This document shows positions 1-64,000 of a DNA stretch of 64,000 bases, in pieces. Positions within the stretch are counted from its first letter, which is position 1. Every line of letters begins with the position of its first letter. Made by a program: the position numbers and the translations under genes. The DNA lies in assembly GCF_001442625.1 (NCBI RefSeq), contig NZ_LMZQ01000027.1:1-64000 (forward strand). The letters are read 5' to 3'. The stretch comes from Pedobacter ginsenosidimutans. Lineage in GTDB: Bacteria > Bacteroidota > Bacteroidia > Sphingobacteriales > Sphingobacteriaceae. The notes beneath the pieces are model-generated. The model searched no databases. It was not told the origin of the DNA and worked only from the letters and a program-made list of their open reading frames with translations.

Positions 1-315
1 TATACCTTGTTTATTTAATTCTTTTGCAACCTCAGTGCCCTCGTTATTCATCACCAGATAAGAATAACCCCCACCAGGACATATAATTACGGCAGCACTT
101 TTACCATTGTTTTTTTTGGGGAGAAAAACGGTTAAAGTGGGTTCCGTAACGTATCTGGTTAATATTCTGCCATTTTTGGCAGTATCTGTTTTTTCTGTTA
201 AATCGGCCTTAATGGCGTTCGGTACATTTTTGTAAAGTGGTACAGTATTCTGTGCAAATAATCCTGTCTGGCTCATGTTAAGCATTAATATAAATGCTAA
301 AATTGTTTTTTTCAT
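1..315 (-). CDS. Secreted alpha/beta hydrolase (esterase), C-terminal part outside the window
   Basis: The visible 105 residues begin at the ATG at 313-315. They hold a signal peptide ending LFAQ near residue 22 and, around residues 79-84, the run CPGGGY, the oxyanion-hole glycine motif of carbohydrate acetyl-esterase-like alpha/beta hydrolases. The nucleophile elbow and the rest of the triad lie beyond position 1, so catalytic competence cannot be judged. The gene is divergent from the sialic acid regulator and has a copy of the same operator upstream, so it probably belongs to the regulon. De-O-acetylation of sialylated glycans is a reasonable inference, but the substrate is unproven. Confidence 0.7.
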   Translation of the reverse strand, partial: MKKTILAFILMLNMSQTGLFAQNTVPLYKNVPNAIKADLTEKTDTAKNGRILTRYVTEPTLTVFLPKKNNGKSAAVIICPGGGYSYLVMNNEGTEVAKELNKQGI

Positions 316-329
316 ATACTTGGTTTAAA

Positions 330-367
330 CAAAACTATGAAATTATTTTGTTAATATGTACTACATA
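330..367 (-). promoter_or_regulatory. Promoter and operator O1 of the divergent hydrolase
   Basis: On the minus strand a TAGTTTTG box (plus 330-337) fits the Bacteroidota -7 consensus TAnnTTTG. Exactly 17 bases upstream lies the palindrome TATGTACTACATA (355-367; six-base arms TATGTA/TACATA around one base), so the operator covers the -33 region. Confidence 0.6.
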
Positions 368-421
368 TTTTTTTAACATTTGTTTTTAAATCAAAAAGCG
401 TGAACTAAGTTTTCAAATGTT

Positions 422-450
422 TTTGTACTACATAAAAACGAGTATATTTG
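422..450 (+). promoter_or_regulatory. Promoter and operator O2 of the FadR-type regulator
   Basis: TTTG at 422-425 (-33), a 17-base spacer, and TATATTTG at 443-450 (-7) make a consensus Bacteroidota promoter. Operator copy TTTGTACTACATA (422-434, one mismatch to the other copies) starts on the -33 element itself. This geometry predicts that the regulator represses its own gene. Confidence 0.65.
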
Positions 451-472
451 AAACTTCTAAATATGTATTTCT

Positions 473-1183
473 ATGGCATTAAAAAGTGATTTAAGTTTGG
501 ATATCGATAAAATCTCATCTGATACAATGGCTGATGTGGTTGAAATGAGGTTAAGAGATTATTTCAAAAAGAAATCATTTAAACCTGGCGATGCACTGCC
601 GAAAGAGCAGGAACTGGCTGAAGCGCTGGGCGTAAGCCGAAACGTTTTAAGGGAAGCTTTAAGTCGCTTGAGGATGCTTGGCATGATTGAGACTAAGAAA
701 AAGAGGGGGATGATTTTATCAAGCCCTGATGTATTGGGTGGTTTTCAGCGTGTACTCGATCCGCTAATAATCAGTCCAGATGCACTACAGGATCTTTTTG
801 AGCTGAGGTTAATTTTGGAAATGGGTCTCGCTGATGTGCTTTTTTTGAATTTAAATGATAAAAGTATCCGTGAACTTGAAATAATTGCCAATAGCGAAAA
901 GAAAAAGAATAAAGAAGCATTCCGCATCGCCAATGAAATTGCCTTTCACGGTAAATTATATGAAATGGCTGGTAACGATACCTTAAAACGTTTCCAGCAT
1001 ATGCTTTTGCCAGTTTTTGGTTTTGTACTTCAGGTAGAAAATGAGTTCCTTTCAGGCAGTGTTAGCCATCAGGATTTGGTAGAAATTCTTAAATCTGGAA
1101 ATAAAAATGATTTCAGAAATGGAATGTACGAGCATCTAAAGCCTCATTTCGACCGACTGGAGGCATTAAAGAAAATAAATTAA
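473..1183 (+). CDS. GntR-family (FadR/FCD type) transcription regulator of the sialic acid locus
   Basis: This 236-residue protein has an N-terminal winged helix (about residues 17-85, with helix-turn-helix text ELAEALGVSRNVLREAL). An all-helical C-terminal domain of FCD type (about 95-230) has acidic and histidine residues suited to binding a metal and ligand. The family binds short palindromes of the form GTA-N-TAC. Four such sites sit in front of this gene, the hydrolase, the sialidase and susC. The inferred role is a repressor released by a sialic acid or ManNAc-type ligand, analogous to enterobacterial NanR but not necessarily orthologous. The start is the first ATG after a well-placed promoter. 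Confidence 0.85.
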   Translation: MALKSDLSLDIDKISSDTMADVVEMRLRDYFKKKSFKPGDALPKEQELAEALGVSRNVLREALSRLRMLGMIETKKKRGMILSSPDVLGGFQRVLDPLIISPDALQDLFELRLILEMGLADVLFLNLNDKSIRELEIIANSEKKKNKEAFRIANEIAFHGKLYEMAGNDTLKRFQHMLLPVFGFVLQVENEFLSGSVSHQDLVEILKSGNKNDFRNGMYEHLKPHFDRLEALKKIN

Positions 1184-1188
1184 GTTTT

Positions 1189-1222
1189 TATGTACTACAT
1201 ATTATTTTATTAATTACATTTG
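1189..1222 (+). promoter_or_regulatory. Operator O3 and promoter of the sialidase gene
   Basis: TATGTACTACATA at 1189-1201 precedes a TACATTTG -7 box at 1215-1222. The -33 position falls inside the operator, as at O1 and O2. It lies six bases after the stop of the regulator gene, so the sialidase probably has its own regulated promoter. Confidence 0.6.
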
Positions 1223-1274
1223 TTTTATGCAAGTCTGATTATGCTTGTGCTAACCAAATTAATTTCTTTAAGCT

Positions 1275-2444
1275 ATGTTTTACACCATCAAAAATCTGAA
1301 AAAGATTGGCGGGTTATGCTGCTTTTCTGCACTGATTTTGTGCTGCATAAATGTCACTTATGCAGCAACCCATATTGCGACGAGTAGAGTAGACAGTCTG
1401 AATTTCATTTTTAAAGCTGGCGAAAACGGTTATGCCTGTTTTCGTATTCCGGCCCTCATCCGTACTCAAAACGGAAGCTTGCTTGCTTTTGCCGAAGCGC
1501 GAAAAAACAATTGTGGCGATTCTGGAGATATTGATCTCGTGGTTAAACGCTCATTGGACAAGGGTAAAACCTGGACCGGATTACAGTTGGTTTGGAGCGA
1601 TTCGACCAATACCTGCGGAAACCCTGTTCCCATCCAGGATCAAACGACGGGCAATATCATTTTAATTTCTACATGGAATTTGGGTACAGATCATGAAAAA
1701 CAGATTATGGATGGCTCATCGAAAGACGGAAGGCATGTATATATGTTATCATCTGGTGATAATGGAAAAACCTGGTCGGCTGCAACAGAAATTACTGCTC
1801 AAGTGAAAAAAACAGGGTGGACCTGGTATGCAACCGGGCCATGCCATGGCTTACAGGTACTTAAAGGGAAATATGCCGGCCGATTGGTTGTGCCGATAAA
1901 CCATGTAGAAACAGGTACTAATCAGAATTTTGCACACACCATTTATTCCGATGATCATGGTAAGAGCTGGAATTTAGGCAATAACACGCCTCAGGATAAA
2001 ATGAACGAAACTACATTGGCCGAAATTTCGAAAGGGCGATTGATGTTGAACATGCGGAATAGTGACCGTACAATTAAAACAAGACATACCGCTATAAGCA
2101 AAGATGGCGGTCAAAACTGGGCAAATGTTCAGATCGATACTACTTTAATAGAACCTATCTGTCAGGGAAGTTTGCTGAGTCATTTTTATCGTAACAATAA
2201 ACCTACACTGCTTTTCAGCAATCCTGCAAATACAAAATTACGGGCAAATTTAACGTTACGTTTAAGCAAAAACGACGGTAAAACCTGGAAATATAATATG
2301 GTTTTACATCCTGGTCCATCGGCCTACTCAGATATTGCAGTAATAGACAAACAAATAATCGGCTGCTTTTTCGAAGCAGGATATGCAAAGCCGTATGAGG
2401 GCATTGTATTTAAAGCTGTAAACTATTCAGATTTAACAAAATAA
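1275..2444 (+). CDS. nanH: Secreted exo-alpha-sialidase, GH33
   Basis: The enzyme hydrolyses terminal sialic acids from glycoconjugates outside the cytoplasm. The 389 residues start with a signal peptide ending near VTYA (residue 30). The FRIP motif is at 56-59. Five Asp-box repeats follow the S-x-D-x-G-x-T-W pattern at 93-100, 160-167, 225-232, 275-282 and 331-338. By spacing against known GH33 enzymes the catalytic set is R57, D82 (acid/base), E245 and Y351 (nucleophile pair), with R261 and R323 completing the arginine triad. The single-domain length is normal. It is the extracellular entry step of the locus and sits behind its own operator. Confidence 0.93.
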   Translation: MFYTIKNLKKIGGLCCFSALILCCINVTYAATHIATSRVDSLNFIFKAGENGYACFRIPALIRTQNGSLLAFAEARKNNCGDSGDIDLVVKRSLDKGKTWTGLQLVWSDSTNTCGNPVPIQDQTTGNIILISTWNLGTDHEKQIMDGSSKDGRHVYMLSSGDNGKTWSAATEITAQVKKTGWTWYATGPCHGLQVLKGKYAGRLVVPINHVETGTNQNFAHTIYSDDHGKSWNLGNNTPQDKMNETTLAEISKGRLMLNMRNSDRTIKTRHTAISKDGGQNWANVQIDTTLIEPICQGSLLSHFYRNNKPTLLFSNPANTKLRANLTLRLSKNDGKTWKYNMVLHPGPSAYSDIAVIDKQIIGCFFEAGYAKPYEGIVFKAVNYSDLTK

Positions 2445-2449
2445 TTAAG

Positions 2450-2478
2450 GCCGATTAGTCATGTGATGATTAATCGGC
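2450..2478 (+). terminator. Hairpin between sialidase and susC
   Basis: Arms GCCGATTA (2450-2457) and TAATCGGC (2471-2478) pair perfectly, and the inner TCAT/ATGA can extend the stem. No strong T-run follows. It may be an attenuator, a partial terminator or an mRNA-stability element that separates sialidase expression from susCD. Confidence 0.5.
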
Positions 2479-2498
2479 AAATTTCTATACTAACCAAA

Positions 2499-2511
2499 TA
2501 TGTAGTACATA
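2499..2511 (+). promoter_or_regulatory. Operator O4 upstream of susC
   Basis: TATGTAGTACATA is the exact reverse complement of the O1 and O3 sequence. It lies 16 bases before the susC start. Unlike the other three copies, no TAnnTTTG box follows at the expected distance, so it may act as a roadblock or serve a non-consensus promoter upstream. Confidence 0.55.
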
Positions 2512-2527
2512 AATACAAATAATAATT

Positions 2528-5500
2528 ATGAGAAAAATTCTATTTATTTTCTTATTGGCCGCAATTAACCTCTGTGGTTTAACAGGAGCTGCACAAACAA
2601 CCGATATACAGGTATCGGGTACTGTTTCTGATGCGACAAAAAATGAAACGCTGCCAGGAGTAAGCGTAAAAGTAAAGGGTACCCAGACCGCGACTATTAC
2701 AGATGCAAATGGAAAGTACGCTCTACGGGCACCCCAGAATTCAATCCTTGTTTTTAGTTCTGTAGGTTATAACGAACAAGAAGTAAAGACTGGAATGGGT
2801 GGTATAAAAAATGTACAATTAAATCCAAATGCACAGTCTTTAACCGATGTGGTAGTAGTGGGTTATGTTAAGCAATCGAGAGAGAAAAATACAGCTGCAG
2901 TATCCAAGCTGGATACCAAACAACTGGTTAATACCGCTAATGCAGGGCCGATAGCAGCCATACAGGGTAAAATTGCAGGGGTTTCGGTACCGTTATCAAA
3001 CGGGCAGCCAGGTTCGGCAGGTACGAATATCATTATCCGTGGGGGTTCAAAACTTAATGTTTATGGAACGGGCACGGGTAATAGTGGTGGAGATCCTGTG
3101 TTATCTTCTGATGCATCAAGTCCGCTGGTTATTGTAGACGGTGTTTTCAGGACGATGAAGGATTTAAATCCGGATGATATCGAATCATTACAGGTAATGA
3201 AGGATGCGGCTTCAACAGCAATTTACGGTGCCCGTGGTGCAAATGGTGTAATTGTGATCAAAACCAAAAGCGGAAAATTTGGCTCAGGGAAACCTAATAT
3301 CACCTTTAACTACCGTACAAACTGGGAAACTCCATCACGGATGTATGATTATTTAAGTGCCAAAGACTACCTCACACTTGCCAGAACAACAGCAAAAAGC
3401 ACTTTCGATTTAATTGATAAGAATACACTTTTAAATAATGGCGGTTTTTCTGCAGGAACAAAAGTGTACACGGCCAAAGGCCAGTATGGCGTTGGAACAA
3501 ATTTAACAGCACTATACGATAACATTGTAGCAATTGAAGGCCAGGGATATGTAGATAATTTATTGGCCAACGGCTGGCAAACTATGGATGATCCGATTAA
3601 TCCGGGTACTAAACTGTTATTTGCCGATAACAACTATCAGGATCTGCTTTGGAATACCGGTATAAGCAATAATTACAATTTTGGGATTGATGGAGGCAGC
3701 CAGATTGCTACTTACAATATATCAATGAACTACGTTGATCAGGCTGGTACTTTTGTGGGCACAAGCTATAAAAGATACAGCGCGCTTGGAAATTTTGGGT
3801 TTAAAGCAAGCGAAAAACTACAGATCAATGCCATGCTTAACTACCAGAATGTACTGCCAAATTATGTAGATGCTTATACTAATGATCTGGTCCGAGCTAC
3901 ACGCATTACGCCTCTGATCAGAATTTTTAAAGATGACGGTACACCAACGACAGGCGAAAACCTAACGACAAGAAATCGCTTTCATACGTTGGCCTACGAT
4001 AATACCAAAGCATCAACTGAACGATTGGTTTCGAGGGTAGATGCAGATTGGGCTATTGTTAAAGGCCTACATTACAGGCCAGCTTTGTCTTACTTAATTA
4101 GCGATGACAAAACTATTTTTTCAAGAAAAGCATTTCCCGATCCGATCCAGTTTGCAACCACCCGGTTAAAAACGGAGAATACCAACAACACCCGTCAATT
4201 GATGATCGATCAGATCCTCCAATACGATTATACTTTAAAAGAAAATCATCATTTTACCGCATTGGCTGGTTTTAATTATACCAAAAATGATGGGAACAGT
4301 ATCGATATAGGTTCACAACGTGGAACCAACGATTACATTACCACGATAAATGAACCAACTGTAACCACGATTAACGGTGTAACAGTAACCAATGTTACCA
4401 ATTTCGGAACACGGATCAGTCAAACCAAATCTGCCAGCTTTTTTGGTCAGTTGAGTTACGATTATAAAAGTAAGTACTTATTAAGCGGCGTATTGCGGAA
4501 CGATGGTTTTTCAAATTTCGCGCCCGAAAATAAATGGGCATTATTTCCGTCGGTTTCTGCGGGATGGAATATCCATAAAGAAGATTTCTGGAAATCGAAT
4601 GTAGTGAGCACCTTAAAACTTAGGGGAAGCTGGGGACAGGCAGGTTCTAGCGATTTAGATTTAACCGATACTTATGGAAGTTATACCTCAGCGGTTTATG
4701 GGCAGAATTCAGGCATCCAACGTGCAAACTTATCCAATCCGAACCTGGTTTGGGAAACCACACAAACAACTGATGTTGCAGTAGAGGCAGGTTTTTTTAA
4801 GAATAGGGTGAATCTTACTGTCGATTTATATGATAAACTAACCAAAAATCGCATCGATTCTAAACCATTGCCAGCAGAGGCCCCATTTTCTACCATTACA
4901 TTCAATAACGGAACAATCCAGAACAAAGGGATAGAAATCGAGCTTCAGGCAACTGTGTTGAAAATGAAAGATTTCGCCTGGAACGCCAATTTCTCTTTTG
5001 CCTACAACGCGCAAAAAGTAATCAGTTTACCTAATAATGGCAGGTTAAAAAATAGACAGAATGGAGGCGTTGTCATCGATCCGAATACCGGTAAAGAAAT
5101 TGAAGTGGGCGGATATGCAGAAGGCGAACGTCCGTTTGGTTACTATGCCTGGCAGGTAGAGAAGGTTTTTTCTACAGAAGCTGAAGCTGCTGCATGGGGT
5201 AAAGTAGATCAGATTGCTACGGCGGCCGGTATAACCGTAGGTAAACATGCGGGAGATTACAAGTTTGCAGATTTAAACAACGATAACATCATCGATAACC
5301 GCGATATGGTATTTATGGGTTATAAAACGCCAAATAAAATCGGAGGTTTTCAAAATACATTTACCTATAAAAGTTTTACCCTTAGGGTTAACATGGATTA
5401 TGCTCTAGGCTTTGTAATCTCCGATGGCGCATTGGCCAGATCTTTAGGACAGGGCAGGGCCTATAATGAAGGTGCCCCGGCACAAGCATTAGGGAATGAT

Positions 5501-5875
5501 ATCTGGCAAAAATCTGGTGATGTAGATAAATTATATGCCCGTTTCTCTTTTGGCGACGCTGATTTCGGACAGAAAAACTTTATCAGACAGGGAGCAAGTA
5601 CTGTAGGTACCGGAAGTGGTTATGCATCGGATGTTTCTACCATGATTTCGAAAGGAGACTTTTTAGCATTGCGCGAAATTTACCTGAGTTACGATCTGCC
5701 TAAAAACATCATGTCGAAAATCGGTTCAACCGGAATGAGTGTTTTTGCGAGCGTTACCAACATTGGTTACCTCACTAAATACAAAGGGTTGAATCCTGAA
5801 ACTTATACCGGGTTCGATCCGGGAGGTTATCCTCGTCCAAGGCAGTTCACCTTAGGCGCATCATTAAGATTTTAA
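2528..5875 (+). CDS. SusC-family TonB-dependent outer membrane transporter
   Basis: This 1115-residue outer membrane protein imports oligosaccharides or sugars together with its SusD partner. After a signal peptide (cleavage near residue 22) comes a carboxypeptidase-D-regulatory-like domain (about 28-100). A DVVVVGY stretch at 107-113 follows, then the plug with the SusC signature VIVDG at 201-205 and YGARGANGVIVI at 233-244, and a beta barrel to the terminal F. It is 11 bases upstream of susD and behind operator O4. Placement between sialidase and sialate lyase indicates free or oligomeric sialic acid as the cargo, although cargo is not readable from sequence alone. Confidence 0.93.
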   Translation: MRKILFIFLLAAINLCGLTGAAQTTDIQVSGTVSDATKNETLPGVSVKVKGTQTATITDANGKYALRAPQNSILVFSSVGYNEQEVKTGMGGIKNVQLNPNAQSLTDVVVVGYVKQSREKNTAAVSKLDTKQLVNTANAGPIAAIQGKIAGVSVPLSNGQPGSAGTNIIIRGGSKLNVYGTGTGNSGGDPVLSSDASSPLVIVDGVFRTMKDLNPDDIESLQVMKDAASTAIYGARGANGVIVIKTKSGKFGSGKPNITFNYRTNWETPSRMYDYLSAKDYLTLARTTAKSTFDLIDKNTLLNNGGFSAGTKVYTAKGQYGVGTNLTALYDNIVAIEGQGYVDNLLANGWQTMDDPINPGTKLLFADNNYQDLLWNTGISNNYNFGIDGGSQIATYNISMNYVDQAGTFVGTSYKRYSALGNFGFKASEKLQINAMLNYQNVLPNYVDAYTNDLVRATRITPLIRIFKDDGTPTTGENLTTRNRFHTLAYDNTKASTERLVSRVDADWAIVKGLHYRPALSYLISDDKTIFSRKAFPDPIQFATTRLKTENTNNTRQLMIDQILQYDYTLKENHHFTALAGFNYTKNDGNSIDIGSQRGTNDYITTINEPTVTTINGVTVTNVTNFGTRISQTKSASFFGQLSYDYKSKYLLSGVLRNDGFSNFAPENKWALFPSVSAGWNIHKEDFWKSNVVSTLKLRGSWGQAGSSDLDLTDTYGSYTSAVYGQNSGIQRANLSNPNLVWETTQTTDVAVEAGFFKNRVNLTVDLYDKLTKNRIDSKPLPAEAPFSTITFNNGTIQNKGIEIELQATVLKMKDFAWNANFSFAYNAQKVISLPNNGRLKNRQNGGVVIDPNTGKEIEVGGYAEGERPFGYYAWQVEKVFSTEAEAAAWGKVDQIATAAGITVGKHAGDYKFADLNNDNIIDNRDMVFMGYKTPNKIGGFQNTFTYKSFTLRVNMDYALGFVISDGALARSLGQGRAYNEGAPAQALGNDIWQKSGDVDKLYARFSFGDADFGQKNFIRQGASTVGTGSGYASDVSTMISKGDFLALREIYLSYDLPKNIMSKIGSTGMSVFASVTNIGYLTKYKGLNPETYTGFDPGGYPRPRQFTLGASLRF

Positions 5876-5886
5876 CATTTAAAAAC

Positions 5887-7338
5887 ATGAAAATGACTAA
5901 GAAATATATCCTGCTTTCTGTTATCGTTGTAATAGCAGCAGCTTTTTCATCTTGCAAAAAATTACTCGAAGTTAAACCGCAATCGCAGATTACCGATCAG
6001 GTTTACTTTAAAAGTGAAGGCGATTTTCTTCCCTATGTTACCGGAACATATACTTCCATCAGGGCCTTTGCCAATTCTATTACCTACGGTACCGAACGGA
6101 GTGAAGAGCTCATAAATGGAACCAACAGCCGTTTAACAACGGTATGGTCACAGATATTAAGCCCAACAGTAGGTGCTTTAAACTACAATGGGCAATATAA
6201 AGCCATTGGTAACTGTAATCTCCTGCTCAGCAAAATAGAGCCTTTTCCTTTTTCTAATGCGGCTACGAAGAACAGGTTAAAGGCCGAAACACTTTGTCAA
6301 CGTGCCTATACTTATTTTTATCTGGTGAGGATTATTGGCGATACGCCATTGATGCTCGAAACCATTACCGATGATAATGTTCCGCTTTTGCCAAGGGCGA
6401 AAGCCACTGAGGTGATGAAACAGGTTTTCGCCGATTTAGATCAGGCTATAGCCCTTTTTCCTGAAAAAACTTACGTATCCAAATACAGGTTTTCGTATGG
6501 CGCTGCATTGGCGTTAAAAGCCGAAGCCAAATTATGGAGTGCCAAAGTATTGGCTGGCGGTACGGCAGATTTCAACGACGCGATCACGGCTGCTGCTGCA
6601 GTAGAAGCTACAGGCGTTTCATTATTGAACAACTTTAAAGATGTAACCACAACGAGGGCAAATGCTGAAGTAATCATGTCGGCCTATTATAACCGTGATG
6701 AAAATGGTGCAAACTATGGTTTAAATGCTTTGCCATTTTTAACGGCGATTTCAAATGCATCCAACCTGGATAGCATTGCTTATGCGCTTACTTCTGTTAA
6801 CGGACAGGGTGGCTACCAGATCAGTAAAGAAAGCAGGACACTTTTTAGTGGCCTAACCAATGATAAACGTGTGCCAAATACCTTTATCATTGAAAGACAG
6901 GGAACCGTACAAAAGAGCGCATGGATTACCAAAATGCCGGGCACCAAATACGCTGATGACCGGGTTTCTGATAATGATGTCATCATGTTCAGACTGGCCG
7001 ATATTTATATGATAGAAGCCGAGGCTTATGCCGCACTCGATAATACCGCACAGGCAATTGTGTATTTAAATAAAGTTAGAAATAGGGCCGGAAACGGAGG
7101 TTATACGGGTGCAACTGATAAAGCCACCGTAGAGCGCGCCATCTTTGACGAACGTGGCCGTGAGTTTTTCTTCGAAAACAAGCGCTGGTACGATATAGTA
7201 CGCTTTCATTTCGGCAGTACGATAAACGCCTATACTTACGTACCTAACCTGAAAAATAAAACGGTGCCTTTATTCTGGCCATTATCTACAACGGTTTTGG
7301 CGGCAAATCCAAATCTGGTGCAAACACAAGGATATTAA
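5887..7338 (+). CDS. SusD/RagB-family surface glycan-binding lipoprotein
   Basis: The 483 residues start with a lipoprotein signal ending FSSC, with C23 as the lipidated cysteine. The mature protein begins with the family's KLLEVKPQSQI-type sequence, carries TPR-like helices, and ends with the usual FENKRWYDIVRF segment. SusD proteins cap the SusC barrel and bind substrate at the cell surface. A second in-frame ATG two codons downstream (5893) would give an equivalent signal peptide. The stop codon overlaps the next start by one base, so translation of the two genes is probably coupled. Confidence 0.93.
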   Translation: MKMTKKYILLSVIVVIAAAFSSCKKLLEVKPQSQITDQVYFKSEGDFLPYVTGTYTSIRAFANSITYGTERSEELINGTNSRLTTVWSQILSPTVGALNYNGQYKAIGNCNLLLSKIEPFPFSNAATKNRLKAETLCQRAYTYFYLVRIIGDTPLMLETITDDNVPLLPRAKATEVMKQVFADLDQAIALFPEKTYVSKYRFSYGAALALKAEAKLWSAKVLAGGTADFNDAITAAAAVEATGVSLLNNFKDVTTTRANAEVIMSAYYNRDENGANYGLNALPFLTAISNASNLDSIAYALTSVNGQGGYQISKESRTLFSGLTNDKRVPNTFIIERQGTVQKSAWITKMPGTKYADDRVSDNDVIMFRLADIYMIEAEAYAALDNTAQAIVYLNKVRNRAGNGGYTGATDKATVERAIFDERGREFFFENKRWYDIVRFHFGSTINAYTYVPNLKNKTVPLFWPLSTTVLAANPNLVQTQGY

Positions 7339-8129
7339 TGCGATCATTTATGAAAAACGAATCGTTATTTAATTATAAAACACTCAGTAGGGAAGAATTG
7401 ACGTTTTTTAGCGAAAACGGCTATCTCATCATCAAAGCTATTTTAAAACCCGAAGGTTTGGCTCAGATGCAAAAAGAGTGTATGGAAGCCTGGGGTAAAG
7501 AAAAAGAGACCTTCGATCCGAATAAAAGCTGGCTCCAAAACGCCTTGTTGATTAATATTCACCATCAGGCTGCAACAGTAAAGGAATACTATTTTAACGG
7601 TCCGCTGGTTGAGATGGCCTCAGAAATTATTGGTCCGAATATAAAAGGAGCTACCTCACAGCTTACATTTAAAATGAAAGGGAATACAAAATCTTTTGGC
7701 TGGCATCAGGATAATGGGTATGGCGAATTAGAGCCTTATAACGCCTTAACCACTTTAACTGCGCTTGATGATACCGACCGGGGCAATGGCTGTTTGTGGT
7801 TAATTCCAGGTAGCCATAAAAACGGCCAGATCAGGGTAGAGCAGAATGAAGCGCAAAAGAAAAGTGGCGCTGAAATTATAGTAGAAGCCGACGATAGTTT
7901 AGCTGTACCGATGGAAATGAAGGCAGGAGATGTTTTGATTTTTAACTGTTGGATGCTTCATAAATCAGATGGTAATATTTCTGATAGCAGAGACCGAAGA
8001 ATCCTGTTTTTGAGATATGCCGACGCCGATGCGATAGAAGTGTACAACGAAGGCAAACCCCGCTTAGGTAGATTGGTGAAAGGTAAAACGAAGTTTAAGG
8101 AGGTTGAAGAGTTTGAAGCCAATCTCTAA
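7338..8129 (+). CDS. Phytanoyl-CoA dioxygenase (PhyH)-family Fe(II)/2-oxoglutarate enzyme
   Basis: Residues H123, D125 (HQD) and H208 form the HxD...H iron triad, and R220 or R221 is placed to bind 2-oxoglutarate. The 263 residues match the family's usual length and no signal peptide is present, so it is cytoplasmic. The start overlaps the susD stop by one base; an alternative ATG lies four codons in (7350). Such an oxygenase is not a step of any described sialic acid pathway. Hydroxylation or oxidative removal of a substituent from a modified sialic acid is a possibility suggested only by context. Confidence 0.85.
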   Translation: MRSFMKNESLFNYKTLSREELTFFSENGYLIIKAILKPEGLAQMQKECMEAWGKEKETFDPNKSWLQNALLINIHHQAATVKEYYFNGPLVEMASEIIGPNIKGATSQLTFKMKGNTKSFGWHQDNGYGELEPYNALTTLTALDDTDRGNGCLWLIPGSHKNGQIRVEQNEAQKKSGAEIIVEADDSLAVPMEMKAGDVLIFNCWMLHKSDGNISDSRDRRILFLRYADADAIEVYNEGKPRLGRLVKGKTKFKEVEEFEANL

Positions 8130-8138
8130 AAAATATTA

Positions 8139-9068
8139 ATGGATACATTAACTGCAAAAACATTAAAGGGAAATTGGGCAACGTTGTTGTTGCCCATCCA
8201 AACTGACCAAACGATTGATTTTGGATTATTGGCTGATGAAATAGATTATTTGATTGATGCGAAAGTAGATGGGATTTATTCGAACGGAACAGCAGGTGAG
8301 TTTCACAATCAAACTGAAGCCGAGTTTGATCAGATTAATCGGCTGTTTGCAGAAAAATGCCAGAAAGCATCAATGCCTTTTCAGATAGGCTGCAGTCATC
8401 CTTCGCCGGTTATTTCATTAGAAAGGATTAAGAGATCAGTAAGCCTAAAGCCAAGTGCTTTTCAGGTGATTTTGCCAGATTGGGTAGTTCCTTGTGATGC
8501 TGAACAGATAGATTTTTTACAGGGAATCGCAAACCATTCAAACGGAATTCCTTTGGTGTTATATAATCCACCGCATGCAAAGCTGGAGTTAAAGCCAAAA
8601 GATTACCTCCAATTTAAAACAACAGTACCATCACTTATTGGTATTAAAGTTCTAAGTAAAGATGTGGCTTGGACCGAAGAAATGAAGGCGTATGCAAGCC
8701 ATTTATCAATATTCGTCCCTGGCCATTTTTTGGCGAGTGGTGTAAAGGCGGGCATTGCAGCCGGGGCTTATTCAAATGTTGCCTGTATCAATCCATCTGC
8801 AGCTCAACACTTATGGAAACTGATGCACACAGATATGGATGAGGCTTTGAGGATAGAAAAAAATATTCTCGAATTCTTTAAAAGATGCATCGCTCCTTAT
8901 CAAAGACAACAGTACAGCAACCCGGCATTAGATAAGTTTTTAGCAGCAGTTGGTGGCTGTATTCAGATTCCAACACGATTAAGGTGGCCCTATAAATGGA
9001 TTTCGGATTCAGATATAACATCGGTGCGCAAACAGGCCAAATTATTAATACCAGAATTTTTTAATTAG
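8139..9068 (+). CDS. DapA/DHDPS-superfamily lyase or aldolase, paralogue of NanA
   Basis: This 309-residue TIM-barrel protein has the Schiff-base lysine K170 (GIK), the conserved Y142 (VLYNPP), and an NGTAGE loop at 49-54 in place of the GTTGE of DHDPS. Members cleave or form pyruvate C-C bonds. It starts 9 bases after the dioxygenase and ends 17 bases before nanA, so the three are one transcription unit. It is clearly diverged from the neighbouring NanA and so probably acts on a different 2-keto acid, possibly the dioxygenase product. The substrate is not predictable here. Confidence 0.8.
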   Translation: MDTLTAKTLKGNWATLLLPIQTDQTIDFGLLADEIDYLIDAKVDGIYSNGTAGEFHNQTEAEFDQINRLFAEKCQKASMPFQIGCSHPSPVISLERIKRSVSLKPSAFQVILPDWVVPCDAEQIDFLQGIANHSNGIPLVLYNPPHAKLELKPKDYLQFKTTVPSLIGIKVLSKDVAWTEEMKAYASHLSIFVPGHFLASGVKAGIAAGAYSNVACINPSAAQHLWKLMHTDMDEALRIEKNILEFFKRCIAPYQRQQYSNPALDKFLAAVGGCIQIPTRLRWPYKWISDSDITSVRKQAKLLIPEFFN

Positions 9069-9085
9069 ACAAATACAAAATACAT

Positions 9086-9997
9086 ATGAAAATTAACGGC
9101 ATAGTTGCTGCAACATTTGCGGCCTACCAGGCAGATGGTTCCTTAAACCTCGCCATAATACCCCAACTAGTAGATAAATTAGTAGCTGATGGTGTGGCAG
9201 GGGTTTACATTTGCGGAACCAATGGAGAAGGACCAAACATGACTGTTGAAGAGCGGATGGCCATTGCCGAAGCGTACGTAAAAGCTGCAAATAAAAGGAT
9301 TTTAGTATTGGTGCATGTAGGGCATACTTCCATAAAAGAATGTAAAAAGCTTGCAGCCCATGCAGCACAGATTGGTGCCGATGCATTTTCTTCAGTAGCT
9401 GCATTTTATTTTAAACCCACCTCGGTACAAAACCTGGTCGATTGTATGGCCGAAATCGCTTCTGCTGCTCCCGAACTCCCATTTTATTATTACCATATGC
9501 CAACTTTAACCGGCGTTGGGATGGATATGGTTGAGTTTTTATCGATCGGAGAACAAAAAATTCCAAATCTTGCCGGCATAAAATATACTGCATCAACACT
9601 TCACGAGTTTCAGGCCTGTTTAAACTACAAGGATGGGGAATTTGAAGTATTATCAGGCTATGATGAGATGTTGCTAAGTGCTTTGGCGGTAGGTGCTGTT
9701 GGTGCCATTGGTAGTACCTACACCTTTGCCGCGCCGGTATATCTCGAAATAATCAAACTTTTCAGAAATAATGATTTAACTGCTGCCAGGGCATTACAAT
9801 TAAAAGTGGTCGATTTTATCCGCTGCATTATCAAACATCCATCGATTGCGGCGCAAAGAGCGATTATGAAAATGATGGGTTATGATTTAGGAGATGCCCG
9901 GTTACCATTGGTACCGCTTTCTTCTGATAAATTTATCGAACTTAAAGCCGATTTAACTAAGACTGGCTTTTTTGAGCTCCTCGAAAAATATAGGTAA
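9086..9997 (+). CDS. nanA: N-acetylneuraminate lyase
   Basis: The enzyme cleaves Neu5Ac into ManNAc and pyruvate in the cytoplasm. The 303 residues contain the Schiff-base lysine K166 within GIKYT, the catalytic tyrosine Y136 in YYYHMP, and the loop GTNGEG at 44-49. Length and order are those of the NanA branch of the DHDPS superfamily. The genes around it (sialidase, mutarotase, MFS importer) support this substrate. The ManNAc-processing genes expected downstream are absent from the window. Confidence 0.9.
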   Translation: MKINGIVAATFAAYQADGSLNLAIIPQLVDKLVADGVAGVYICGTNGEGPNMTVEERMAIAEAYVKAANKRILVLVHVGHTSIKECKKLAAHAAQIGADAFSSVAAFYFKPTSVQNLVDCMAEIASAAPELPFYYYHMPTLTGVGMDMVEFLSIGEQKIPNLAGIKYTASTLHEFQACLNYKDGEFEVLSGYDEMLLSALAVGAVGAIGSTYTFAAPVYLEIIKLFRNNDLTAARALQLKVVDFIRCIIKHPSIAAQRAIMKMMGYDLGDARLPLVPLSSDKFIELKADLTKTGFFELLEKYR

Positions 9998-10034
9998 TGC
10001 TTAAAAGCATGCAAATTTTCTATAGGCACATAAT

Positions 10035-11159
10035 ATGAAACACTTTAATACCTTACTTTTTATAAGTTTTATGTTGATATCAACAGCAGGTTCTGCACAG
10101 ATTACCAAAAAAACAAATCAATTTGCATGGGGAGAATTGCCAGCCATACCAGATAATTTCGGCTTTGCCGGCTCTTTTAGCGGCGTATCTGGCGATGCTT
10201 TAATTGTTGCAGGTGGAGCCAATTTTCCTGATGGTGGAGCACCATGGTCAGGCTCCAAAAAAGTTTGGAACGATAAAATATTTATCCTGGATAAACCCAA
10301 TGGAAAATGGAAAGTAGCAGGCAAACTTCCTGAATCTTTAGGTTATGGGCTCTCCATTTCCTGGGGCAAACAATTCATTTGCATCGGAGGAAGTAACGAG
10401 AAAGGCCATTCGGCAAAGGTTTATGCTATTCTTTATAAGGATAAAAGTATCAGCATCAATACGTTGCCAAACCTGCCGCAACCCATAGCAAATACCACTG
10501 GAGCCGTTTTAGGTAATGTTATTTACCTCGCAGGCGGACTCTTTACACCTGAAGCCGATCATACCGCCAATGTTTTTTGGTCTTTCGATCTATCTTCAAA
10601 AGGAAAAAAACGGGTTTGGCATAAATTAGAAACCTGGCCTGGTCCTCCGCGAATGTTGGCCGTGGCTGGTGTTGCCGATCAAACTTTTTATCTTTTCAGC
10701 GGAACCGATCTGATCAAAAATAATAAGGGAGGCGTAGATAGACAATACCTGACGGATGCCTTTTGTTACAGCGCTGCTGCCGGGTGGAAAAAAATAGCTT
10801 CTCTACCAAAAGCCATTGTAGCTGCCCCGTATCCAGCCTATAACGATCATCACAAATCGCTACTCATATTCGGTGGTGATGATGGCGTGCTTGCGCCAAA
10901 AGCAGCTGTGCTAAAAGAAAAACATCCTGGTTTCTCAGATGAAATATTAGCTTACGATGTAGAGAAAAATAAATGGTCGGTAGCAGGGAAAGTGCTAAAG
11001 AATATCAAAGCAGATGCGCAATCAAATCCCAATAACAGTACCTGGCCTGCGGTAACAAACACAATGGTGCTGTGGCAGGGAAATCTTGTTTTTCCGGGTG
11101 GAGAAGTAAGGCCAGCAGTAAGAACACCAAAAGTGATCATAGCGAGACCAAAACATTAA
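10035..11159 (+). CDS. nanM: Cyclically permuted kelch mutarotase, sialic acid mutarotase NanM-like
   Basis: The signal peptide ends GSAQ near residue 22, which places the 374-residue protein in the periplasm. The diagnostic run GGANFPDG is at 60-67, and further glycine-pair kelch blades follow (for example GGLF near 166 and FGGDDG near 281). NanM speeds the conversion of alpha-Neu5Ac, as released by sialidase, to the beta anomer. It is sandwiched between nanA and the inner-membrane importer, as expected for a periplasmic step between SusCD and transport. Confidence 0.88.
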   Translation: MKHFNTLLFISFMLISTAGSAQITKKTNQFAWGELPAIPDNFGFAGSFSGVSGDALIVAGGANFPDGGAPWSGSKKVWNDKIFILDKPNGKWKVAGKLPESLGYGLSISWGKQFICIGGSNEKGHSAKVYAILYKDKSISINTLPNLPQPIANTTGAVLGNVIYLAGGLFTPEADHTANVFWSFDLSSKGKKRVWHKLETWPGPPRMLAVAGVADQTFYLFSGTDLIKNNKGGVDRQYLTDAFCYSAAAGWKKIASLPKAIVAAPYPAYNDHHKSLLIFGGDDGVLAPKAAVLKEKHPGFSDEILAYDVEKNKWSVAGKVLKNIKADAQSNPNNSTWPAVTNTMVLWQGNLVFPGGEVRPAVRTPKVIIARPKH

Positions 11160-11188
11160 AATTATTTTAACAAGAGGAAAATCTAGAA

Positions 11189-12421
11189 ATGACCGGTACA
11201 AAATCAAATCAATCATATTATGCCTGGGGCCTGGTTGCACTCCTTTGGATAGTGGCCTTTTTAAATTATTTCGATAGGATCATGATTACCTCTATGCGCG
11301 ATCCTATTGTGAAAGAGTTTGCCCTTTCTGATGCCCAGTTTGGGCTTTTAACTTCTGTTTTTCTTTGGTCTTATGGGATATTAAGTCCTTTTGGAGGTTT
11401 TTTGGCAGATAAATACAGCAGGAAAAAAGTAATTATATTCAGTGTTTCGGTATGGTCTGCAGTAACCTTGTGGACAGGCTTTACCTCTTCATTTGAAGAA
11501 ATGCTTGTTTCGCGTTTTTTTATGGGCCTGAGCGAAGCCTGTTATATCCCCGCGGCATTAGCGCTGATTACGGATTATCATAAAGGAAAAACAAGATCGC
11601 TTGCTACGGGTTTGCACATGAGTGGCCTTTATGCAGGTTTAGCATTGGGCGGCTTAGGTGGTTATATTGCCGAAATATGGGGCTGGAGATATGGTTTTCA
11701 TGTTTTCGGAATATTTGGAATTCTCTATTCGGTTGTACTGTTGTATTATTTAAAAGATATTAAACAAGCAACGACAGAAAATGAGGCAGAAGAGGTAGAA
11801 AAAGAAACCATAAGTTTATTAGGTTCGGTTAAGATCCTATTTAAGGAGCGGTCTTTTCTGGTGCTGCTGTTTTATTTTAGTGTTTTGGGTACCGCAAACT
11901 GGCTGGTTTATGGTTGGTTGCCCACCTTTTTAAAAGAACATTTTCACCTCAAGCTGGGCGAAGCCGGAATTTCGGCAACAGGTTATATCCAGATCGGATC
12001 TTTTGTTGGGGTAATTTTGGGTGGTTATTTTGCCGATAAATGGTTTCTTAAGAATAAGAGAAGCAGGGTTTTTATGATCATTATCGGCTTTACTGTTGGC
12101 GCACCATTTTTATTCCTCATGTCGTCAACCACGGTATTCGCAATAGCAATTATCGCCATGTTCTTTTTTGGTATAGCCAGAGGAATAAACGACGCTAATT
12201 TAATGCCTGTACTCAGGCAGATTGCCGATAGCAGGTATATAGCTACCGGATATGGTTTCCTTAATTTCCTGAGTACAATTATAGGTGGTTTAATGGTTTA
12301 TGTTGGTGGCGCATTAAAAGATGCCAAAGTAGATTTATCTATTATTTACCAGGTTTCGGCGGTGCTAATGTTATTGGCAACATGGTCGCTATTTGCAATA
12401 AAAATTAAAAAAGGCGCTTAA
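11189..12421 (+). CDS. nanT: MFS inner-membrane transporter, probable sialic acid importer
   Basis: This 410-residue protein has about twelve hydrophobic helices. The NYFDR motif in helix 1 and a DKYSRK loop between helices 2 and 3 are typical of organic-anion MFS carriers. It is the last gene of the locus and sits before a strong terminator. In other Bacteroidota nan loci the importer is also an MFS protein. The sialic acid assignment rests on context. Confidence 0.8.
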   Translation: MTGTKSNQSYYAWGLVALLWIVAFLNYFDRIMITSMRDPIVKEFALSDAQFGLLTSVFLWSYGILSPFGGFLADKYSRKKVIIFSVSVWSAVTLWTGFTSSFEEMLVSRFFMGLSEACYIPAALALITDYHKGKTRSLATGLHMSGLYAGLALGGLGGYIAEIWGWRYGFHVFGIFGILYSVVLLYYLKDIKQATTENEAEEVEKETISLLGSVKILFKERSFLVLLFYFSVLGTANWLVYGWLPTFLKEHFHLKLGEAGISATGYIQIGSFVGVILGGYFADKWFLKNKRSRVFMIIIGFTVGAPFLFLMSSTTVFAIAIIAMFFFGIARGINDANLMPVLRQIADSRYIATGYGFLNFLSTIIGGLMVYVGGALKDAKVDLSIIYQVSAVLMLLATWSLFAIKIKKGA

Positions 12422-12524
12422 CCATGGATAACATCATTGGGTAAAATAGTTTCTGTTATAGAGCAAAGCCCAACCACGTTATGGCAAGTGCTGAAAAATA
12501 TCCTTTTAAATGATTGATACATAG

Positions 12525-12562
12525 AAGCCTAAAAACCTTCGAGCTAGGAGGTTTTTAGGCTT
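12525..12562. terminator. Intrinsic terminator shared by convergent units
   Basis: A perfect 14-bp stem has arms AAGCCTAAAAACCT (12525-12538) and AGGTTTTTAGGCTT (12549-12562) around a 10-base loop. It lies between the end of the nan locus and the end of the oppositely directed GNAT gene and can serve both. Confidence 0.8.
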
Positions 12563-12577
12563 GACGCTAATTCAGCA

Positions 12578-13084
12578 TTAAATTTGCATTTCGAATAAAC
12601 TAACTGGCTTATGATGATAATGTGCCGGAAGCTGATCGGTGTTGCTTAGTTCGTATAACCCCAAAAAATCAAATCCAAATTTTTGGTAATGTTGAATTAG
12701 TCCCTCGTTTTCACCAACGGTATCTAATCTAACAAAGCGTTTACCATTTGCTTTGGCATATTCTTTTGCCCATTTTATAATTATGCCAACCAGGTTCTGC
12801 CCCCTGAAATCAGGATTTGTAGCAATGCGGTGAATGTAAATAGCTGGGTCGAGGTTCTTTTCTTCCCATATCTGAGGATCGCTAAAAGTAGTTGCCCAAA
12901 TACAGGCTACCTGCCCATTAATAATTATTTTCCATTGCCTGTTTTCCTTAATCTCTGTTTCAATCAACGAGAGTTCAAACTTGGGCCAATGAACGCTATA
13001 TTTCGTTTTCTGGAAATCGGTTGCGATTTCATATAAGCGGAAGATTTCTGCTATATCATGTGTGGTGCTATTTTCTATCTGCAT
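12578..13084 (-). CDS. GNAT-family N-acetyltransferase
   Basis: The 168-residue protein has the acetyl-CoA-binding core, with IHRIATNPDFRGQNLVG around residues 84-100, followed by an LDTVGENEGLIQHYQKFGF region. It is encoded 2 bases after a PaiB-like gene and so is co-translated with it. The arrangement recalls the PaiA/PaiB acetyltransferase-regulator pairing of Bacillus, where PaiA acetylates polyamines. Whether this protein uses polyamines is unknown. Confidence 0.85.
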   Translation of the reverse strand: MQIENSTTHDIAEIFRLYEIATDFQKTKYSVHWPKFELSLIETEIKENRQWKIIINGQVACIWATTFSDPQIWEEKNLDPAIYIHRIATNPDFRGQNLVGIIIKWAKEYAKANGKRFVRLDTVGENEGLIQHYQKFGFDFLGLYELSNTDQLPAHYHHKPVSLFEMQI

Positions 13085-13086
13085 GG

Positions 13087-13698
13087 TTATGGCTTTAGGT
13101 TTTTAATGAATGGAGCGAGTTCTCTTTCTACAGCGTTGTTACTGTTTTCGAGGTGCGATACAATGTTGTCCCGTTCCTGCTCCGATTTGTTCTGGCTTAA
13201 TTTTTTCTTTCCCTGAAGATTGCTTACTTCCATTTCGAAAGCTACAATTCCCCGCATCATACCCTGTTTAAATTTTTCTGAAAGACTATCCCATTGTACG
13301 AGATATTCTTTTTCATAATACAGAATCATTTCTTTCAATGCCTGTTCTTTAGCTTTTTCATCGCTAATAATATTGGCTTTTCCATATGCATGCACGCTAA
13401 TGTAATCCCATGTGGGTACGCTTTCGTGTTTTTCGTAATGGCTAGGAGAGATATAGGCATGTGGCTCGGTGAATATAATTAGTGATGTATACTGCTCAAT
13501 GTATTTTACCTGCTCATTGGTTTGCGCAAAGTGACCGCTAATTAAGACCTTTCCATTTACCTCATTTACAACAAAAGGTAACTGAGTGGCTATGGGTAAA
13601 TTATTATGGCTGGTAATGATCGTGGCAAAGCTATATCTCTTCATAAAGGCAATTTGCTCACTTTGGTCATCAAACTTAAAACTATTGGATATCAACAT
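13087..13698 (-). CDS. PaiB-like FMN-binding regulator
   Basis: At 203 residues this is a full-length PaiB-family split-barrel protein. The sequence contains the family hallmarks GHFAQTNEQ, FTEPHAYISPSHY and VPTWDYISVHAYG. PaiB proteins bind FMN or heme-like cofactors and are called negative regulators, although the DNA-binding mechanism is unclear. It lies between an EamA transporter (30-base gap) and a GNAT gene (2-base gap) on the same strand. Confidence 0.88.
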   Translation of the reverse strand: MLISNSFKFDDQSEQIAFMKRYSFATIITSHNNLPIATQLPFVVNEVNGKVLISGHFAQTNEQVKYIEQYTSLIIFTEPHAYISPSHYEKHESVPTWDYISVHAYGKANIISDEKAKEQALKEMILYYEKEYLVQWDSLSEKFKQGMMRGIVAFEMEVSNLQGKKKLSQNKSEQERDNIVSHLENSNNAVERELAPFIKNLKP

Positions 13699-13728
13699 TT
13701 TTATTAGATTTTAAAGGGTAGAATATGG

Positions 13729-14619
13729 TTATTTAGCAAACTTTTTTGAGCCCGCAACGCAAAGGATTACGCCCATTGTAATGGCTAACATACCCATACT
13801 TACTTTTTCATGGAGCAGTGTAGTAGCAAGGGCCAACCCAAAAAAGGGCTGTAGGAGCTGGAGCTGTCCAACTGCTGCAGTTCCACCTTGTGCAAGCCCT
13901 CTATACCAGAAAATAAATCCGATGAACATGCTAAAGAGTGAAATATAAGCAAGGCTCAGCCAGGCAGCGGTTCCCACTTCAGCAAATGAAACCGGTTGGT
14001 AAATGAACATTAAGGGTAACATTAATGGGAGCGAAAGCACAAGTGCCCAGGAGATTACCTGCCAACCGCCCAACGTTTTAGATAACTTTGCGCCTTCAGC
14101 GTAGCCAAGTCCGCAAAGAACAATTGCCAGTAACATTAAAATATCACCTATTGGTGCAGCGTTAATTCCCTGATAAATGGCGTAACCAATTACCAGAAGG
14201 CTGCCTAAAATTGAGAAAAACCAGAATATAGGTTTAGGACGTTCACCTCCCCTTAAAACTGCGAAAGCGGCTGTAACCATGGGCAAAAGGCCTAAAAATA
14301 CCAAAGAATGTGCCGAAGTAATGTGTTGCAAAGCAAGAGCACTTAACAAAGGAAAGCCGATTACCACACCCAGCGCTACAATTACTAGCGAGATAAAATG
14401 TTTGCTTGATGGTCGTTTCTCTCCAAATACAATTAATACTCCCATTGCAAGCAATGCAGCTATAGTGGCACGGGCAACGGTTACAAAAATAGGACTCATA
14501 TCCATAACCGCTAACCTTGTGGCTGGCATAGAGCCGCTAAAGATAAGTACGGCGATAAATCCGTTAAGCCAACCACTCGAAATATGCGCTTTGTTTAGTT
14601 CAGTTCCTGTTTCTTTCAT
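13729..14619 (-). CDS. EamA/DMT-superfamily transporter
   Basis: The 296 residues comprise about ten hydrophobic helices in two EamA repeats, typical of metabolite exporters. It is the first gene of an operon with PaiB and GNAT proteins. The divergent MocR gene is likely its regulator, as is common for exporter-MocR pairs. Substrates of similar carriers include amino acids, amines and vitamins. The substrate here is unknown. Confidence 0.88.
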   Translation of the reverse strand: MKETGTELNKAHISSGWLNGFIAVLIFSGSMPATRLAVMDMSPIFVTVARATIAALLAMGVLIVFGEKRPSSKHFISLVIVALGVVIGFPLLSALALQHITSAHSLVFLGLLPMVTAAFAVLRGGERPKPIFWFFSILGSLLVIGYAIYQGINAAPIGDILMLLAIVLCGLGYAEGAKLSKTLGGWQVISWALVLSLPLMLPLMFIYQPVSFAEVGTAAWLSLAYISLFSMFIGFIFWYRGLAQGGTAAVGQLQLLQPFFGLALATTLLHEKVSMGMLAITMGVILCVAGSKKFAK

Positions 14620-14664
14620 GTCTTTTCATTTCTTAAATCAAAGGTGCTAAGCTAAAAGCGATAA

Positions 14665-14700
14665 ATACAGTATCAGTTTTGTATATTTGTATGGATACAG
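14665..14700. promoter_or_regulatory. Candidate MocR operator and promoter between divergent genes
   Basis: ATACAG repeats directly at 14665-14670 and 14695-14700, 30 bases apart. Near-palindromes ATACAGTAT (14665-14673) and GTATGGATAC (14689-14698) overlap them. A TATATTTG -7 box for the MocR gene lies at 14682-14689 between the copies. MocR proteins commonly bind direct repeats in their divergent promoters. Confidence 0.45.
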
Positions 14701-14710
14701 TTTGTCGATT

Positions 14711-16123
14711 ATGGAAAAGGTTTATAGGTACAATGAAATAGCAAGTGGAATTGCCGCACAGATTAGAGACGGTATTCTGCGATCGGGGGATAAACTTCCT
14801 TCCGTTCGAATGCTCTGCAAGGAATATGCAGTAGGCATGAATACGGCAAAACGTGTATTTTTGGAACTGGAAGCACAATCGTTGGTCGAAGCTAAGCCAC
14901 AATCGGGTTTCTTTGTAAGCAACCGTAGGGTAGAACGACTTCCGCTACCTGCAGTTAGTAAACCGTCATTAATTGCAAATCATCATGAACCTAGCGAACT
15001 GAGTACCCGGGTGTATTCTAGCATTGGTCGCGGTGATTTAACCCTTTTTTCAATTGGTGTTCCATCAGGCAGCCTGTTACCATTGGCAAAACTCAAAAAG
15101 GAGATACTTTATGCTACACGGGCGCTTAAAGAAGGGGGAACAGAATATGAACCACTTCAGGGCAATGTTAAATTACGCAGAATGGTTGCGGTACGATCGT
15201 TAGGCTGGGGAGGAAACCTTCATGAAGATGATCTGATTACTACTGCTGGCGGAGTGAATGCATTATCTTTTTGCCTGATGGCTTTAGGCAAACCGGGCGA
15301 TACTGTGGCCATAGAAAGTCCATGTTATCCCGGAATTCTCCAGCTGGTAATCAGTTTAGGTTTAAAAGTACTCGAATTGCCCACGCATCCGGTTACGGGC
15401 ATTGAGATAGATGCACTTAGGAAAGTGGTGTCGAAAATTGATATTTGCCTGTTAATTCCCAATTTTAATACTCCGTTGGGTAGTTGTATGCCCGATGCGC
15501 ATAAAAAAGAAGTTGTTCAGCTTTTGGCTGCAAGTAACATTCCACTTATTGAAGATGATATTTATGGTGATCTTTATTTCGGCACCCAACGACCAAGATG
15601 TTGCAAATCATTTGATACTGAAGGTAATGTGCTGTGGTGTAGCGCGGTTTCGAAAACCTTGGCGCCAGGATACCGTGTAGGTTGGGTAGCTCCCGGAAAG
15701 TATAAAGAAAAATTACTTAAACTAAAACTTGTACATGCCCTTGCTTCAACTTCTGTTATTCACGAAGCTGTTGGCAATTTTCTAAAAACTGGTCGGTACG
15801 ATCGCCATTTGCATCAGCTCCGTCGTACCTTACAGCACAACTACCAGCATTTTATCGATGCGGTTACCGAATATTTTCCAGAGGGTACAAAAACAACCCG
15901 GCCACAGGGTGGACTTGCCATATGGATAGAATTTAACAAAGAAGTTGATGCTGTAAAACTCTATGAACTGGCAATGAAACAAAAAATCAGCATTGCCCCG
16001 GGCCCGATGTTTACCTTGCAAGACCAATATCAGAACTGTATCCGCCTTTGCATAGGCCTTCCATGGTCTGATGAGCTTAAATTTAAACTAAAACAGTTAG
16101 GGAATCTGGCAAAAATGATGTGA
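14711..16123 (+). CDS. MocR-type regulator (GntR winged helix fused to class I aminotransferase domain)
   Basis: Residues about 1-72 form a GntR winged helix (GDKLPSVRMLCKEYAVGMNTAKRVF), and 100-470 an aminotransferase fold. The PLP lysine is K315 in SAVSKTLAPG, and an EDDIYGD segment at 281-287 supplies the cofactor-binding aspartate. The ATG at 14711 is preferred over the in-frame TTG at 14687, because that TTG overlaps the TATATTTG promoter box. By family, PLP or an amino compound is the ligand. It is divergent from the EamA-PaiB-GNAT operon and probably controls it. Confidence 0.88.
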   Translation: MEKVYRYNEIASGIAAQIRDGILRSGDKLPSVRMLCKEYAVGMNTAKRVFLELEAQSLVEAKPQSGFFVSNRRVERLPLPAVSKPSLIANHHEPSELSTRVYSSIGRGDLTLFSIGVPSGSLLPLAKLKKEILYATRALKEGGTEYEPLQGNVKLRRMVAVRSLGWGGNLHEDDLITTAGGVNALSFCLMALGKPGDTVAIESPCYPGILQLVISLGLKVLELPTHPVTGIEIDALRKVVSKIDICLLIPNFNTPLGSCMPDAHKKEVVQLLAASNIPLIEDDIYGDLYFGTQRPRCCKSFDTEGNVLWCSAVSKTLAPGYRVGWVAPGKYKEKLLKLKLVHALASTSVIHEAVGNFLKTGRYDRHLHQLRRTLQHNYQHFIDAVTEYFPEGTKTTRPQGGLAIWIEFNKEVDAVKLYELAMKQKISIAPGPMFTLQDQYQNCIRLCIGLPWSDELKFKLKQLGNLAKMM

Positions 16124-16187
16124 TCGAACAATCGCCTTCGCTGAAGTTATGGTCAATTATAGCTTAATACCGATACGCTATGCTTGA

Positions 16188-16325
16188 TTAAGAATTTAAA
16201 TTTTCAGGTTCAGGAGTACTAGGCGTTTCGTCTAAGGGTGCTACCCCGCATGCTGCCCAGATAAATTTAAAAATATTTAGGAATTCACATCGGATATCCC
16301 TGTCAGATTGTATTTCGTTCTCCAT
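16188..16325 (-). CDS. Possible 45-residue small protein, unknown
   Basis: This open frame in the roughly 800-bp gap between the MocR and efflux genes reads MENEIQSDRDIRCEF at the N-terminus. A central FIWAACG segment and an acidic proline-rich tail follow. It has no recognisable domain, ribosome binding site or promoter, and may be chance. It is listed because the rest of the gap has no longer open frame. Confidence 0.25.
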   Translation of the reverse strand: MENEIQSDRDIRCEFLNIFKFIWAACGVAPLDETPSTPEPENLNS

Positions 16326-16921
16326 GTTGTACCGCTTTAATCTATTTATTGAAACATAGAAAGGCTGGTTTTGTGTTAGCGAAGGTAATCCTTTAATGTA
16401 AGTTTACTGTTGCCTAAATGTTAAGGAAGATATTTTAAACCTTAACCGATTCGGCGTAATAGTTATTTAACTGTTCTACCTAAAAGAAAAGACCTGTGTA
16501 TAATTAACTTTATGTTAGTTTGTTGTCAATAAATCCTATTTATACATCATTCTGGAAATAACTGACAAATAGCATAGAACGGGCTTTTGTGTTGAAAATC
16601 GCCATTTCTTTATCTAATTCTAGCTATTAACTGACAATTCGTTCAAAAAGTAGGGCTAAATGATCTGTTTATTGTAATAAATCATCTTTTGCTCCGCTAA
16701 AACACAATTTCTCAATCCGAACCTGAAGTTCAACTTCATTATAACTTCATAAATCTGTATTTATTTCGCTTTCGAATTAAATCATTGCGTAACCATAATT
16801 TATTGAAGTCAATTAAGTATCTGCACATCGGTTGTAGGCTGCTTTTTATCATAAATTGGTTGCCAAGGGAGACTAATTAGAGAAAAAAATAAATCAGATT
16901 AAAACCATTTAACAAAAAAAA
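16326..16921. other. AT-rich non-coding stretch before the efflux operon
   Basis: I see no credible gene, RNA or strong hairpin in this roughly 600-base stretch. The promoter of the efflux operon should be here but no clear TAnnTTTG box at a suitable distance stands out. No regulator gene of the TetR or AraC type is adjacent. Confidence 0.4.
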
Positions 16922-18004
16922 ATGAAAAGAGTTGTCATGTGCTTAGGCTTATGTACTTTGCTTTACGTAACGGGTTGTACCTCGAAAAAAGAAGAAAAAG
17001 AAGAAGTAGCTACTTATGCGGTAACCAGGCCGTTAAGAATGGATACTTCGTTTACAAAGGAATATGTTTCGCAGATTAAATCTGTTCGGAATATCGAAGT
17101 TAGGGCCCAGGAAAAAGGCTATCTCCAAAATATTTATGTAGATGAAGGCCAGCATGTAAAAGCGGGTCAACTGTTGTTTAAGATTATGCCTAAAGCAGCA
17201 CAATCTGAGTTGTTAAAAGCACAAGCCGAAACAAAATCGGCAGAAATTGAGCTTGAAAACACCAGATTACTGTCTGATAAAAATATCGTTTCTAAAAACG
17301 AACTGGCCATGGCTAAAGCCAAGCTTCAATCAGCAAATGCCGAAACTTCTTTGGCCAAATTCCATTTATCCAATACCGAAATCAGGGCGCCATTTGATGG
17401 TACCATCGACCGTATTCCTTTAAAACTGGGTAGCTTGGTTGATGAAGGCGCTTTATTAACCAGCCTTTCAGATAACAGTCAGGTTTTTGCGTATTTCAAT
17501 GTATCTGAGCCAGAATACCTCAACTACCAGCGTACAGCAAAGGCAAAAGGCCAGCAAGAAGTTAGTCTGTTATTGGCGAATAACGAGTTGCTGAAATCGA
17601 AAGGTAAAGTTGAAGTAATCGAAAGTGAATTTGATAACGAAACAGGAAACATCGCCTTCAGGGCAAGGTTTAATAACTCGGATAACTTGCTTAGAAATGG
17701 TGAAACCGGCAAAATTCAGATGGTTGTTCCTCTGAAAAATGCTTTGGTGATCCCACAAAAAGCTACTTATGATATTCAGGATAAAACCTATGTTTTTGTA
17801 ATCGATAAAAATAACAAAGTACATTCCAGAGCCATCACCATTGCAGGCGAGGTGCCAGATTTATACATCATTGGCGATGGCATCACCACGGATGATAAAA
17901 TATTGCTTGAAGGGGTGCAGAAGGTAAAAGACGATGATAAAATTACTTTCAAATTCCAGCAGCCTCAGGAAGTGATGAAACAATTAAGATTGAAAACTGA
18001 ATAA
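16922..18004 (+). CDS. RND efflux periplasmic adaptor (membrane fusion) lipoprotein
   Basis: This 360-residue adaptor is anchored by a lipoprotein signal (VTGC, C19). It has a lipoyl-like half at about 55-90 (GYLQNIYVDEGQHVKAGQ), a short alpha hairpin (about 90-140), the second lipoyl half (TEIRAPFDGTIDRI) and a beta barrel. It links the inner-membrane pump 24 bases downstream with the outer-membrane channel. The three genes form a complete AcrAB-TolC-type operon for drugs or other amphiphiles. Confidence 0.93.
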   Translation: MKRVVMCLGLCTLLYVTGCTSKKEEKEEVATYAVTRPLRMDTSFTKEYVSQIKSVRNIEVRAQEKGYLQNIYVDEGQHVKAGQLLFKIMPKAAQSELLKAQAETKSAEIELENTRLLSDKNIVSKNELAMAKAKLQSANAETSLAKFHLSNTEIRAPFDGTIDRIPLKLGSLVDEGALLTSLSDNSQVFAYFNVSEPEYLNYQRTAKAKGQQEVSLLLANNELLKSKGKVEVIESEFDNETGNIAFRARFNNSDNLLRNGETGKIQMVVPLKNALVIPQKATYDIQDKTYVFVIDKNNKVHSRAITIAGEVPDLYIIGDGITTDDKILLEGVQKVKDDDKITFKFQQPQEVMKQLRLKTE

Positions 18005-18028
18005 TCTACCACCCTCCATACTTATTTT

Positions 18029-21000
18029 ATGTTTAGTAAATTCATACAAAGGCCAGTCCTTTCTATAGTAATATCGCTTATCATTGTGTTTCTTGGGGTG
18101 TTGGCCATTAGCTACCTGCCCGTTACACAATTTCCCTCTATTTCACCGCCTAAAGTTAATATTACGGCAGAGTACCCAGGGGCAAACAATGAGTTATTGA
18201 TCAAATCGGTAGTTATTCCGCTCGAACGTGCCCTTAACGGTGTGCCGGGCATGAAATATATTGCCTCTGATGCCGGTAATGATGGTGAAGCCTCCATCCA
18301 GGTCGTATTTAATTTAGGTACCGACCCCAATCAAGCTTCACTTAACGTACAGAACCGTGTAGCGGCCGTTACCAATAAACTTCCTCCTTTAGTGGTTCGC
18401 GAGGGCGTTAAAATTACCCGTGAAGAGTCTAACATGTTAATGTACATCAACCTGTACAGTAAAGACCCTAAAATGAATCAGAATTTCCTGTACAATTATG
18501 CCGATATCAACTTGCTTTCTGAGTTGAAAAGGGTTGATGGTGTAGGTTTTGCCGATATTTTGGGCGATAGGGATTATGCCATGCGGATCTGGCTTAAACC
18601 CGACCGTATGCAGGCTTATAAAATCTCTGTTGATGAGGTAATGAAAGCGCTTGATGAGCAAAGTTTAGAAGCCTCTCCAGGTAAAACAGGTGAGAGTTCT
18701 GGTAAACGCTCTCAGGCTTTTGAGTATGTGTTAAAATATTCCGGACGTTTTAGTACGAAAGAAGGATACGAAAATGTGGTACTCAGAGCAAGTGCAAATG
18801 GCGAATTACTTCGTTTAAAAGATGTTGCCGATGTAGATTTTAGCGCTTCTGCTTACAATTTGTACTCTACGTTAAACGGAAAGGCTTCTGCGGCTATTGT
18901 GTTAAAACAATCGTACGGAAGTAATGCCAGTCAGGTAATTAAAGATGTAAAAGCGAAAATGGCCGAAATCAAATCGAGCTCATTTCCTAAAGGTTTAGAT
19001 TATGAAGTAAGTTACGACGTTTCTAAATTCCTCGATGCCTCAATTGAAAAAGTAATCCACACCCTTGTCGAAGCCTTTATCCTGGTGGGTTTAGTGGTAT
19101 TTCTATTCCTTGGCGATTGGCGTTCAACCCTCATTCCAGCAATTGCTGTACCAGTATCCTTAATCGGAACTTTCGTGTTTATGCAGTTCTTCGGTATTAC
19201 GCTCAATCTGATCACCTTGTTCGCCTTGGTGTTGGCCATTGGGGTAGTAGTAGATGATGCCATTGTGGTAATTGAAGCGGTACACGCCAAGATGGAACAC
19301 GATCGGAAACTTTCGGTATTGAAGGCTACCCAGCAGGCCATGAAAGAAATTGGCGGCGCAATTATCGCCATTACCTTTCTAATGGCATCGGTATTTATTC
19401 CGGTAGCTTTTATGTCTGGGCCAGTAGGTATTTTCTACCGTCAGTTCTCGATCACCATGGCAACGGCAATTATCCTTTCCGGTATTGTGGCCTTAACACT
19501 TACGCCTGCATTGTGTGCCATTATGTTGAAGAATAACCATGGTTCGAAGAAAAAGAAGACCGTTATTGATCGCTTTTTAGATGGTTTCAATAATGGTTTT
19601 GCCAAACTTTCGGGGAAATACGAATTTGTTTTAACTAAAATGGTAAGTCGTAAGATCTTAACCTTTGGTATATTGATTGCATTTTGTTTGGGGGTTTGGG
19701 GATTAAGTGGAAGTGTACCATCAGGTTTTATCCCGAACGAAGATCAAGGGATGGTTTATGCCATTATCCAAACGCCTCCGGGATCTACCTTGGAGCGTAC
19801 TGATCAGATTGCTGAGAAACTGCAGAAAATGTGCGAGGATATTGATGGCGTAAAGTCGGTTTCATCTTTGGCAGGATATGAGATTCTTACTGAAGGTACG
19901 GGATCGAACTCCGGTACCTGTTTAATCAACCTGAAAGACTGGAGCGAACGTAAACATTCTGCAGTTGAGATTATTGAAGAGCTTGAAGAGAAATCGAAAT
20001 CTATTCCAGGTGCAACTATCGAATTTTTCCAGCCACCAGCCGTTCCGGGTTATGGTGCTGCGGGAGGTTTCGAGCTTCGTTTACTGGATAAAGCAGGTAG
20101 TGGCGATTATAAAAAAATGGAAACCGTTGCCAACGATTTTGTGAAAGAGCTGAACAAACGTAAAGAGCTATCATCAGTATTTACTTTTTACAGTGCGAGT
20201 TTCCCTCAGTACATGTTAGATGTTGACAATGATATTGCGCAACAAAAAGGAGTGAGTATTGATAATGCAATGAATACACTATCGACTTTTGTGGGGAGTA
20301 ATTACGAAACCAGTTTTATTAAATACGACCACCAATATAAAGTAATTGTACAGGCACTGCCTCAGTACAGGGCTTTGCCAGAAGATATTTTAAAACTCTC
20401 GGTTAAAAACGATCGCGATGAAATGGTGCCTTTCTCGGCTTTTATCAAAATGAGAAAAGTGTACGGGTTATCCGAAATTACCAGACACAATATGTATAAT
20501 GCTTCGGAGATCAGCGGACAATCTGCTCCGGGTTATAGTTCTGGTGAAGCCATCAAGGCCATTACTGAAGTAGCCAAAAAATCACTTCCAAGGGGATTTG
20601 GTATCGATTGGGCTGGTATATCTAAAGATGAAGTATCGAGGGGTAACGAAGCCATTTATATCTTCCTGATCTGCTTGGGCTTCGTTTATCTGGTTCTGGC
20701 AGCTCAATACGAAAGTTTTATTTTGCCACTTTCAGTTATCCTTTCTTTACCAGCGGGTATTTTTGGCGCTTTCCTGTTCTTAAAATTATTAGGATTGGAA
20801 AACAACATTTATGCACAGGTTGCGATGGTGATGCTGATTGGTTTACTGGGTAAAAACGCCGTGTTGATTGTGGAATTTGCAGCACAGCGGCATGCCCAGG
20901 GGGCAACGGTATTAAAAGCGGCAATGGAAGGAGCAAGTGTACGTTTTCGCCCGATTTTAATGACCTCTTTTGCCTTTATTGCAGGTCTGATCCCTTTAAT

Positions 21001-21199
21001 GATTGCATCAGGACCTGGAAAAATCGGTAACAGAACTATTGGATCGGCTGCTGCCGGAGGTATGCTTTTTGGTACCATTTTCGGGGTAGTAGTAATCCCC
21101 GGACTGTATTACATATTCGGATCAATAGCAGCAAAACACAAGCTGATCAAAATTGAAGAAGAACATCCATTAACTGAAGAAGTAGAAGATAATGTTTAA
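18029..21199 (+). CDS. RND multidrug efflux pump, inner-membrane subunit (AcrB/HAE1 type)
   Basis: The 1056 residues show the standard duplicated layout of twelve helices and two large periplasmic loops. The N-terminal FIQRPVLSIVISL is typical. The proton-relay aspartates are at D409 and D410 (GVVVDDAIVVIE) in helix 4. Its last 8 bases overlap the start of the outer-membrane component gene, indicating coupled translation. The HAE1 class exports hydrophobic or amphiphilic compounds; the specific cargo is not predictable. Confidence 0.95.
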   Translation: MFSKFIQRPVLSIVISLIIVFLGVLAISYLPVTQFPSISPPKVNITAEYPGANNELLIKSVVIPLERALNGVPGMKYIASDAGNDGEASIQVVFNLGTDPNQASLNVQNRVAAVTNKLPPLVVREGVKITREESNMLMYINLYSKDPKMNQNFLYNYADINLLSELKRVDGVGFADILGDRDYAMRIWLKPDRMQAYKISVDEVMKALDEQSLEASPGKTGESSGKRSQAFEYVLKYSGRFSTKEGYENVVLRASANGELLRLKDVADVDFSASAYNLYSTLNGKASAAIVLKQSYGSNASQVIKDVKAKMAEIKSSSFPKGLDYEVSYDVSKFLDASIEKVIHTLVEAFILVGLVVFLFLGDWRSTLIPAIAVPVSLIGTFVFMQFFGITLNLITLFALVLAIGVVVDDAIVVIEAVHAKMEHDRKLSVLKATQQAMKEIGGAIIAITFLMASVFIPVAFMSGPVGIFYRQFSITMATAIILSGIVALTLTPALCAIMLKNNHGSKKKKTVIDRFLDGFNNGFAKLSGKYEFVLTKMVSRKILTFGILIAFCLGVWGLSGSVPSGFIPNEDQGMVYAIIQTPPGSTLERTDQIAEKLQKMCEDIDGVKSVSSLAGYEILTEGTGSNSGTCLINLKDWSERKHSAVEIIEELEEKSKSIPGATIEFFQPPAVPGYGAAGGFELRLLDKAGSGDYKKMETVANDFVKELNKRKELSSVFTFYSASFPQYMLDVDNDIAQQKGVSIDNAMNTLSTFVGSNYETSFIKYDHQYKVIVQALPQYRALPEDILKLSVKNDRDEMVPFSAFIKMRKVYGLSEITRHNMYNASEISGQSAPGYSSGEAIKAITEVAKKSLPRGFGIDWAGISKDEVSRGNEAIYIFLICLGFVYLVLAAQYESFILPLSVILSLPAGIFGAFLFLKLLGLENNIYAQVAMVMLIGLLGKNAVLIVEFAAQRHAQGATVLKAAMEGASVRFRPILMTSFAFIAGLIPLMIASGPGKIGNRTIGSAAAGGMLFGTIFGVVVIPGLYYIFGSIAAKHKLIKIEEEHPLTEEVEDNV

Positions 21200-22625
21200 G
21201 AAAAATATTTATAAAGGCCTTGGTTTAGTGCTGATATGCGCTGCATATACCGCATGTAAATTGCCAGAAGTGGCCCAGCGCGCTGAAAATAAAAGTGTTC
21301 CTGCAGCCTTTAACGGCGCGCAGGATACCATAAGTACAGCCAGTATACAATGGCGGAAGTTTTTTACCGATCCAAATCTGGTAAATCTGATCGATACCGC
21401 GTTAAAAAATAACCAGGAGCTGAATATTACGCTTCAGGATATCGAGATTGCGAAAAACGAAATCAAGGCTAAAAAAGGAGAGCTTTTACCAAGTGTAACC
21501 TATGGCGTTGGTGCAGGCTTCGATAAGGTGGGCCGTTACACCAGTTCGGGCGCTGGCGATGCTTTTACAGAAATTACACCAGGTAAAGAAGTGCCTGAGG
21601 TATTGCCCGATTATCGTTTCGGTTTACAAGCCAATTGGGAAGCCGATATCTGGCACAAATTGCGCAATGCGAAGAAAGGAGCTATAAGTCATTATTTAGC
21701 AACGGTAGAAGGCAAAAATTTTGTGGTAACCAATTTAATTGCTGAGGTTGCAAATTCATATTACGAATTGCTAGCTGCAGATAATCAGTTAGAGACAGTG
21801 AAAAAAAACATTGAGCTGCAGAAAAATGCCTTAGAACTGATGAAAATCCAGAAACAGGCCAGTAGGGTTAATGAACTTGCAGTACGTAAATTTGAGGCTG
21901 AAGTTTTAAGCTCTAAGAGCCTGGAATTTGATATTCAGCAAAATATTACCGAAACAGAGAATAAGATCAATTTCCTGCTAGGCCGTTTTCCTCAGCCAAT
22001 TATAAGGGATAAATCGAGTTTTACCGATCTGGTACCACCAACAGTGCAGACAGGTTTACCTTCGCAATTATTAGCCAACCGACCTGATATTAAACAGGCT
22101 GAGTTAGAACTAGCTGCCGCTAAGTTGGATGTTAAAGTGGCTAAAGCACAGTTTTATCCATCTTTGGGTATTTCTGCCGCTATCGGCTACCAAGCTTTTA
22201 ATCCATCTTATTTATTGAGAACGCCCGAATCGTTGATCTACTCGTTAGCAGGAGATTTAGCCGGGCCACTCATTAATCGCAATGCCATTAAAGCCGAGTA
22301 TTTAACCGCAAACGCAAAACAGCTGCAGGCCGTTTATGATTACGAAAAAACAATTTTGAATGGTTATATCGAAGTGGCCAATCAGATGTCGAAAATCAGT
22401 AACCTGCAAAAAAGCTACGATTTGAAATCGAAACAGGTAGCTGCACTCACCCAATCGATCGATATTTCTAACGATTTGTTTAAATCGGCAAGGGCTGATT
22501 ATTTTGAGGTATTGATGACTCAACGTGATGCTTTGCAATCAAAATTAGAATTGATTGAAACCAAAAAACAGCAGTTGAATGCGGTGGTAGATATCTATCA
22601 CGCCTTAGGTGGGGGATGGAATTAA
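21192..22625 (+). CDS. TolC-like outer membrane efflux lipoprotein
   Basis: The 477-residue protein of the NodT/OprM type has a lipoprotein signal (YTAC, C22) and two repeats of the outer membrane efflux fold. The hallmark LLANRPDIKQAELELAAAK is near residue 295. It completes the RND tripartite pump and ends just before a strong terminator. Confidence 0.93.
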   Translation: MFKKNIYKGLGLVLICAAYTACKLPEVAQRAENKSVPAAFNGAQDTISTASIQWRKFFTDPNLVNLIDTALKNNQELNITLQDIEIAKNEIKAKKGELLPSVTYGVGAGFDKVGRYTSSGAGDAFTEITPGKEVPEVLPDYRFGLQANWEADIWHKLRNAKKGAISHYLATVEGKNFVVTNLIAEVANSYYELLAADNQLETVKKNIELQKNALELMKIQKQASRVNELAVRKFEAEVLSSKSLEFDIQQNITETENKINFLLGRFPQPIIRDKSSFTDLVPPTVQTGLPSQLLANRPDIKQAELELAAAKLDVKVAKAQFYPSLGISAAIGYQAFNPSYLLRTPESLIYSLAGDLAGPLINRNAIKAEYLTANAKQLQAVYDYEKTILNGYIEVANQMSKISNLQKSYDLKSKQVAALTQSIDISNDLFKSARADYFEVLMTQRDALQSKLELIETKKQQLNAVVDIYHALGGGWN

Positions 22626-22668
22626 TTAAAGTATAATCGCAATTCATATTATCGTTATATTTCTATTA

Positions 22669-22701
22669 GGGCTGCTTCGGGTTATCGGAGCAGCCTTTTT
22701 T
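22669..22701 (+). terminator. Rho-independent terminator of the efflux operon
   Basis: Stem arms GGCTGCT (22670-22676) and AGCAGCC (22689-22695), with further pairing of the adjacent bases, are followed by a run of six T. It lies 44 bases after the last efflux gene. Confidence 0.85.
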
Positions 22702-22803
22702 CGCTTTATTCATTTATTTATCATAAAAATTAGTTTAAAAACAAAGCCGCTCACTTAGGGTTTATCTTTATCGTATAGAAATTATTATAATAACTAAAAG
22801 CAC

Positions 22804-23634
22804 ATGGGAAATACAACATTTAAATTAGGCGAATTAGAAATTAACCGTCTAGGTTATGGTGCAATGCAGCTAACAGGTAACGGTGTTTTTGGCGAAGTGG
22901 AAGATCGCGAAAATGCAATAAAAGTTTTGCAGGAAGCTGTAGCAAATGGTGTTAATTTTATTGATACCGCAGAAGCTTACGGGCCAAAATTTAACGAATC
23001 TTTAATTGCTGATGCGCTACATCCTTATAAACACGATCTCCTTATTGCTACCAAAGGTGGTTTTGACCGACCGGGTCCCAACAATTGGGTTCCAAATGGT
23101 AACCCCGAAAAAATCAGGCAAGATATTGAAGGAAGTTTACAGCGTTTAAAAGTAGACTCGATTGATTTATGGCAACTGCATCGCATTGACCCTAAAGTTA
23201 ATGTAGGCGATACCCTTGCACCAGTTATAGAAGCGGTAAAAGAGGGTAAAATAAAATATGTTGGCCTGTCTGAAGTAACCATCGATCAGATCAAACAGGT
23301 ACAGGATCTTCTGCCAATTTTATCGGTTCAAAATATGTATAACCTGGCCAATAGGCAGTGGGAGAGTGTATTAGATTTTACTGATGAGCAAGGTTTGGCT
23401 TTTATTCCCTGGTTTCCACTGGCTTCTGGCCCCGCAAAATTAGAAGATAAAATTAAAGCAATAGCCGAAAAACATCAGGCCACTACAGCACAGATTGCAC
23501 TGGCCTGGTTATTAAAAAGATCTTCAAATATCCTGTTAATACCTGGAACAAAATCTACTGCGCATTTAAAAGAAAACTTAAAAGCTACAGAAATCGAATT
23601 AACTGATGCAGAATTTGAAAGTTTAGCGAAATAA
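22804..23634 (+). CDS. Aldo/keto reductase
   Basis: This 276-residue TIM-barrel NADPH oxidoreductase has the family signatures GVNFIDTAEAYGP (catalytic D and Y), LIATKGG (catalytic K) and the QLHRIDP histidine. The C-terminal LLIPGTKS segment binds the NADPH phosphate. It stands alone between a terminator and a repeat region. The substrate is unknown; short-chain carbonyls are typical. Confidence 0.9.
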   Translation: MGNTTFKLGELEINRLGYGAMQLTGNGVFGEVEDRENAIKVLQEAVANGVNFIDTAEAYGPKFNESLIADALHPYKHDLLIATKGGFDRPGPNNWVPNGNPEKIRQDIEGSLQRLKVDSIDLWQLHRIDPKVNVGDTLAPVIEAVKEGKIKYVGLSEVTIDQIKQVQDLLPILSVQNMYNLANRQWESVLDFTDEQGLAFIPWFPLASGPAKLEDKIKAIAEKHQATTAQIALAWLLKRSSNILLIPGTKSTAHLKENLKATEIELTDAEFESLAK

Positions 23635-23652
23635 GAACGGAAAATTCCCCGC

Positions 23653-23800
23653 GATCGTCATTTCGAGCGAACCCGATAGCTATCGGGTGCAACGCAGTCG
23701 AGAACCCGGAGGCTCTGCGAAGCAATCTGTCTACATAGATCTCTCCTCCGAAGGAGTTCCTTTGGAACACTCCGCATTACTGCAGAAGATGACGGTCTCG
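23653..23800. repeat. Dispersed palindromic repeat (MITE-like), copy 1
   Basis: It is bounded by CGTCAT (23656-23661) and ATGACG (23789-23794). An 18-bp perfect palindrome ACCCGATAGCTATCGGGT lies at 23671-23688. A 26-base segment at 23742-23767 (it begins TCTCCTCCGAAGGAG) recurs exactly at 37561-37586. It does not encode a protein. Confidence 0.75.
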
Positions 23801-23821
23801 CTTTAGGGCTTTTACACACCT

Positions 23822-23850
23822 TGTCATGTTGAGCGGAGTCGAAGCATCCT
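23822..23850. repeat. Short dispersed repeat
   Basis: TGTCATGTTGAGCGGAGTCG and the following AAGCATC resemble the TGTCATTTCGA and CTTCGACAGGCTCAGGATGAC elements at 36874 and 56765. Together with copy 1 it fills much of the 346-base gap before the VOC gene. Confidence 0.5.
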
Positions 23851-23980
23851 CCTAATAAAAATAGTTAACTAAATTACATTATCTGTGTGCATCCTTTTTA
23901 TCTGTGGTTAAATATCCTATCCTTGCCAAAGAATGTTAATTTTTATTAAAATTATTCCTTTATAAGTTTGATATTTAAAC

Positions 23981-24442
23981 ATGAAAAAAATCGTCCTGTT
24001 TACCTTTATTTTATTTTCTATCATTTTTCAAAAAGCCATGGCGCAAAATAAACCCGAAAATGTACCTGCTGTTTTAAATCATATCGCTGTTTATGTAGCT
24101 GATCTAAACATCGCAACAACTTTTTACGAAAGTGTGTTTAACCTTAAAATCATTCCCGAACCTTTTAAAGATAACCGTCATACCTGGTTTACTTTAGGGC
24201 CAGCCGGACAGTTGCATTTAATCCAGGGCGCAAAAGGAAATGAGGTTTTTGATAAAAACGGGCATTTGTGTTTCAGTGTTCCATCAGTTGATGAATTTGT
24301 AAAAAAGCTGAATGCCAAAAATATCAGTTTCGAGGATTGGCCAGGAAAGAAAGGCGGAATTACCTTGCGTGTGGATGGCGTAAAACAAGTTTATTTCAAA
24401 GATCCCGACGGGCATTGGTTAGAAGTAAACGATGCTAAGTAA
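23981..24442 (+). CDS. Secreted VOC-superfamily (glyoxalase-like) protein
   Basis: The 153 residues start with a signal peptide ending MAQ (about residue 22), then a single VOC domain with LNHIAVYVADLNIATTFYE at the start and FKDPDGHWLEVN at the end. H and E residues in these positions are the usual metal ligands. The fold covers glyoxalase I, dioxygenases and resistance proteins. Export is unusual for a glyoxalase and the substrate is unknown. A TAAGTTTG -7 box lies at 23963-23970. Confidence 0.85.
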   Translation: MKKIVLFTFILFSIIFQKAMAQNKPENVPAVLNHIAVYVADLNIATTFYESVFNLKIIPEPFKDNRHTWFTLGPAGQLHLIQGAKGNEVFDKNGHLCFSVPSVDEFVKKLNAKNISFEDWPGKKGGITLRVDGVKQVYFKDPDGHWLEVNDAK

Positions 24443-24508
24443 ATATTTTACTACGTGCAGATTTTGTTTTGCACCATCCCTTATATTTAGGTTTTATCCG
24501 CTAAGCTT

Positions 24509-25654
24509 ATGAAACTAAAATTCCTGAAGTATTTTTGTATTGCCTTTTTAATAATTGGTGTAGTTGAGCAATTAAAAGCTCAAAATGCTAACGCCGAAGC
24601 AGAATTTAAAGCTATAATGGAGAAGTATAATGCGGTTGGTGCAGCTGTGGCTGTGGTAAAAGAAGGTAAGATTATTTATACCCACTCTTTTGGACTAAAA
24701 GATTTAGAAAATAAAAAGCCTTTAACTGATCAGGATATTTTCAGGATCGCTTCGATTTCTAAATCTTTCTCGGCAACGTCGATTATGCAGCTGGTAGAAG
24801 CGGGTAAGATTTCTTTAGATGATGATTTTGGTGATCTGGTGGGTTTTAAAATCAGGAATCCAAAATTTCCTGATCAGAAAATTACCTTAAAAATGGCTTT
24901 ATCACATACTTCAAGTTTAAACGATTCTCAGGGCTATTTAAATCTGGATGTGATCAATCCCGATAAAAATCCAAACTGGGCCAAATGTTATAACGATTAT
25001 GCCCCAGGAAGCAAATTTGATTATTGTAATCTTAATTTTAACCTGATCGGTACCATCATTGAGAAAAAATCGGGTGAGCGTTTCGATAATTATGTAAAAA
25101 ACCATGTGTTGAGGCCCTTAGGACTTTATGCAGGTTATTGTGTCGACTCTTTAGATAGCACACGTTTTGTTAATTTATACGAATATCATGCCGATACGAA
25201 AACTTATACACCGTCGCCAACAGCATATGCGCCACGAAGAACAGAAATTGCAAATTACATAATGGGTTATAGTACGCCTGTTTTTTCGCCAACAGGTGGG
25301 ATGAAAATTTCGGCTATTGATTTAGCTAAATATATGATCATGCACATGAATTATGGCACATCAAATGGTATTAAGATAATCACTAAAAAGAGTGCGAAAC
25401 AAATGCAGACCGCCTTAACCGATGATGAAGGGTATGGCTTGGCCATCAGGACTGCAGATCAGCTTATCCCGGGTGTAAAACTGAAAGGACATACTGGCTC
25501 AGCTTATGGTTTGTTCAGCACCATGTTTTTTAATCCAAAAGAAAAATTCGGCTTCGTTATTATTACGAATGGTATAAATGCTACCTATACTGATGGCTTT
25601 CCTGATTTTAGCAGGGCAGCTATCAACAGTTTGTATCAGGCATTTATTAACTAA
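24509..25654 (+). CDS. Secreted serine hydrolase of the class C beta-lactamase / D-Ala carboxypeptidase family
   Basis: The 381-residue protein has a signal peptide ending KAQ. The nucleophile motif SxxK is S82-I-S-K85, the YxN motif is Y172-C-N174, and an HTG motif (KGHTGSAYG) near the C-terminus replaces KTG, as in many family VIII esterase and peptidase relatives. Likely activities are esterase, D-aminopeptidase or cell-wall peptidase; beta-lactam hydrolysis cannot be claimed. Confidence 0.88.
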   Translation: MKLKFLKYFCIAFLIIGVVEQLKAQNANAEAEFKAIMEKYNAVGAAVAVVKEGKIIYTHSFGLKDLENKKPLTDQDIFRIASISKSFSATSIMQLVEAGKISLDDDFGDLVGFKIRNPKFPDQKITLKMALSHTSSLNDSQGYLNLDVINPDKNPNWAKCYNDYAPGSKFDYCNLNFNLIGTIIEKKSGERFDNYVKNHVLRPLGLYAGYCVDSLDSTRFVNLYEYHADTKTYTPSPTAYAPRRTEIANYIMGYSTPVFSPTGGMKISAIDLAKYMIMHMNYGTSNGIKIITKKSAKQMQTALTDDEGYGLAIRTADQLIPGVKLKGHTGSAYGLFSTMFFNPKEKFGFVIITNGINATYTDGFPDFSRAAINSLYQAFIN

Positions 25655-25674
25655 ACCTGAATTAATCTTTAAAC

Positions 25675-25899
25675 CTATGAAGGATTAAGAAAACGTTTAT
25701 AAGCATTTCCGGATTTAATTTTTTCCATTGTCAAATATTCTTTCACAATAGAAAATTCCATACTCTGGATGGCTTTGACCACCGATTTTAGTTTTTCACC
25801 TGTAACACCTAATCTGGCTGCCCAGTAATTTCGATCTTGCTCATCAGCAATCTCAATAAACTCTTTTCGGGCATTCATCGAATTAATTTGATATTCCAT
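25675..25899 (-). CDS. DUF3606-like mini-protein, copy 1
   Basis: This 74-residue helical protein has the family pattern YWAARLGVTGEKLKSVV, a YW-aromatic pair followed by a helix-turn-helix-like segment. Its function is unknown. A second member with the same YW...GV-K-KLK-VV spacing precedes ligD at 27515. The C-terminal extension here (KSGNAYKRFLNPS) is not in the other copy. Confidence 0.6.
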   Translation of the reverse strand: MEYQINSMNARKEFIEIADEQDRNYWAARLGVTGEKLKSVVKAIQSMEFSIVKEYLTMEKIKSGNAYKRFLNPS

Positions 25900-26198
25900 C
25901 TTTTTACTGATTTTTGGTTAGTTAATATGTGAAACAAACACCGCTAATTCTGATTTGGTTTTGGAGTTTTGCCAATAGATTGTCAAATATAAATGTACAA
26001 AGGCTTTTTTGTTAATAATCATGAGGTAGAATGCCCTAATTGTCCTAAACCAATTACAAAACGGGTCTTAAAAATCGATTTAGGACTGTTCTTTTTGAGC
26101 GACATCTTTATTTCAAAAAAGAGTAACATTTTCCTTACAAAACGTTAGGAATTCTCAATTAGCATTTTTATTATTGTATTGTAATATAATTTTTACAA

Positions 26199-27407
26199 AT
26201 GCTAAATCATTTTCTAACCAACGCTACAGGTTTATCTCATCGCCCAAAATATTATCAAAACAATCGTTTTGTATTATTTCTTTGGGTATTGATTACACTC
26301 ATTTTTGTGATTGATTCTTGGGCAACGCATAGGTACAATAACTATCTTATTTTTGAGAATACCTTCAGGAATCTACTTCAACAAAAATCTCTTTATGCAT
26401 GGTACCCAGCTTATCACGAAGATGCCAATCATTATGGCCCCATTTTTAGTGTTTTAATTGCTCCATTTGCCTTAATGCCTAATTGGATTGGCTTACTCTT
26501 TTGGAACCTGTTTAACTGTTTCCTGCTCTTTAAAGCGGTTCAAACCTTACCTCTGGCCGAAGATAAAAAGGTGATTATCGGTTATATTGCCATTCCCTGT
26601 CTAATCGAATCGATGCTTAACCAGCAGTTTAATGCAGGTGCCGCGGCCTTAATGATATTGAGTTATACGCAAATAGATAAAGGTAGAGGGATATGGTCTG
26701 CACTTTGTATTGTGCTGGGTACATTTATCAAACTTTATGGCGTTGTGGGGTTAGTATTCTTCTTTTTTGCCAAGAAAAAACCAGTATTTGTGTTATGGTT
26801 AATCATGTGGTCTATCGTGATATTCTTATTGCCAATGTTGTTCGCCTCTCCTGATTTTGTTGTGCAAAGTTATATCGATTGGAAAAACTCACTGATCGGG
26901 AAAAATATGATCAATGTTTCAGGTGGAGAAGATATTTCGATTATGGGTTTCTTTAGGCAACTATTTAACTCGCCTAAAATACCCAATTTACTTTTTATTG
27001 GCCTTGGTGCATTGTTGTTTATGCTGCCTTTTAGGTACATTACTTATTTTTCGAAAAGTAAATTCCAGCTCATGATTTTATCTTCCGTATTGTTGTTTCC
27101 AGTACTGTTTAGTACTGGAGCAGAAGATTGTACGTTTATCATTTCTATAACTGGTGTAGGCATTTGGTATGTAAAAGAAAATAATAAAGTGCTGAAAAAT
27201 GTATTGTTGCCAATTTTACTTTTCATCACCTGCAATTTCCCTTTGCTACTTTTTCCGACTTTTGCAAAAGCACATCGTTTATCATTATCCATCATTAGTT
27301 TTCCTTATTTTTTGGTTTGGTTGAGGGTTATCAATATCGCGATAAATGATAAACTCATTCATGAAGAAGAAACAGAACCAGAGATGGATACAGCACGAGT
27401 AGATTAA
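26199..27407 (+). CDS. Polytopic membrane protein, GT87/DUF2029-like glycosyltransferase
   Basis: This 402-residue protein has about nine or ten hydrophobic helices. An early loop YNNYLIFENTFRNLL and the polar segment AYHEDANHYGP, near residues 72-82, are in the position where polyprenol-phosphate-sugar mannosyltransferases of this fold carry their catalytic acid. No partner glycan genes are adjacent. The assignment is by architecture and is tentative as to activity. Confidence 0.6.
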   Translation: MLNHFLTNATGLSHRPKYYQNNRFVLFLWVLITLIFVIDSWATHRYNNYLIFENTFRNLLQQKSLYAWYPAYHEDANHYGPIFSVLIAPFALMPNWIGLLFWNLFNCFLLFKAVQTLPLAEDKKVIIGYIAIPCLIESMLNQQFNAGAAALMILSYTQIDKGRGIWSALCIVLGTFIKLYGVVGLVFFFFAKKKPVFVLWLIMWSIVIFLLPMLFASPDFVVQSYIDWKNSLIGKNMINVSGGEDISIMGFFRQLFNSPKIPNLLFIGLGALLFMLPFRYITYFSKSKFQLMILSSVLLFPVLFSTGAEDCTFIISITGVGIWYVKENNKVLKNVLLPILLFITCNFPLLLFPTFAKAHRLSLSIISFPYFLVWLRVINIAINDKLIHEEETEPEMDTARVD

Positions 27408-27514
27408 CTTTTAAATTTTATTTTTTTTTGGTTTTAATATCCGTTTGTAAAAATGGCTGTTAAAACCTTTTTTATTATTCGGCTGTTTTGTATCTGTCTA
27501 ATCAAAAAATAGTT

Positions 27515-27688
27515 ATGGATAATAAACAGAAAAACGGTAGTGCTGATCGGGCTAGGATCAACATTAACGAAGGTTATGAGCTGGATTATTGGTCTAACAA
27601 ATTCGGGGTAAGCAAAGATAAGCTGAAAGCCGTAGTGCAAACGGTTGGTACCTCTGCCCGCGCAGTTGAAGATTATTTGAAAAAGTAA
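27515..27688 (+). CDS. DUF3606 mini-protein, copy 2, upstream of ligD
   Basis: The 57-residue protein begins at ATG 27515; an in-frame TTG at 27488 is less likely. It contains ININEGYELDYWSNKFGV followed by SKDKLKAVVQTVGTSA, the DUF3606 core. It ends 10 bases before ligD, so the two share a transcript. The function is unknown. The link to a DNA repair ligase suggests a small accessory or DNA-binding role, which is inference. Confidence 0.7.
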   Translation: MDNKQKNGSADRARININEGYELDYWSNKFGVSKDKLKAVVQTVGTSARAVEDYLKK

Positions 27689-27698
27689 AATATTTATT

Positions 27699-30395
27699 AT
27701 GAGTCTGAAAAAGTATGTTGCCAAACGCGATTTCTCAAAAACTACCGAACCAAAATCGGGTAAAAGCAGCGATCGGAACAAATTACATTTTGTAATCCAA
27801 AAACATGATGCTTCGCGTTTGCACTACGATTTCAGGCTCGAAATGGAAGGCGTTCTAAAAAGCTGGGCCGTACCAAAAGGGCCATCAACCGATCCTAAGA
27901 CCAAACGCTTGGCCATGATGGTAGAAGATCATCCATACGATTACAAAGATTTTGAAGGCGTTATTCCACAGGGTGAGTATGGCGGCGGAACCGTTATTGT
28001 ATGGGATGAGGGAACTTACGAGCCGATAGAAACGATTAAAGGCAAAAAAGCACAAGAAAAACATCTGTTAGGCCAGTTAAAAGATGGTTCTTTAAAAATC
28101 AAATTAAATGGAGAAAAGCTTCATGGCGAGTTTGCCCTTGTAAAAACACATGGCATGGGCGAAAACGGTTGGTTGTTAATCAAACATAAAGACGATTATG
28201 CTTCTACAAAAGACATTACCAAGGAAGATAAATCTGTGCTTTCCGGAAAAACAATCGAAAAGATGGAAAAAACATCCGATAAGGTCTGGAAAGAAGGAAA
28301 GGAGCAGGATTTAAAAATTGAAAAAAAAAGCTCCAAGCAAAAAGTAAAGAAAGAAACAACGCCCGTGGGCAATGACCAAGTGGTAGACGTAAAAGGCATA
28401 TTAAATAAGGCACCCAAAACAGCTATCCCAAAAGGGTTGAAACCCATGCTGGCAACCCTGGTTGATGAACCTTTCGACGATCCTGATTGGCAATATGAGG
28501 TGAAATGGGATGGTTACCGTGCCCTGGCTTTTATTAATAAAGGAAAGGTTGATTTGTTTTCCCGGAATAATAAATCCTTTAACGAAAAATTTTATCCCAT
28601 TTACGATCTGCTTTTGACTTGGAAAATGAATGCGGTATTTGATGGTGAGATTTTGGTGCTAAATAACAAAGGCGTATCTAATTTTGGTTCACTGCAGAAT
28701 TGGAGAAGCGAAGCAGATGGAGAACTTGTTTTTTACGTGTTCGATATGCTATGGTACGAAGGTAAGAACCTGATGGAGTTGCCGCTTTACCAGCGACAAG
28801 CCATATTGAACGATATACTGCCAACAGATGACGACCGTGTACGCCTTGGCAAGGTTTTTAAAGCCAGTGGAGTCGATTTTTTCGATGCGGCGAAGAGAAT
28901 GGGCTTAGAAGGCATTATAGCTAAAAAAACAGATAGTACTTATGCAACAGACCGAAGATCAAAAGAGTGGCTCAAAATTAAGGTGCAGAAACGGCAAGAA
29001 GTGATTATTGCGGGTTTTACCAAAAATGCCGATACTTCTAAATCTTTTAGTTCTTTACTGTTGGGCGTTTATGAAAAAGGAAAATTGCAATATGTAGGTA
29101 AGGTTGGAACAGGGTTTTCGGATAAATTGCAGAAAACAATGATGGAGCTGTTTAAACCGATTATTATTGATAAAAGCCCTTTCGAAAGTATACCTGATGT
29201 AAATAAGCCCTCGCGCTTCAGGCCAAATCCGCCAAAAGCGAAAGCAACCTGGTTAAAGCCTGAACTGGTATGTGAAGTCGCTTTTGCAGAAGTAACTGAT
29301 GATGGTGTTTTTCGCCACCCGTCTTTTCAGGGCATGCGTGAAGATAAAAAAGCCAAAGAGGTGATGAGGGAAGTAGAAGTACCAACAGAAAAAATTGTTG
29401 ACGATGCTAATGAAGAAAACCCACATGCACAGGCAATAAAAGCGCCAAAAGGTAAAGTACCTAAAACTTTGTTGAACCCGAAAGATGAAACGCAGGTAAG
29501 GAAAATTAAAGGTCACGAGCTTAAATTTACCAACCTGAGTAAAGTATATTGGCCCGAAGATAAAGTAACCAAAAGAGATATGTTTAATTACTATTATCAG
29601 GTTGCTGAGTACATTTTGCCCTACCTGAAAGACCGTCCTCAGTCGCTCAATCGCTTTCCCGGCGGAATTCATGGCAGTAGTTTTTACCAAAAAGATGTTA
29701 AAGGCAAAGCACCAGATTGGGCTGAAACTTTTCCTTATGAGAATGGTGAAGGTGAAAAAAAGGAATACCTTGTTGGAACAGATGAAGCTTCATTACTCTG
29801 GATGGCGAGTTTAGGCTGTATAGAAATGAATCCTTGGTTTAGCCGGGTGCAAAGCCCTGATAATCCCGATTACTGTGTAATTGATTTAGATCCCGATAAA
29901 CATACTTTTGATCAGGTGGTTGAAGCTGCACTGGAAACTAAAAAAGTATTGGATGCTATAGATGTTCCAAGTTATTGCAAAACATCTGGCTCTACAGGAA
30001 TGCATATTTATATTCCTTTAAATGCGAAATACAGTTATGAGCAAAGTCAAATGTTTGCTAAAATAGTGGTTAACCTGGTGCATAATCAAATACCAGAATA
30101 TACTTCTCTCGAGAGAATGGTAGCCGCCCGAAAGGGAAAAATGTACCTCGATTTTTTACAGAATAGACCAGGGGCAACCATAGCTGGGCCTTATTCTTTA
30201 CGACCAAAAATTGGTGCAACGGTATCAATGCCATTACATTGGGATGAAGTTAAACCAGGTTTAAAAATGAAAGATTTTAATATTTTTAATACCATCGATC
30301 GTTTGAAAGTTGAAGGAGATCTGTTTAAAGGAGTATTGGGTAAAGGAATTGATTTAATAAAGGCTATTGATAAAGCTAAAAGTGTTTTTGGATAA
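27699..30395 (+). CDS. ligD: DNA ligase D (phosphoesterase-ligase-polymerase fusion)
   Basis: The 898 residues are ordered 3'-phosphoesterase (about 28-165, including LHYDFRLEMEG and PQGEYGGGTV), a Lys-rich linker (about 170-240), an ATP-dependent ligase with nucleophile K269 in KWDGYR and its OB domain to about 550, and an archaeo-eukaryotic-primase-type polymerase with metal residues D729 and D731 (DLDPD). LigD repairs double-strand breaks by end joining with Ku. No ku gene occurs in the window. The PE-LIG-POL order differs from the mycobacterial POL-PE-LIG order. Confidence 0.95.
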   Translation: MSLKKYVAKRDFSKTTEPKSGKSSDRNKLHFVIQKHDASRLHYDFRLEMEGVLKSWAVPKGPSTDPKTKRLAMMVEDHPYDYKDFEGVIPQGEYGGGTVIVWDEGTYEPIETIKGKKAQEKHLLGQLKDGSLKIKLNGEKLHGEFALVKTHGMGENGWLLIKHKDDYASTKDITKEDKSVLSGKTIEKMEKTSDKVWKEGKEQDLKIEKKSSKQKVKKETTPVGNDQVVDVKGILNKAPKTAIPKGLKPMLATLVDEPFDDPDWQYEVKWDGYRALAFINKGKVDLFSRNNKSFNEKFYPIYDLLLTWKMNAVFDGEILVLNNKGVSNFGSLQNWRSEADGELVFYVFDMLWYEGKNLMELPLYQRQAILNDILPTDDDRVRLGKVFKASGVDFFDAAKRMGLEGIIAKKTDSTYATDRRSKEWLKIKVQKRQEVIIAGFTKNADTSKSFSSLLLGVYEKGKLQYVGKVGTGFSDKLQKTMMELFKPIIIDKSPFESIPDVNKPSRFRPNPPKAKATWLKPELVCEVAFAEVTDDGVFRHPSFQGMREDKKAKEVMREVEVPTEKIVDDANEENPHAQAIKAPKGKVPKTLLNPKDETQVRKIKGHELKFTNLSKVYWPEDKVTKRDMFNYYYQVAEYILPYLKDRPQSLNRFPGGIHGSSFYQKDVKGKAPDWAETFPYENGEGEKKEYLVGTDEASLLWMASLGCIEMNPWFSRVQSPDNPDYCVIDLDPDKHTFDQVVEAALETKKVLDAIDVPSYCKTSGSTGMHIYIPLNAKYSYEQSQMFAKIVVNLVHNQIPEYTSLERMVAARKGKMYLDFLQNRPGATIAGPYSLRPKIGATVSMPLHWDEVKPGLKMKDFNIFNTIDRLKVEGDLFKGVLGKGIDLIKAIDKAKSVFG

Positions 30396-30443
30396 AGCTC
30401 ACGATCTTTTCCTGCTTTCATTATATTTGGAAAAAATTAAAAA

Positions 30444-30740
30444 ATGATAGCACACCACGTTTTATTCTGGCTAAAAGCCGATACCACCGATGAGCAGAAA
30501 GTTGCTTTCCGCAATAGCTTACAAACACTAGAAAATATTGACGTTGTTAAAACTTTTCACATTGGCGTACCAGCACCGATTGAGCGTGCTGTTGTAGATA
30601 CCACTTATACATTTAGCCTCCTGCTGTTATTTGAAGATTTAGCTGCACATGATGTTTATCAGGTTCACCCATTGCATAAAGCTTTCCTGGATGAATTTAG
30701 GGTTTACTTCGAAAAGGTTGTAATTTACGACGCAGAATAA
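30444..30740 (+). CDS. Dabb-domain (dimeric alpha/beta barrel) stress-responsive protein
   Basis: This 98-residue single-domain protein starts IAHHVLFWLK and ends with the HDVYQVHPLHKAFLDEF segment typical of the Dabb ferredoxin-like fold. The exact activity of bacterial members is mostly unknown. It follows ligD by 48 bases and is closed by its own terminator. Confidence 0.85.
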   Translation: MIAHHVLFWLKADTTDEQKVAFRNSLQTLENIDVVKTFHIGVPAPIERAVVDTTYTFSLLLLFEDLAAHDVYQVHPLHKAFLDEFRVYFEKVVIYDAE

Positions 30741-30744
30741 AAGA

Positions 30745-30779
30745 AATACCTCCGACAAAAATCGGGGGTATTTTTTTAT
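30745..30779 (+). terminator. Intrinsic terminator after the Dabb gene
   Basis: Arms AATACCTCCGA (30745-30755) and TCGGGGGTATT (30762-30772) pair with one T-G wobble around a CAAAAA loop and run into a T-rich tract. Confidence 0.85.
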
Positions 30780-30805
30780 CGTTTATTTTTAATAGATCGA
30801 ATTTA

Positions 30806-30828
30806 TTATTTGGAATTATTCTAAATAA
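30806..30828. promoter_or_regulatory. 23-bp near-perfect palindrome, candidate iron-type operator, copy 1
   Basis: TTATTTGGAATT followed by ATTCTAAATAA is symmetric around its centre at ten of eleven pairs (the remaining pair is G-T). It lies 45 bases before the start of the small Cys protein gene. A related 23-mer sharing 19 positions precedes the TonB siderophore receptor (34253). Fur-type sites are of this size and symmetry; the regulator is inferred. Confidence 0.5.
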
Positions 30829-30873
30829 TGAGATATTTGTTAAATCTATCGATTAATTTGAACTGTAAAAGCC

Positions 30874-31194
30874 ATGTGTAAAACAACCGTACTTGCTCAA
30901 AACAAAAATATCACAATCGCCCAATGCAAGAATTGCAAAGTTCTAAATATATGGCGCTCAGGCGTTTTAATGAACTTTTCTTTTGACCAGTTTGATGCTT
31001 TTTATGTGGCAACCAAGAAACTTGATTTCGACGATTATTTGGAGACTAGGCCTGATGGGAGACAGGTTGTTATTTTATCAACCCCATTTCCTGATATCAG
31101 TTTAGTTTTTACCAGAGAAGAATGGCACGAATTTTTTACTAAAATAGATGAAGCTTTATATATGAAACGGGTGTATGAGATTGTGTATTACTAA
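30874..31194 (+). CDS. Small cysteine-containing protein of unknown function
   Basis: The 106-residue soluble protein has no signal peptide. A CxxC pair sits at about residues 18-21 (AQCKNCKVLNIW), and a C-terminal acidic aromatic helix follows (FTREEWHEFFTKIDEAL). It resembles a small Bacteroidota-specific family that I cannot name with certainty. The palindromic box upstream, shared with the siderophore receptor gene, suggests iron-responsive expression. Confidence 0.7.
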   Translation: MCKTTVLAQNKNITIAQCKNCKVLNIWRSGVLMNFSFDQFDAFYVATKKLDFDDYLETRPDGRQVVILSTPFPDISLVFTREEWHEFFTKIDEALYMKRVYEIVYY

Positions 31195-31219
31195 TTAACA
31201 CTACAATTTTGTATGTTTG

Positions 31220-31237
31220 TTACTTATTGGTAAGTAA
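31220..31237. promoter_or_regulatory. Perfect inverted repeat upstream of a small gene
   Basis: TTACTTA (31220-31226) and TAAGTAA (31231-31237) flank TTGG. It is 60 bases before the 65-residue gene. It may be an operator or the end of the upstream transcript; no T-run follows that would make it a clear terminator. Confidence 0.35.
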
Positions 31238-31297
31238 TTTTCGATACTACAAAACCAAAGCGTTTTTAGTTACGTAAATACTTCAAACTGCAATCTT

Positions 31298-31495
31298 ATG
31301 GAAAAAACAGCTACATTAATTAAAAGAGCATCCCTTAACGTAAATCAGTTAGATAGCATTAAAATTGGTGATTTATTATCTGATGAATATGGTAAATCGG
31401 GCAAAGTATGCGAAATCGAAAAAGTAAACCGCCATGGTGAATTTCACTATTACTTTAAATTATTTAAATCGGGCACCATCTTAATTATTCTTTAA
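31298..31495 (+). CDS. Small hypothetical protein
   Basis: The 65 residues have a basic N-terminus and an SH3-like or KOW-like beta pattern (IKIGDLLSDEYGKSGKVCEIEKV). No signal peptide or known domain is recognised. It is preceded by an inverted repeat and lies upstream of another possible micro-gene. Confidence 0.55.
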   Translation: MEKTATLIKRASLNVNQLDSIKIGDLLSDEYGKSGKVCEIEKVNRHGEFHYYFKLFKSGTILIIL

Positions 31496-31530
31496 TTTCT
31501 TTCTTGCCTTAACCAATTGGTTGTGTTGTT

Positions 31531-31635
31531 ATGAGGATATATCTTATAACCACTAGCTTTGTATTGCTCATCAGTTATTTTGTTTGGCGCAAAATACCAA
31601 CTATGGACGATGTACAAACATTGCCTACTTTGTAA
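31531..31635 (+). CDS. Possible 34-residue membrane micro-protein
   Basis: The open frame starts MRIYLITTSFVLLISYFVW, a single transmembrane helix, then a short polar tail ending in LPTL. It sits between a 65-residue gene and a terminator hairpin. The size and hydrophobicity fit a real single-pass peptide, but there is no other support. Confidence 0.35.
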   Translation: MRIYLITTSFVLLISYFVWRKIPTMDDVQTLPTL

Positions 31636-31638
31636 AAC

Positions 31639-31672
31639 AAGAAGCTCCAGATCTGCCGACCCGGAGCTTCTT
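31639..31672. terminator. Bidirectional hairpin terminator
   Basis: A perfect 10-bp stem has arms AAGAAGCTCC (31639-31648) and GGAGCTTCTT (31663-31672). It ends the siderophore receptor gene from the right and the small genes from the left. Confidence 0.75.
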
Positions 31673-31691
31673 ATTTAATCTATTCGTATAA

Positions 31692-34193
31692 TTAGAATTT
31701 ATAAGATAATGTAGTTATGAACTGACGTGGCGGAATTGGATTCACGCTGTAGTTTTCGTGAACGAAATAATTCAGCTCATTAGTGATATTGGAAACTTTA
31801 GCAAGAAGCGAGAATTTTTTCCAATTGTATCCTGCAGAAAGGTCGAATGTGGTAAATGCGCTTAAAGGAATTAATCTGCTATAGGTTTGAATTTTAGTAT
31901 CGTTATAACCACCGTTACGTGCTCCAGTATAGTAAGCAGATGCACCAAGTTTTAAGCCTTTAACGCTTCCTTCTTGGAAGGTATAAAATAGGGTACCATT
32001 GGCAGTGTTTTTTGTAGAACCGACCAATCGTTGCCCTTCTATAATACCACCTAAAGTTACCGTTCTGGTTGCATTTGGATTGGCGGTAGTAGGGGCAGGT
32101 ACCTGAAAAATAGTTTTATCACGCGTTTCGGTATAGCGGATAAAGTTATAGCTATAACCAGCAATGAAATTTAAACCTTTTACAATTGTTCCAGTAATAT
32201 CAAGCTCTAAACCATCACTTAACGATTTTCCATTAAGTTCTTTAATGTTAGCATCTCCATTTGGTGCTCCTTGAGCATTGATAAGCGCTTGTTGGGCAAA
32301 TTTATCGTTCGCAATTCTATACCAGGTTAAATTAACTGATAACCTGCCTTTAAATAGGTCGTTTTTAACTCCAGCCTCATATTGCTGCAATGTTGAGGGA
32401 TCTAATGGTGCTGAATAAATATCTGTTCCAGTATTCTGAACAAAATTGCTCGAATAACTAGCATAAATTGACGTTGTTTTTAATGGTTGGTAAATCAAAC
32501 CAAATTTAGGGGTAAATGCACTTTCTACTTTTGATCTTTCCAAACTATTTACACTTAAAGATTGAACTCCTGTTGCCAGGATAGTGGTAACGGTTCGCGG
32601 TGTTTTTTGGAAAGTATAACGAACACCGGCAAGTACTTTAAACTTTTCGGTAATCGAAACCAAATCCTGTACAAATGTACCCATGCGATATAGTGGGGCA
32701 AAAACTTCTGAAACTACGTTAACATTTGGCTCAATGCCTGACCCAAAATAAGTTGATGGATCAAGTAGGTTTACATTGCCGTAGTTAAAAGGAGTTAGGC
32801 CATTGTTGAAGGTAAACCCACCACTAGTTGTGCGCGATTGATCTGCATCAGCACCAACCAATAAGGTATGGCTTATGCCTCCTGTTTTGAAATAACCATT
32901 TAAGTTAATCTGCTCATTGTAAGTAAATTCTTTTGTTTTAGAACGCGTAACATTACGTGCAGCAATACCATAGGGAAGTGGGTTAGTAGATACTTTAGTA
33001 TCCGCAAATGGACGTTCTGCACTAAAATAGTTGCGGTTGTAAGATTGTGCATTAGCCAATACATTCAACTTCCAATTGTCGTTAAATTTATGGTTAATGT
33101 TTAATTGTGCTGTAGCTGTATTTGTATTGTTATATGCCCAGGGTGCATTTACAAAAGCATTACGGCCTATATCAGCAATCTGGTTTTCAACAGTACCAAC
33201 ACCAAAATCTGGTGTCATGTTGCTTTTCAAATAATCACCCTGTAATAAAATGTCTGTTTTCTCGCTAATTTTATAAAGCAAAGATGGATTTACGTAAACC
33301 CTGTTCGAGTTTACACTGTTTCTGAAACTTGCAGCATCTTCGTAAGTACCAATTAAACGGAAAGCAAGGTTCTTTGTAATCGGACCATAAATGTCGCCTG
33401 TTGGTTTGTACATGCCGTAACTGCCTGTACGCATTGATACTTCGCCGCCATTTTCAAATTTAGGCTTCTTCGTAACCAGATTTACTACAGCTCCACCGCT
33501 TACACCGCCATAAAGTAATGCTGCACTTCCTTTTAAAACCTCTACCGATTCTAAAGTACTAGTTTCGGGCATACCACCACTGGTAGCACGTGATCCATTT
33601 TTGAAAACATTATTAGTACCTAAATTATAACCACGGGCAAAAAAAGTTTCGCCACTTACCGAACCACGATTTTCAGCAAAAGCTACACCGTTTACATTTT
33701 TCAGTACATCGCTTAAGCGATTAGCTTGTTGGTCGGCAATTACTTGGTTTCCAATAATTTGCACTGCCTGTGGAAGATCCATCGGTGCAATGGCAATTTT
33801 ACCTAAGTTAACTGGCTTTCTGTTTGGTGTTTTGTAACCGTTAATGGCTACTTCGTCCAATTGAGATGAAGATTCTGCTATGGTAAAATCAGCAGTTACA
33901 GTTTGACCGGCCACTACAGTTACAGATTTTTCCTGCGCAGAAACACCGATAGCAGATGTTTTGATCGTATAAGTGCCTGGTGTTACATTTTTAATGGTGA
34001 AATTACCTTTCTCGTCAGTTTGTGTAGTTTTACCTATGTTTTTTAAACCAACACTTACATAGCTTGCAGGATTGCCATCGCTGGTCTTAATCGAACCTGA
34101 AACAGATCCATTTTTGCTTTGTGCTATGGTATTTCCTGTTAAAAGCAGAAAAAAAGCTATAAAATTTAAAAGAAAAGTAAATTTTTTATCCAT
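31692..34193 (-). CDS. TonB-dependent siderophore receptor
   Basis: The 833-residue outer membrane receptor starts at the ATG complementary to 34191-34193. The longer in-frame start at 34250 would precede the signal peptide MDKKFTFLLNFIAFFLLLT, ending IAQ, so it is rejected. After an N-terminal carboxypeptidase-regulatory-like domain comes the plug, with LPQAVQIIGNQVIADQQ and EVLKGSAALLYGGVSGGAVVN as in FhuA/FhuE-type receptors, then the barrel ending in F. It imports ferric siderophores with TonB energy. No transporter or biosynthesis gene for a siderophore is next to it. Confidence 0.92.
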   Translation of the reverse strand: MDKKFTFLLNFIAFFLLLTGNTIAQSKNGSVSGSIKTSDGNPASYVSVGLKNIGKTTQTDEKGNFTIKNVTPGTYTIKTSAIGVSAQEKSVTVVAGQTVTADFTIAESSSQLDEVAINGYKTPNRKPVNLGKIAIAPMDLPQAVQIIGNQVIADQQANRLSDVLKNVNGVAFAENRGSVSGETFFARGYNLGTNNVFKNGSRATSGGMPETSTLESVEVLKGSAALLYGGVSGGAVVNLVTKKPKFENGGEVSMRTGSYGMYKPTGDIYGPITKNLAFRLIGTYEDAASFRNSVNSNRVYVNPSLLYKISEKTDILLQGDYLKSNMTPDFGVGTVENQIADIGRNAFVNAPWAYNNTNTATAQLNINHKFNDNWKLNVLANAQSYNRNYFSAERPFADTKVSTNPLPYGIAARNVTRSKTKEFTYNEQINLNGYFKTGGISHTLLVGADADQSRTTSGGFTFNNGLTPFNYGNVNLLDPSTYFGSGIEPNVNVVSEVFAPLYRMGTFVQDLVSITEKFKVLAGVRYTFQKTPRTVTTILATGVQSLSVNSLERSKVESAFTPKFGLIYQPLKTTSIYASYSSNFVQNTGTDIYSAPLDPSTLQQYEAGVKNDLFKGRLSVNLTWYRIANDKFAQQALINAQGAPNGDANIKELNGKSLSDGLELDITGTIVKGLNFIAGYSYNFIRYTETRDKTIFQVPAPTTANPNATRTVTLGGIIEGQRLVGSTKNTANGTLFYTFQEGSVKGLKLGASAYYTGARNGGYNDTKIQTYSRLIPLSAFTTFDLSAGYNWKKFSLLAKVSNITNELNYFVHENYSVNPIPPRQFITTLSYKF

Positions 34194-34252
34194 TTTATTT
34201 AGATTAATTCTTAGTTGGCGCAAAGGAAGCGTTTTTGCGCGGAATAACAAAA

Positions 34253-34275
34253 TTATTTTTATTTGTTCTAAATAA
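34253..34275. promoter_or_regulatory. Candidate iron-type operator, copy 2
   Basis: The 23-mer begins TTATTTTTATTTG and ends TTCTAAATAA. It matches the box at 30806 at 19 of 23 positions and keeps the outer TTATTT/AAATAA arms. It lies 60 bases upstream of the siderophore receptor start and also upstream of the divergent DUF3095 gene. Confidence 0.45.
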
Positions 34276-34351
34276 GATTAATTTTTAGTTTACTTTATTG
34301 GAATACGCAGCGTTTTTGAATGCGTATATTAGGAATGTACTAAATCCAATT

Positions 34352-35518
34352 ATGCAAAATAGCGAAGATCATTTCTATTCTAATCTGCCCATTTATAAAA
34401 TGCCATTACATCAATTATTGATTAAAAATCAATTATTTGAAAAAGTGGTTGCAAGCTGGTGTGTAATCATCACCGATATCAAGCATTCAACAGTGGCTGT
34501 AAATTCGGGCCAGCATGAAAATGTTAACCTTATTGCTACTGGAAGTATTGTCGCCGTCCTTAATATTGCATTTAAAGCAAACATCTCGGTTCCATTCTTC
34601 TTTGGTGGCGATGGAGCCACTTTTATTGTTCCACCAAGTATTGTAGATGATGTGATGAAATCGTTATTAAAATACAGGGATAATACTCTACAGAATTTTA
34701 ACCTTGATTTAAGGACTGGGATTATGCCTGTTGAAGAAATTTACAAACAAGGCTATAGGCTTAACATTTGTAGATTTAGTAGCGCTGAAACATTTTCTAT
34801 CCCCATTGTTTTGGGTGATGGCCTGGCTTATGCCGAACAAATTATCAAGGGCGAAAACTACCTGTTAGGCGGCCATGATACTGCAAGTGATGAAATCGAT
34901 TTAAGTGGTATGCAATGCCGTTGGGATAAGATAGAACCACCCGAAAACAGTGATGAGGTGGTTACGTTAATCGTTATAGCTTCAGAAATAGAACAACAGG
35001 CAATAGCATTCAGCAAAGTGATCCATCACCTCGATAAAATTTACGGAACACCCGAAAAGCGTCAGCCGATTTCAGTTTCTAAGCTGATTTTCAAAACAAG
35101 CTTTAACAGTTTAGGAAAAGAGATGAAACACCGAATTGGAAAAATTAGACTTTTTGAACTGTTCAAATCATGGCTCATCAATATTTATGGCTATATCTAT
35201 TTCCGGACGGAGCGGGGTAAAAAGTATCTGAAACAACTTGTAGAAATGTCGGATACGCTGGTGATAGACGGTAGAATAAATACTGTAATTACAGGAACTG
35301 CACAGCAGCGATTAATATTGCAGAAAGAGCTTAATCAGCTTGAAAAAAATAATGAAATTTTATATGCGCTCTATGTTAGCGGCGAATCGATCATGTCTTG
35401 CTATGTTAGGGATCTGGAGGATGATCATATTCATTTTGTTGACGGAGCAGATGGGGGATATACTCAGGCCGCGGGAATACTTAAACAGAAAATGCGCGAT
35501 AAATTAAATGCCAAGTGA
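34352..35518 (+). CDS. DUF3095 protein, class III cyclase-like
   Basis: The 388 residues from ATG 34352 (the in-frame TTG at 34298 is less likely) contain two acidic positions typical of class III nucleotide cyclases. These are D42 in TDIKHST and D87 in FFFGGDG, with nearby HENVN and ATGS segments. DUF3095 proteins have been suggested to be adenylate cyclases, but I know of no solid test. A PAS histidine kinase follows after 111 bases on the same strand, so a joint signalling role is possible. Confidence 0.8.
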   Translation: MQNSEDHFYSNLPIYKMPLHQLLIKNQLFEKVVASWCVIITDIKHSTVAVNSGQHENVNLIATGSIVAVLNIAFKANISVPFFFGGDGATFIVPPSIVDDVMKSLLKYRDNTLQNFNLDLRTGIMPVEEIYKQGYRLNICRFSSAETFSIPIVLGDGLAYAEQIIKGENYLLGGHDTASDEIDLSGMQCRWDKIEPPENSDEVVTLIVIASEIEQQAIAFSKVIHHLDKIYGTPEKRQPISVSKLIFKTSFNSLGKEMKHRIGKIRLFELFKSWLINIYGYIYFRTERGKKYLKQLVEMSDTLVIDGRINTVITGTAQQRLILQKELNQLEKNNEILYALYVSGESIMSCYVRDLEDDHIHFVDGADGGYTQAAGILKQKMRDKLNAK

Positions 35519-35629
35519 TAAAAGGTTAATAATAACCAAACATTTGTAAAGGCCAACTTGTATGATAGTTAGTGTAATTTGATTTATCATAAATATCAGC
35601 ATAGGATGGTTTTAATTTTTAAAGTATAA

Positions 35630-36775
35630 ATGGAAAGTTATTCGAGGGTTTTAAGTAATAATCAACTTTTAGAGGTTCTTTCCTTATCAAAAGATGCAAC
35701 AGCCATATACACATCCGAACATATTGTAATCGAAATGGCTAATGATGCCATGATTGCGTTTTGGGGTAAAGACCGATCTATTATCGGTAAACCTTTAGAA
35801 GATGCTGTGCCTGAGCTAAAAGGACAGCCTTTTATCAATATGCTGAAAAATGTGTTGCTAACGGGCATTACAGATAAAGGAGATGCTATTCCGGCTGAAA
35901 CCCTAAGGGATGGGAGGTTACAAACGGCTTATTATGCTTATGAATATCGTGCCATTAAGGATGAGGCTGGGATGCCTTATTGTATTCTTCATACCGCAAG
36001 CGATGTTACCGATATGGTAAATGCGAAAAAAGCCATTAAAGAGGCTGAATTGCAACGGGAAGCACTAGATCAGGAACAGATTCTAATCAGTATAAAGGAA
36101 GAGCGGCAAAAGAATGACTTTATCAGTATGGTAAGCCACGAGTTAAAAACGCCTTTAACCTCTATTAGTGCTTATGTTCAATTGATGCAGCATCGGAGTT
36201 TAACAGATCTTTTTGTCGTAAATACTTTAGATAAAGTTCAAAAACAGATCCGGAAAATGAGTTCTATGATCACTTCTTTTTTAAATGTATCGCGTTTAGA
36301 ATCGGGAGAAATTCACTTGAGCCTATCTCATTTCGATCTTGATAAACTAATTTGTGATGTTGTAGAAGATCTAAGGTTGATCCATCCCACTAATCAGATC
36401 AATTTTGCAGAGGGAGAACCTAAATTAATATACGCAGATAAAGATAAAATTGGCTCTGTAATTTCAAATTTGATTGGCAATGCTGTAAAATATTCAGATC
36501 AGGGCAGTACTGTTTTTGTTCAATCAGAAGCCTTGGAAAATGAAATGCATGTTTCTGTAACAGATAACGGCATTGGTATCCAGGCTCATGATCTGAAGAA
36601 ACTTTTTGATCGGTTTTATCGCGTAGAAAACCAGCAAACTAAAACCATTTCAGGTTTTGGGATTGGTTTATACCTAAGCGCAGAGATTATAAAATTACAT
36701 CATGGTAAAATTTGGGCAGAAAGTAATTATGGCGCCGGCTCTACATTTCACTTTTCGCTCCCTGTAAAAGGCTAA
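35630..36775 (+). CDS. PAS-domain sensor histidine kinase
   Basis: The 381-residue soluble kinase has an N-terminal PAS domain (about 10-125), a short coiled linker, a HisKA box with H170 in SHELKTPLTSI, and a HATPase domain with the N box (NLIGNAVKYS), G1 (DNGIGI) and G2 (GFGIGLYL). No transmembrane segment is visible, so it senses a cytoplasmic signal. No response regulator is adjacent, which makes it an orphan kinase. Confidence 0.93.
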   Translation: MESYSRVLSNNQLLEVLSLSKDATAIYTSEHIVIEMANDAMIAFWGKDRSIIGKPLEDAVPELKGQPFINMLKNVLLTGITDKGDAIPAETLRDGRLQTAYYAYEYRAIKDEAGMPYCILHTASDVTDMVNAKKAIKEAELQREALDQEQILISIKEERQKNDFISMVSHELKTPLTSISAYVQLMQHRSLTDLFVVNTLDKVQKQIRKMSSMITSFLNVSRLESGEIHLSLSHFDLDKLICDVVEDLRLIHPTNQINFAEGEPKLIYADKDKIGSVISNLIGNAVKYSDQGSTVFVQSEALENEMHVSVTDNGIGIQAHDLKKLFDRFYRVENQQTKTISGFGIGLYLSAEIIKLHHGKIWAESNYGAGSTFHFSLPVKG

Positions 36776-36873
36776 TTCAAATCAAAGCCCAATATCACAT
36801 GATTAAACCGCAGTTGAAGTTTAGAGGTTCGTTTAAGAAAAAGTAAAAGATTGGTTGACAGGTTAAAATAAAT

Positions 36874-36890
36874 TGTCATTTCGACTGGAG
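36874..36890. repeat. Short dispersed repeat remnant
   Basis: TGTCATTTCGACTGGAG resembles the outer end of copy 1 at 23655 (CGTCATTTCGAGCGAA). It is likely a fragment of the same repeat family. Confidence 0.45.
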
Positions 36891-37079
36891 CACAGTCCCG
36901 GCGTTAAATCCTACTGTGTGAGCACATCGTTTTGAGGTTAATCTTTTAGGCGTTTTGCTAGCTTCCTTTAATAACACATTGTTTTAACCGAAGAACGTCG
37001 TCAATCCCAAGGGCCCGAGAAATCAAAAAAACAGTTGTAGGAAAGAACAAATAGTACTGCCAAACCTAAACGCAGTGGT

Positions 37080-37130
37080 TTTGTGTTCATAAACGCTAAT
37101 TTAAAGCTTTAAATAAGTATTGAACACAAA
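37080..37130. repeat. Compound inverted repeat (cruciform-like)
   Basis: The outer arms TTTGTGTTCA (37080-37089) and TGAACACAAA (37121-37130) pair perfectly. Inside them lies a 16-bp perfect palindrome ATTTAAAGCTTTAAAT (37099-37114). It could be a structured RNA, a recombination site or an end of a lost element. Confidence 0.6.
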
Positions 37131-37413
37131 CCCCAAAGGGCTCAATCAGCCCAAAGAAAACACAAACAAAAACTGATTAAACGAAGTGCCGCTGTTTTTT
37201 TGATGTGTGTAGGATTGTGTAAAAGGCCCATTGCTGGATTGACAGAGCGTTTTGGGTAATTGGCGCCCAAAATGCGCCAGCATTCTTGAGCACAAATAAA
37301 AACAATGTGATTTGCGAAAAACTACCATGCCCCCGCGGCAAACAGCGGAAAAGTCAATGTTAGTGTAATTATTTTTTTCGAAATAAATGTCTTTTGGTAG
37401 CTGGAAAGATGCT

Positions 37414-37440
37414 GATCCCGAACATTCGGGACAGCATGAC
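37414..37440. repeat. Short palindromic dispersed repeat
   Basis: CCCGAA (37417-37422) and TTCGGG (37425-37430) form a small hairpin, followed by ACAGCATGAC. It resembles the CCCGATAGCTATCGGG core of copy 1. Confidence 0.5.
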
Positions 37441-37511
37441 GATTGCCTTAGGAATGTGTGTTAAAACAACTTTAGAATTAACAAAAGATGTGTCCATACG
37501 GTAGGATGTTA

Positions 37512-37605
37512 AGTCGAAAGAGAAATCTTTGAACTATGCTTATTGGATTGTTCAAAGATTTCTCCTCCGAAGGAGTTCCTTTGGAATACTGCGGTCGAAA
37601 CAACA
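37512..37605. repeat. Dispersed palindromic repeat (MITE-like), copy 2
   Basis: A perfect 13-bp stem GAAATCTTTGAAC (37522-37534) / GTTCAAAGATTTC (37550-37562) is followed by the 26-base segment 37561-37586 that is identical to 23742-23767. The shared tail and different stems suggest one repeat family with a variable core. Confidence 0.7.
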
Positions 37606-37616
37606 ATCGATTTTTT

Positions 37617-38606
37617 TTAACTCAAAATTTCATCAATCAGTTTTACTTCAGTATCACTAAATTTTATATTATCTAAAGCTTTAATTGAATCTGTAATCTG
37701 CTCTGGTTTACTGGCACCTATTAGAACAGTCGTAATTCTATCGTCTTTCAGTATCCACGATAAAGCCATATGTGCTAATTTTTGCCCACGCGATTTGGCA
37801 ACATCATTTAATTTGGCAATCACGGCTAATTTCTCCGGCGTAATATTGCTTTCTTTCAGGAAAATACCACTGGTGGCTACTCTCGAATCGGCAGGAATAC
37901 CGTGTAAATATTTATCGGTAAGTAAACCTTGCGCCAATGGCGAAAATGGAATACAACCCACACCATTTTGTTCCAAAACATCAAGTAAACCATCCTCCAC
38001 CCAACGTTCGAACATCGAATATTTAGGCTGGTGGATTAAACATGGAGTGCCGTTATCTTTTAAAATTTTGATTGCTTTTTTGGCTTCATCTGCTTTATAA
38101 TTGGAAATACCAACATACAAAGCTTTTCCCTGTTGAACCAAGAGACTTAAGGCACTCATGGTTTCTTCAAGTGGAGTTTCAGGATCTGGACGGTGGTGGT
38201 AAAAAATATCAACATAGTCCAGTTTCATGCGTTTTAAACTCTGGTCTAAACTAGAAACCAGGTATTTTTTCGAACCCCAGTCGCCATAAGGACCATCCCA
38301 CATGGTATATCCAGCTTTGCTTGAAATAATCATTTCATCACGATAGCCCCTAAAATCTTCATGGAGGATTTTTCCGAAAACTTCTTCAGCCGAACCTGGG
38401 GGCGGACCATAATTATTTGCTAAATCGAAGTGGGTAATTCCGTTGTTAAAAGCAGTGTAGATTAGGTTTTTGCTGTTTTCAAAAACGTTTACATGTCCGA
38501 AATTATGCCATAAACCCAACGATATTGCAGGCAATTTTATGCCACTGTTTCCACAACGGCGATATAGCATTTTGTCGTAACGATCTGTTGAAATGATTTG
38601 ATTCAT
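37617..38606 (-). CDS. Aldo/keto reductase, YghZ (glyceraldehyde 3-phosphate reductase) type
   Basis: At 329 residues it is longer than the AKR at 22804. It has the YghZ-type text LWHNFG, THFDLANNYGPPPGSAEE (catalytic D and Y), ISSKAGYTMWDGPYGDWGSKK and DYVDIFYHHRPDP. Relatives detoxify methylglyoxal or reduce L-glyceraldehyde 3-phosphate. The ending LIGASKPEQI binds NADPH. It is a single gene next to a repeat cluster. Confidence 0.9.
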   Translation of the reverse strand: MNQIISTDRYDKMLYRRCGNSGIKLPAISLGLWHNFGHVNVFENSKNLIYTAFNNGITHFDLANNYGPPPGSAEEVFGKILHEDFRGYRDEMIISSKAGYTMWDGPYGDWGSKKYLVSSLDQSLKRMKLDYVDIFYHHRPDPETPLEETMSALSLLVQQGKALYVGISNYKADEAKKAIKILKDNGTPCLIHQPKYSMFERWVEDGLLDVLEQNGVGCIPFSPLAQGLLTDKYLHGIPADSRVATSGIFLKESNITPEKLAVIAKLNDVAKSRGQKLAHMALSWILKDDRITTVLIGASKPEQITDSIKALDNIKFSDTEVKLIDEILS

Positions 38607-38999
38607 ATTTGGGATTTGATTGCCGCAATAATAATCAGTTTTACTGGATTTTAATTGACATTAGATTAATATTATGTTCAAATAAGTAAAAACGCTGAAT
38701 TTCAATTAAGCTGTATGATAATCGTCACGCTAAACCTGTTTCAGTATCTTGTACTTAGTTCATCTTTTTAAAATGATCCCGAAATAAATTCATTAATACA
38801 GTAAAAATAAATCATAGATTTTTAATCTTTCTACATTTCGTTATCACCACTTCTACAAATCGTATCATTACAGGTGTTTAGCGTAAATTATTATTTAATA
38901 TATGCATTTCAATTCTTCTAAATCGTTTTATTTGTAAAGTTAAGTGATATACTTATATTTAAAAACTTAATTAAAAATCTAAACCAAATATCCCATTTT
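38607..38999. other. Intergenic stretch holding the epimerase promoter
   Basis: I see no gene in these 393 AT-rich bases. A CTAAACCAAATA leader motif at 38979-38990 is like those before the sialidase and susC. Confidence 0.4.
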
Positions 39000-40172
39000 A
39001 TGAAATTACAATCATTAACGAGCCTCGGTGTACTAGCTGTAATTGGCTTTACGTCTTGTCAGTCCGGATCCAAAAAAACTTCATCAACGGATAGTTTAAA
39101 AGGCGACTCAATAACCGTTGTAAAACTTGTTGCCGATTCTTTTAAAAAGGAAATTGATAGTAAACAAACAGCGTTATATACCTTAAAGAATAAGAATAAT
39201 GCAGAGGCTATTTTTACCAATTACGGTGGTCGCCTGGTTAGCTTATTGGTACCAAATAAAGAAGGTAAGTTAGTTGATGTGGTAGTGGGTTTTAAAAGTG
39301 TTAACGATTACGAAAAATCAACCGAGCCCTATTTTGGTGCAACTATTGGCCGATATGGCAACCGCATAGCAAAGGGTAAATTTACACTTGAAGGTAAAAC
39401 CTATTCGCTGTTTACCAATAACGGACAGAATACCCTTCATGGCGGCAAAAAAGGCTATCAATATGTAGTTTGGGATGCCACTCAGCAAAACGCTAATACC
39501 TTAGTGCTTCATTACTTATCAAAAGATGGCGATGAAAATTTTCCAGGCAATTTAGATGTTAAAGTAACTTATACCTTAACGGATGATAATGAACTAAAAA
39601 TGGATTATGAGGCTAAAACTGATAAAACCACTATCGTAAATTTAACAAACCACGCATTCTTTAATTTAAATGGTGATGGAAGCGGTGAGATTTTGAACCA
39701 CGAGGTACAGATTTATGCAGATGAGTACACGCCCGTTGATTCTACCTTGATCCCGACAGGGAAAATTGAAAAGGTTAAGGGAACGCCGTTTGATTTTACC
39801 AAAGCAACTACCATTGGTGCCCGTATAAACGATAAAAACGAACAGTTAACTTTCGGGAAAGGTTATGATCATAACTACGTGCTAAATAAAACCAAAGCGA
39901 TGGGCATGTTCCACGCGGCTACAGTTAAAGGAGATAAGTCGGGTATAGTGATGGATATTTACACGCAGGAGCCAGGCTTACAATTTTATAGCGGCAACTT
40001 TATGCAAAGTAAAAATACTTTTAAAACTGGTGCTAAAGATGATTTTAGAACAGCAATTGCATTAGAAACGCAGCATTTTCCAGATTCACCAAATCAACCC
40101 ACTTTTCCATCAACGGTTTTAAAACCCGGGCAAGTGTATAAAACAAGCTCGGTATATAAATTTACCAAATAA
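39000..40172 (+). CDS. galM: Aldose 1-epimerase (galactose mutarotase) lipoprotein
   Basis: The 390 residues begin with a lipoprotein signal (FTSC, C20). The galactose-mutarotase beta-sandwich has GATIGRYGNRIAKG, NTLHGGKKGY (catalytic His) and the second His in NLTNHAFFNL. The catalytic glutamate is in ALETQHFPDSPNQ. It interconverts sugar anomers. Lipid anchoring puts it in the periplasm, which is common in Bacteroidota. Confidence 0.92.
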   Translation: MKLQSLTSLGVLAVIGFTSCQSGSKKTSSTDSLKGDSITVVKLVADSFKKEIDSKQTALYTLKNKNNAEAIFTNYGGRLVSLLVPNKEGKLVDVVVGFKSVNDYEKSTEPYFGATIGRYGNRIAKGKFTLEGKTYSLFTNNGQNTLHGGKKGYQYVVWDATQQNANTLVLHYLSKDGDENFPGNLDVKVTYTLTDDNELKMDYEAKTDKTTIVNLTNHAFFNLNGDGSGEILNHEVQIYADEYTPVDSTLIPTGKIEKVKGTPFDFTKATTIGARINDKNEQLTFGKGYDHNYVLNKTKAMGMFHAATVKGDKSGIVMDIYTQEPGLQFYSGNFMQSKNTFKTGAKDDFRTAIALETQHFPDSPNQPTFPSTVLKPGQVYKTSSVYKFTK

Positions 40173-40211
40173 TCGTATTGGTAAACGCTATATCCTGGCA
40201 ATGATAAAATA

Positions 40212-40241
40212 AAAACGGTCTGTAGAAATGCAGGCCGTTTT
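40212..40241. terminator. Bidirectional intrinsic terminator
   Basis: Arms AAAACGGTCTG (40212-40222) and CAGGCCGTTTT (40231-40241) pair with one wobble around an 8-base loop, with A and T runs on the two sides. It lies between convergent galM and HAD genes. Confidence 0.85.
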
Positions 40242-40244
40242 TAT

Positions 40245-40910
40245 TTAGAAAAGTTCTTGTAAAACGGGATCTGTATAATCTTCTATAAAAGCAATAATGT
40301 TGTTGTAAGCTGCAAATTCTTCTTTAGTATGCATGGTTGTTAACACAACACATCTCATTCCGGCATTCTGTGCTGCTTCAACACCTTTTGGTGCATCTTC
40401 AAAAACGATGCACTGGCTGGCTTCAACACCTAAAATTTCAGCCCCTTTAGTAAAGGTTTCCGGATCGGGTTTACTATTTACCACATCTTCGGCACTTACT
40501 ATGGCTTTAAAATAGGAACGGATATTTAAATTGTCGAGTACAAAATTAATATTAAAGGGAATAGCAGCAGAGCCAATTGCCATTTGAATGCCTGATTGTT
40601 TTGCTTTTTCTAAAAAATTGTCTAAACCTGCTATCAATATTAAATGTTTTTTATAAGCAGCTTGATATCTATGCTCTTTTTCGATAGAAATCTGATCAAT
40701 CTGTTCCTGAGAGAAATGACCAATACCAAAAACACGTTCTAACAGATCTTGGTTTTTACCATACATCTGTTTTTTAACCGCATCGAAGCTAATACTTGCT
40801 CCTAAATCTTTTGTAAGTATATTATGCCAGGCATGATTGTGGAAAGCCATATCGTTAATCATGGTTCCATTAAGATCGAAAAGAAAAGCTTTGGGTTTAT
40901 TATTCGTCAT
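40245..40910 (-). CDS. HAD-superfamily hydrolase, beta-phosphoglucomutase-like, with altered DxD
   Basis: The 221-residue protein has a C1 cap of the PGM type. The nucleophile is D12 in FDLNGT, but the second aspartate of the usual DxD is N14. The S/T (IGSAA), K (SKPDPE) and acidic (FEDAPKG) motifs are present. The D-to-N change removes the general acid/base of ordinary HAD phosphatases, so activity may differ. Close relatives with this DLNGT form exist in Bacteroidota as far as I recall. Confidence 0.88.
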   Translation of the reverse strand: MTNNKPKAFLFDLNGTMINDMAFHNHAWHNILTKDLGASISFDAVKKQMYGKNQDLLERVFGIGHFSQEQIDQISIEKEHRYQAAYKKHLILIAGLDNFLEKAKQSGIQMAIGSAAIPFNINFVLDNLNIRSYFKAIVSAEDVVNSKPDPETFTKGAEILGVEASQCIVFEDAPKGVEAAQNAGMRCVVLTTMHTKEEFAAYNNIIAFIEDYTDPVLQELF

Positions 40911-41131
40911 GGCGGCAAAATTATCAGATTTTTTTATGATTAAGTTAAAATATAATTATCAAAGCGAAAATTTAACTAATAATTTATTCCTCAAAGTGGT
41001 GCCGGAAACGGATAATGTGAAAAATAAATTTTCCACACCTGTAATTTTTTGGTTGTCACACACGTTTCCATATTTGGAAATCCGGTATTCAAGCAATAGC
41101 TTGCATAGTTTTAAAACCCCAGATAAATATT

Positions 41132-41728
41132 ATGACTGCTGCCCATCATGAAAGTGATCCTCTTATTAAGTATTTAAATGAGCTGCAGCCATTAAGAAAA
41201 GAAATAATTGAGCGGGTAAAAACCGAAACATTCAAAATCTTTGTGCGTAAGAATGAGGTTTTACCTAACCTTAGTGATGTCGGTAGCGATTGTTTATTTT
41301 TTATTGTTAAAGGCTTAGTGCGGGCTTTTGTAATGGATGAAGGAAAAGATATTACCGCCTGGTTAACAGACGAAAATCACCTTGTTGGTAGTATTCGAAA
41401 TCCGGGAACGCTTATCCCCACTTATCAGGAACAATATCAGGCACTGGAAGATTCAGAACTGCTTATACTCCCATATCGTTTTATTGACGACATATACGCA
41501 CAGTTTCCTGAAACCAACATTTTGGCTAGAAAATTATTGGCCATACATTACCACATGTCGCAAGAGCGATCTATTTTATCACGAATCCCTTCAGCAGAAA
41601 TCAGGTACAAACAGTTTAAAATCGGGTATCCTAACATAAAGTCTAGGGTTCCTCTAAAATTTTTGGCCAGCTACCTGGGGATGCGAATCGAAACTTTAAG
41701 CAGGATCAGAAAGAAAGAAAAGAATTAA
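41132..41728 (+). CDS. Crp/Fnr-family regulator
   Basis: The 198-residue protein has a cyclic-nucleotide-binding-like beta roll (about 30-120). A short C-terminal helix-turn-helix (LKFLASYLGMRIETLSRIRKK) lacks the wing of full Crp. Residues for cAMP binding are not preserved in an obvious way, so the ligand is unknown. Its last four bases overlap the end of the convergent PAP2 gene. Confidence 0.85.
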   Translation: MTAAHHESDPLIKYLNELQPLRKEIIERVKTETFKIFVRKNEVLPNLSDVGSDCLFFIVKGLVRAFVMDEGKDITAWLTDENHLVGSIRNPGTLIPTYQEQYQALEDSELLILPYRFIDDIYAQFPETNILARKLLAIHYHMSQERSILSRIPSAEIRYKQFKIGYPNIKSRVPLKFLASYLGMRIETLSRIRKKEKN

Positions 41729-42357
41729 CTTGCTTTCTTTTTGAAGTAAAAATAGCATAGCGGGAAAAGGCAAATTAAGCCTAACAGAAAACCACCAACT
41801 GTATCGGTAAACCAATGTGCACCCAGATAAATTCGGGATGGGGCAATGGCGATCATCAAAAATGCTGATAAATAAGTTACTATATTTCTAGTTAACTTCG
41901 GTACGTCTTTCAATGTATTCATCAAAATAATTAAGAAGCCAAAAAAGAGGGTATAAGAAAGTACATGCCCGCTGGGATAGCTCTGAAACCGATTTACTTC
42001 CACCAGTCGTACATAAAATGCAGTAGGGCGTGGGCGGTTAATCACATTTTTTATACCCAGGATAATTAATCCAGACAATAGTACCATTGAAACGAATAGG
42101 CCTTCGCGTTTATACTTTTGTTGATAAAATATGATTGCTACCACTACCACCGAAAGTAACGAATAAGGGAGCTCTCCAAAAAAACTGATGGCCAACATCA
42201 ATTTATCTAACCAATCTGCATGATATTGCTGCATAAACAACGAAGTTTTAATATCAAAATCAAGTATGGGATGTTGTGCAATAAAAAAACTTAAACAAGT
42301 AAATGCAGCAATCAATGAAATGAGTATAAAAATTAGCGTATTTCGTTTTAAAAGCAT
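41725..42357 (-). CDS. PAP2-family membrane phosphatase
   Basis: The 210-residue protein has about six helices. The three phosphatase motifs are present: KNVINRPRP, PSGH and SRIYLGAHWFTD. Members dephosphorylate phosphatidic acid, undecaprenyl pyrophosphate or related lipids at the membrane surface. The genetic context does not settle the substrate. Confidence 0.9.
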   Translation of the reverse strand: MLLKRNTLIFILISLIAAFTCLSFFIAQHPILDFDIKTSLFMQQYHADWLDKLMLAISFFGELPYSLLSVVVVAIIFYQQKYKREGLFVSMVLLSGLIILGIKNVINRPRPTAFYVRLVEVNRFQSYPSGHVLSYTLFFGFLIILMNTLKDVPKLTRNIVTYLSAFLMIAIAPSRIYLGAHWFTDTVGGFLLGLICLFPLCYFYFKKKAS

Positions 42358-42502
42358 AGGTATAGGTTGATTAAAACCAAAACTATGGATTTTATGCCAA
42401 TAGATGCAAAAAGTTTCAGCTTTTTAGAAATGGATGCGATTTGAGGATCAAAACCTGTGAAAGTCTAAATTTAAGTATAAGAAAAACTACAAGACCGAAA
42501 AT

Positions 42503-42539
42503 ATTCATCAAGGAAATAAAACGATTCATCAAGGAAATA
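42503..42539. repeat. Short tandem direct repeat
   Basis: ATTCATCAAGGAAATA occurs at 42503-42518 and again at 42524-42539, a 21-base period. Confidence 0.7.
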
Positions 42540-42622
42540 CGCCTATCTGTATAATCCGTTATGATATGTTAAAATGATTTTTAATCTTCGAATCAGATAA
42601 TAAGGATATCTATGCTTACGAG

Positions 42623-42648
42623 GTTGGCAGGATTAATTTCCTGCCAAC
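42623..42648. repeat. Perfect 10-bp inverted repeat
   Basis: Arms GTTGGCAGGA (42623-42632) and TCCTGCCAAC (42639-42648) surround TTAATT. No T-run follows, so it is less likely a simple terminator and more likely a dispersed palindromic element. Confidence 0.6.
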
Positions 42649-42818
42649 TGAAGGAGCACTCCATTCGACAATTTATTCAAAAATTATACGTTTTGTATTA
42701 ACGCTCCAGCCGAAGCCCCCTCCTTTATTAAATGAGGAGGTGCTTAGGTTGATCAATATCGCCCCTTTCTGTCACCAATTTTTTAAACAATTTATACCTG
42801 TTCTTGGTTTTCTTTGGT

Positions 42819-43319
42819 ATGGAGCCTAAACCATATAAAGATGAGGATATTAAAGTCCCCCGCTTTGAAGAAAGTGCTGGTTTTTACACCACAGCACAAC
42901 GGAGTAAGAACATGTCTAAAATTAGGGCAAAAAATAGCCTGCCCGAGTTGAAATTACGCAAGGCACTTTGGGGCAAACAAGTTAGGTTCAGAATCCATCC
43001 TAAAAATTTCCCTGGCAAACCCGATCTGGTTATCAATAAGTACAGGCTCGCCATATTTGTAGATGGCGATTTTTGGCATGGTTACAAATGGGATGAAAAG
43101 AAATCAGCCTTAAAAACAAATTCGGGTTTTTGGATACCGAAGATTGAACGAAATATCCAACGCGACAAAGATGTTAACCAACAGCTTCATGCTCAAGGTT
43201 ATACCGTAATGCGGTTTTGGGAACACGAGGTAAAAGAAAGTTTAACTGCCTGTGTTAATCAGGTTTTACTCTATATTGAGGCGGCTAAAGCGGCAATAAT
43301 ACCGCAGTTAGATGATTAG
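42819..43319 (+). CDS. Vsr-like very short patch repair endonuclease, zinc-ligand-poor type
   Basis: The 166 residues from ATG 42819 (an in-frame TTG at 42804 is less likely) carry the Vsr layout. This is RSKNMSKIRAKNSLPELKLR, then the PD-ExK-like core with D69 (PDLVI) and FVDGDFWHG at 80-88, then RFWEHEV. The enzyme nicks next to T:G mismatches made by 5mC deamination. The Cys positions that bind structural zinc in E. coli Vsr are not conserved; DGD replaces HGC. No cytosine methyltransferase gene is nearby. Confidence 0.88.
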   Translation: MEPKPYKDEDIKVPRFEESAGFYTTAQRSKNMSKIRAKNSLPELKLRKALWGKQVRFRIHPKNFPGKPDLVINKYRLAIFVDGDFWHGYKWDEKKSALKTNSGFWIPKIERNIQRDKDVNQQLHAQGYTVMRFWEHEVKESLTACVNQVLLYIEAAKAAIIPQLDD

Positions 43320-43324
43320 GCTGT

Positions 43325-43675
43325 TTATTTTACGGTAATCTGCTTCGGATCGGTAACTAAAATCTGTTTTTTGCCTTTATAATCAGATATAATTCCCGTA
43401 ACGCAGATTTTATTCCCCATAAACATACTCGAAGGTTCTGAAGGGAATTTACTCTGATCTTCTTTATTGATGACCACGGTGATTAGCTCCTTTGGGTAGG
43501 CACTGCCTAAGTTAATTAAGGTTAATTTATCTAAAGCTTTTGCACTATAAACCGAGTCGCAAATAGTTACATTTTTACCTACATATTGGGCGGCATCTTT
43601 GGCTAACACTAAAGTTTGGCTCTTTGCGTAAAATGCCGGAGCAATAAGCAAAAGAAGGAGAGATAACTTTTTCAT
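43325..43675 (-). CDS. Small secreted OB-fold-like protein
   Basis: The 116 residues start with a signal peptide ending KSQ. A five-strand pattern follows, with YVGKNVTICDSV at the start and KICVTGIISDYKGKKQILV near the end. This matches the periplasmic OB-fold proteins common in Bacteroidota. Its ligand is unknown. It is convergent with and 5 bases from the Vsr-like gene. Confidence 0.7.
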   Translation of the reverse strand: MKKLSLLLLLIAPAFYAKSQTLVLAKDAAQYVGKNVTICDSVYSAKALDKLTLINLGSAYPKELITVVINKEDQSKFPSEPSSMFMGNKICVTGIISDYKGKKQILVTDPKQITVK

Positions 43676-43873
43676 AGATGGGATGATTTAAATGAAAATT
43701 TAATAACGCCAAAAGCATTAGTTTAGCGTTTCAAAGGTAAGGTGAATTTGACAGAAATCAATAATTAAAACCAAACAAGCACAAATATTACATGAATTAG
43801 ATTTTATGTTAACATGAAAATTTTCTAAATTGTAAGGTAAATATTGCTAGCCAAATATTTTCTTCGCGTTTAT

Positions 43874-45091
43874 ATGAAAGTAGATTACATTGCGTTATCT
43901 GTACCCGTTTTTTTTATTCTGATCGGAATAGAATTGGCCTATAATTTTTATAAAAAACTAAATTATTATCGGCTTAATGATAGTATTGCCAATTTAAGTC
44001 AGGGTATAGGGCAGCAGCTCACCGGGATTTTTATGAAAACCGCATTGTTTTTTGGTTACAAATATATTTTTGAACACTGGCGTTTATTTGAATTACCCAA
44101 AACAATATGGGTGTGGATACTGCTATTTATAGGCGTCGATTTTTTCTATTATTGGTTTCATCGGATGAGCCACGAAGTAAATGCTTTATGGGCAGCACAT
44201 ATTGTACATCACCAATCAGAAGAATATAATTTAACAGTAGCTTTACGGCAAAGCTGGTTTCAGGGCTGGTTTAGCTGGGTGTTTTACCTGCCATTGGCAT
44301 TTGTTGGTTTTGATCCAATCATGTTCTTAACACTAAGTTCTTTCAATACTTTGTATCAGTTTTGGATTCATACCAGAGCCATTAAAAGCATGGGTTTTTT
44401 AGAGTATATTTTAAATACACCATCACATCATCGGGTACACCACGGCTCTAATCCAAAATATATCGATAAAAACCACGCAGGTACATTGATTATCTGGGAC
44501 CGTTTTTTTGGTACTTTTCAGAAAGAAGAAGAAGAGGTTTATTATGGTATCACCAAACCTTTGGCCAGCTGGAATCCCATTTGGGCAAACCTTCATTATT
44601 GGGATGATCTGGTTAAAACGGCAAAGCAATCACCTAAATTCAGTGATAAAATTAAAGTTTTTCTTAAACCTCCTGGCTGGTTTCCAGCACATCTGGGTGG
44701 ATTTCAAAATGCGCCTGAAATAAATGTTGAAACCTATAAAAAATATAATCCAGCATATCAATCAAAGTTAACGGCTTACGTCCTGATTCAGTTTTTAGTT
44801 GCTTTAACTGCAGGTTCTGCAATATTGTTTTCTTATCATAAAATGGAAACCGTCGCTTTAGTGTCAGGAGCTATTTTTACCATATTCACATTAATTACGT
44901 GTGGTGCATTACTAGAACAAAAGGCATGGCAAATTAGGTTTGAGTATTTTAGACTGCTGTTTGGTATTTTGTTGGTTTTATTTTTGAAATTTCCGGTCGG
45001 ATACCAGGTAATTTTTATGGCTATCCAGTTAATATCCGTAATTTGGTTTTTTAATTTGCAAAAGGCAAATCCCAACCCTGATGAAGACTAA
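43874..45091 (+). CDS. Fatty acid hydroxylase-superfamily membrane enzyme resembling alkylglycerol monooxygenase
   Basis: The 405-residue membrane protein starts at ATG 43874 (an in-frame TTG at 43844 is less likely). It has the eight-His di-iron signature in three boxes: HRMSHE, HIVHH and a long HHRVHHG box within ILNTPSHHRVHHG. This is followed by YIDKNHAGTLIIWDRFFGTF, which matches animal AGMO/TMEM195 closely by eye. AGMO cleaves ether lipids using a pterin cofactor and oxygen. Sterol desaturase relatives are the alternative. Its 3' end overlaps a lysoplasmalogenase-like gene by 11 bases. Confidence 0.85.
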   Translation: MKVDYIALSVPVFFILIGIELAYNFYKKLNYYRLNDSIANLSQGIGQQLTGIFMKTALFFGYKYIFEHWRLFELPKTIWVWILLFIGVDFFYYWFHRMSHEVNALWAAHIVHHQSEEYNLTVALRQSWFQGWFSWVFYLPLAFVGFDPIMFLTLSSFNTLYQFWIHTRAIKSMGFLEYILNTPSHHRVHHGSNPKYIDKNHAGTLIIWDRFFGTFQKEEEEVYYGITKPLASWNPIWANLHYWDDLVKTAKQSPKFSDKIKVFLKPPGWFPAHLGGFQNAPEINVETYKKYNPAYQSKLTAYVLIQFLVALTAGSAILFSYHKMETVALVSGAIFTIFTLITCGALLEQKAWQIRFEYFRLLFGILLVLFLKFPVGYQVIFMAIQLISVIWFFNLQKANPNPDED

Positions 45092-45773
45092 GCTATTTTC
45101 ATTTATATTTTTCCTCGTATTTGTAATTCAGCTATATGCCGAATATGCCAATAATATTGAGCTCCGAAATTTCTCTAAGCCATTAATTGTGGTGGTACTT
45201 CTGGTATGGCTTTATATCAGCACAAACTTGAAAGGGCGTTTCCATAAGAGAATTTTCATCGGATTAATTTTTGCTTGGGCTGGTGATATTTTACTAATGT
45301 TTCAAAGCGGTAAACCAATTTTTTTTATATACGGGTTAATCGCCTTTGTAGTCTGCCATATTTTTTACATTAGGGCATTTACACTTGATCATAGATCAAA
45401 TCCTAACCACAAAACGCCTTATTTTTTGTGGGCTGTTGGCGCATTTGCCATTTTTTGCTCGGGTTTGTTTTTCTACCTGCAGCCAAAACTAGGAGCAATG
45501 CAGTTCCCCGTTTTAATGTATGCCATTATTATCACGGTTATGGCTATTATGGCTGTTAACCGATATGGGAAAGTGAATATTTTCAGCTTTAAACTCATTC
45601 TGTATGGCGCATTGTTTTTCTTACTGTCAGACAGTGTGTTGGCCGTGAATAAATTCGCTCAGCCCATTCCACAAAGCGGGGCTTTAATTATGGCAACCTA
45701 CATGATTGCACAGTATCTGATTGTTTATGGAACAATTTCGCGGCAGCTAGTGGTTACAAGAACTGAAGTATAA
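45081..45773 (+). CDS. YhhN-family (TMEM86-like) lysoplasmalogenase
   Basis: The 230 residues have about eight hydrophobic helices. The family pattern includes FAWAGDILLMF in the third helix (D as catalytic candidate) and GALFFLLSDSVLAVNKF near the C-terminus. YhhN/TMEM86 proteins hydrolyse the vinyl-ether bond of lysoplasmalogens. The 11-base overlap with the AGMO-like gene points to one ether-lipid breakdown unit. Confidence 0.85.
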   Translation: MKTKLFSFIFFLVFVIQLYAEYANNIELRNFSKPLIVVVLLVWLYISTNLKGRFHKRIFIGLIFAWAGDILLMFQSGKPIFFIYGLIAFVVCHIFYIRAFTLDHRSNPNHKTPYFLWAVGAFAIFCSGLFFYLQPKLGAMQFPVLMYAIIITVMAIMAVNRYGKVNIFSFKLILYGALFFLLSDSVLAVNKFAQPIPQSGALIMATYMIAQYLIVYGTISRQLVVTRTEV

Positions 45774-46003
45774 CAGATTTACGTAAGCCATTTAATTTTA
45801 GAAAAGCAGGTTTCTTTGGTAATCGGTTGCAGCAGTCCAGCTCTCGTTCCAATCTTTTTAATGCTGCACTAAAAAGGTAAGTTACTGGAGATTAAAAAGC
45901 GTTACCACTTGATCAGGTTTTATGGAACTTTACACAGTTGAAACAAGCAAAATATAAAACGGTGTTAGTGTTTGAGCGTCTAAACCTTCAACCTTATTAC
46001 CCT

Positions 46004-48385
46004 CTACTTTCCACCTTTCTTTTCTTTGTCTAAAACCGTAAAAGTTTGCACCAGCCTTTCTCCATTTTCATCAACCAGGGTTAAGGTGTGTTTACCAGGC
46101 GGCGGACTGATGGCCAATTGATGAAAATTAGTAGTAGTGCTTACATATTCATTATCAATATGCCAATATATTTTAGAACTCGAATTTCTGTGCGCTGCAT
46201 TAATCACAATTTTGCCTCTTGTTCCATTTAGTTCCAAGGGAATGTAAACTATTGCATTGTTTTTGGGGTAAATTACCTCCATTACACTATTCCCGCCAGA
46301 AAGGTCGCAGCCATCTTTAAAAGGAGGGAGGGATTTATAGTCGCTATTCTTTATTTTGTAATAATACTCCATTGCTGGCGGTAAAATAAACCAGCTTTTG
46401 TGTTGCATATGGGTTATGCTTTCGCATTGGTCGGTAACCCTAAAAGTGCCTGTTCTATCCAAATGAACCAATTTATGGAAAGGACAAACGGCAGTTTTCT
46501 CTCCTGCAACCGGCACTAATTCTTCTGTCACATTTGTACAGTATTCTCCCGCTTTATAACCGCTCTGCTTGCATATTTTTATCTTTTTAAGTTTGGTAGC
46601 TGGTGTTTCGAACCATTTTCCATTAGGCAGTAACCTAAAAATATCAAAAAGAACGGGAGCAGCTGCTTCAATCCCCACCAGACCAGGTCTTCCTTCTCCA
46701 TCGGCATTGCCCACCCAAACACAAACTACATAATTTGGCGTTAAGCCAACGGCCCAGGCATCGCGAAAACCAAAACTCGTTCCTGTTTTCCAGGCAACTC
46801 TTTGCGATGAAGAAAATTGTTCCCATAAACCTTCATCACCTGGTCGCATTACCTCTTCCATTGCATTAAAAGTAGCCCAAATCGAGCCGTGGTCTAAAAA
46901 GGAAGTACGTTGATAATCTTTTTCATCTTTATTTTCGCTATTGAAATAGCTAGCAGGTTTATAATCTTCAGGGTTATACAAACCTTTATAAGTATTGAAA
47001 TGGTTCAATGTGCGCACCATGCCCATGTAGGTGTTGGCCAGATCCCACATTGTAACTTCGCTACCGCCTAAAATTAACGACAAACCATAATGATCTGCCG
47101 GCTGGTTAAGTGTTCCTATTCCCAGTTTTTTTAGTTTATCGTAGAAACGTTCATATTTGTATTGCTGCAGCATTTTTACTGCAGGGATGTTTAAGGAGCG
47201 GCTCAGCGCTTTATCGGCAGCAATGGCACCATCATAGCCCAAGTCATAATTTTGAGGCGAATAACCCGCTATTTGAGTTGGAATATCGGGAACTAACGTA
47301 TGCGGCAATATAAAGCCATCATTCATCATACTCGCATAAAGCAAAGGTTTTAAGGTGCTGCCAGGACTTCGTGGCGCTTTAATCATATCCACGTGGCTTT
47401 GCAGGCCGGCATTTTCTGGCTGATAGATATTACCCACATAACTTACTACTTGACCAGTTCTGGCATCGAGTACCAAGGCCGAAATATTGTTGATATCGTT
47501 TGACCGGTAACGGTTATTGTACCGTTTTAATATGGCATTAACCTTTAGTTGGATATTTTCATCCAGCGTAGAAGTAATTCTGGTTGAGGGGATTTCAAGA
47601 CTTGCTCGTTCTGTTTTAAAACGGTTCAACAGATGCGGCGCATTCTGGGGCAAAGGCATAGGTTTGCCCGGAACGGGTTCTAGCTTAGCTAAATTAGCAG
47701 TTGCCTGATCGATGTATTTTAGTTTAGCCAGCTTATCTAATAAATCGTTTCTTTTTTTAATTAATCTTGTCGAGTTTTTACCCGGATGAACCAAAGAAGG
47801 ACTATTGGGCAATACAGCCAATGTTGCCATTTCGCCCCATGAGAGGGTTTTGGCATTGCGACCATAATAGCGCCAACTTGCCGCTTCTAAGCCCACAACA
47901 TTACTGCCAAATGGTGCATTTGCCGCATAGAGGCTTATAATTTCCTCTTTTGAATATTTTATTTCTAAACGTAAAGCTAAAATCACTTCCAATAATTTCT
48001 GCCAAAGCGTTCGGTCTTGTTTTCGCGATAAACGGATTACCTGCATGCTTAATGTACTACCGCCACTAACCACACTTTTAGCTTTCCAATTCTGACGCAT
48101 AGCCCTGCTCATGGCTAAAAAATCAATGCCAAAGTGATTATAGAACCGCTTATCCTCGAAAGCAATAATGCAATCCTTAAATTTTACGGGAACACTATCT
48201 GCGACAGGGAATCGCCATTGTCCATCGCTGGCAATTGCTGCGCTTAATAAATTGCCATTGCTGGCCTCAATTACAAACGATGTAGGTGTTTTAAACAGTT
48301 TAGAGGGTAACGAAAAAAGAAAAGCCAAAAGCAGGGCAAAACAGATGAAGTCGGAAATGAAGAATGCTTTTGGGATTTTATTCAT
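46004..48385 (-). CDS. pbpC: Penicillin-binding protein 1C
   Basis: The 793-residue protein has an N-terminal membrane anchor, a glycosyltransferase 51 domain (about 55-220, catalytic E77 in EDKRFYNHFG), and a transpeptidase domain with S343-T-L-K346 and a KTGTSFGFRDAW box. A C-terminal BiPBP_C beta domain occupies about 700-785. It polymerises peptidoglycan. pbpC typically neighbours a bacterial alpha-2-macroglobulin gene; here that gene lies 1.57 kb upstream on the same strand with a transposase unit between. Confidence 0.95.
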   Translation of the reverse strand: MNKIPKAFFISDFICFALLLAFLFSLPSKLFKTPTSFVIEASNGNLLSAAIASDGQWRFPVADSVPVKFKDCIIAFEDKRFYNHFGIDFLAMSRAMRQNWKAKSVVSGGSTLSMQVIRLSRKQDRTLWQKLLEVILALRLEIKYSKEEIISLYAANAPFGSNVVGLEAASWRYYGRNAKTLSWGEMATLAVLPNSPSLVHPGKNSTRLIKKRNDLLDKLAKLKYIDQATANLAKLEPVPGKPMPLPQNAPHLLNRFKTERASLEIPSTRITSTLDENIQLKVNAILKRYNNRYRSNDINNISALVLDARTGQVVSYVGNIYQPENAGLQSHVDMIKAPRSPGSTLKPLLYASMMNDGFILPHTLVPDIPTQIAGYSPQNYDLGYDGAIAADKALSRSLNIPAVKMLQQYKYERFYDKLKKLGIGTLNQPADHYGLSLILGGSEVTMWDLANTYMGMVRTLNHFNTYKGLYNPEDYKPASYFNSENKDEKDYQRTSFLDHGSIWATFNAMEEVMRPGDEGLWEQFSSSQRVAWKTGTSFGFRDAWAVGLTPNYVVCVWVGNADGEGRPGLVGIEAAAPVLFDIFRLLPNGKWFETPATKLKKIKICKQSGYKAGEYCTNVTEELVPVAGEKTAVCPFHKLVHLDRTGTFRVTDQCESITHMQHKSWFILPPAMEYYYKIKNSDYKSLPPFKDGCDLSGGNSVMEVIYPKNNAIVYIPLELNGTRGKIVINAAHRNSSSKIYWHIDNEYVSTTTNFHQLAISPPPGKHTLTLVDENGERLVQTFTVLDKEKKGGK

Positions 48386-48445
48386 TTAATTTTTAACGCT
48401 GGTTTTATCGCCTCGTTAAGGCGTTTATTATTTTTTATTTTCGAA

Positions 48446-48470
48446 GGTCGTAGCACGACGCTATAACTAG
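48446..48470. repeat. Degenerate copy of the GGTCGTAGC hairpin
   Basis: GGTCGTAGCACGACGCTATA aligns with the perfect hairpin at 49176-49204 with a few mismatches in the loop and right arm. A second GCGCTAC tail follows at 48477. Confidence 0.5.
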
Positions 48471-48495
48471 ATACGAGCGCTACAAACAGGATTAT

Positions 48496-48523
48496 GCGCT
48501 TTATAAATTTATTTATAAAGCGC
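48496..48523 (-). terminator. Hairpin over the stop codon of the hypothetical gene
   Basis: Arms GCGCTTTATAAAT (48496-48508) and ATTTATAAAGCGC (48511-48523) pair perfectly around two bases. On the minus strand the stop codon lies in the loop region. The overlap with the last codons is unusual for a terminator. Confidence 0.6.
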
Positions 48524-49144
48524 CTTATTTAATATGGCTTCAAAAACGGGCTGAAAATGGATTAAAACTTTATCGTTTATAAGTTTGTAGTTTTCTTTAT
48601 CAAAAACCACATCATCGAATTTTTGATTTTTGTAGCCAGGCTCCAGGAGTACTTTAAAATCATTACTTCCTTTTAAATACCTGATGATCGAAAAATTATA
48701 GAACAACATCGGTCGTTTATCATACATGCTCAATGTTGCAATGCCAAAATCGTGATCGAAACCAAAAAACATTTGCATAGGATCTGCTAAGGTGTAGGCA
48801 TTTTTTGTTCTGATAATTATAATCTGATCCAGGTTATTTTTAATACAGAAATCTTCAGCATAGGCAACCATTTTTTTATATTTATATCGCTGAGAAAAAT
48901 ACTCAAGCTCTTTAAAGTCAAAATTTTCTAATTCCTTATTTTCAACATTTTTTTTATTTAAATAAGTAGTCAAATAAGTTAACAGATTAAAATTTAAGTC
49001 GTTTTCGGCAAGTACTTTTGGTTTAAACGCTCCTTTAAGGTAAACATATCCCATCTGGTAGTTACTGTCGGATACAATTGCGGTTTTTTGTGCAATTGAA
49101 CATAAAGGAATAAAAAAAACAAGAATTGTAAATATAATTTTCAT
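48509..49144 (-). CDS. Secreted hypothetical protein
   Basis: The 211 residues start MKIIFTILVFFIPLCSIAQ, a clear signal peptide. The in-frame start at 49240 is rejected because it would translate through two hairpin repeats. The mature part is mixed alpha/beta with no domain I recognise. It has DSNYQMGYVYLKG and IIIRTKNAYTLADPM segments. It sits between pbpC and the transposase unit on the same strand. Confidence 0.7.
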   Translation of the reverse strand: MKIIFTILVFFIPLCSIAQKTAIVSDSNYQMGYVYLKGAFKPKVLAENDLNFNLLTYLTTYLNKKNVENKELENFDFKELEYFSQRYKYKKMVAYAEDFCIKNNLDQIIIIRTKNAYTLADPMQMFFGFDHDFGIATLSMYDKRPMLFYNFSIIRYLKGSNDFKVLLEPGYKNQKFDDVVFDKENYKLINDKVLIHFQPVFEAILNKALYK

Positions 49145-49175
49145 TCGGGTTGATTTCTGTTTTGTATATTCTTCG

Positions 49176-49204
49176 ATTGGTCGTAGCGAGACGCTACGAC
49201 CAAT
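49176..49204. repeat. Perfect hairpin repeat, GGTCGTAGC family
   Basis: Arms ATTGGTCGTAGCG (49176-49188) and CGCTACGACCAAT (49192-49204) surround AGA. It lies between the hypothetical gene start and the transposase-associated repeat and resembles the degenerate copy at 48446. Confidence 0.8.
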
Positions 49205-49224
49205 ATTTTGTTTTGCTGTTGCCA

Positions 49225-49246
49225 TGGTTCGTGTCTCCACGAACCA
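49225..49246. repeat. REP hairpin flanking the transposase, left copy
   Basis: TGGTTCGTG (49225-49233), TCTC loop, CACGAACCA (49238-49246). It is identical in arms and loop to the right copy at 49915. Confidence 0.85.
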
Positions 49247-49255
49247 CTTATGTGT

Positions 49256-49813
49256 TTATAAAAATTCTAATCTTAAATCATTTAGAAACGAATAATTAGT
49301 TTTGTTCTTTTCGTAAAAGGAAGCTGATGAGTACAAATAATCTTCTGGTTCTGTTGCTAATTGCCAATGCTCCGTACAGGGGTTATTATGCAAATAATCC
49401 AGTTTTTGATATGCAACTTCTGGAGTGTATAAATGTATTGCTAAAGGATCTCTTTGCCAAAATTCATAATTTTTATTAATGGAATTTGTATGATAATTGC
49501 TGAGCTCATTTGGACTTAATAGTTTTTTGAACTCATGTGCTGAGTATTTTAAAAATGAGCCTTGTGCTGTTTCTTTCCCATTTAATTCATTGATTCTCCA
49601 TATGGTATGAATATGATTAGGCATAATTACAAACGCGAAAACATCAATCTTGTTTAATCTACTTAGGTATTCAAATGAATTCAATATAATATCCTTAAAT
49701 TCATTTCTATACAATAATTTTTGCCATTTGTTTATCGTTGCTGTCCAAAAGTAAATTTGTCCGATTTCAATGTAATTCTTTCTTCTGGCTTCAAATAATT
49801 TATCCATTGTCAT
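49256..49813 (-). CDS. REP-associated tyrosine transposase (RAYT, IS200-like Y1 fold)
   Basis: This 185-residue single-domain protein has the HUH metal motif at H67-I-H69 in MPNHIHTIWR. A probable catalytic tyrosine lies in DYLHNNP (Y140). The FWQRDPLAIHLYTPE segment is typical of Bacteroidota members. RAYTs cut and join single-stranded DNA at REP hairpins and are often domesticated. Hairpins of one sequence family lie directly on both sides, at 49225, 49868 and 49915. An in-frame ATG two codons in (49807) is an alternative start. Confidence 0.9.
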   Translation of the reverse strand: MTMDKLFEARRKNYIEIGQIYFWTATINKWQKLLYRNEFKDIILNSFEYLSRLNKIDVFAFVIMPNHIHTIWRINELNGKETAQGSFLKYSAHEFKKLLSPNELSNYHTNSINKNYEFWQRDPLAIHLYTPEVAYQKLDYLHNNPCTEHWQLATEPEDYLYSSASFYEKNKTNYSFLNDLRLEFL

Positions 49814-49820
49814 TAAATTT

Positions 49821-49841
49821 CGGTTTATGGAGATACAAATG
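49821..49841. repeat. Decayed REP copy
   Basis: CGGTTTATGGAGATACAAAT follows the pattern of the hairpin at 49868 (CGGTTCGTGGAGACACGAAC) with several substitutions that weaken the stem. It overlaps the region just upstream of the transposase start. Confidence 0.5.
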
Positions 49842-49867
49842 TGGACTGGCTGTATTTTTTCAAGTTT

Positions 49868-49889
49868 CGGTTCGTGGAGACACGAACCG
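49868..49889. repeat. REP hairpin, inverted orientation
   Basis: CGGTTCGTG (49868-49876), GAGA loop, CACGAACCG (49881-49889). The loop is the reverse complement of that of its neighbours, so it lies in opposite orientation, as in paired BIME units. Confidence 0.85.
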
Positions 49890-49914
49890 AGGCTTTGAAA
49901 TAAACTTTATGCCA

Positions 49915-49936
49915 TGGTTCGTGTCTCCACGAACCA
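49915..49936. repeat. REP hairpin, right copy
   Basis: TGGTTCGTG (49915-49923), TCTC loop, CACGAACCA (49928-49936). The flanking GCCA before it is also present at the left copy (49221-49224). It lies 21 bases from the end of the macroglobulin gene. Confidence 0.85.
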
Positions 49937-49957
49937 TTAGCAATTTACACCAATCCC

Positions 49958-52900
49958 TTACTTCACAACCTGCACCCATTTGCCAGCTTCAGTTGCCGAA
50001 ATATCATTATTGTACATCGCTTCACATTGAACGGCTGATAAGTAATATTTGCCCAGATAAGATGCGTTAAGCAATACCTTGTAAACTAAACTTTCACCTT
50101 CCCTTACATTAAAATAGGTGAAAACACGGTCATCTCTGATATCCTGATAAGTAAAAGGAGATGAGGCTAAAATACTTTGATTATCGTTCACGCGGGTATT
50201 GATAATTTCCCAACCTGAAGGGAAAATCTGTGTTAGCGCCATTTGTTCATAATAACCCATTCGCCCAGGATTTTTTACGGTTACCTCCGCATAAAAATCT
50301 GTTCCCTGTTTTAAGGTGGTTGGATCTAAAACTTTACCGTTTAAACGTTTGTAAGCCACGCTCATATCCAATACCTCTGGTCGGTTTGGTAAAAAATTGT
50401 TCTGACCAGCAATTGGCTGTCCTTCTAAAACCAAACGGACAAATAATACATTATTGCCGTTATTGGTAACAGAAGCCGTATTTCCTTTAAAGCTTACAGG
50501 CGTACTGTTGATGTATTGATTTGAATTTACGGGTGCTGATTTTCCATCCAATACATACTGATATTGCAGTTTATTTGCCGATTGGTTTGAACCACAGAAT
50601 TTGGCAATAGCCAACAAACTATAAGCGGTCGTTTGTGTGCTGTACCAGGTGTTTTCGCCAAGTTTAGCAGCTAAAGGTTGTAGTAAACTCGCCGCTTTTG
50701 CTTTCTGCCCGAGTAGGGTAAGAGTTTCTAAAATCATGGCTTCATCGCGTACATCAGAGCCATAGGTTCCACCCAATTGTTTGTAAGCCTGAATGGATGT
50801 ATCTAAACCTCTGATCATATTTTGAGCAACATCATTTTGTCCGGCCAGTTTATAAGCAGCTGCCAATCGCCATTTTGCAGCAACTGATAAATATTCGAAA
50901 GCTTTTAAACGGTTCATTGCTGCCATTTCAGGTTTTTTAGCTAATGCAAGCATATACAAACGATAGGCCTGAGACAAATCTCCACCGTAAAAATTATTGC
51001 TGTTTGGTGCCCAATTTGCCGCTTTTGATTTTTGAAAACGCAACAGTTCATCTAAAAGACCAACAGGAAGGGTGTAACCTGCATTTTGTGCTTCAACCAG
51101 GAAGTGTCCGGCATAATTGCTTCCCCATTCATCAGAAGTACCTTCGCCAGGCCAGTACGACAAACCGCCATCTGTAGTTTGGAAACCTTTTAGCCTATTT
51201 ATCCCAGCCTTAATGTTTTTCTCTGTTGTGGCTTTTTGTTGTTCATTTAACGGACTCAATCTATCCAAAAAGAGTTGAGGAAATATACCCGAAGTAGTTT
51301 GCTCAATACAGCCATGTGGATATTGGATGAGGTAACTCAATCTTTTACCGAGGTTAATCGCAGGAATAGAAGAGACCTCGAGTGAACCTGAATTTGTACC
51401 CGTCATACCGATTGGCAAATAGTTTACAGCCCATTTAGTATGCGGCTGAACCGTTGCAGACACCACATTGGTTACATATGGGTTTGGATTTCTAATATCC
51501 ATTTCTACATCGTAAACTGTTTTTTCAGCTCCACTTTGTGCAATTACTTTTACTTTGGCAATACCTACTGTGTTGGGTGCTTTCACTTCGAAATAGGTCA
51601 TTTGCTCACCTGTTTGTTTGTAGTAAAGCTGCTGTTTGTTACTACCTTGAACAATTAAATTATTTGCCTGGAGTTGCACTGATACATTTTTAAGATTGTT
51701 TTCTGTAGCAAAAACGGTTACCGGTAAGGTGAAACTTTCTCCCGGACCGATAACCCTTGGCAAAGTAGCCAAAACCATTAGCGGCTTTTTAACCTGAACT
51801 GATTTTTCGGTAAAACCATATGCAGCATCCTGTCCGGCAACTACCATAGCCCTTACCGCACCAATATATTGAGGTAATTTAAATTTGTGTGTTTTACTTT
51901 CGCCTTTGCCAATGGTAAATGGCCCCATAAATTTAACCACCGCTTTAAAACGGTTAGCTTTTGCTGGATTTAAGTTCTTGTTGATGCTACCATCACCACC
52001 AATGCTTAAGATGCGTTCTAAATTTCCTCCCCAAGCCCCTAAAACATAGTCGAATAAATCCCATGTTTTTACACCTAAACCTTCGCGGGCATAAAATGCC
52101 CCATGTGGATCAGGTGTTTTAAAACGTGTTAAATCTAATAAACCTTCATCTACGAGGGCAATGGTATAAGTCATTGCTTTGCCGTTCTGCTCACCAACAG
52201 TAATGGTGTTTTCGGTTTCAGGCTTGATTTTATCCAACATTTTTATGGTTGGTTTTAGGATGGTTTGCGGATCTTCAACCGAAAGTGGAATAGCACCATA
52301 CATTCTAATTGGTAAATCGTTAACCGTTTGTGCATGCGGTTGTAATAAAGTAATATTGGCAAAAACATTAGGCGCCATCTCTTTCTCAGCTTTGAACTTA
52401 AATTGCGTTTGTCCGGCTTTGGTATCTACCCAGAAGGTTTTTAATACCCGGCTTCCATTCTCAATAGAAATTAATGCCCTTCCATTTTTACCTGTTGGGA
52501 TAGTTAAGGTAATATCCTCTCCAACGGTAAATTTTTCTTTATTAGCAGTGAAAGATAACATAGACGCCTCAGTTGGATTGCTGCCCTGTTCGCGCTGTGC
52601 CCAGCCTGGCCAATCTACATAAACAGATTTTCCGGTAACGTGCCCACCATTTACATCGCGTACCAAAATCAAATAACGGCCCCATTCTGGTTCATCAACG
52701 CGTAAATTCCAGCTTCCTTTTCCGTTGAACAAGTTTACCTGATGGCTTTCTACCAGTTTATTATACTGGTTTTGGGTAAAGTTGGCGTAGGTATATTGAT
52801 CATCCTGTTCCCACCACCAACGCCATTGTGTTTTATATAATTCTACCTGAACGGTTTTGGTTCCGCTTAACAGTTTTCCATCGGTATTTACATTTACAAT

Positions 52901-55549
52901 TTCGATTTTATGCGCTTTACCAGTAACCAGCATGCCACTCAAACGGTCGCCTTTTTCTGGTCGGATACCCAAATAACTGCTATATACATGATAAGGTATA
53001 CTAAAATTATCGATGCTGAAATTACCTCCTGGCTCGAAAACTTTGGTCGTAAAGTTGGCTCTTAACACGCCAGGAGCAGTATTATTCTCATTGAGGTTGG
53101 TGTTAATCTGAGCTGTACCGTTCTGGTTTAAAGTGCCTTCGAAAATGGTTTTAACCTGCGATTCGAAGTTAACCGTTGGGTTATCGAAACTAAAACCTTC
53201 AAAGCCTTTAAATTTAGTTTCAGTAGTGTTTAAGTTTACATCAACCTTCGCTTTTAAGTTTTGTGCAACGGCACCGAATAGCCATTTGGCCGATAGGGTA
53301 GCGGCTGAGGTTCCCGAACTTAAATATGTTCTATTACCAACGTTGAAATCAATTTTCAAACGGTTTGGCATTACGGTTTCGATTTTTAGGGTTTTGGTAA
53401 ATGTAGCGCCACCTGCTTTAACTTTCGCCATCCAGTTACCGGTAGGTGCTGTACTTTCAGTAGCGGTTTTAAAGGTGTAGAATCCATTTAAAGGTTTGCC
53501 ATTGATCAATCTTTTGTAAAGCTGACCTTTTGGATTATAGAATTCCATGGTTACCGGATAATTGGCAGGCAGTTTTTTTAGTTTATCTTCCAGCACGAAA
53601 GAAACAAATAAACTGTCGCCTGGCCGCCAAACACCACGCTCGCCATAAATAAAGCCTTTTAAGCCACTTTGAACTACATCGCCGCCTACATCGAAGCGGC
53701 TTAACGGAAGCGAGCTTCCATCGTCTAATTTAAGGTAGCCGCGTTCTGAGCCATTTTTAGCGATCAATAAGAAAGGCTGACGTTTCAGGTCAAAACTTGC
53801 AAAACCATCACCATCAGTTTTAGTAGTGAATATGATCTGTTTCTGGTAATCCATCAACTCCAGGTTTACACCACTTAATGGTTTTGCCGTCAATAAGTCT
53901 GTTGCAACAATAAGCATACTGTTGTCGTTACCACGTTTGGCCACCAAGCCAATATTTGAAGCAATTAAGTTTCTGCTGGCCCAGCGCTGGTTGGTATAAA
54001 AAGATGGTGTACATGGATTGTCTTTATCATTCCACCTGTAATTTGGCGGGTAATAATTATTGTAGCGCTGCCAAAAATCATCGTCTTCATCAATTTTTTC
54101 ACCATAACCTTCGTAATCTCCATACTCGGCTTCTTCATCACTACCGTCAGCTTTTTCTTCCCCGGTTTTACAATTGTAGGCATTGTATTCCTGTCTGAAA
54201 GCAATGGTAACGCGATACATTGCACCTGGCTCGGTACGGATCATTTTATCAAGATCAAGCGTGAAACGGTTCTTTTTATGGAGGTTAAGTGCCTTGTCTT
54301 CATCTAATCGTACCGTTTTTTGCAAAATAGGTTTCGCCACTCTACGCAACTCGTTACCATCTTTATAACTATTAGTTTGAAAAAACTGTGGTATGTTGTT
54401 TTCGTAAATTTTGATCACCGTAACATCAACAGCCTTTAAATTAATCGCTTCGAAAGGTAAAACCAACTTTCCGGAGTTAGGTAAGATCGTACCCGCACCT
54501 GCAATGGTAACCGATGGTAATTTATCCTCGAAAACTAGATTGGCTACTTTACCGTTTGGAAGTGTTTTCGCATTGATGTTTTCTACTCCTGCATTCACAC
54601 TTAAAGTATAATTGCCTTTAAGTTCTTCGGCAGCATAAACTTTAACCTGACTGGCATCAATGGTATACCTTAAGTCGCTCAGGTTACCGAGCGTAATCAT
54701 ACCTGTTAAATCCTGCCCAACACCAATGGGTTCAGAAAACTGCACCAGTGCATAATCTTCTTCGCCCTGAATGGCCTTCATATCCAGTATTTCGAACTTA
54801 TTTATGGCCGGAACACGGATTTCTACTTCTCCTTTTTGTTCTGCGTCAATGGCATCGCCATCCCAGTCTATTTTTAAAGTTTGATCGTTTCCAGTCTTTT
54901 TTATACTATCGATAGTGAATTTTGAAGTATTTTTTGCCGGATCGTGCTGCCATTTGATTTTTAACTTTTGGTCAAAATCTAAAGAAATCGTTTTCTCTAT
55001 TTTGCTGGTTTCTTCCACATCTGCAGTAGCCACTTCGCCGGTTAATTTCATGTAATCCATTGCAGTATTGTTCTGCGAAACCAATCCGTTTTGAGAAAGC
55101 ATCATCCCTGGGGTAATTACTTTAAACTCAAAGTCGAAATCTTCAAGGCCTTTTTCTGTGGCAGAAACTTCCGAAAGTTTGAATGTAGCTTCGTAGTTTT
55201 TGCCGGGTTTGAGGTTTTCATCAGGTCTAAATTCAACCGTTTGTGGATCTATCCAATAGGTTTTGCCCGAGATAGAAGGGGAGAAGTCGAAAAGTTCGCG
55301 TGAATCTGCTTTGCCCAAATCCTGCATACCTGTTGCCGCATTGGCTAAATGAACTCTGATAAAACTCTTTTTGGAAATGGTTCCAGAAGTATAGGCTTCG
55401 ATATATTTTGCATAAGCCTGATTTTCTTCATGATTTTTTTTCTTTCTGTTGAAATAGATAAATACAATTGCCGCTATAGAAACAGCAAGCAATCCGATGA
55501 AGATAAATTTCTTTTTAGAGGAAGATTGGTAGGTAGATGGTTGTTCCAT
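49958..55549 (-). CDS. Bacterial alpha-2-macroglobulin (YfhM type)
   Basis: The 1863-residue protein is anchored by one N-terminal helix (about residues 14-33) rather than a lipobox. It has an MG1/Ig-like N-terminus, bait and MG domains, and an alpha-alpha toroid thioester domain with the intact GCIEQ motif (C1414, E1416, Q1417). These proteins trap proteases in the periplasm and work beside PBP1C in wall repair. A very acidic insertion (E, D, Y rich) lies near residues 455-495, possibly the exposed bait or a lineage insert. Confidence 0.93.
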   Translation of the reverse strand: MEQPSTYQSSSKKKFIFIGLLAVSIAAIVFIYFNRKKKNHEENQAYAKYIEAYTSGTISKKSFIRVHLANAATGMQDLGKADSRELFDFSPSISGKTYWIDPQTVEFRPDENLKPGKNYEATFKLSEVSATEKGLEDFDFEFKVITPGMMLSQNGLVSQNNTAMDYMKLTGEVATADVEETSKIEKTISLDFDQKLKIKWQHDPAKNTSKFTIDSIKKTGNDQTLKIDWDGDAIDAEQKGEVEIRVPAINKFEILDMKAIQGEEDYALVQFSEPIGVGQDLTGMITLGNLSDLRYTIDASQVKVYAAEELKGNYTLSVNAGVENINAKTLPNGKVANLVFEDKLPSVTIAGAGTILPNSGKLVLPFEAINLKAVDVTVIKIYENNIPQFFQTNSYKDGNELRRVAKPILQKTVRLDEDKALNLHKKNRFTLDLDKMIRTEPGAMYRVTIAFRQEYNAYNCKTGEEKADGSDEEAEYGDYEGYGEKIDEDDDFWQRYNNYYPPNYRWNDKDNPCTPSFYTNQRWASRNLIASNIGLVAKRGNDNSMLIVATDLLTAKPLSGVNLELMDYQKQIIFTTKTDGDGFASFDLKRQPFLLIAKNGSERGYLKLDDGSSLPLSRFDVGGDVVQSGLKGFIYGERGVWRPGDSLFVSFVLEDKLKKLPANYPVTMEFYNPKGQLYKRLINGKPLNGFYTFKTATESTAPTGNWMAKVKAGGATFTKTLKIETVMPNRLKIDFNVGNRTYLSSGTSAATLSAKWLFGAVAQNLKAKVDVNLNTTETKFKGFEGFSFDNPTVNFESQVKTIFEGTLNQNGTAQINTNLNENNTAPGVLRANFTTKVFEPGGNFSIDNFSIPYHVYSSYLGIRPEKGDRLSGMLVTGKAHKIEIVNVNTDGKLLSGTKTVQVELYKTQWRWWWEQDDQYTYANFTQNQYNKLVESHQVNLFNGKGSWNLRVDEPEWGRYLILVRDVNGGHVTGKSVYVDWPGWAQREQGSNPTEASMLSFTANKEKFTVGEDITLTIPTGKNGRALISIENGSRVLKTFWVDTKAGQTQFKFKAEKEMAPNVFANITLLQPHAQTVNDLPIRMYGAIPLSVEDPQTILKPTIKMLDKIKPETENTITVGEQNGKAMTYTIALVDEGLLDLTRFKTPDPHGAFYAREGLGVKTWDLFDYVLGAWGGNLERILSIGGDGSINKNLNPAKANRFKAVVKFMGPFTIGKGESKTHKFKLPQYIGAVRAMVVAGQDAAYGFTEKSVQVKKPLMVLATLPRVIGPGESFTLPVTVFATENNLKNVSVQLQANNLIVQGSNKQQLYYKQTGEQMTYFEVKAPNTVGIAKVKVIAQSGAEKTVYDVEMDIRNPNPYVTNVVSATVQPHTKWAVNYLPIGMTGTNSGSLEVSSIPAINLGKRLSYLIQYPHGCIEQTTSGIFPQLFLDRLSPLNEQQKATTEKNIKAGINRLKGFQTTDGGLSYWPGEGTSDEWGSNYAGHFLVEAQNAGYTLPVGLLDELLRFQKSKAANWAPNSNNFYGGDLSQAYRLYMLALAKKPEMAAMNRLKAFEYLSVAAKWRLAAAYKLAGQNDVAQNMIRGLDTSIQAYKQLGGTYGSDVRDEAMILETLTLLGQKAKAASLLQPLAAKLGENTWYSTQTTAYSLLAIAKFCGSNQSANKLQYQYVLDGKSAPVNSNQYINSTPVSFKGNTASVTNNGNNVLFVRLVLEGQPIAGQNNFLPNRPEVLDMSVAYKRLNGKVLDPTTLKQGTDFYAEVTVKNPGRMGYYEQMALTQIFPSGWEIINTRVNDNQSILASSPFTYQDIRDDRVFTYFNVREGESLVYKVLLNASYLGKYYLSAVQCEAMYNNDISATEAGKWVQVVK

Positions 55550-55762
55550 GGTTGAAGTTCGTTAAGATAAATGGAAATATAATGGTGCGGTAAAAGCAAT
55601 AGATGTGCCGCAATTTGTCCTTTGCAACCGAAACCCTATAAATCATCCGAAAATTAACTAAAATTCACGTTAAAATAAATTATGTTGAAAATTAACGCTT
55701 AGGGTTTGTTCCTTTGCATGGTTTTGGATAAGTTTACAACATTAACCCCAATACAACCAGAT

Positions 55763-56185
55763 ATGATAAAGAAACTCTTGATTTTTTCGAGCCTGTTAAT
55801 TTCGACCAGTTTTTGTTTTGCCCAAAAAACAGAAGTAGAGGATGCCGTAAGCAAATTAACCAAACTGATGGTTACACCGGATAGTTTGTCGCTTGATAAA
55901 ATAATTTTGAATAACCTGAGCTATGGGCATTCGAGTGGAAAGATTCAAACCAAGCAGGAATTTATGCATTCGTTACTTTCTGGAGAATCTGATTTTGTGG
56001 ATATTAATTTAACTGATCAGACTGTTATTATTCAGAACAAAACAGCTTTGGTTCGTCATACACTAAACGCCAAAACAAATGATAAAAATATTCCTGGAAA
56101 TGTGAAATTGTATATTCTTTTAATCTGGAGTAAAGAAAAGTCGGGCTGGAAATTAATTGGAAGACAAGCGGTTAAGGTGCCTTAG
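55763..56185 (+). CDS. Secreted SnoaL/NTF2-like (DUF4440-type) protein
   Basis: The start is ATG 55763, which begins the signal peptide MIKKLLIFSSLLISTSFCFAQ, rather than the upstream frame start at 55706. The 140 residues then follow the NTF2-like pattern, with a helix pair and a curved sheet ending SGWKLIGRQAVKVP. Members may be enzymes or binding proteins. The function is unknown. Confidence 0.8.
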   Translation: MIKKLLIFSSLLISTSFCFAQKTEVEDAVSKLTKLMVTPDSLSLDKIILNNLSYGHSSGKIQTKQEFMHSLLSGESDFVDINLTDQTVIIQNKTALVRHTLNAKTNDKNIPGNVKLYILLIWSKEKSGWKLIGRQAVKVP

Positions 56186-56201
56186 TTGAGTCCCTGGTCT
56201 T

Positions 56202-56249
56202 GAGTCCTAAGTCGGTAGTCAAAGACGCTAGACTGAGGACTTAAGACTC
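56202..56249. repeat. Inverted repeat between convergent genes
   Basis: GAGTCCTAAGTC (56202-56213) and GACTTAAGACTC (56238-56249) pair at 11 of 12 positions. It may serve as a terminator or be a dispersed repeat. Confidence 0.5.
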
Positions 56250-56253
56250 ATGA

Positions 56254-56658
56254 CTACTTTATCATCACCCCAGGCCTGTTTACCAGCGGAATCTTGATCA
56301 TATTGGAATCGATGATGCTTTCGGGCAAGAAAATGAATTTTTTGTCGTAAATGGTGCTGCCAATGTAATAGCTTAACCAATATTCATTAGTTAAGCCGAA
56401 AACTTCAGGATCTATAGCTTCCACTCCTGCAAAAGAATTTGCTTCCATGTCGCCTACAAAGTGCCTTAAAACAGAAGTTTTTACTTGCTTTCCGTCTTTT
56501 TCACCATAACCTTTAGAGCTGATTAAAACATTGGTTATCGGTTCGTTTTTTAAATTAACGAGATAAACCGTCCAGCTTTTTACTTCAGGTGTTTCGCCCA
56601 TCAATACAACGGCCATTGCGATATCTTCAACTGTATTTTCTGGTAAATCTGCTTTCAA
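56254..56658 (-). CDS. Hypothetical cytoplasmic protein
   Basis: The 134 residues have a likely beta-sandwich pattern: WTVYLVNLKNEPITNVLI early, then ISSKGYG and LRHFVGDME, and an ending rich in hydrophobic strands (FIFLPESI, MIKIPLV). No signal peptide is present. I do not recognise the family. It is on the topA strand, about 180 bases downstream of topA. Confidence 0.6.
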   Translation of the reverse strand: MKADLPENTVEDIAMAVVLMGETPEVKSWTVYLVNLKNEPITNVLISSKGYGEKDGKQVKTSVLRHFVGDMEANSFAGVEAIDPEVFGLTNEYWLSYYIGSTIYDKKFIFLPESIIDSNMIKIPLVNRPGVMIK

Positions 56659-56764
56659 TTTTTGAAATTATTGAATAAATGAATTATTGACTAAGCGGGC
56701 TTCATCTCGAGCCGCTAAATTCTTTAATTAACCGTCACATTGATCCTGTTGATACAATATGTAT

Positions 56765-56789
56765 GTCCTTCGACAGGCTCAGGATGACA
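56765..56789. repeat. Short dispersed repeat
   Basis: GTCCTTCGACAGGCTCAGGA followed by TGACA is a form seen repeatedly in Bacteroidota intergenic DNA. It is related in sequence to the pieces at 23822 and 36874. Confidence 0.5.
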
Positions 56790-56841
56790 ATATGGATTTT
56801 TGGGTTGCCAAATTTTATCTTGGCAATCCAAAAATCCTAGC

Positions 56842-59403
56842 TTATTTTTTCTTTGCTACAGCCTTTTTAGCTGGGGCTTTTTTCTTTGCAGGTGCTTTTT
56901 TCTTCGTTTCGAAAGCATTAGGCACCTGCTCTACAATCATTTTCTTAACCACTTCCAGATCAATATCAACCAATTCTTCTGGTGTATATTTTTGTTTGGT
57001 AGACTCGTTATTCCTTAATTTAAGCATCAACTTGCCAAAACGGATAAACGGTCCCCAACGTCCGTTTTCGATAGAAATTTTTTCAGCATCCCATGTTTTA
57101 ATGTATCTGTTGGCCTCTTTTTCTACTTTTTTGCCGATTAAGGTATTAATATCTTCTTGTGTTAAATTGTCGAAATCGTATCCCTTTGCTGGAATATTGA
57201 TGAAGAGATCGTTCCATTTAATAAACGGACCAAAGCGGCCTTTGCCTTTTGTTACGCCTAAACCTTCGTAATAGGCAATAGGTGCATCATCGTCCATTTT
57301 CTGTCGGATAATTTCAACTGCTCTTTCATAAGTAACCGATAAAGGCTCCTCGTTTTTAGGAAGGGAAATAAAACTTTCGCCCCATTTAACGTATGGACCA
57401 AAACGGCCAACACCAATCATTACTTCTTTGCCTTCAAAATCAGGGAGTTGGAAAGGGAGTTTAAACAGCTCCAGCGCATCATCTAAAGTAATGGTTGCAA
57501 CAGATTGCGTGCGCATCAAACTGGCATACCGGGGTTTTTCCTCTTCATCAAGCTCTCCAATTTGAACCAATGGCCCAAATTTACCAACCTTGGTATATAC
57601 ATTTTTACCAGTAGCGGGGTCTAAGCCCAATAAGCGCTCGCCAGTGGCCCGTTCTGCCGTTTCAAGCGTTGTTTCTACTTCGGTATGAAATGGATTATAG
57701 AACGAGTGCAGCATTTTAGTCCACTCTTGTAAACCTTGCGCAATTTCATCAAATTCTTTCTCCACCTTTGCAGTGAAGTTAAAGTCGACGATACCTTTAA
57801 AATGTTCTACCAGGAAATCGTTTACTACCTCACCAATATCGGTAGGGAAGAGTTTTGATTTCTCAGCACCTGTAATTTCCGATTTTATATCTTTTTTTAC
57901 CTGTCCATCAGCTAAAATGATAGAAGTAAACTTGCGTTGTTTGCCATCTCTATCTTCTTTAACCACATAACCACGGTTTTGTACTGTAGAAATGGTTGGT
58001 GCATAAGTAGACGGGCGGCCAATGCCCAGTTCTTCTAGTTTTTTAACCAAACTGGCCTCTGTATATCTTGCTGGCGGACGCGAATAACGCTCTGTTGCCT
58101 GCATTTCTTTTAAAAATAGTTCCTGTCCCTTGCTTAATGGAGGTAAAATTGCACCACCTTCTTTTTCTTCGTTTTCTTCATCATCAGTAGATTCCAGATA
58201 AACTTTTAAGAAACCGTCAAATTTTAAGACCTCACCTTCAGCAACTAAGTGTTCTTTTCGGGTTGAGGCGGTGATCTGAGCAGTTGTTTTTTCGAATAAT
58301 GCTTCACTCATTTGTGAAGCGATAGAACGTTTCCAGATTAAATCGTACAAACGTTTTTCTGAAATGTCGCCATCTACACTATGTCTGTCGAAATAAGTAG
58401 GGCGGATAGCCTCGTGAGCTTCCTGGGCACCGGCCGATTTTGTTTTATAAACGCGGTGTTGGTGGTATTTATCGCCGTAAGCAGATTTAATCTCGGCGGC
58501 AGCGGCATTTAATGCCGTTTCTGATAAGTTTACAGAGTCTGTTCTCATGTAGGTAATCTTACCTGCTTCGTACAGCCTTTGTGCAACCTGCATGGTTCTG
58601 GCTACCGAAAATCCTAATTTTCTGGAAGCTTCTTGTTGTAAAGTTGAAGTGGTGAATGGGGCTGCAGGATTACGTTTTGCCGGCCTTGTTTCTAAACTGG
58701 TAATATCGAACCTGGCATTTACACAGTCTTGAAGGAATTTTTCAGCATCAGCCTCATTTTCGAAGCGCTGTGGCAATTCTGCTTTTACAATTTCTTTTCC
58801 TTTGCCGGTAGAGAATTGAGCAGTAATTTTATAGGCAGCAGCTGCATTAAAGTTTAAAACTTCTCTTTCTCTATCTACAATTAAACGTACAGCAACTGAT
58901 TGTACACGACCTGCAGATAATGATGGTTTTACCTTTTTCCATAAAACAGGAGAAAGTTCGAAACCCACCAAACGATCTAATACACGGCGTGCCTGTTGTG
59001 CATTTACCAGATTATAATCAATTCCTCGCGGACTATCGATAGCTTTTAAAATTGCTGGTTTGGTAATTTCATGAAAAACGATGCGTTTTGTTTTCTCCAC
59101 TTTTAGGCCTAAAGTTTCGAATAAGTGCCAGGAAATAGCTTCCCCCTCACGGTCCTCATCGGACGCTAACCATACCATTTCGGCTTCTTTAGCTAGTTTT
59201 TTTAACTCGGCGACAATGTTTTTCTTGTCGGCGGGTACTTCGTATGTCTGCGCAAAATTATTTTTGATATCAATGGCCATATCACCTTTAACTAAATCGC
59301 GGATGTGGCCGTAGCTAGATTTTACAAGAAAATCTTTGCCTAGGTAGCCTTCTATAGTTTTAGCTTTTGCGGGTGACTCGACGATTAATAAATTTTTGGC
59401 CAT
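56842..59403 (-). CDS. topA: DNA topoisomerase I
   Basis: The 853-residue type IA enzyme relaxes negative supercoils. The Toprim domain has E9 (VESPAKAK) and SDEDREGE at 81-88. The catalytic tyrosine is Y285 in ITYMRTDS. After residue 600 come repeated topoisomerase C-terminal modules (KFGPLVQIG, RFGPYVKWG, RFGPFIKW, RWGPFIRFG). It ends in a Lys-Ala-Pro tail (KKAPAKK units), resembling histone-H1-type tails that bind DNA electrostatically. Confidence 0.97.
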   Translation of the reverse strand: MAKNLLIVESPAKAKTIEGYLGKDFLVKSSYGHIRDLVKGDMAIDIKNNFAQTYEVPADKKNIVAELKKLAKEAEMVWLASDEDREGEAISWHLFETLGLKVEKTKRIVFHEITKPAILKAIDSPRGIDYNLVNAQQARRVLDRLVGFELSPVLWKKVKPSLSAGRVQSVAVRLIVDREREVLNFNAAAAYKITAQFSTGKGKEIVKAELPQRFENEADAEKFLQDCVNARFDITSLETRPAKRNPAAPFTTSTLQQEASRKLGFSVARTMQVAQRLYEAGKITYMRTDSVNLSETALNAAAAEIKSAYGDKYHQHRVYKTKSAGAQEAHEAIRPTYFDRHSVDGDISEKRLYDLIWKRSIASQMSEALFEKTTAQITASTRKEHLVAEGEVLKFDGFLKVYLESTDDEENEEKEGGAILPPLSKGQELFLKEMQATERYSRPPARYTEASLVKKLEELGIGRPSTYAPTISTVQNRGYVVKEDRDGKQRKFTSIILADGQVKKDIKSEITGAEKSKLFPTDIGEVVNDFLVEHFKGIVDFNFTAKVEKEFDEIAQGLQEWTKMLHSFYNPFHTEVETTLETAERATGERLLGLDPATGKNVYTKVGKFGPLVQIGELDEEEKPRYASLMRTQSVATITLDDALELFKLPFQLPDFEGKEVMIGVGRFGPYVKWGESFISLPKNEEPLSVTYERAVEIIRQKMDDDAPIAYYEGLGVTKGKGRFGPFIKWNDLFINIPAKGYDFDNLTQEDINTLIGKKVEKEANRYIKTWDAEKISIENGRWGPFIRFGKLMLKLRNNESTKQKYTPEELVDIDLEVVKKMIVEQVPNAFETKKKAPAKKKAPAKKAVAKKK

Positions 59404-59729
59404 GAAATACGTTTTTGTGCAAATAAAGCTATAATTAAAGCATAAATCAAAACATGAATAGAATTAAATACAATTTTTTTATTAATTGCAAAGGAAATAT
59501 GTTGGTTTATAGGTTGATTTTAATGTGGTTTTAATATTTTTTGTTTTTGAAAAGCAATTCCTTTGCTATTAGGCTAGGGTTGGTCCCGCCCCCGTTTCTG
59601 CCGATGAAAAATCGGCATCTCACTTCGGTCGGGTTTAGGTGGCATGGCTAATGCTGCTATTTAGGTTTTAATAGCGCTGTGTCAGACTGAAGGTACAAAA
59701 GAACAACTGACTTTGTTAATTAAACCTGA

Positions 59730-59815
59730 TAGAGCGGAATAGCCCGGATCCCGATTCTTCATCGGGAGAGGACTATAAGCGATAGCGGGGCCGTAAACCG
59801 CCAAGAACCACTGCC
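59730..59815. repeat. Dispersed repeat with a TCCCGAT hairpin
   Basis: The stem TCCCGAT (59749-59755) / ATCGGGA (59761-59767) lies within GC-richer DNA reading GCGGAATAGCCCGGA ... GACTATAAGCGATAGCGG. The base composition contrasts with the AT-rich surroundings. It looks like a mobile palindromic element common in this phylum. Confidence 0.55.
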
Positions 59816-59937
59816 CTCAATTTCCTAATCAAAAAAGACGCTTATACCTGCTTCCATTTTCAAATCATGCTCACTGTTTGTTTTATTAACTAGTTATCTT
59901 ACCTAACTTGCTACATTTAATTTACAACAACGTTACG

Positions 59938-59966
59938 TTGGCACAATCTATTTGTGCCTATATTCG
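59938..59966 (+). promoter_or_regulatory. gpx promoter with inverted repeat in the spacer
   Basis: TTG (59938-59940) and TATATTCG (59959-59966) resemble the -33 and -7 boxes with 18 bases between them. A perfect inverted repeat GGCACAA (59940-59946) / TTGTGCC (59952-59958) fills the spacer, a good position for a repressor or activator site. Confidence 0.5.
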
Positions 59967-59986
59967 TATATAAAAATAAAACAACG

Positions 59987-60499
59987 ATGATCAGCACAAT
60001 TTTAATCCTATTAAACTTATTGGTATCTCCACCAAAAAATGTTTACGATTTCAGCTTTAAAACCATTGATGGTAAAGAAATTAAACTATCGAAATTTAAA
60101 GGCAAAAAAATCTTAATTGTTAACACAGCTTCTAAATGTGGTTTTACCCCACAGTATGAAGATTTAGAAAAACTTCAAAAGCAATATGGCAAAAAGGTAG
60201 TATTAATTGGTTTCCCTGCGGGTAACTTTGGCGGACAGGAGTTTTCTACCAATGCAGAGATTAAAGAATTTTGTACAGGAAAATACAATGTGTCGTTTTT
60301 GCTTGCCGAGAAAAGCAGTGTTAAAGGTGATGATATCAGTCCATTGTTTAAGTACTTAACTTCTCAAACCAATACGGAAGAGCAAGGTGATATTAAATGG
60401 AACTTTGAGAAATTCTTAATTAATGAAAAAGGAGAATTAGTACACCGTTTCCGTTCTAAAACAAAACCTACTGACGAAGCGATTGTAAAGAACCTATAA
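59987..60499 (+). CDS. Glutathione peroxidase-family thiol peroxidase
   Basis: The 170 residues from ATG 59987 have a hydrophobic N-terminus that may be a signal or anchor. The peroxidatic cysteine is in NTASKCGFTPQY, the Gln in FPAGNFGGQEF, and the Trp in IKWNFEKFL. A second cysteine in FCTGKYNVSF is in the resolving position, so thioredoxin rather than glutathione is the likely reductant. It reduces hydrogen peroxide and lipid peroxides. An in-frame GTG at 59954 lies within the promoter. Confidence 0.9.
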   Translation: MISTILILLNLLVSPPKNVYDFSFKTIDGKEIKLSKFKGKKILIVNTASKCGFTPQYEDLEKLQKQYGKKVVLIGFPAGNFGGQEFSTNAEIKEFCTGKYNVSFLLAEKSSVKGDDISPLFKYLTSQTNTEEQGDIKWNFEKFLINEKGELVHRFRSKTKPTDEAIVKNL

Positions 60500-60507
60500 G
60501 AGGCGGG

Positions 60508-60566
60508 AAGGCGGAAGGTTCTAAGGTAGAAGGTTTTTTCCTTCCGGTTCTTAAACCTTCCGCCTT
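60508..60566. terminator. Bidirectional hairpin terminator
   Basis: Arms AAGGCGGAAGGTT (60508-60520) and AACCTTCCGCCTT (60554-60566) pair perfectly over 13 bp, and the loop has internal pairing. It lies between convergent gpx and aquaporin genes. Confidence 0.75.
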
Positions 60567-60574
60567 TTACCTTA

Positions 60575-61282
60575 TCAGTTTTTCTCCAAAACTGTTTTCC
60601 AAACTAAGGCACTAAGCGCTGCGCCAATAATGGGTGCTACAATAAAGAGCCAAACCTGGCCTAAGGCTTCTCCGCCAACCAAAAGTGCCGGTCCAATACT
60701 TCTTGCAGGATTTACTGATACTCCAGTTACCGGAATGCCAACAATATGGATTAGCGTTAAACTTAAGCCAATTGCAAGTCCTGCAAAGCCGCCGTTGATA
60801 TTTTTAGTAGAGGTTGAGCCAAAAATAACCAGTAAGAAAATAAAGGTGAGTACAATTTCGGCAATAAAGCCAGCATGTAGGCTGTAATGCTGTGGAGATA
60901 GTGCTGCAAAACCATTTTGCCCTAATCCATTTGTTGCCAAAGAATATTCTGGCTTTCCTGAGGCAATTTGCAGTAAAATAAAAGCGCCTGCAATGCCGCC
61001 TAATACCTGAGCTACAATGTAATAAGCGGCTTCAGTAATTTTCATCCGGCCAGCGATTACCATTCCGATTGAAATTGCCGGATTAATGTGACAGCCTGAA
61101 ATGTGCCCAATAGCATAAGCCATAGCCGTAACTGATAAGCCAAAGGCAAAAGATATGCCCAATAAGCCAACACCGGTTGTGCCATTTGCGCCAGCTATAA
61201 CCGCGCTACCACAACCCATTAAAACCAACACGAGTGTGCCTATAAATTCGGCACTGAATTTAGAAAGTTTACTTGTCTCCAT
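60575..61282 (-). CDS. aqpZ: Aquaporin, AqpZ type
   Basis: The 235-residue channel has six helices and both pore motifs, NPA at 67-69 and NPAR at 191-194. H179 and R194 occupy selectivity-filter places typical of water-selective pores rather than glycerol facilitators. It allows water movement across the inner membrane. It is a single gene with a palindrome upstream. Confidence 0.93.
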   Translation of the reverse strand: METSKLSKFSAEFIGTLVLVLMGCGSAVIAGANGTTGVGLLGISFAFGLSVTAMAYAIGHISGCHINPAISIGMVIAGRMKITEAAYYIVAQVLGGIAGAFILLQIASGKPEYSLATNGLGQNGFAALSPQHYSLHAGFIAEIVLTFIFLLVIFGSTSTKNINGGFAGLAIGLSLTLIHIVGIPVTGVSVNPARSIGPALLVGGEALGQVWLFIVAPIIGAALSALVWKTVLEKN

Positions 61283-61309
61283 ATAATTTATTATTTAAAG
61301 TTTAAATAT

Positions 61310-61338
61310 TATATTCGGATGATTATCAATCGAATATA
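61310..61338. promoter_or_regulatory. Inverted repeat upstream of aqpZ
   Basis: TATATTCG (61310-61317) and CGAATATA (61331-61338) form perfect 8-bp arms, with a partly symmetric GATGATTATCAAT core. It lies 28 bases before the aquaporin start and is a candidate operator. Confidence 0.4.
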
Positions 61339-61417
61339 ACTAAAAATTTAGAATATAAAATGGAATAAAATGTTGGTGATTTAGCTGATTGAATTACGAA
61401 ATTTTAGACAAGAGAAA

Positions 61418-61439
61418 GGGGCTTAAATCCATAAGCCCC
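61418..61439 (-). terminator. Hairpin downstream of the YycJ-like gene
   Basis: GGGGCTTA (61418-61425) and TAAGCCCC (61432-61439) pair perfectly. On the minus strand a TTTCT tract follows. It lies about 200 bases after the YycJ stop, with a TTTAAACCAAACAAACT leader-like motif next to it on the plus strand. The rest of the 354-base gap (61283-61636) holds the aqpZ palindrome and otherwise nothing I can support. Confidence 0.55.
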
Positions 61440-61636
61440 ATTTAAACCAAACAAACTATTTATGAAGTTTATATAAAACCCATATTTGAATAAAATGTTT
61501 TTATGAAAATTAAAATTATTTACAATTTTTGAGGGTAATTATGATTTTGTTTAGTTAATTGCCATTTATTGCTCGAAATAGGCCCTACTGTAACTAAATT
61601 GATAGAAAACGGCAAGCTGTTTTTGACTGTAGGATG

Positions 61637-62473
61637 TTAAAATAGATTAAGTTGTTCTGGCTGGTATAGGCTAGGGTCGAAATTGTAAGCTTCGGGTGTG
61701 TTTTGAGTGTTGCTTACATAAAATAGCGCTGTTTCCTCATATCTTGAAGCTACTTTAACAAAAGTATTGCCGGCAACATTTTTAAAAAGATTTTCAACCA
61801 GTTCTGGATCGTTATTATCTTTTGATAAGTGGCTCAATAATAGATGACTCATGTACGGGGCTTTATGGTTGATGAAAAGCTCAAGTGCCTGTGCGTTACT
61901 TAAGTGGCCGCGACCACTTGTAATCCTCCTCTTCAAAAAATAAGGGTATCGGCCATTTTCCAGCATCTCTGTATCATAGTTAGCTTCTAAGAAAGCGGCA
62001 TGGCAATTTTTGAAATGGGCAATTAAACGATCGCATACCGAGCCTATATCTGTAAAAACACCCACTCTTACCTCATTACATTCAACAGTAAAACTATAAG
62101 GATCAGCCGCATCGTGAAATTTAGAAAAGGCAGAAATTTTTAAATCGCCAATCTGAATGTGTTGTAAATGGTTTAATGAAAAGGTATTGTTTGTATCCAA
62201 AACTAACCGACTGCTTTTTAGGGTAGCTGTGCTAATGTAAACCGGGAGTTTATGTTTTTTAGCAAACACCGCTAGCCCTTTAATGTGGTCGCTATGCTCG
62301 TGCGAGATAAAAACGGCTTTTACTTTACTAATTGATAAACCCAAACGGTTCATCCGTGTTTCAACCTCTTTGCAGGTTAGGCCAATATCAACCAAAATTG
62401 CTTCATTATCGTTACCCACATAGTAACAATTGCCATTACTGCCCGAATTGATTGATGTAAAATATAGTGCCAT
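61637..62473 (-). CDS. YycJ/WalJ-like metallo-beta-lactamase-fold nuclease
   Basis: The 278-residue protein has the metal motif SHEHSDHIKG (H58, H60, D62, H63), the early SGSNGNCYYV segment of the YycJ group, and later His residues in HLLLSHLSKDNND. YycJ proteins are reported to act as DNA exonucleases in mismatch repair in Bacillus. The protein ends exactly in QLNLF (274-278), which matches the beta-clamp binding pentapeptide known from E. coli UmuC. This supports a DNA replication or repair role. Confidence 0.88.
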   Translation of the reverse strand: MALYFTSINSGSNGNCYYVGNDNEAILVDIGLTCKEVETRMNRLGLSISKVKAVFISHEHSDHIKGLAVFAKKHKLPVYISTATLKSSRLVLDTNNTFSLNHLQHIQIGDLKISAFSKFHDAADPYSFTVECNEVRVGVFTDIGSVCDRLIAHFKNCHAAFLEANYDTEMLENGRYPYFLKRRITSGRGHLSNAQALELFINHKAPYMSHLLLSHLSKDNNDPELVENLFKNVAGNTFVKVASRYEETALFYVSNTQNTPEAYNFDPSLYQPEQLNLF

Positions 62474-62519
62474 TTTCAGCCTGCAAGATAAGGCTTATTT
62501 GGCGAAGGAAAAAGGAAAA

Positions 62520-62963
62520 CTATACTCTTGCTCCGTTGTGCTCTACCAGGCGCGAAAGGAGGGGTAGAAAAGCCTGGATCAAGTTAATTTCTTCTGAAGA
62601 AAAGATTTTTTCCATGGTTTGTGCCAGCCATTCTTCTTTTATTTTTCTGCTGGCAATAATGTGTTTTTCGCCAAGCTTGGTTAAGCCGATAAAAACCTTT
62701 CGTTTGTCCTCTAGGCTTGGAAAGCGTTCCACGCATTTGGCATCGAACAAGCGGTTGATGATCTGCGAAATAGCTTGTTTTGATACTCTTTCCATGTCTG
62801 CCAGCTCTGTAGATAACATTTTACCATGTTGTTCGAGCAGCGACATCGTTAACAGTTCGGCGTTGCTAAAGTCTGAACTTACGTTCTGTTTGCGTAGCTG
62901 TCTGGTTAAGCGGGTAACGGTGCTTCTTAGTTTTGCGGCAATATCTTGTGTTTGAGTAGGCAT
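62520..62963 (-). CDS. MarR-family transcription regulator
   Basis: The 147 residues form the winged-helix dimer fold, with ELADMERVSKQAISQIINRL as the recognition helix region and DKRKVFIGLTKLGEK as the wing. MarR proteins typically repress divergent efflux genes and respond to phenolics or oxidants. Here an EntS-like exporter is divergent and both promoters carry the same 15-bp operator. Confidence 0.92.
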   Translation of the reverse strand: MPTQTQDIAAKLRSTVTRLTRQLRKQNVSSDFSNAELLTMSLLEQHGKMLSTELADMERVSKQAISQIINRLFDAKCVERFPSLEDKRKVFIGLTKLGEKHIIASRKIKEEWLAQTMEKIFSSEEINLIQAFLPLLSRLVEHNGARV

Positions 62964-62970
62964 CTTAATG

Positions 62971-62992
62971 GTAAATAAACTTTACAAATATA
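62971..62992 (-). promoter_or_regulatory. marR promoter box and operator
   Basis: On the minus strand TATATTTG (plus 62985-62992) is a -7 box. The operator GTAAATAAACTTTAC (62971-62985, plus sense) follows directly and matches the exporter-side copy at 12 of 15 positions. Confidence 0.6.
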
Positions 62993-63080
62993 AGCTTTTA
63001 ATTTTATAGATAAACTAACACGGAACTCTGTTTTGCTTGAATTGTGATCCTGTGATGATAAAACTTTCTGTTTTTGGCTT

Positions 63081-63123
63081 TTTGATTTGGGTTTAGTTTT
63101 GTACTTTTGTAAAGTTACTTTAC
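63081..63123 (+). promoter_or_regulatory. Exporter promoter and MarR operator
   Basis: TTTG (63081-63084), 17 bases, TACTTTTG (63102-63109), then the perfect palindrome GTAAAGT-T-ACTTTAC (63109-63123). The operator covers the start of transcription, 10 bases before the ATG. Confidence 0.7.
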
Positions 63124-63133
63124 TATTTTAAAC

Positions 63134-64000
63134 ATGAGTATTTTTCGTTCGCTAAGGCACTACAATTACAGGTTATTTTTTACAGGTCAGGCTATTTCAT
63201 TAATCGGTACATGGATGCAGCGTGTAGCCATCAGCTGGTTGGTATATCGTTTAACAGGATCGGCTTTTTTGCTGGGATTGATTACTTTTTTGAGTTTAAT
63301 CCCTTCACTGGTGCTGGCGCCGTATGCTGGGAGCTACGTAGATAGGCATAACAAGTATAAGATATTGGTGATTACCCAGGTAATCCTGATGCTACAGGCT
63401 GGTGCCCTGGCCTTGATGATCTGGTTTAAAGTGTACGATATGTTCTGGATTGCAGCGCTTTCGCTGGTTCAGGGCTTGGTAAATGCTTTTGATGTTACTG
63501 CCCGTCAATCGTTAATGGTAAATTTAATTGATGATAAAGAAGATTTACCAAATGCGATTGCGCTCAATTCTTCCATGTTTAATGCAGCCAGGTTAATCGG
63601 CCCTGCGTTGGCAGGGGTAATTTTAAGTACTTTGGGTGAAGATATCTGTTTCCTGATCAATTTTGTGAGCTTTATTGCGGTATTGGGTTGTATGGTAATG
63701 ATGAAGCTTAAACTCACCGCACATCAAAAATCGAAGGAAAATATCTGGATCGACCTGAAAAAAGGTTACGATTACCTTAAATCATCGCCAGATTTGGCCT
63801 CTATGGTATTGATGATGGCTGCATCGAGTTTATTGGTAATCCCTTTCACTACTTTATTGCCTGTTTTTGCCAAAGATATTTTTAATGGAAATGCCACTAC
63901 ATTTGGCTGGTTTGAAAGTGCAGCAGGATTTGGTGCATTCTTCGGCGCCATTTATATGGCTACATTAAAAGTGAAGCAAAACCTGCAGAAAATTGTAATG
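63134..64000 (+). CDS. MFS exporter, EntS (MFS_3) type, 3' end outside the window
   Basis: The 289 visible residues begin MSIFRSLRHYNYRLFF, the typical N-terminus of enterobactin-exporter-like MFS proteins. The sequence includes GTWMQRVAISWLVY in helix 1, a YVDRHNK loop and an NAARLIGPALAGV stretch. About eight helices are visible before the window ends. It is probably a drug or siderophore exporter under MarR control. Confidence 0.88.
   Translation, partial: MSIFRSLRHYNYRLFFTGQAISLIGTWMQRVAISWLVYRLTGSAFLLGLITFLSLIPSLVLAPYAGSYVDRHNKYKILVITQVILMLQAGALALMIWFKVYDMFWIAALSLVQGLVNAFDVTARQSLMVNLIDDKEDLPNAIALNSSMFNAARLIGPALAGVILSTLGEDICFLINFVSFIAVLGCMVMMKLKLTAHQKSKENIWIDLKKGYDYLKSSPDLASMVLMMAASSLLVIPFTTLLPVFAKDIFNGNATTFGWFESAAGFGAFFGAIYMATLKVKQNLQKIVM

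Follow-up and report, generated by a model that had tools for sequence, protein, structure and literature searches.

A PhyH-family oxygenase (here named PhyHA) and a diverged DapA-fold lyase (DapA2) sit inside a sialic acid locus of Pedobacter ginsenosidimutans, within the 64,000-nucleotide stretch of contig NZ_LMZQ01000027.1 analysed here (the window). We rate the chances as about even that the two are enzymes of an accessory oxidative branch on the use of sialic acids (amino sugars or nonulosonates) by Bacteroidota. Four observations carry this reading: the gene families, the active-site residues, the loss of the sialate-binding pair from DapA2, and the co-occurrence of the genes across genomes. 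The protein families themselves are known; the module that they form and its chemistry are apparently undescribed as far as the open-licence PMC literature goes, where titles and abstract openings yielded neither an oxygenase-containing branch of sialic acid catabolism nor a PhyH-type hydroxylase taking part in it.

A nan locus with two additional enzymes

All genes of the locus lie on the forward strand. It begins with a NanR-like GntR/FCD regulator (473..1183; PF00392 and PF07729, with the NanR subfamily as top NCBIfam match at 76.9 bits, under the cut-off of 260) and a GH33-type BNR sialidase, NanH (1275..2444; PF13088), whose top PDB sequence matches are sialidases, led by 4fj6 (E = 1.1e-47). 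A SusC/RagA TonB-dependent transporter (2528..5875; TIGR04056, 686.6 bits) and a SusD-like lipoprotein follow, the latter nearest to NanU (5887..7338; PF07980/PF14322; NF033072 at 157.5 bits, under the cut-off of 425). After PhyHA (7338..8129; 263 aa) and DapA2 (8139..9068; 309 aa) come a NanA-type lyase (9086..9997; PF00701, E = 4e-57), a NanM-like cyclically permuted Kelch mutarotase (10035..11159; PF24996, with TIGR03548 under its cut-off) and an MFS transporter (11189..12421; PF07690). The NanA-type lyase reaches 173.5 and 150 bits with the NCBIfam NanA models, whose cut-offs are 281 and 382, and the equivalents of E. coli D191, E192, S208 and T167 are kept. Profile searches and a residue map thus find in this locus the sialidase, SusC/D pair and NanA by which a Bacteroidota nan locus is recognised.

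A sequence-only reading of this DNA had placed the oxygenase and the DapA paralogue between susD and nanA, 9 bases apart, and both the coordinates and the lengths were right (the gap is 8130-8138). The susD stop overlaps the annotated PhyHA ATG by one base. The true PhyHA start is probably 7350, since most orthologues in the family alignment begin at the position of Met5.

Active sites of PhyHA and DapA2

PhyHA is a clear PF05721 member (111.7 bits against a gathering cut-off of 22, E = 7.7e-32). The iron-binding HxD...H triad reported by the sequence-only reading is indeed intact: H123 (first Fe ligand, codon 7704..7706), D125 (7710..7712) and H208 (third Fe ligand, 7959..7961) are invariant in an alignment of 40 sequences that includes the window, as is R221. 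Halogenases of the PhyH fold lack the acid matching D125. This Asp being kept, a halogenase is ruled out and PhyHA is, by its motif, an Fe(II)/2OG hydroxylase. No signal peptide is visible, which suggests a cytoplasmic protein. Its AlphaFold2 model (mean pLDDT 85.9) has SnoK (5epa) as top Foldseek match. A plasmid origin was also considered and set aside, there being no PhyH match among plasmids at 1e-30.

DapA2 belongs to PF00701 (69.6 bits against a cut-off of 22.1, E = 2.3e-19), and its AlphaFold2 model (mean pLDDT 91.7) has E. coli NanA (2wo5, 20% identity) as top Foldseek match. For both proteins the structure searches placed the fold and pointed to no substrate. In all 19 DapA2 sequences, window included, the equivalents of E. 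coli NanA Y137, K165, G46, E50 and S208 are kept; the first two are Y142 (codon 8562..8564) and the Schiff-base lysine K170 (8646..8648), and their retention agrees with the sequence-only reading. That reading had also contrasted GTAGE in DapA2 with GTTGE in NanA. The DapA2 half of this contrast stands (the alanine is present in 19/19), but the window NanA has GTNGE and E. coli NanA GSTGE, which weakens the motif comparison as first stated.

A second NanA was rejected mainly on residues. In 19/19 DapA2 sequences the alignment has a gap at the equivalents of E. coli NanA Asp191 and Glu192, which we take to be the sialate-binding pair and which the window NanA retains. H146, K148, P194-G195-H196, S212-N213 and A215-C216 are invariant in the 19 sequences and differ in the compared NanA rows. 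DapA2 also scores under the NanA equivalog cut-offs (45.4 bits for a cut-off of 281, 50.1 for one of 382), although these alone do not decide the matter because the window NanA misses both too, and under that for the DapA of lysine biosynthesis (65.5 vs 206.15 bits). With the Schiff-base residues kept and the sialate-binding Asp/Glu lost, DapA2 probably acts as a lyase of 2-keto-3-deoxy sugar acids and is unlikely to be a NanA. No DapA2 relative was found among viral contigs, and a viral origin was dropped.

Distribution across genomes and neighbouring genes

Close PhyHA orthologues occur in 7 of 251 genomes of the family, and all seven also carry DapA2 and a window-type NanA; the PhyH/DapA-like co-occurrence that the sequence-only reading had named as a check for other sialidase loci therefore leaves its proposal unrefuted. 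PhyHA is associated with NanA (Fisher p = 5e-7) and with DapA2 (p = 4e-9) more than by chance, both values being unadjusted and ignoring relatedness among the 251 genomes. The link is looser in the other direction: DapA2 is present in 19/251 genomes (window included), 12 of which have no PhyHA orthologue, and four loci (L023, L026, L046 and L047) have PhyHA and DapA2 in separate gene groups.

A scan of GTDB species genomes found 42 loci with PhyHA relatives, at 50-95% identity (L084, at 30%, is excluded from the orthologues). Among the 17 Bacteroidota-type loci, 16 contain NanH and/or NanA and 12 contain DapA2. None of five control loci with distant PhyH paralogues of the same family (27-31% identity) has a sialidase, NanA or DapA2 label. 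The other 25 loci comprise 24 titled as Planctomycetota- or Verrucomicrobiota-type and one from Actinomycetota; many are on short contigs, and only three have a sialidase at >=100 bits, so a tie to sialic acid does not extend to the entire PhyHA family. Gene calls in the compared loci were mechanical longest-ORF calls, and labels came from HMMs built on the same loci with seed names given partly by eye; scores under about 100 bits were unused unless confirmed by Pfam. Of the 43 scan loci, the PhyH alignment and tree omit L043, L047, L056, L081, L083 and L084; some family loci that duplicate these are left out too.

Some loci are fuller, adding a second PhyH (PhyHB), an NHL propeller resembling peptidyl-hydroxyglycine lyase (PAL), a D-2-hydroxyacid dehydrogenase (HDH) and an enolase-superfamily sugar-acid dehydratase (MR). 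HDH and MR occur together in L049, L052, L053 and L064, only 4 of the 17 Bacteroidota-type PhyHA loci, and are not in the window operon; in L034 and in genome G282 (L122/L107) they accompany DapA2, with PhyHA absent within the stretch examined. In several loci DapA2 keeps company with a sugar-acid dehydratase and a hydroxyacid dehydrogenase; as its substrate, a 2-keto-3-deoxy acid fits such neighbours better than a nonulosonic acid that is still intact. Elsewhere PhyHA is followed by a UxuA mannonate dehydratase (L061) or preceded by an FAH-family hydrolase (L078). The propeller adjoins PhyHA or PhyHB in L049, L050, L064 and L111, and DapA2 in L107. In L110, PhyHB and the propeller belong to a locus of the N-acetylglucosamine type, together with GH20, NagA- and NagB-type genes, a glycerate kinase and a GntP permease. 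The propeller cannot be obligatory: in a search of the 251 genomes (63 of which match at 1e-40) it was not found in that of the window, nor was it found in 11/17 Bacteroidota-type PhyHA loci within the stretches examined. Control locus L116, with a distant PhyH and no sialidase, has an NHL-propeller paralogue within 20 kb (444 bits), so PhyH and propeller also combine outside sialic acid loci.

Sialic acid catabolism is usually drawn as a lyase, epimerase, kinase, deacetylase and deaminase. Searches of the window genome with PF04131 and PF07221 profiles, and for AGE at 1e-40, found neither NanE nor a true AGE as ManNAc epimerase. A weak PF04131 match falls inside a 531-aa frame that, from its length and position, we read as IMP dehydrogenase. 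The one full-length PF07221 match looks like a cellobiose 2-epimerase, as it sits in a cluster read by eye as serving mannan use. AGE is absent from 6/7 PhyHA genomes vs 10/27 other genomes with a window-type NanA (Fisher p = 0.035, unadjusted). We rejected this as proof that PhyHA replaces the epimerase, because those ten genomes lack AGE as well, and AGE-less genomes with neither PhyHA nor DapA2 also have nan loci (L095-L100).

Possible chemistry of the branch

The substrate, the order of the steps and the chemistry are what we infer for such a branch. Most likely, PhyHA would oxidise a carbon beside a hetero-substituent (N-acyl or O-alkyl) of an imported sugar or a derived acid, and its product would break up, releasing a fragment and leaving a keto compound, a cleavage that the PAL-like propeller may aid where it is encoded. 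In the fuller loci, the hydroxyacid dehydrogenase and the dehydratase would then turn the product into a 2-keto-3-deoxy sugar acid, with which DapA2 would form a Schiff base to yield pyruvate and an aldehyde. Of this branch, the window operon encodes only PhyHA and DapA2, and the remaining steps would come from elsewhere in the genome or be unneeded.

An unlikely alternative is that PhyHA removes O-methyl or other O-alkyl groups from methylated sialic acids, freeing formaldehyde and passing the sugar to NanA, while DapA2 serves as a second lyase, for a variant nonulosonic acid. PhyH relatives with solved structures such as EctD, MysH and EvdO1 hydroxylate polar small molecules, and some loci hold sulfatase-like and SGNH-esterase-like genes (seed labels by eye) that would strip other decorations; a sulfatase label at >=100 bits is found in 9/25 of the non-Bacteroidota-type PhyHA loci, where methylated sugars would be plausible. 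Yet inspection of the loci by eye, without a dedicated model, noticed no formaldehyde-handling gene, DapA2 is missing the sialate-binding pair, and the linked genes for HDH, the MR dehydratase and the propeller would go unexplained. This alternative is close to the side pathway guessed by the sequence-only reading, in which a modified sialic acid is oxidised or de-substituted and the product cleaved. What survives of that guess is that the pair belongs to sialic acid loci and fits a branch outside described Neu5Ac catabolism; a sialic acid lyase role for DapA2 looks improbable, given the gap at Asp191/Glu192 in 19/19 sequences. The related idea, from the same source, that PhyHA oxidises the N-glycolyl group of Neu5Gc strikes us as very improbable. 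N-glycolyl forms of sialic acid are common, but NanA should not in principle need PhyHA to cleave Neu5Gc, and oxidation of the glycolyl carbon alone would not free the amine. Some record titles (Pollutibacter soli, Flavihumibacter soli, Leaf194) also suggest soil or plant sources rather than hosts in which Neu5Gc is met.

KdoO hydroxylates C3 of Kdo, and PhyHA might likewise hydroxylate a nonulosonic or 2-keto-3-deoxy acid at C3, leaving DapA2 to act as an aldolase releasing hydroxypyruvate and HDH to reduce this to glycerate. We consider this improbable, even though the titles of 1fdy and 1hl2 attest to E. coli NanA structures with hydroxypyruvate, hydroxypyruvate reductase models are among the HDH matches (all under cut-offs) and L110 holds the glycerate kinase: HDH is present in only 4/17 Bacteroidota-type PhyHA loci, the catabolic benefit is not clear with NanA present, and neither MR nor UxuA is explained. 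Nor do we give much credence to the two genes being unrelated passengers that hitch-hike in the locus and act on different compounds. They are separable, as the 12/19 DapA2 genomes without PhyHA and the four loci with separate gene groups demonstrate. However, DapA2 is present in 7/7 PhyHA genomes (p = 0.001 among 34 NanA-bearing genomes), the association holds across genera despite differing gene order and paralogue sets, and two regions of the tree have PhyHA in nan loci.

An accessory oxidative branch conserved across several genera would bring O2- and 2OG-dependent chemistry into sialic acid catabolism, might help explain why some genomes have NanA yet no recognisable ManNAc epimerase, and would provide a PhyH protein family with a testable function; PhyHA and DapA2 are predicted to be small and soluble. 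Pedobacter is an environmental genus.

By analogy, the branch could be a bacterial, catabolic counterpart of peptide amidation, which we regard as rather unlikely. PhyH would hydroxylate the N-acetyl-bearing carbon of ManNAc, GlcNAc or an aldonic acid derived from such an amino sugar, and acetamide would be expelled, by the PAL-like propeller or spontaneously in its absence, to leave a 2-keto sugar or 2-keto aldonate, from which HDH, the dehydratase and DapA2 would give pyruvate and an aldehyde. If true, this would be an oxidative amino-sugar route without epimerase and deacetylase. The likeness to the peptidylglycine alpha-amidating enzyme (PHM oxygenase plus PAL propeller lyase) is that of an oxygenase gene beside an NHL propeller in the relatives' loci. 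Propeller residues H74, Y144 and H176 (numbered as in L022; invariant in 6) align with chain positions 94, 163 and 199 of PAL (3fvz), presumably H585, Y654 and H690 by one constant offset. The alignment places neither the third Zn-ligand His of PAL nor Arg533, and the propeller is about equally similar to TRIM-type NHL domains. PHM is a copper oxygenase, whereas the PhyH oxygenase here is of the Fe/2OG type.

Closer relatives of PhyHA are SnoK, MysH, EctD, proline hydroxylase H11 and EvdO1, which have the same fold and HxD...H iron site; the Foldseek list gives identities of about 16-23%. With the NanA/DapA class I aldolases, DapA2 shares the TIM barrel, the Lys, the Tyr, G-T-x-G-E and the Ser208 equivalent, yet it lies far under both equivalog cut-offs (the window NanA misses NanA's by less). 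The locus as a whole resembles known Bacteroidota nan loci in its GntR regulator, GH33-type sialidase, SusC, NanU-like SusD, NanA, NanM-like mutarotase and MFS transporter, and differs from them in having PhyHA and DapA2 in addition.

A PhyH oxygenase and a diverged DapA-fold protein in a nan-type operon

The window starts inside a gene truncated by the contig start and carries a single nan-type operon on the forward strand (473-12421), which runs from GntR through a sialidase, SusC, a NanU-like SusD, PhyHA, DapA2, NanA and a NanM-like permuted Kelch mutarotase to an MFS transporter. The sialidase finds its best matches of solved structure among sialidases. PhyHA (a PhyH oxygenase, 7338-8129, forward strand) and DapA2 (a diverged DapA-fold protein, 8139-9068, forward strand) are separated by 9 bases, and DapA2 and NanA by 17. 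The sequence-only reading had singled out this pair, and its observation holds for the genes, the gap and the residues; the residues are correct as it gave them, but for its motif comparison, the window NanA itself reads GTNGE. PhyHA is 95% identical to its counterpart in Pedobacter sp. Bi126 and 94% to that in ISL-64. Outside the operon, 14687-16123 encodes a MocR-type GntR/aminotransferase regulator, nearest to PdxR but below its cut-off.

PhyHA and DapA2 each belong to a known protein family, and we found no description of their combination in the open-access literature. We read the pair best as a conserved accessory oxidative branch of sialic-acid use, with confidence about evenly balanced.

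An identical set of 251 family genomes was searched with each of PhyHA, DapA2 and NanA. Seven genomes, window included, have a close PhyHA orthologue (74-80% identity), and all seven also encode DapA2 and window-type NanA, confirming an association that had been proposed as a check on the pair. Five further genomes with a 27-31% PhyH match passing 1e-20 were left out of the PhyHA count; as a control, their five loci showed no sialidase, NanA or DapA2 label. Among these, L119 contains an SGNH-esterase-like gene, and L116 places its distant PhyH (31%) within 20 kb of an NHL-propeller paralogue (444 bits), without sialidase genes. DapA2 is found in 19 genomes, window included (50-72% identical), 15 of which have the window-type NanA, itself present in 34 (at least 48% identity). 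Sampled phylum-wide, DapA2 is rare (5/395 genomes at 1e-80, two of the five outside the family).

No ManNAc epimerase, either NanE or a true AGE, turned up in the window genome, whose sole full-length PF07221 match lies within a cluster read by eye as mannan use. AGE is missing from six of the seven PhyHA genomes (G228 has one) vs 10 of the 27 other genomes with window-type NanA (p = 0.035), which is no more than suggestive.

Six relatives with window-type NanA and without AGE (L095-L100) carry neither PhyHA nor DapA2 in their nan loci. The NanA match in L095 (G125:C8:63539-64432) lies within a 1180-aa open frame, perhaps a fusion with operon neighbours. Elsewhere, a NanM-like Kelch domain is fused to a sodium:solute symporter (L029:14340-16919, L030:12916-15519, L033:10613-13216).

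DapA2 residues and neighbours

Mapped onto E. coli NanA numbering, all 19 DapA2 sequences retain the equivalents of Gly46, Glu50, Tyr137, Lys165, Gly189 and Ser208, and all have Ala at Thr48, His at Tyr190 and a gap at Asp191 and Glu192. The window NanA retains Asp191, Glu192, Thr167 and Ser208, and nevertheless, like DapA2, falls below the NCBIfam NanA cut-offs. The AlphaFold model of DapA2 (pLDDT 91.7) is a NanA/YagE-like barrel, and we infer a Schiff-base lyase with a substrate other than Neu5Ac.

The genes near DapA2 point to a 2-keto-3-deoxy sugar acid as the likely substrate, and include an enolase-superfamily sugar-acid dehydratase (MR) and a D-2-hydroxyacid dehydrogenase (HDH). Both accompany DapA2 in L049, L053, L064 and L034, with labels backed by Pfam or NCBIfam in L049, L064 and L034, and also in G282 (L122/L107), by HMM label only. 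Most of the family's 18 other DapA2 loci showed neither of them within 20 kb. An aldo/keto reductase lies 3' of DapA2 in L034 and L107. Four of the 19 DapA2 loci (L034, L035, L039, L040) have neither NanH (sialidase) nor NanA at 200 bits. In L040, which is outside the nan loci, DapA2 adjoins SDR, HpaI-type aldolase, aldo/keto reductase and Gfo/Idh genes, a set resembling that around PhyHB, a second PhyH, in L112, L113 and L115 (the latter labelled by eye).

This second recurring cassette (L112:8123-13146, L113:9242-14190, L115:9573-16027) stands beside SusC/SusD and, by labels partly assigned by eye, comprises PhyHB, a NanT-like MFS, a HEAT-like protein, an HpaI-type aldolase and an aldo/keto reductase, with Gfo/Idh and SDR in addition in L115.

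The wider PhyHA family

Two exact peptide patterns were used to scan GTDB, so the locus count is a lower bound: at least 43 loci encode a PhyHA relative, 42 of the 43 at 50-95% identity. The scan overlaps the 251-genome survey (L044, L048 and L050 are G035, G001 and G021). We grouped seventeen loci as Bacteroidota-type, 15 by title plus L052 and L054, the latter placed there with its taxon unstated in the record. Counting labels of at least 100 bits, NanH and/or NanA occur in 16 of these, the exception being L066 (NanH 15/17, NanA 13/17); the counts for the other genes are DapA2 12/17, an NHL propeller 6/17, PhyHB 5/17, HDH 4/17 and MR 4/17. The window has near twins in L042 and L043. By title, the remaining 25 loci are Planctomycetota- or Verrucomicrobiota-type (24) or Actinomycetota (one), and a sialidase of at least 100 bits appears in three (L067, L070, L071); many contigs among the 25 are short.

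L052 is a Williamsia sp. MAG by title, yet has SusC/SusD and a Chitinophagaceae-like nan locus, and is probably mis-binned. In the MAG contig L081 (780-1514), the PhyHA orthologue has two in-frame stop codons, reflecting a pseudogene or an assembly error.

H123, D125, H208 and R221 are invariant across 40 PhyHA sequences. SnoK, MysH, proline hydroxylase H11, GriE and EctD all match the AlphaFold model (pLDDT 85.9) at about 20% identity, so the substrate cannot be read from the fold. In a tree of these 40 and six outgroup sequences, ten nan-locus PhyHA from Sphingobacteriaceae and Chitinophagaceae, window included, form one group (91/92), while L064, L065, L066 and L068 form a second (92/83) inside a larger, mainly Planctomycetota/Verrucomicrobiota set; the placement of L051-L054 is not resolved. 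Many forks lack firm support. On this tree, the link to nan loci is either ancient or evolved on two occasions.

Sugar-acid-type enzymes neighbour PhyHA in L061 (a UxuA mannonate dehydratase after it) and L078 (an FAH-family hydrolase ahead of it). Unlike this set, FAD-dependent DAO-type oxidases lie nearby in L055 and L059, joined in L059 by two DapA-fold genes (61 and 86 bits) and, by eye, aminotransferases, and PhyHA adjoins YebC in L057, DUF1287 in L076 and DUF3472 in L075, so the wider family may have other roles as well.

An NHL propeller, possibly PAL-like

The propeller is an NHL protein of about 315 residues with no signal peptide by eye. Genome searching found it absent from the window genome, and for this reason we do not make it central to our reading. 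It scores at least 497 bits in eight of the 251 genomes, namely six of the seven PhyHA genomes, G151 and G204; other matching genomes have only paralogues (at most 452 bits). The gaps are -1 base from PhyHB to the propeller and 11 bases from there to PhyHA in L049, and -4 and 10 bases between PhyHB and the propeller in L064 and L111. In L107, the propeller shares 8 bases with the longest DapA2 frame, or lies a few bases away if the first ATG is the DapA2 start. A PhyHB-propeller pair also occurs in a GlcNAc-type locus (L110:488-16967) that also encodes GH20, an amidohydrolase interpreted as NagA, a member of the NagB family, glycerate kinase and a GntP permease.

Among enzymes of solved structure, the propeller is closest to the PAL lyase domain (E 5e-9), and two Zn-ligand histidines and the catalytic tyrosine of PAL align with propeller residues; TRIM-protein NHL domains, however, match it about as well as PAL does, or better. 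PAL breaks an N-C bond after a hydroxylase has acted. By analogy, this precedent suggests a reading of low probability, in which a PhyH would hydroxylate the N-acetyl-bearing carbon of an amino sugar and the propeller would then expel acetamide.
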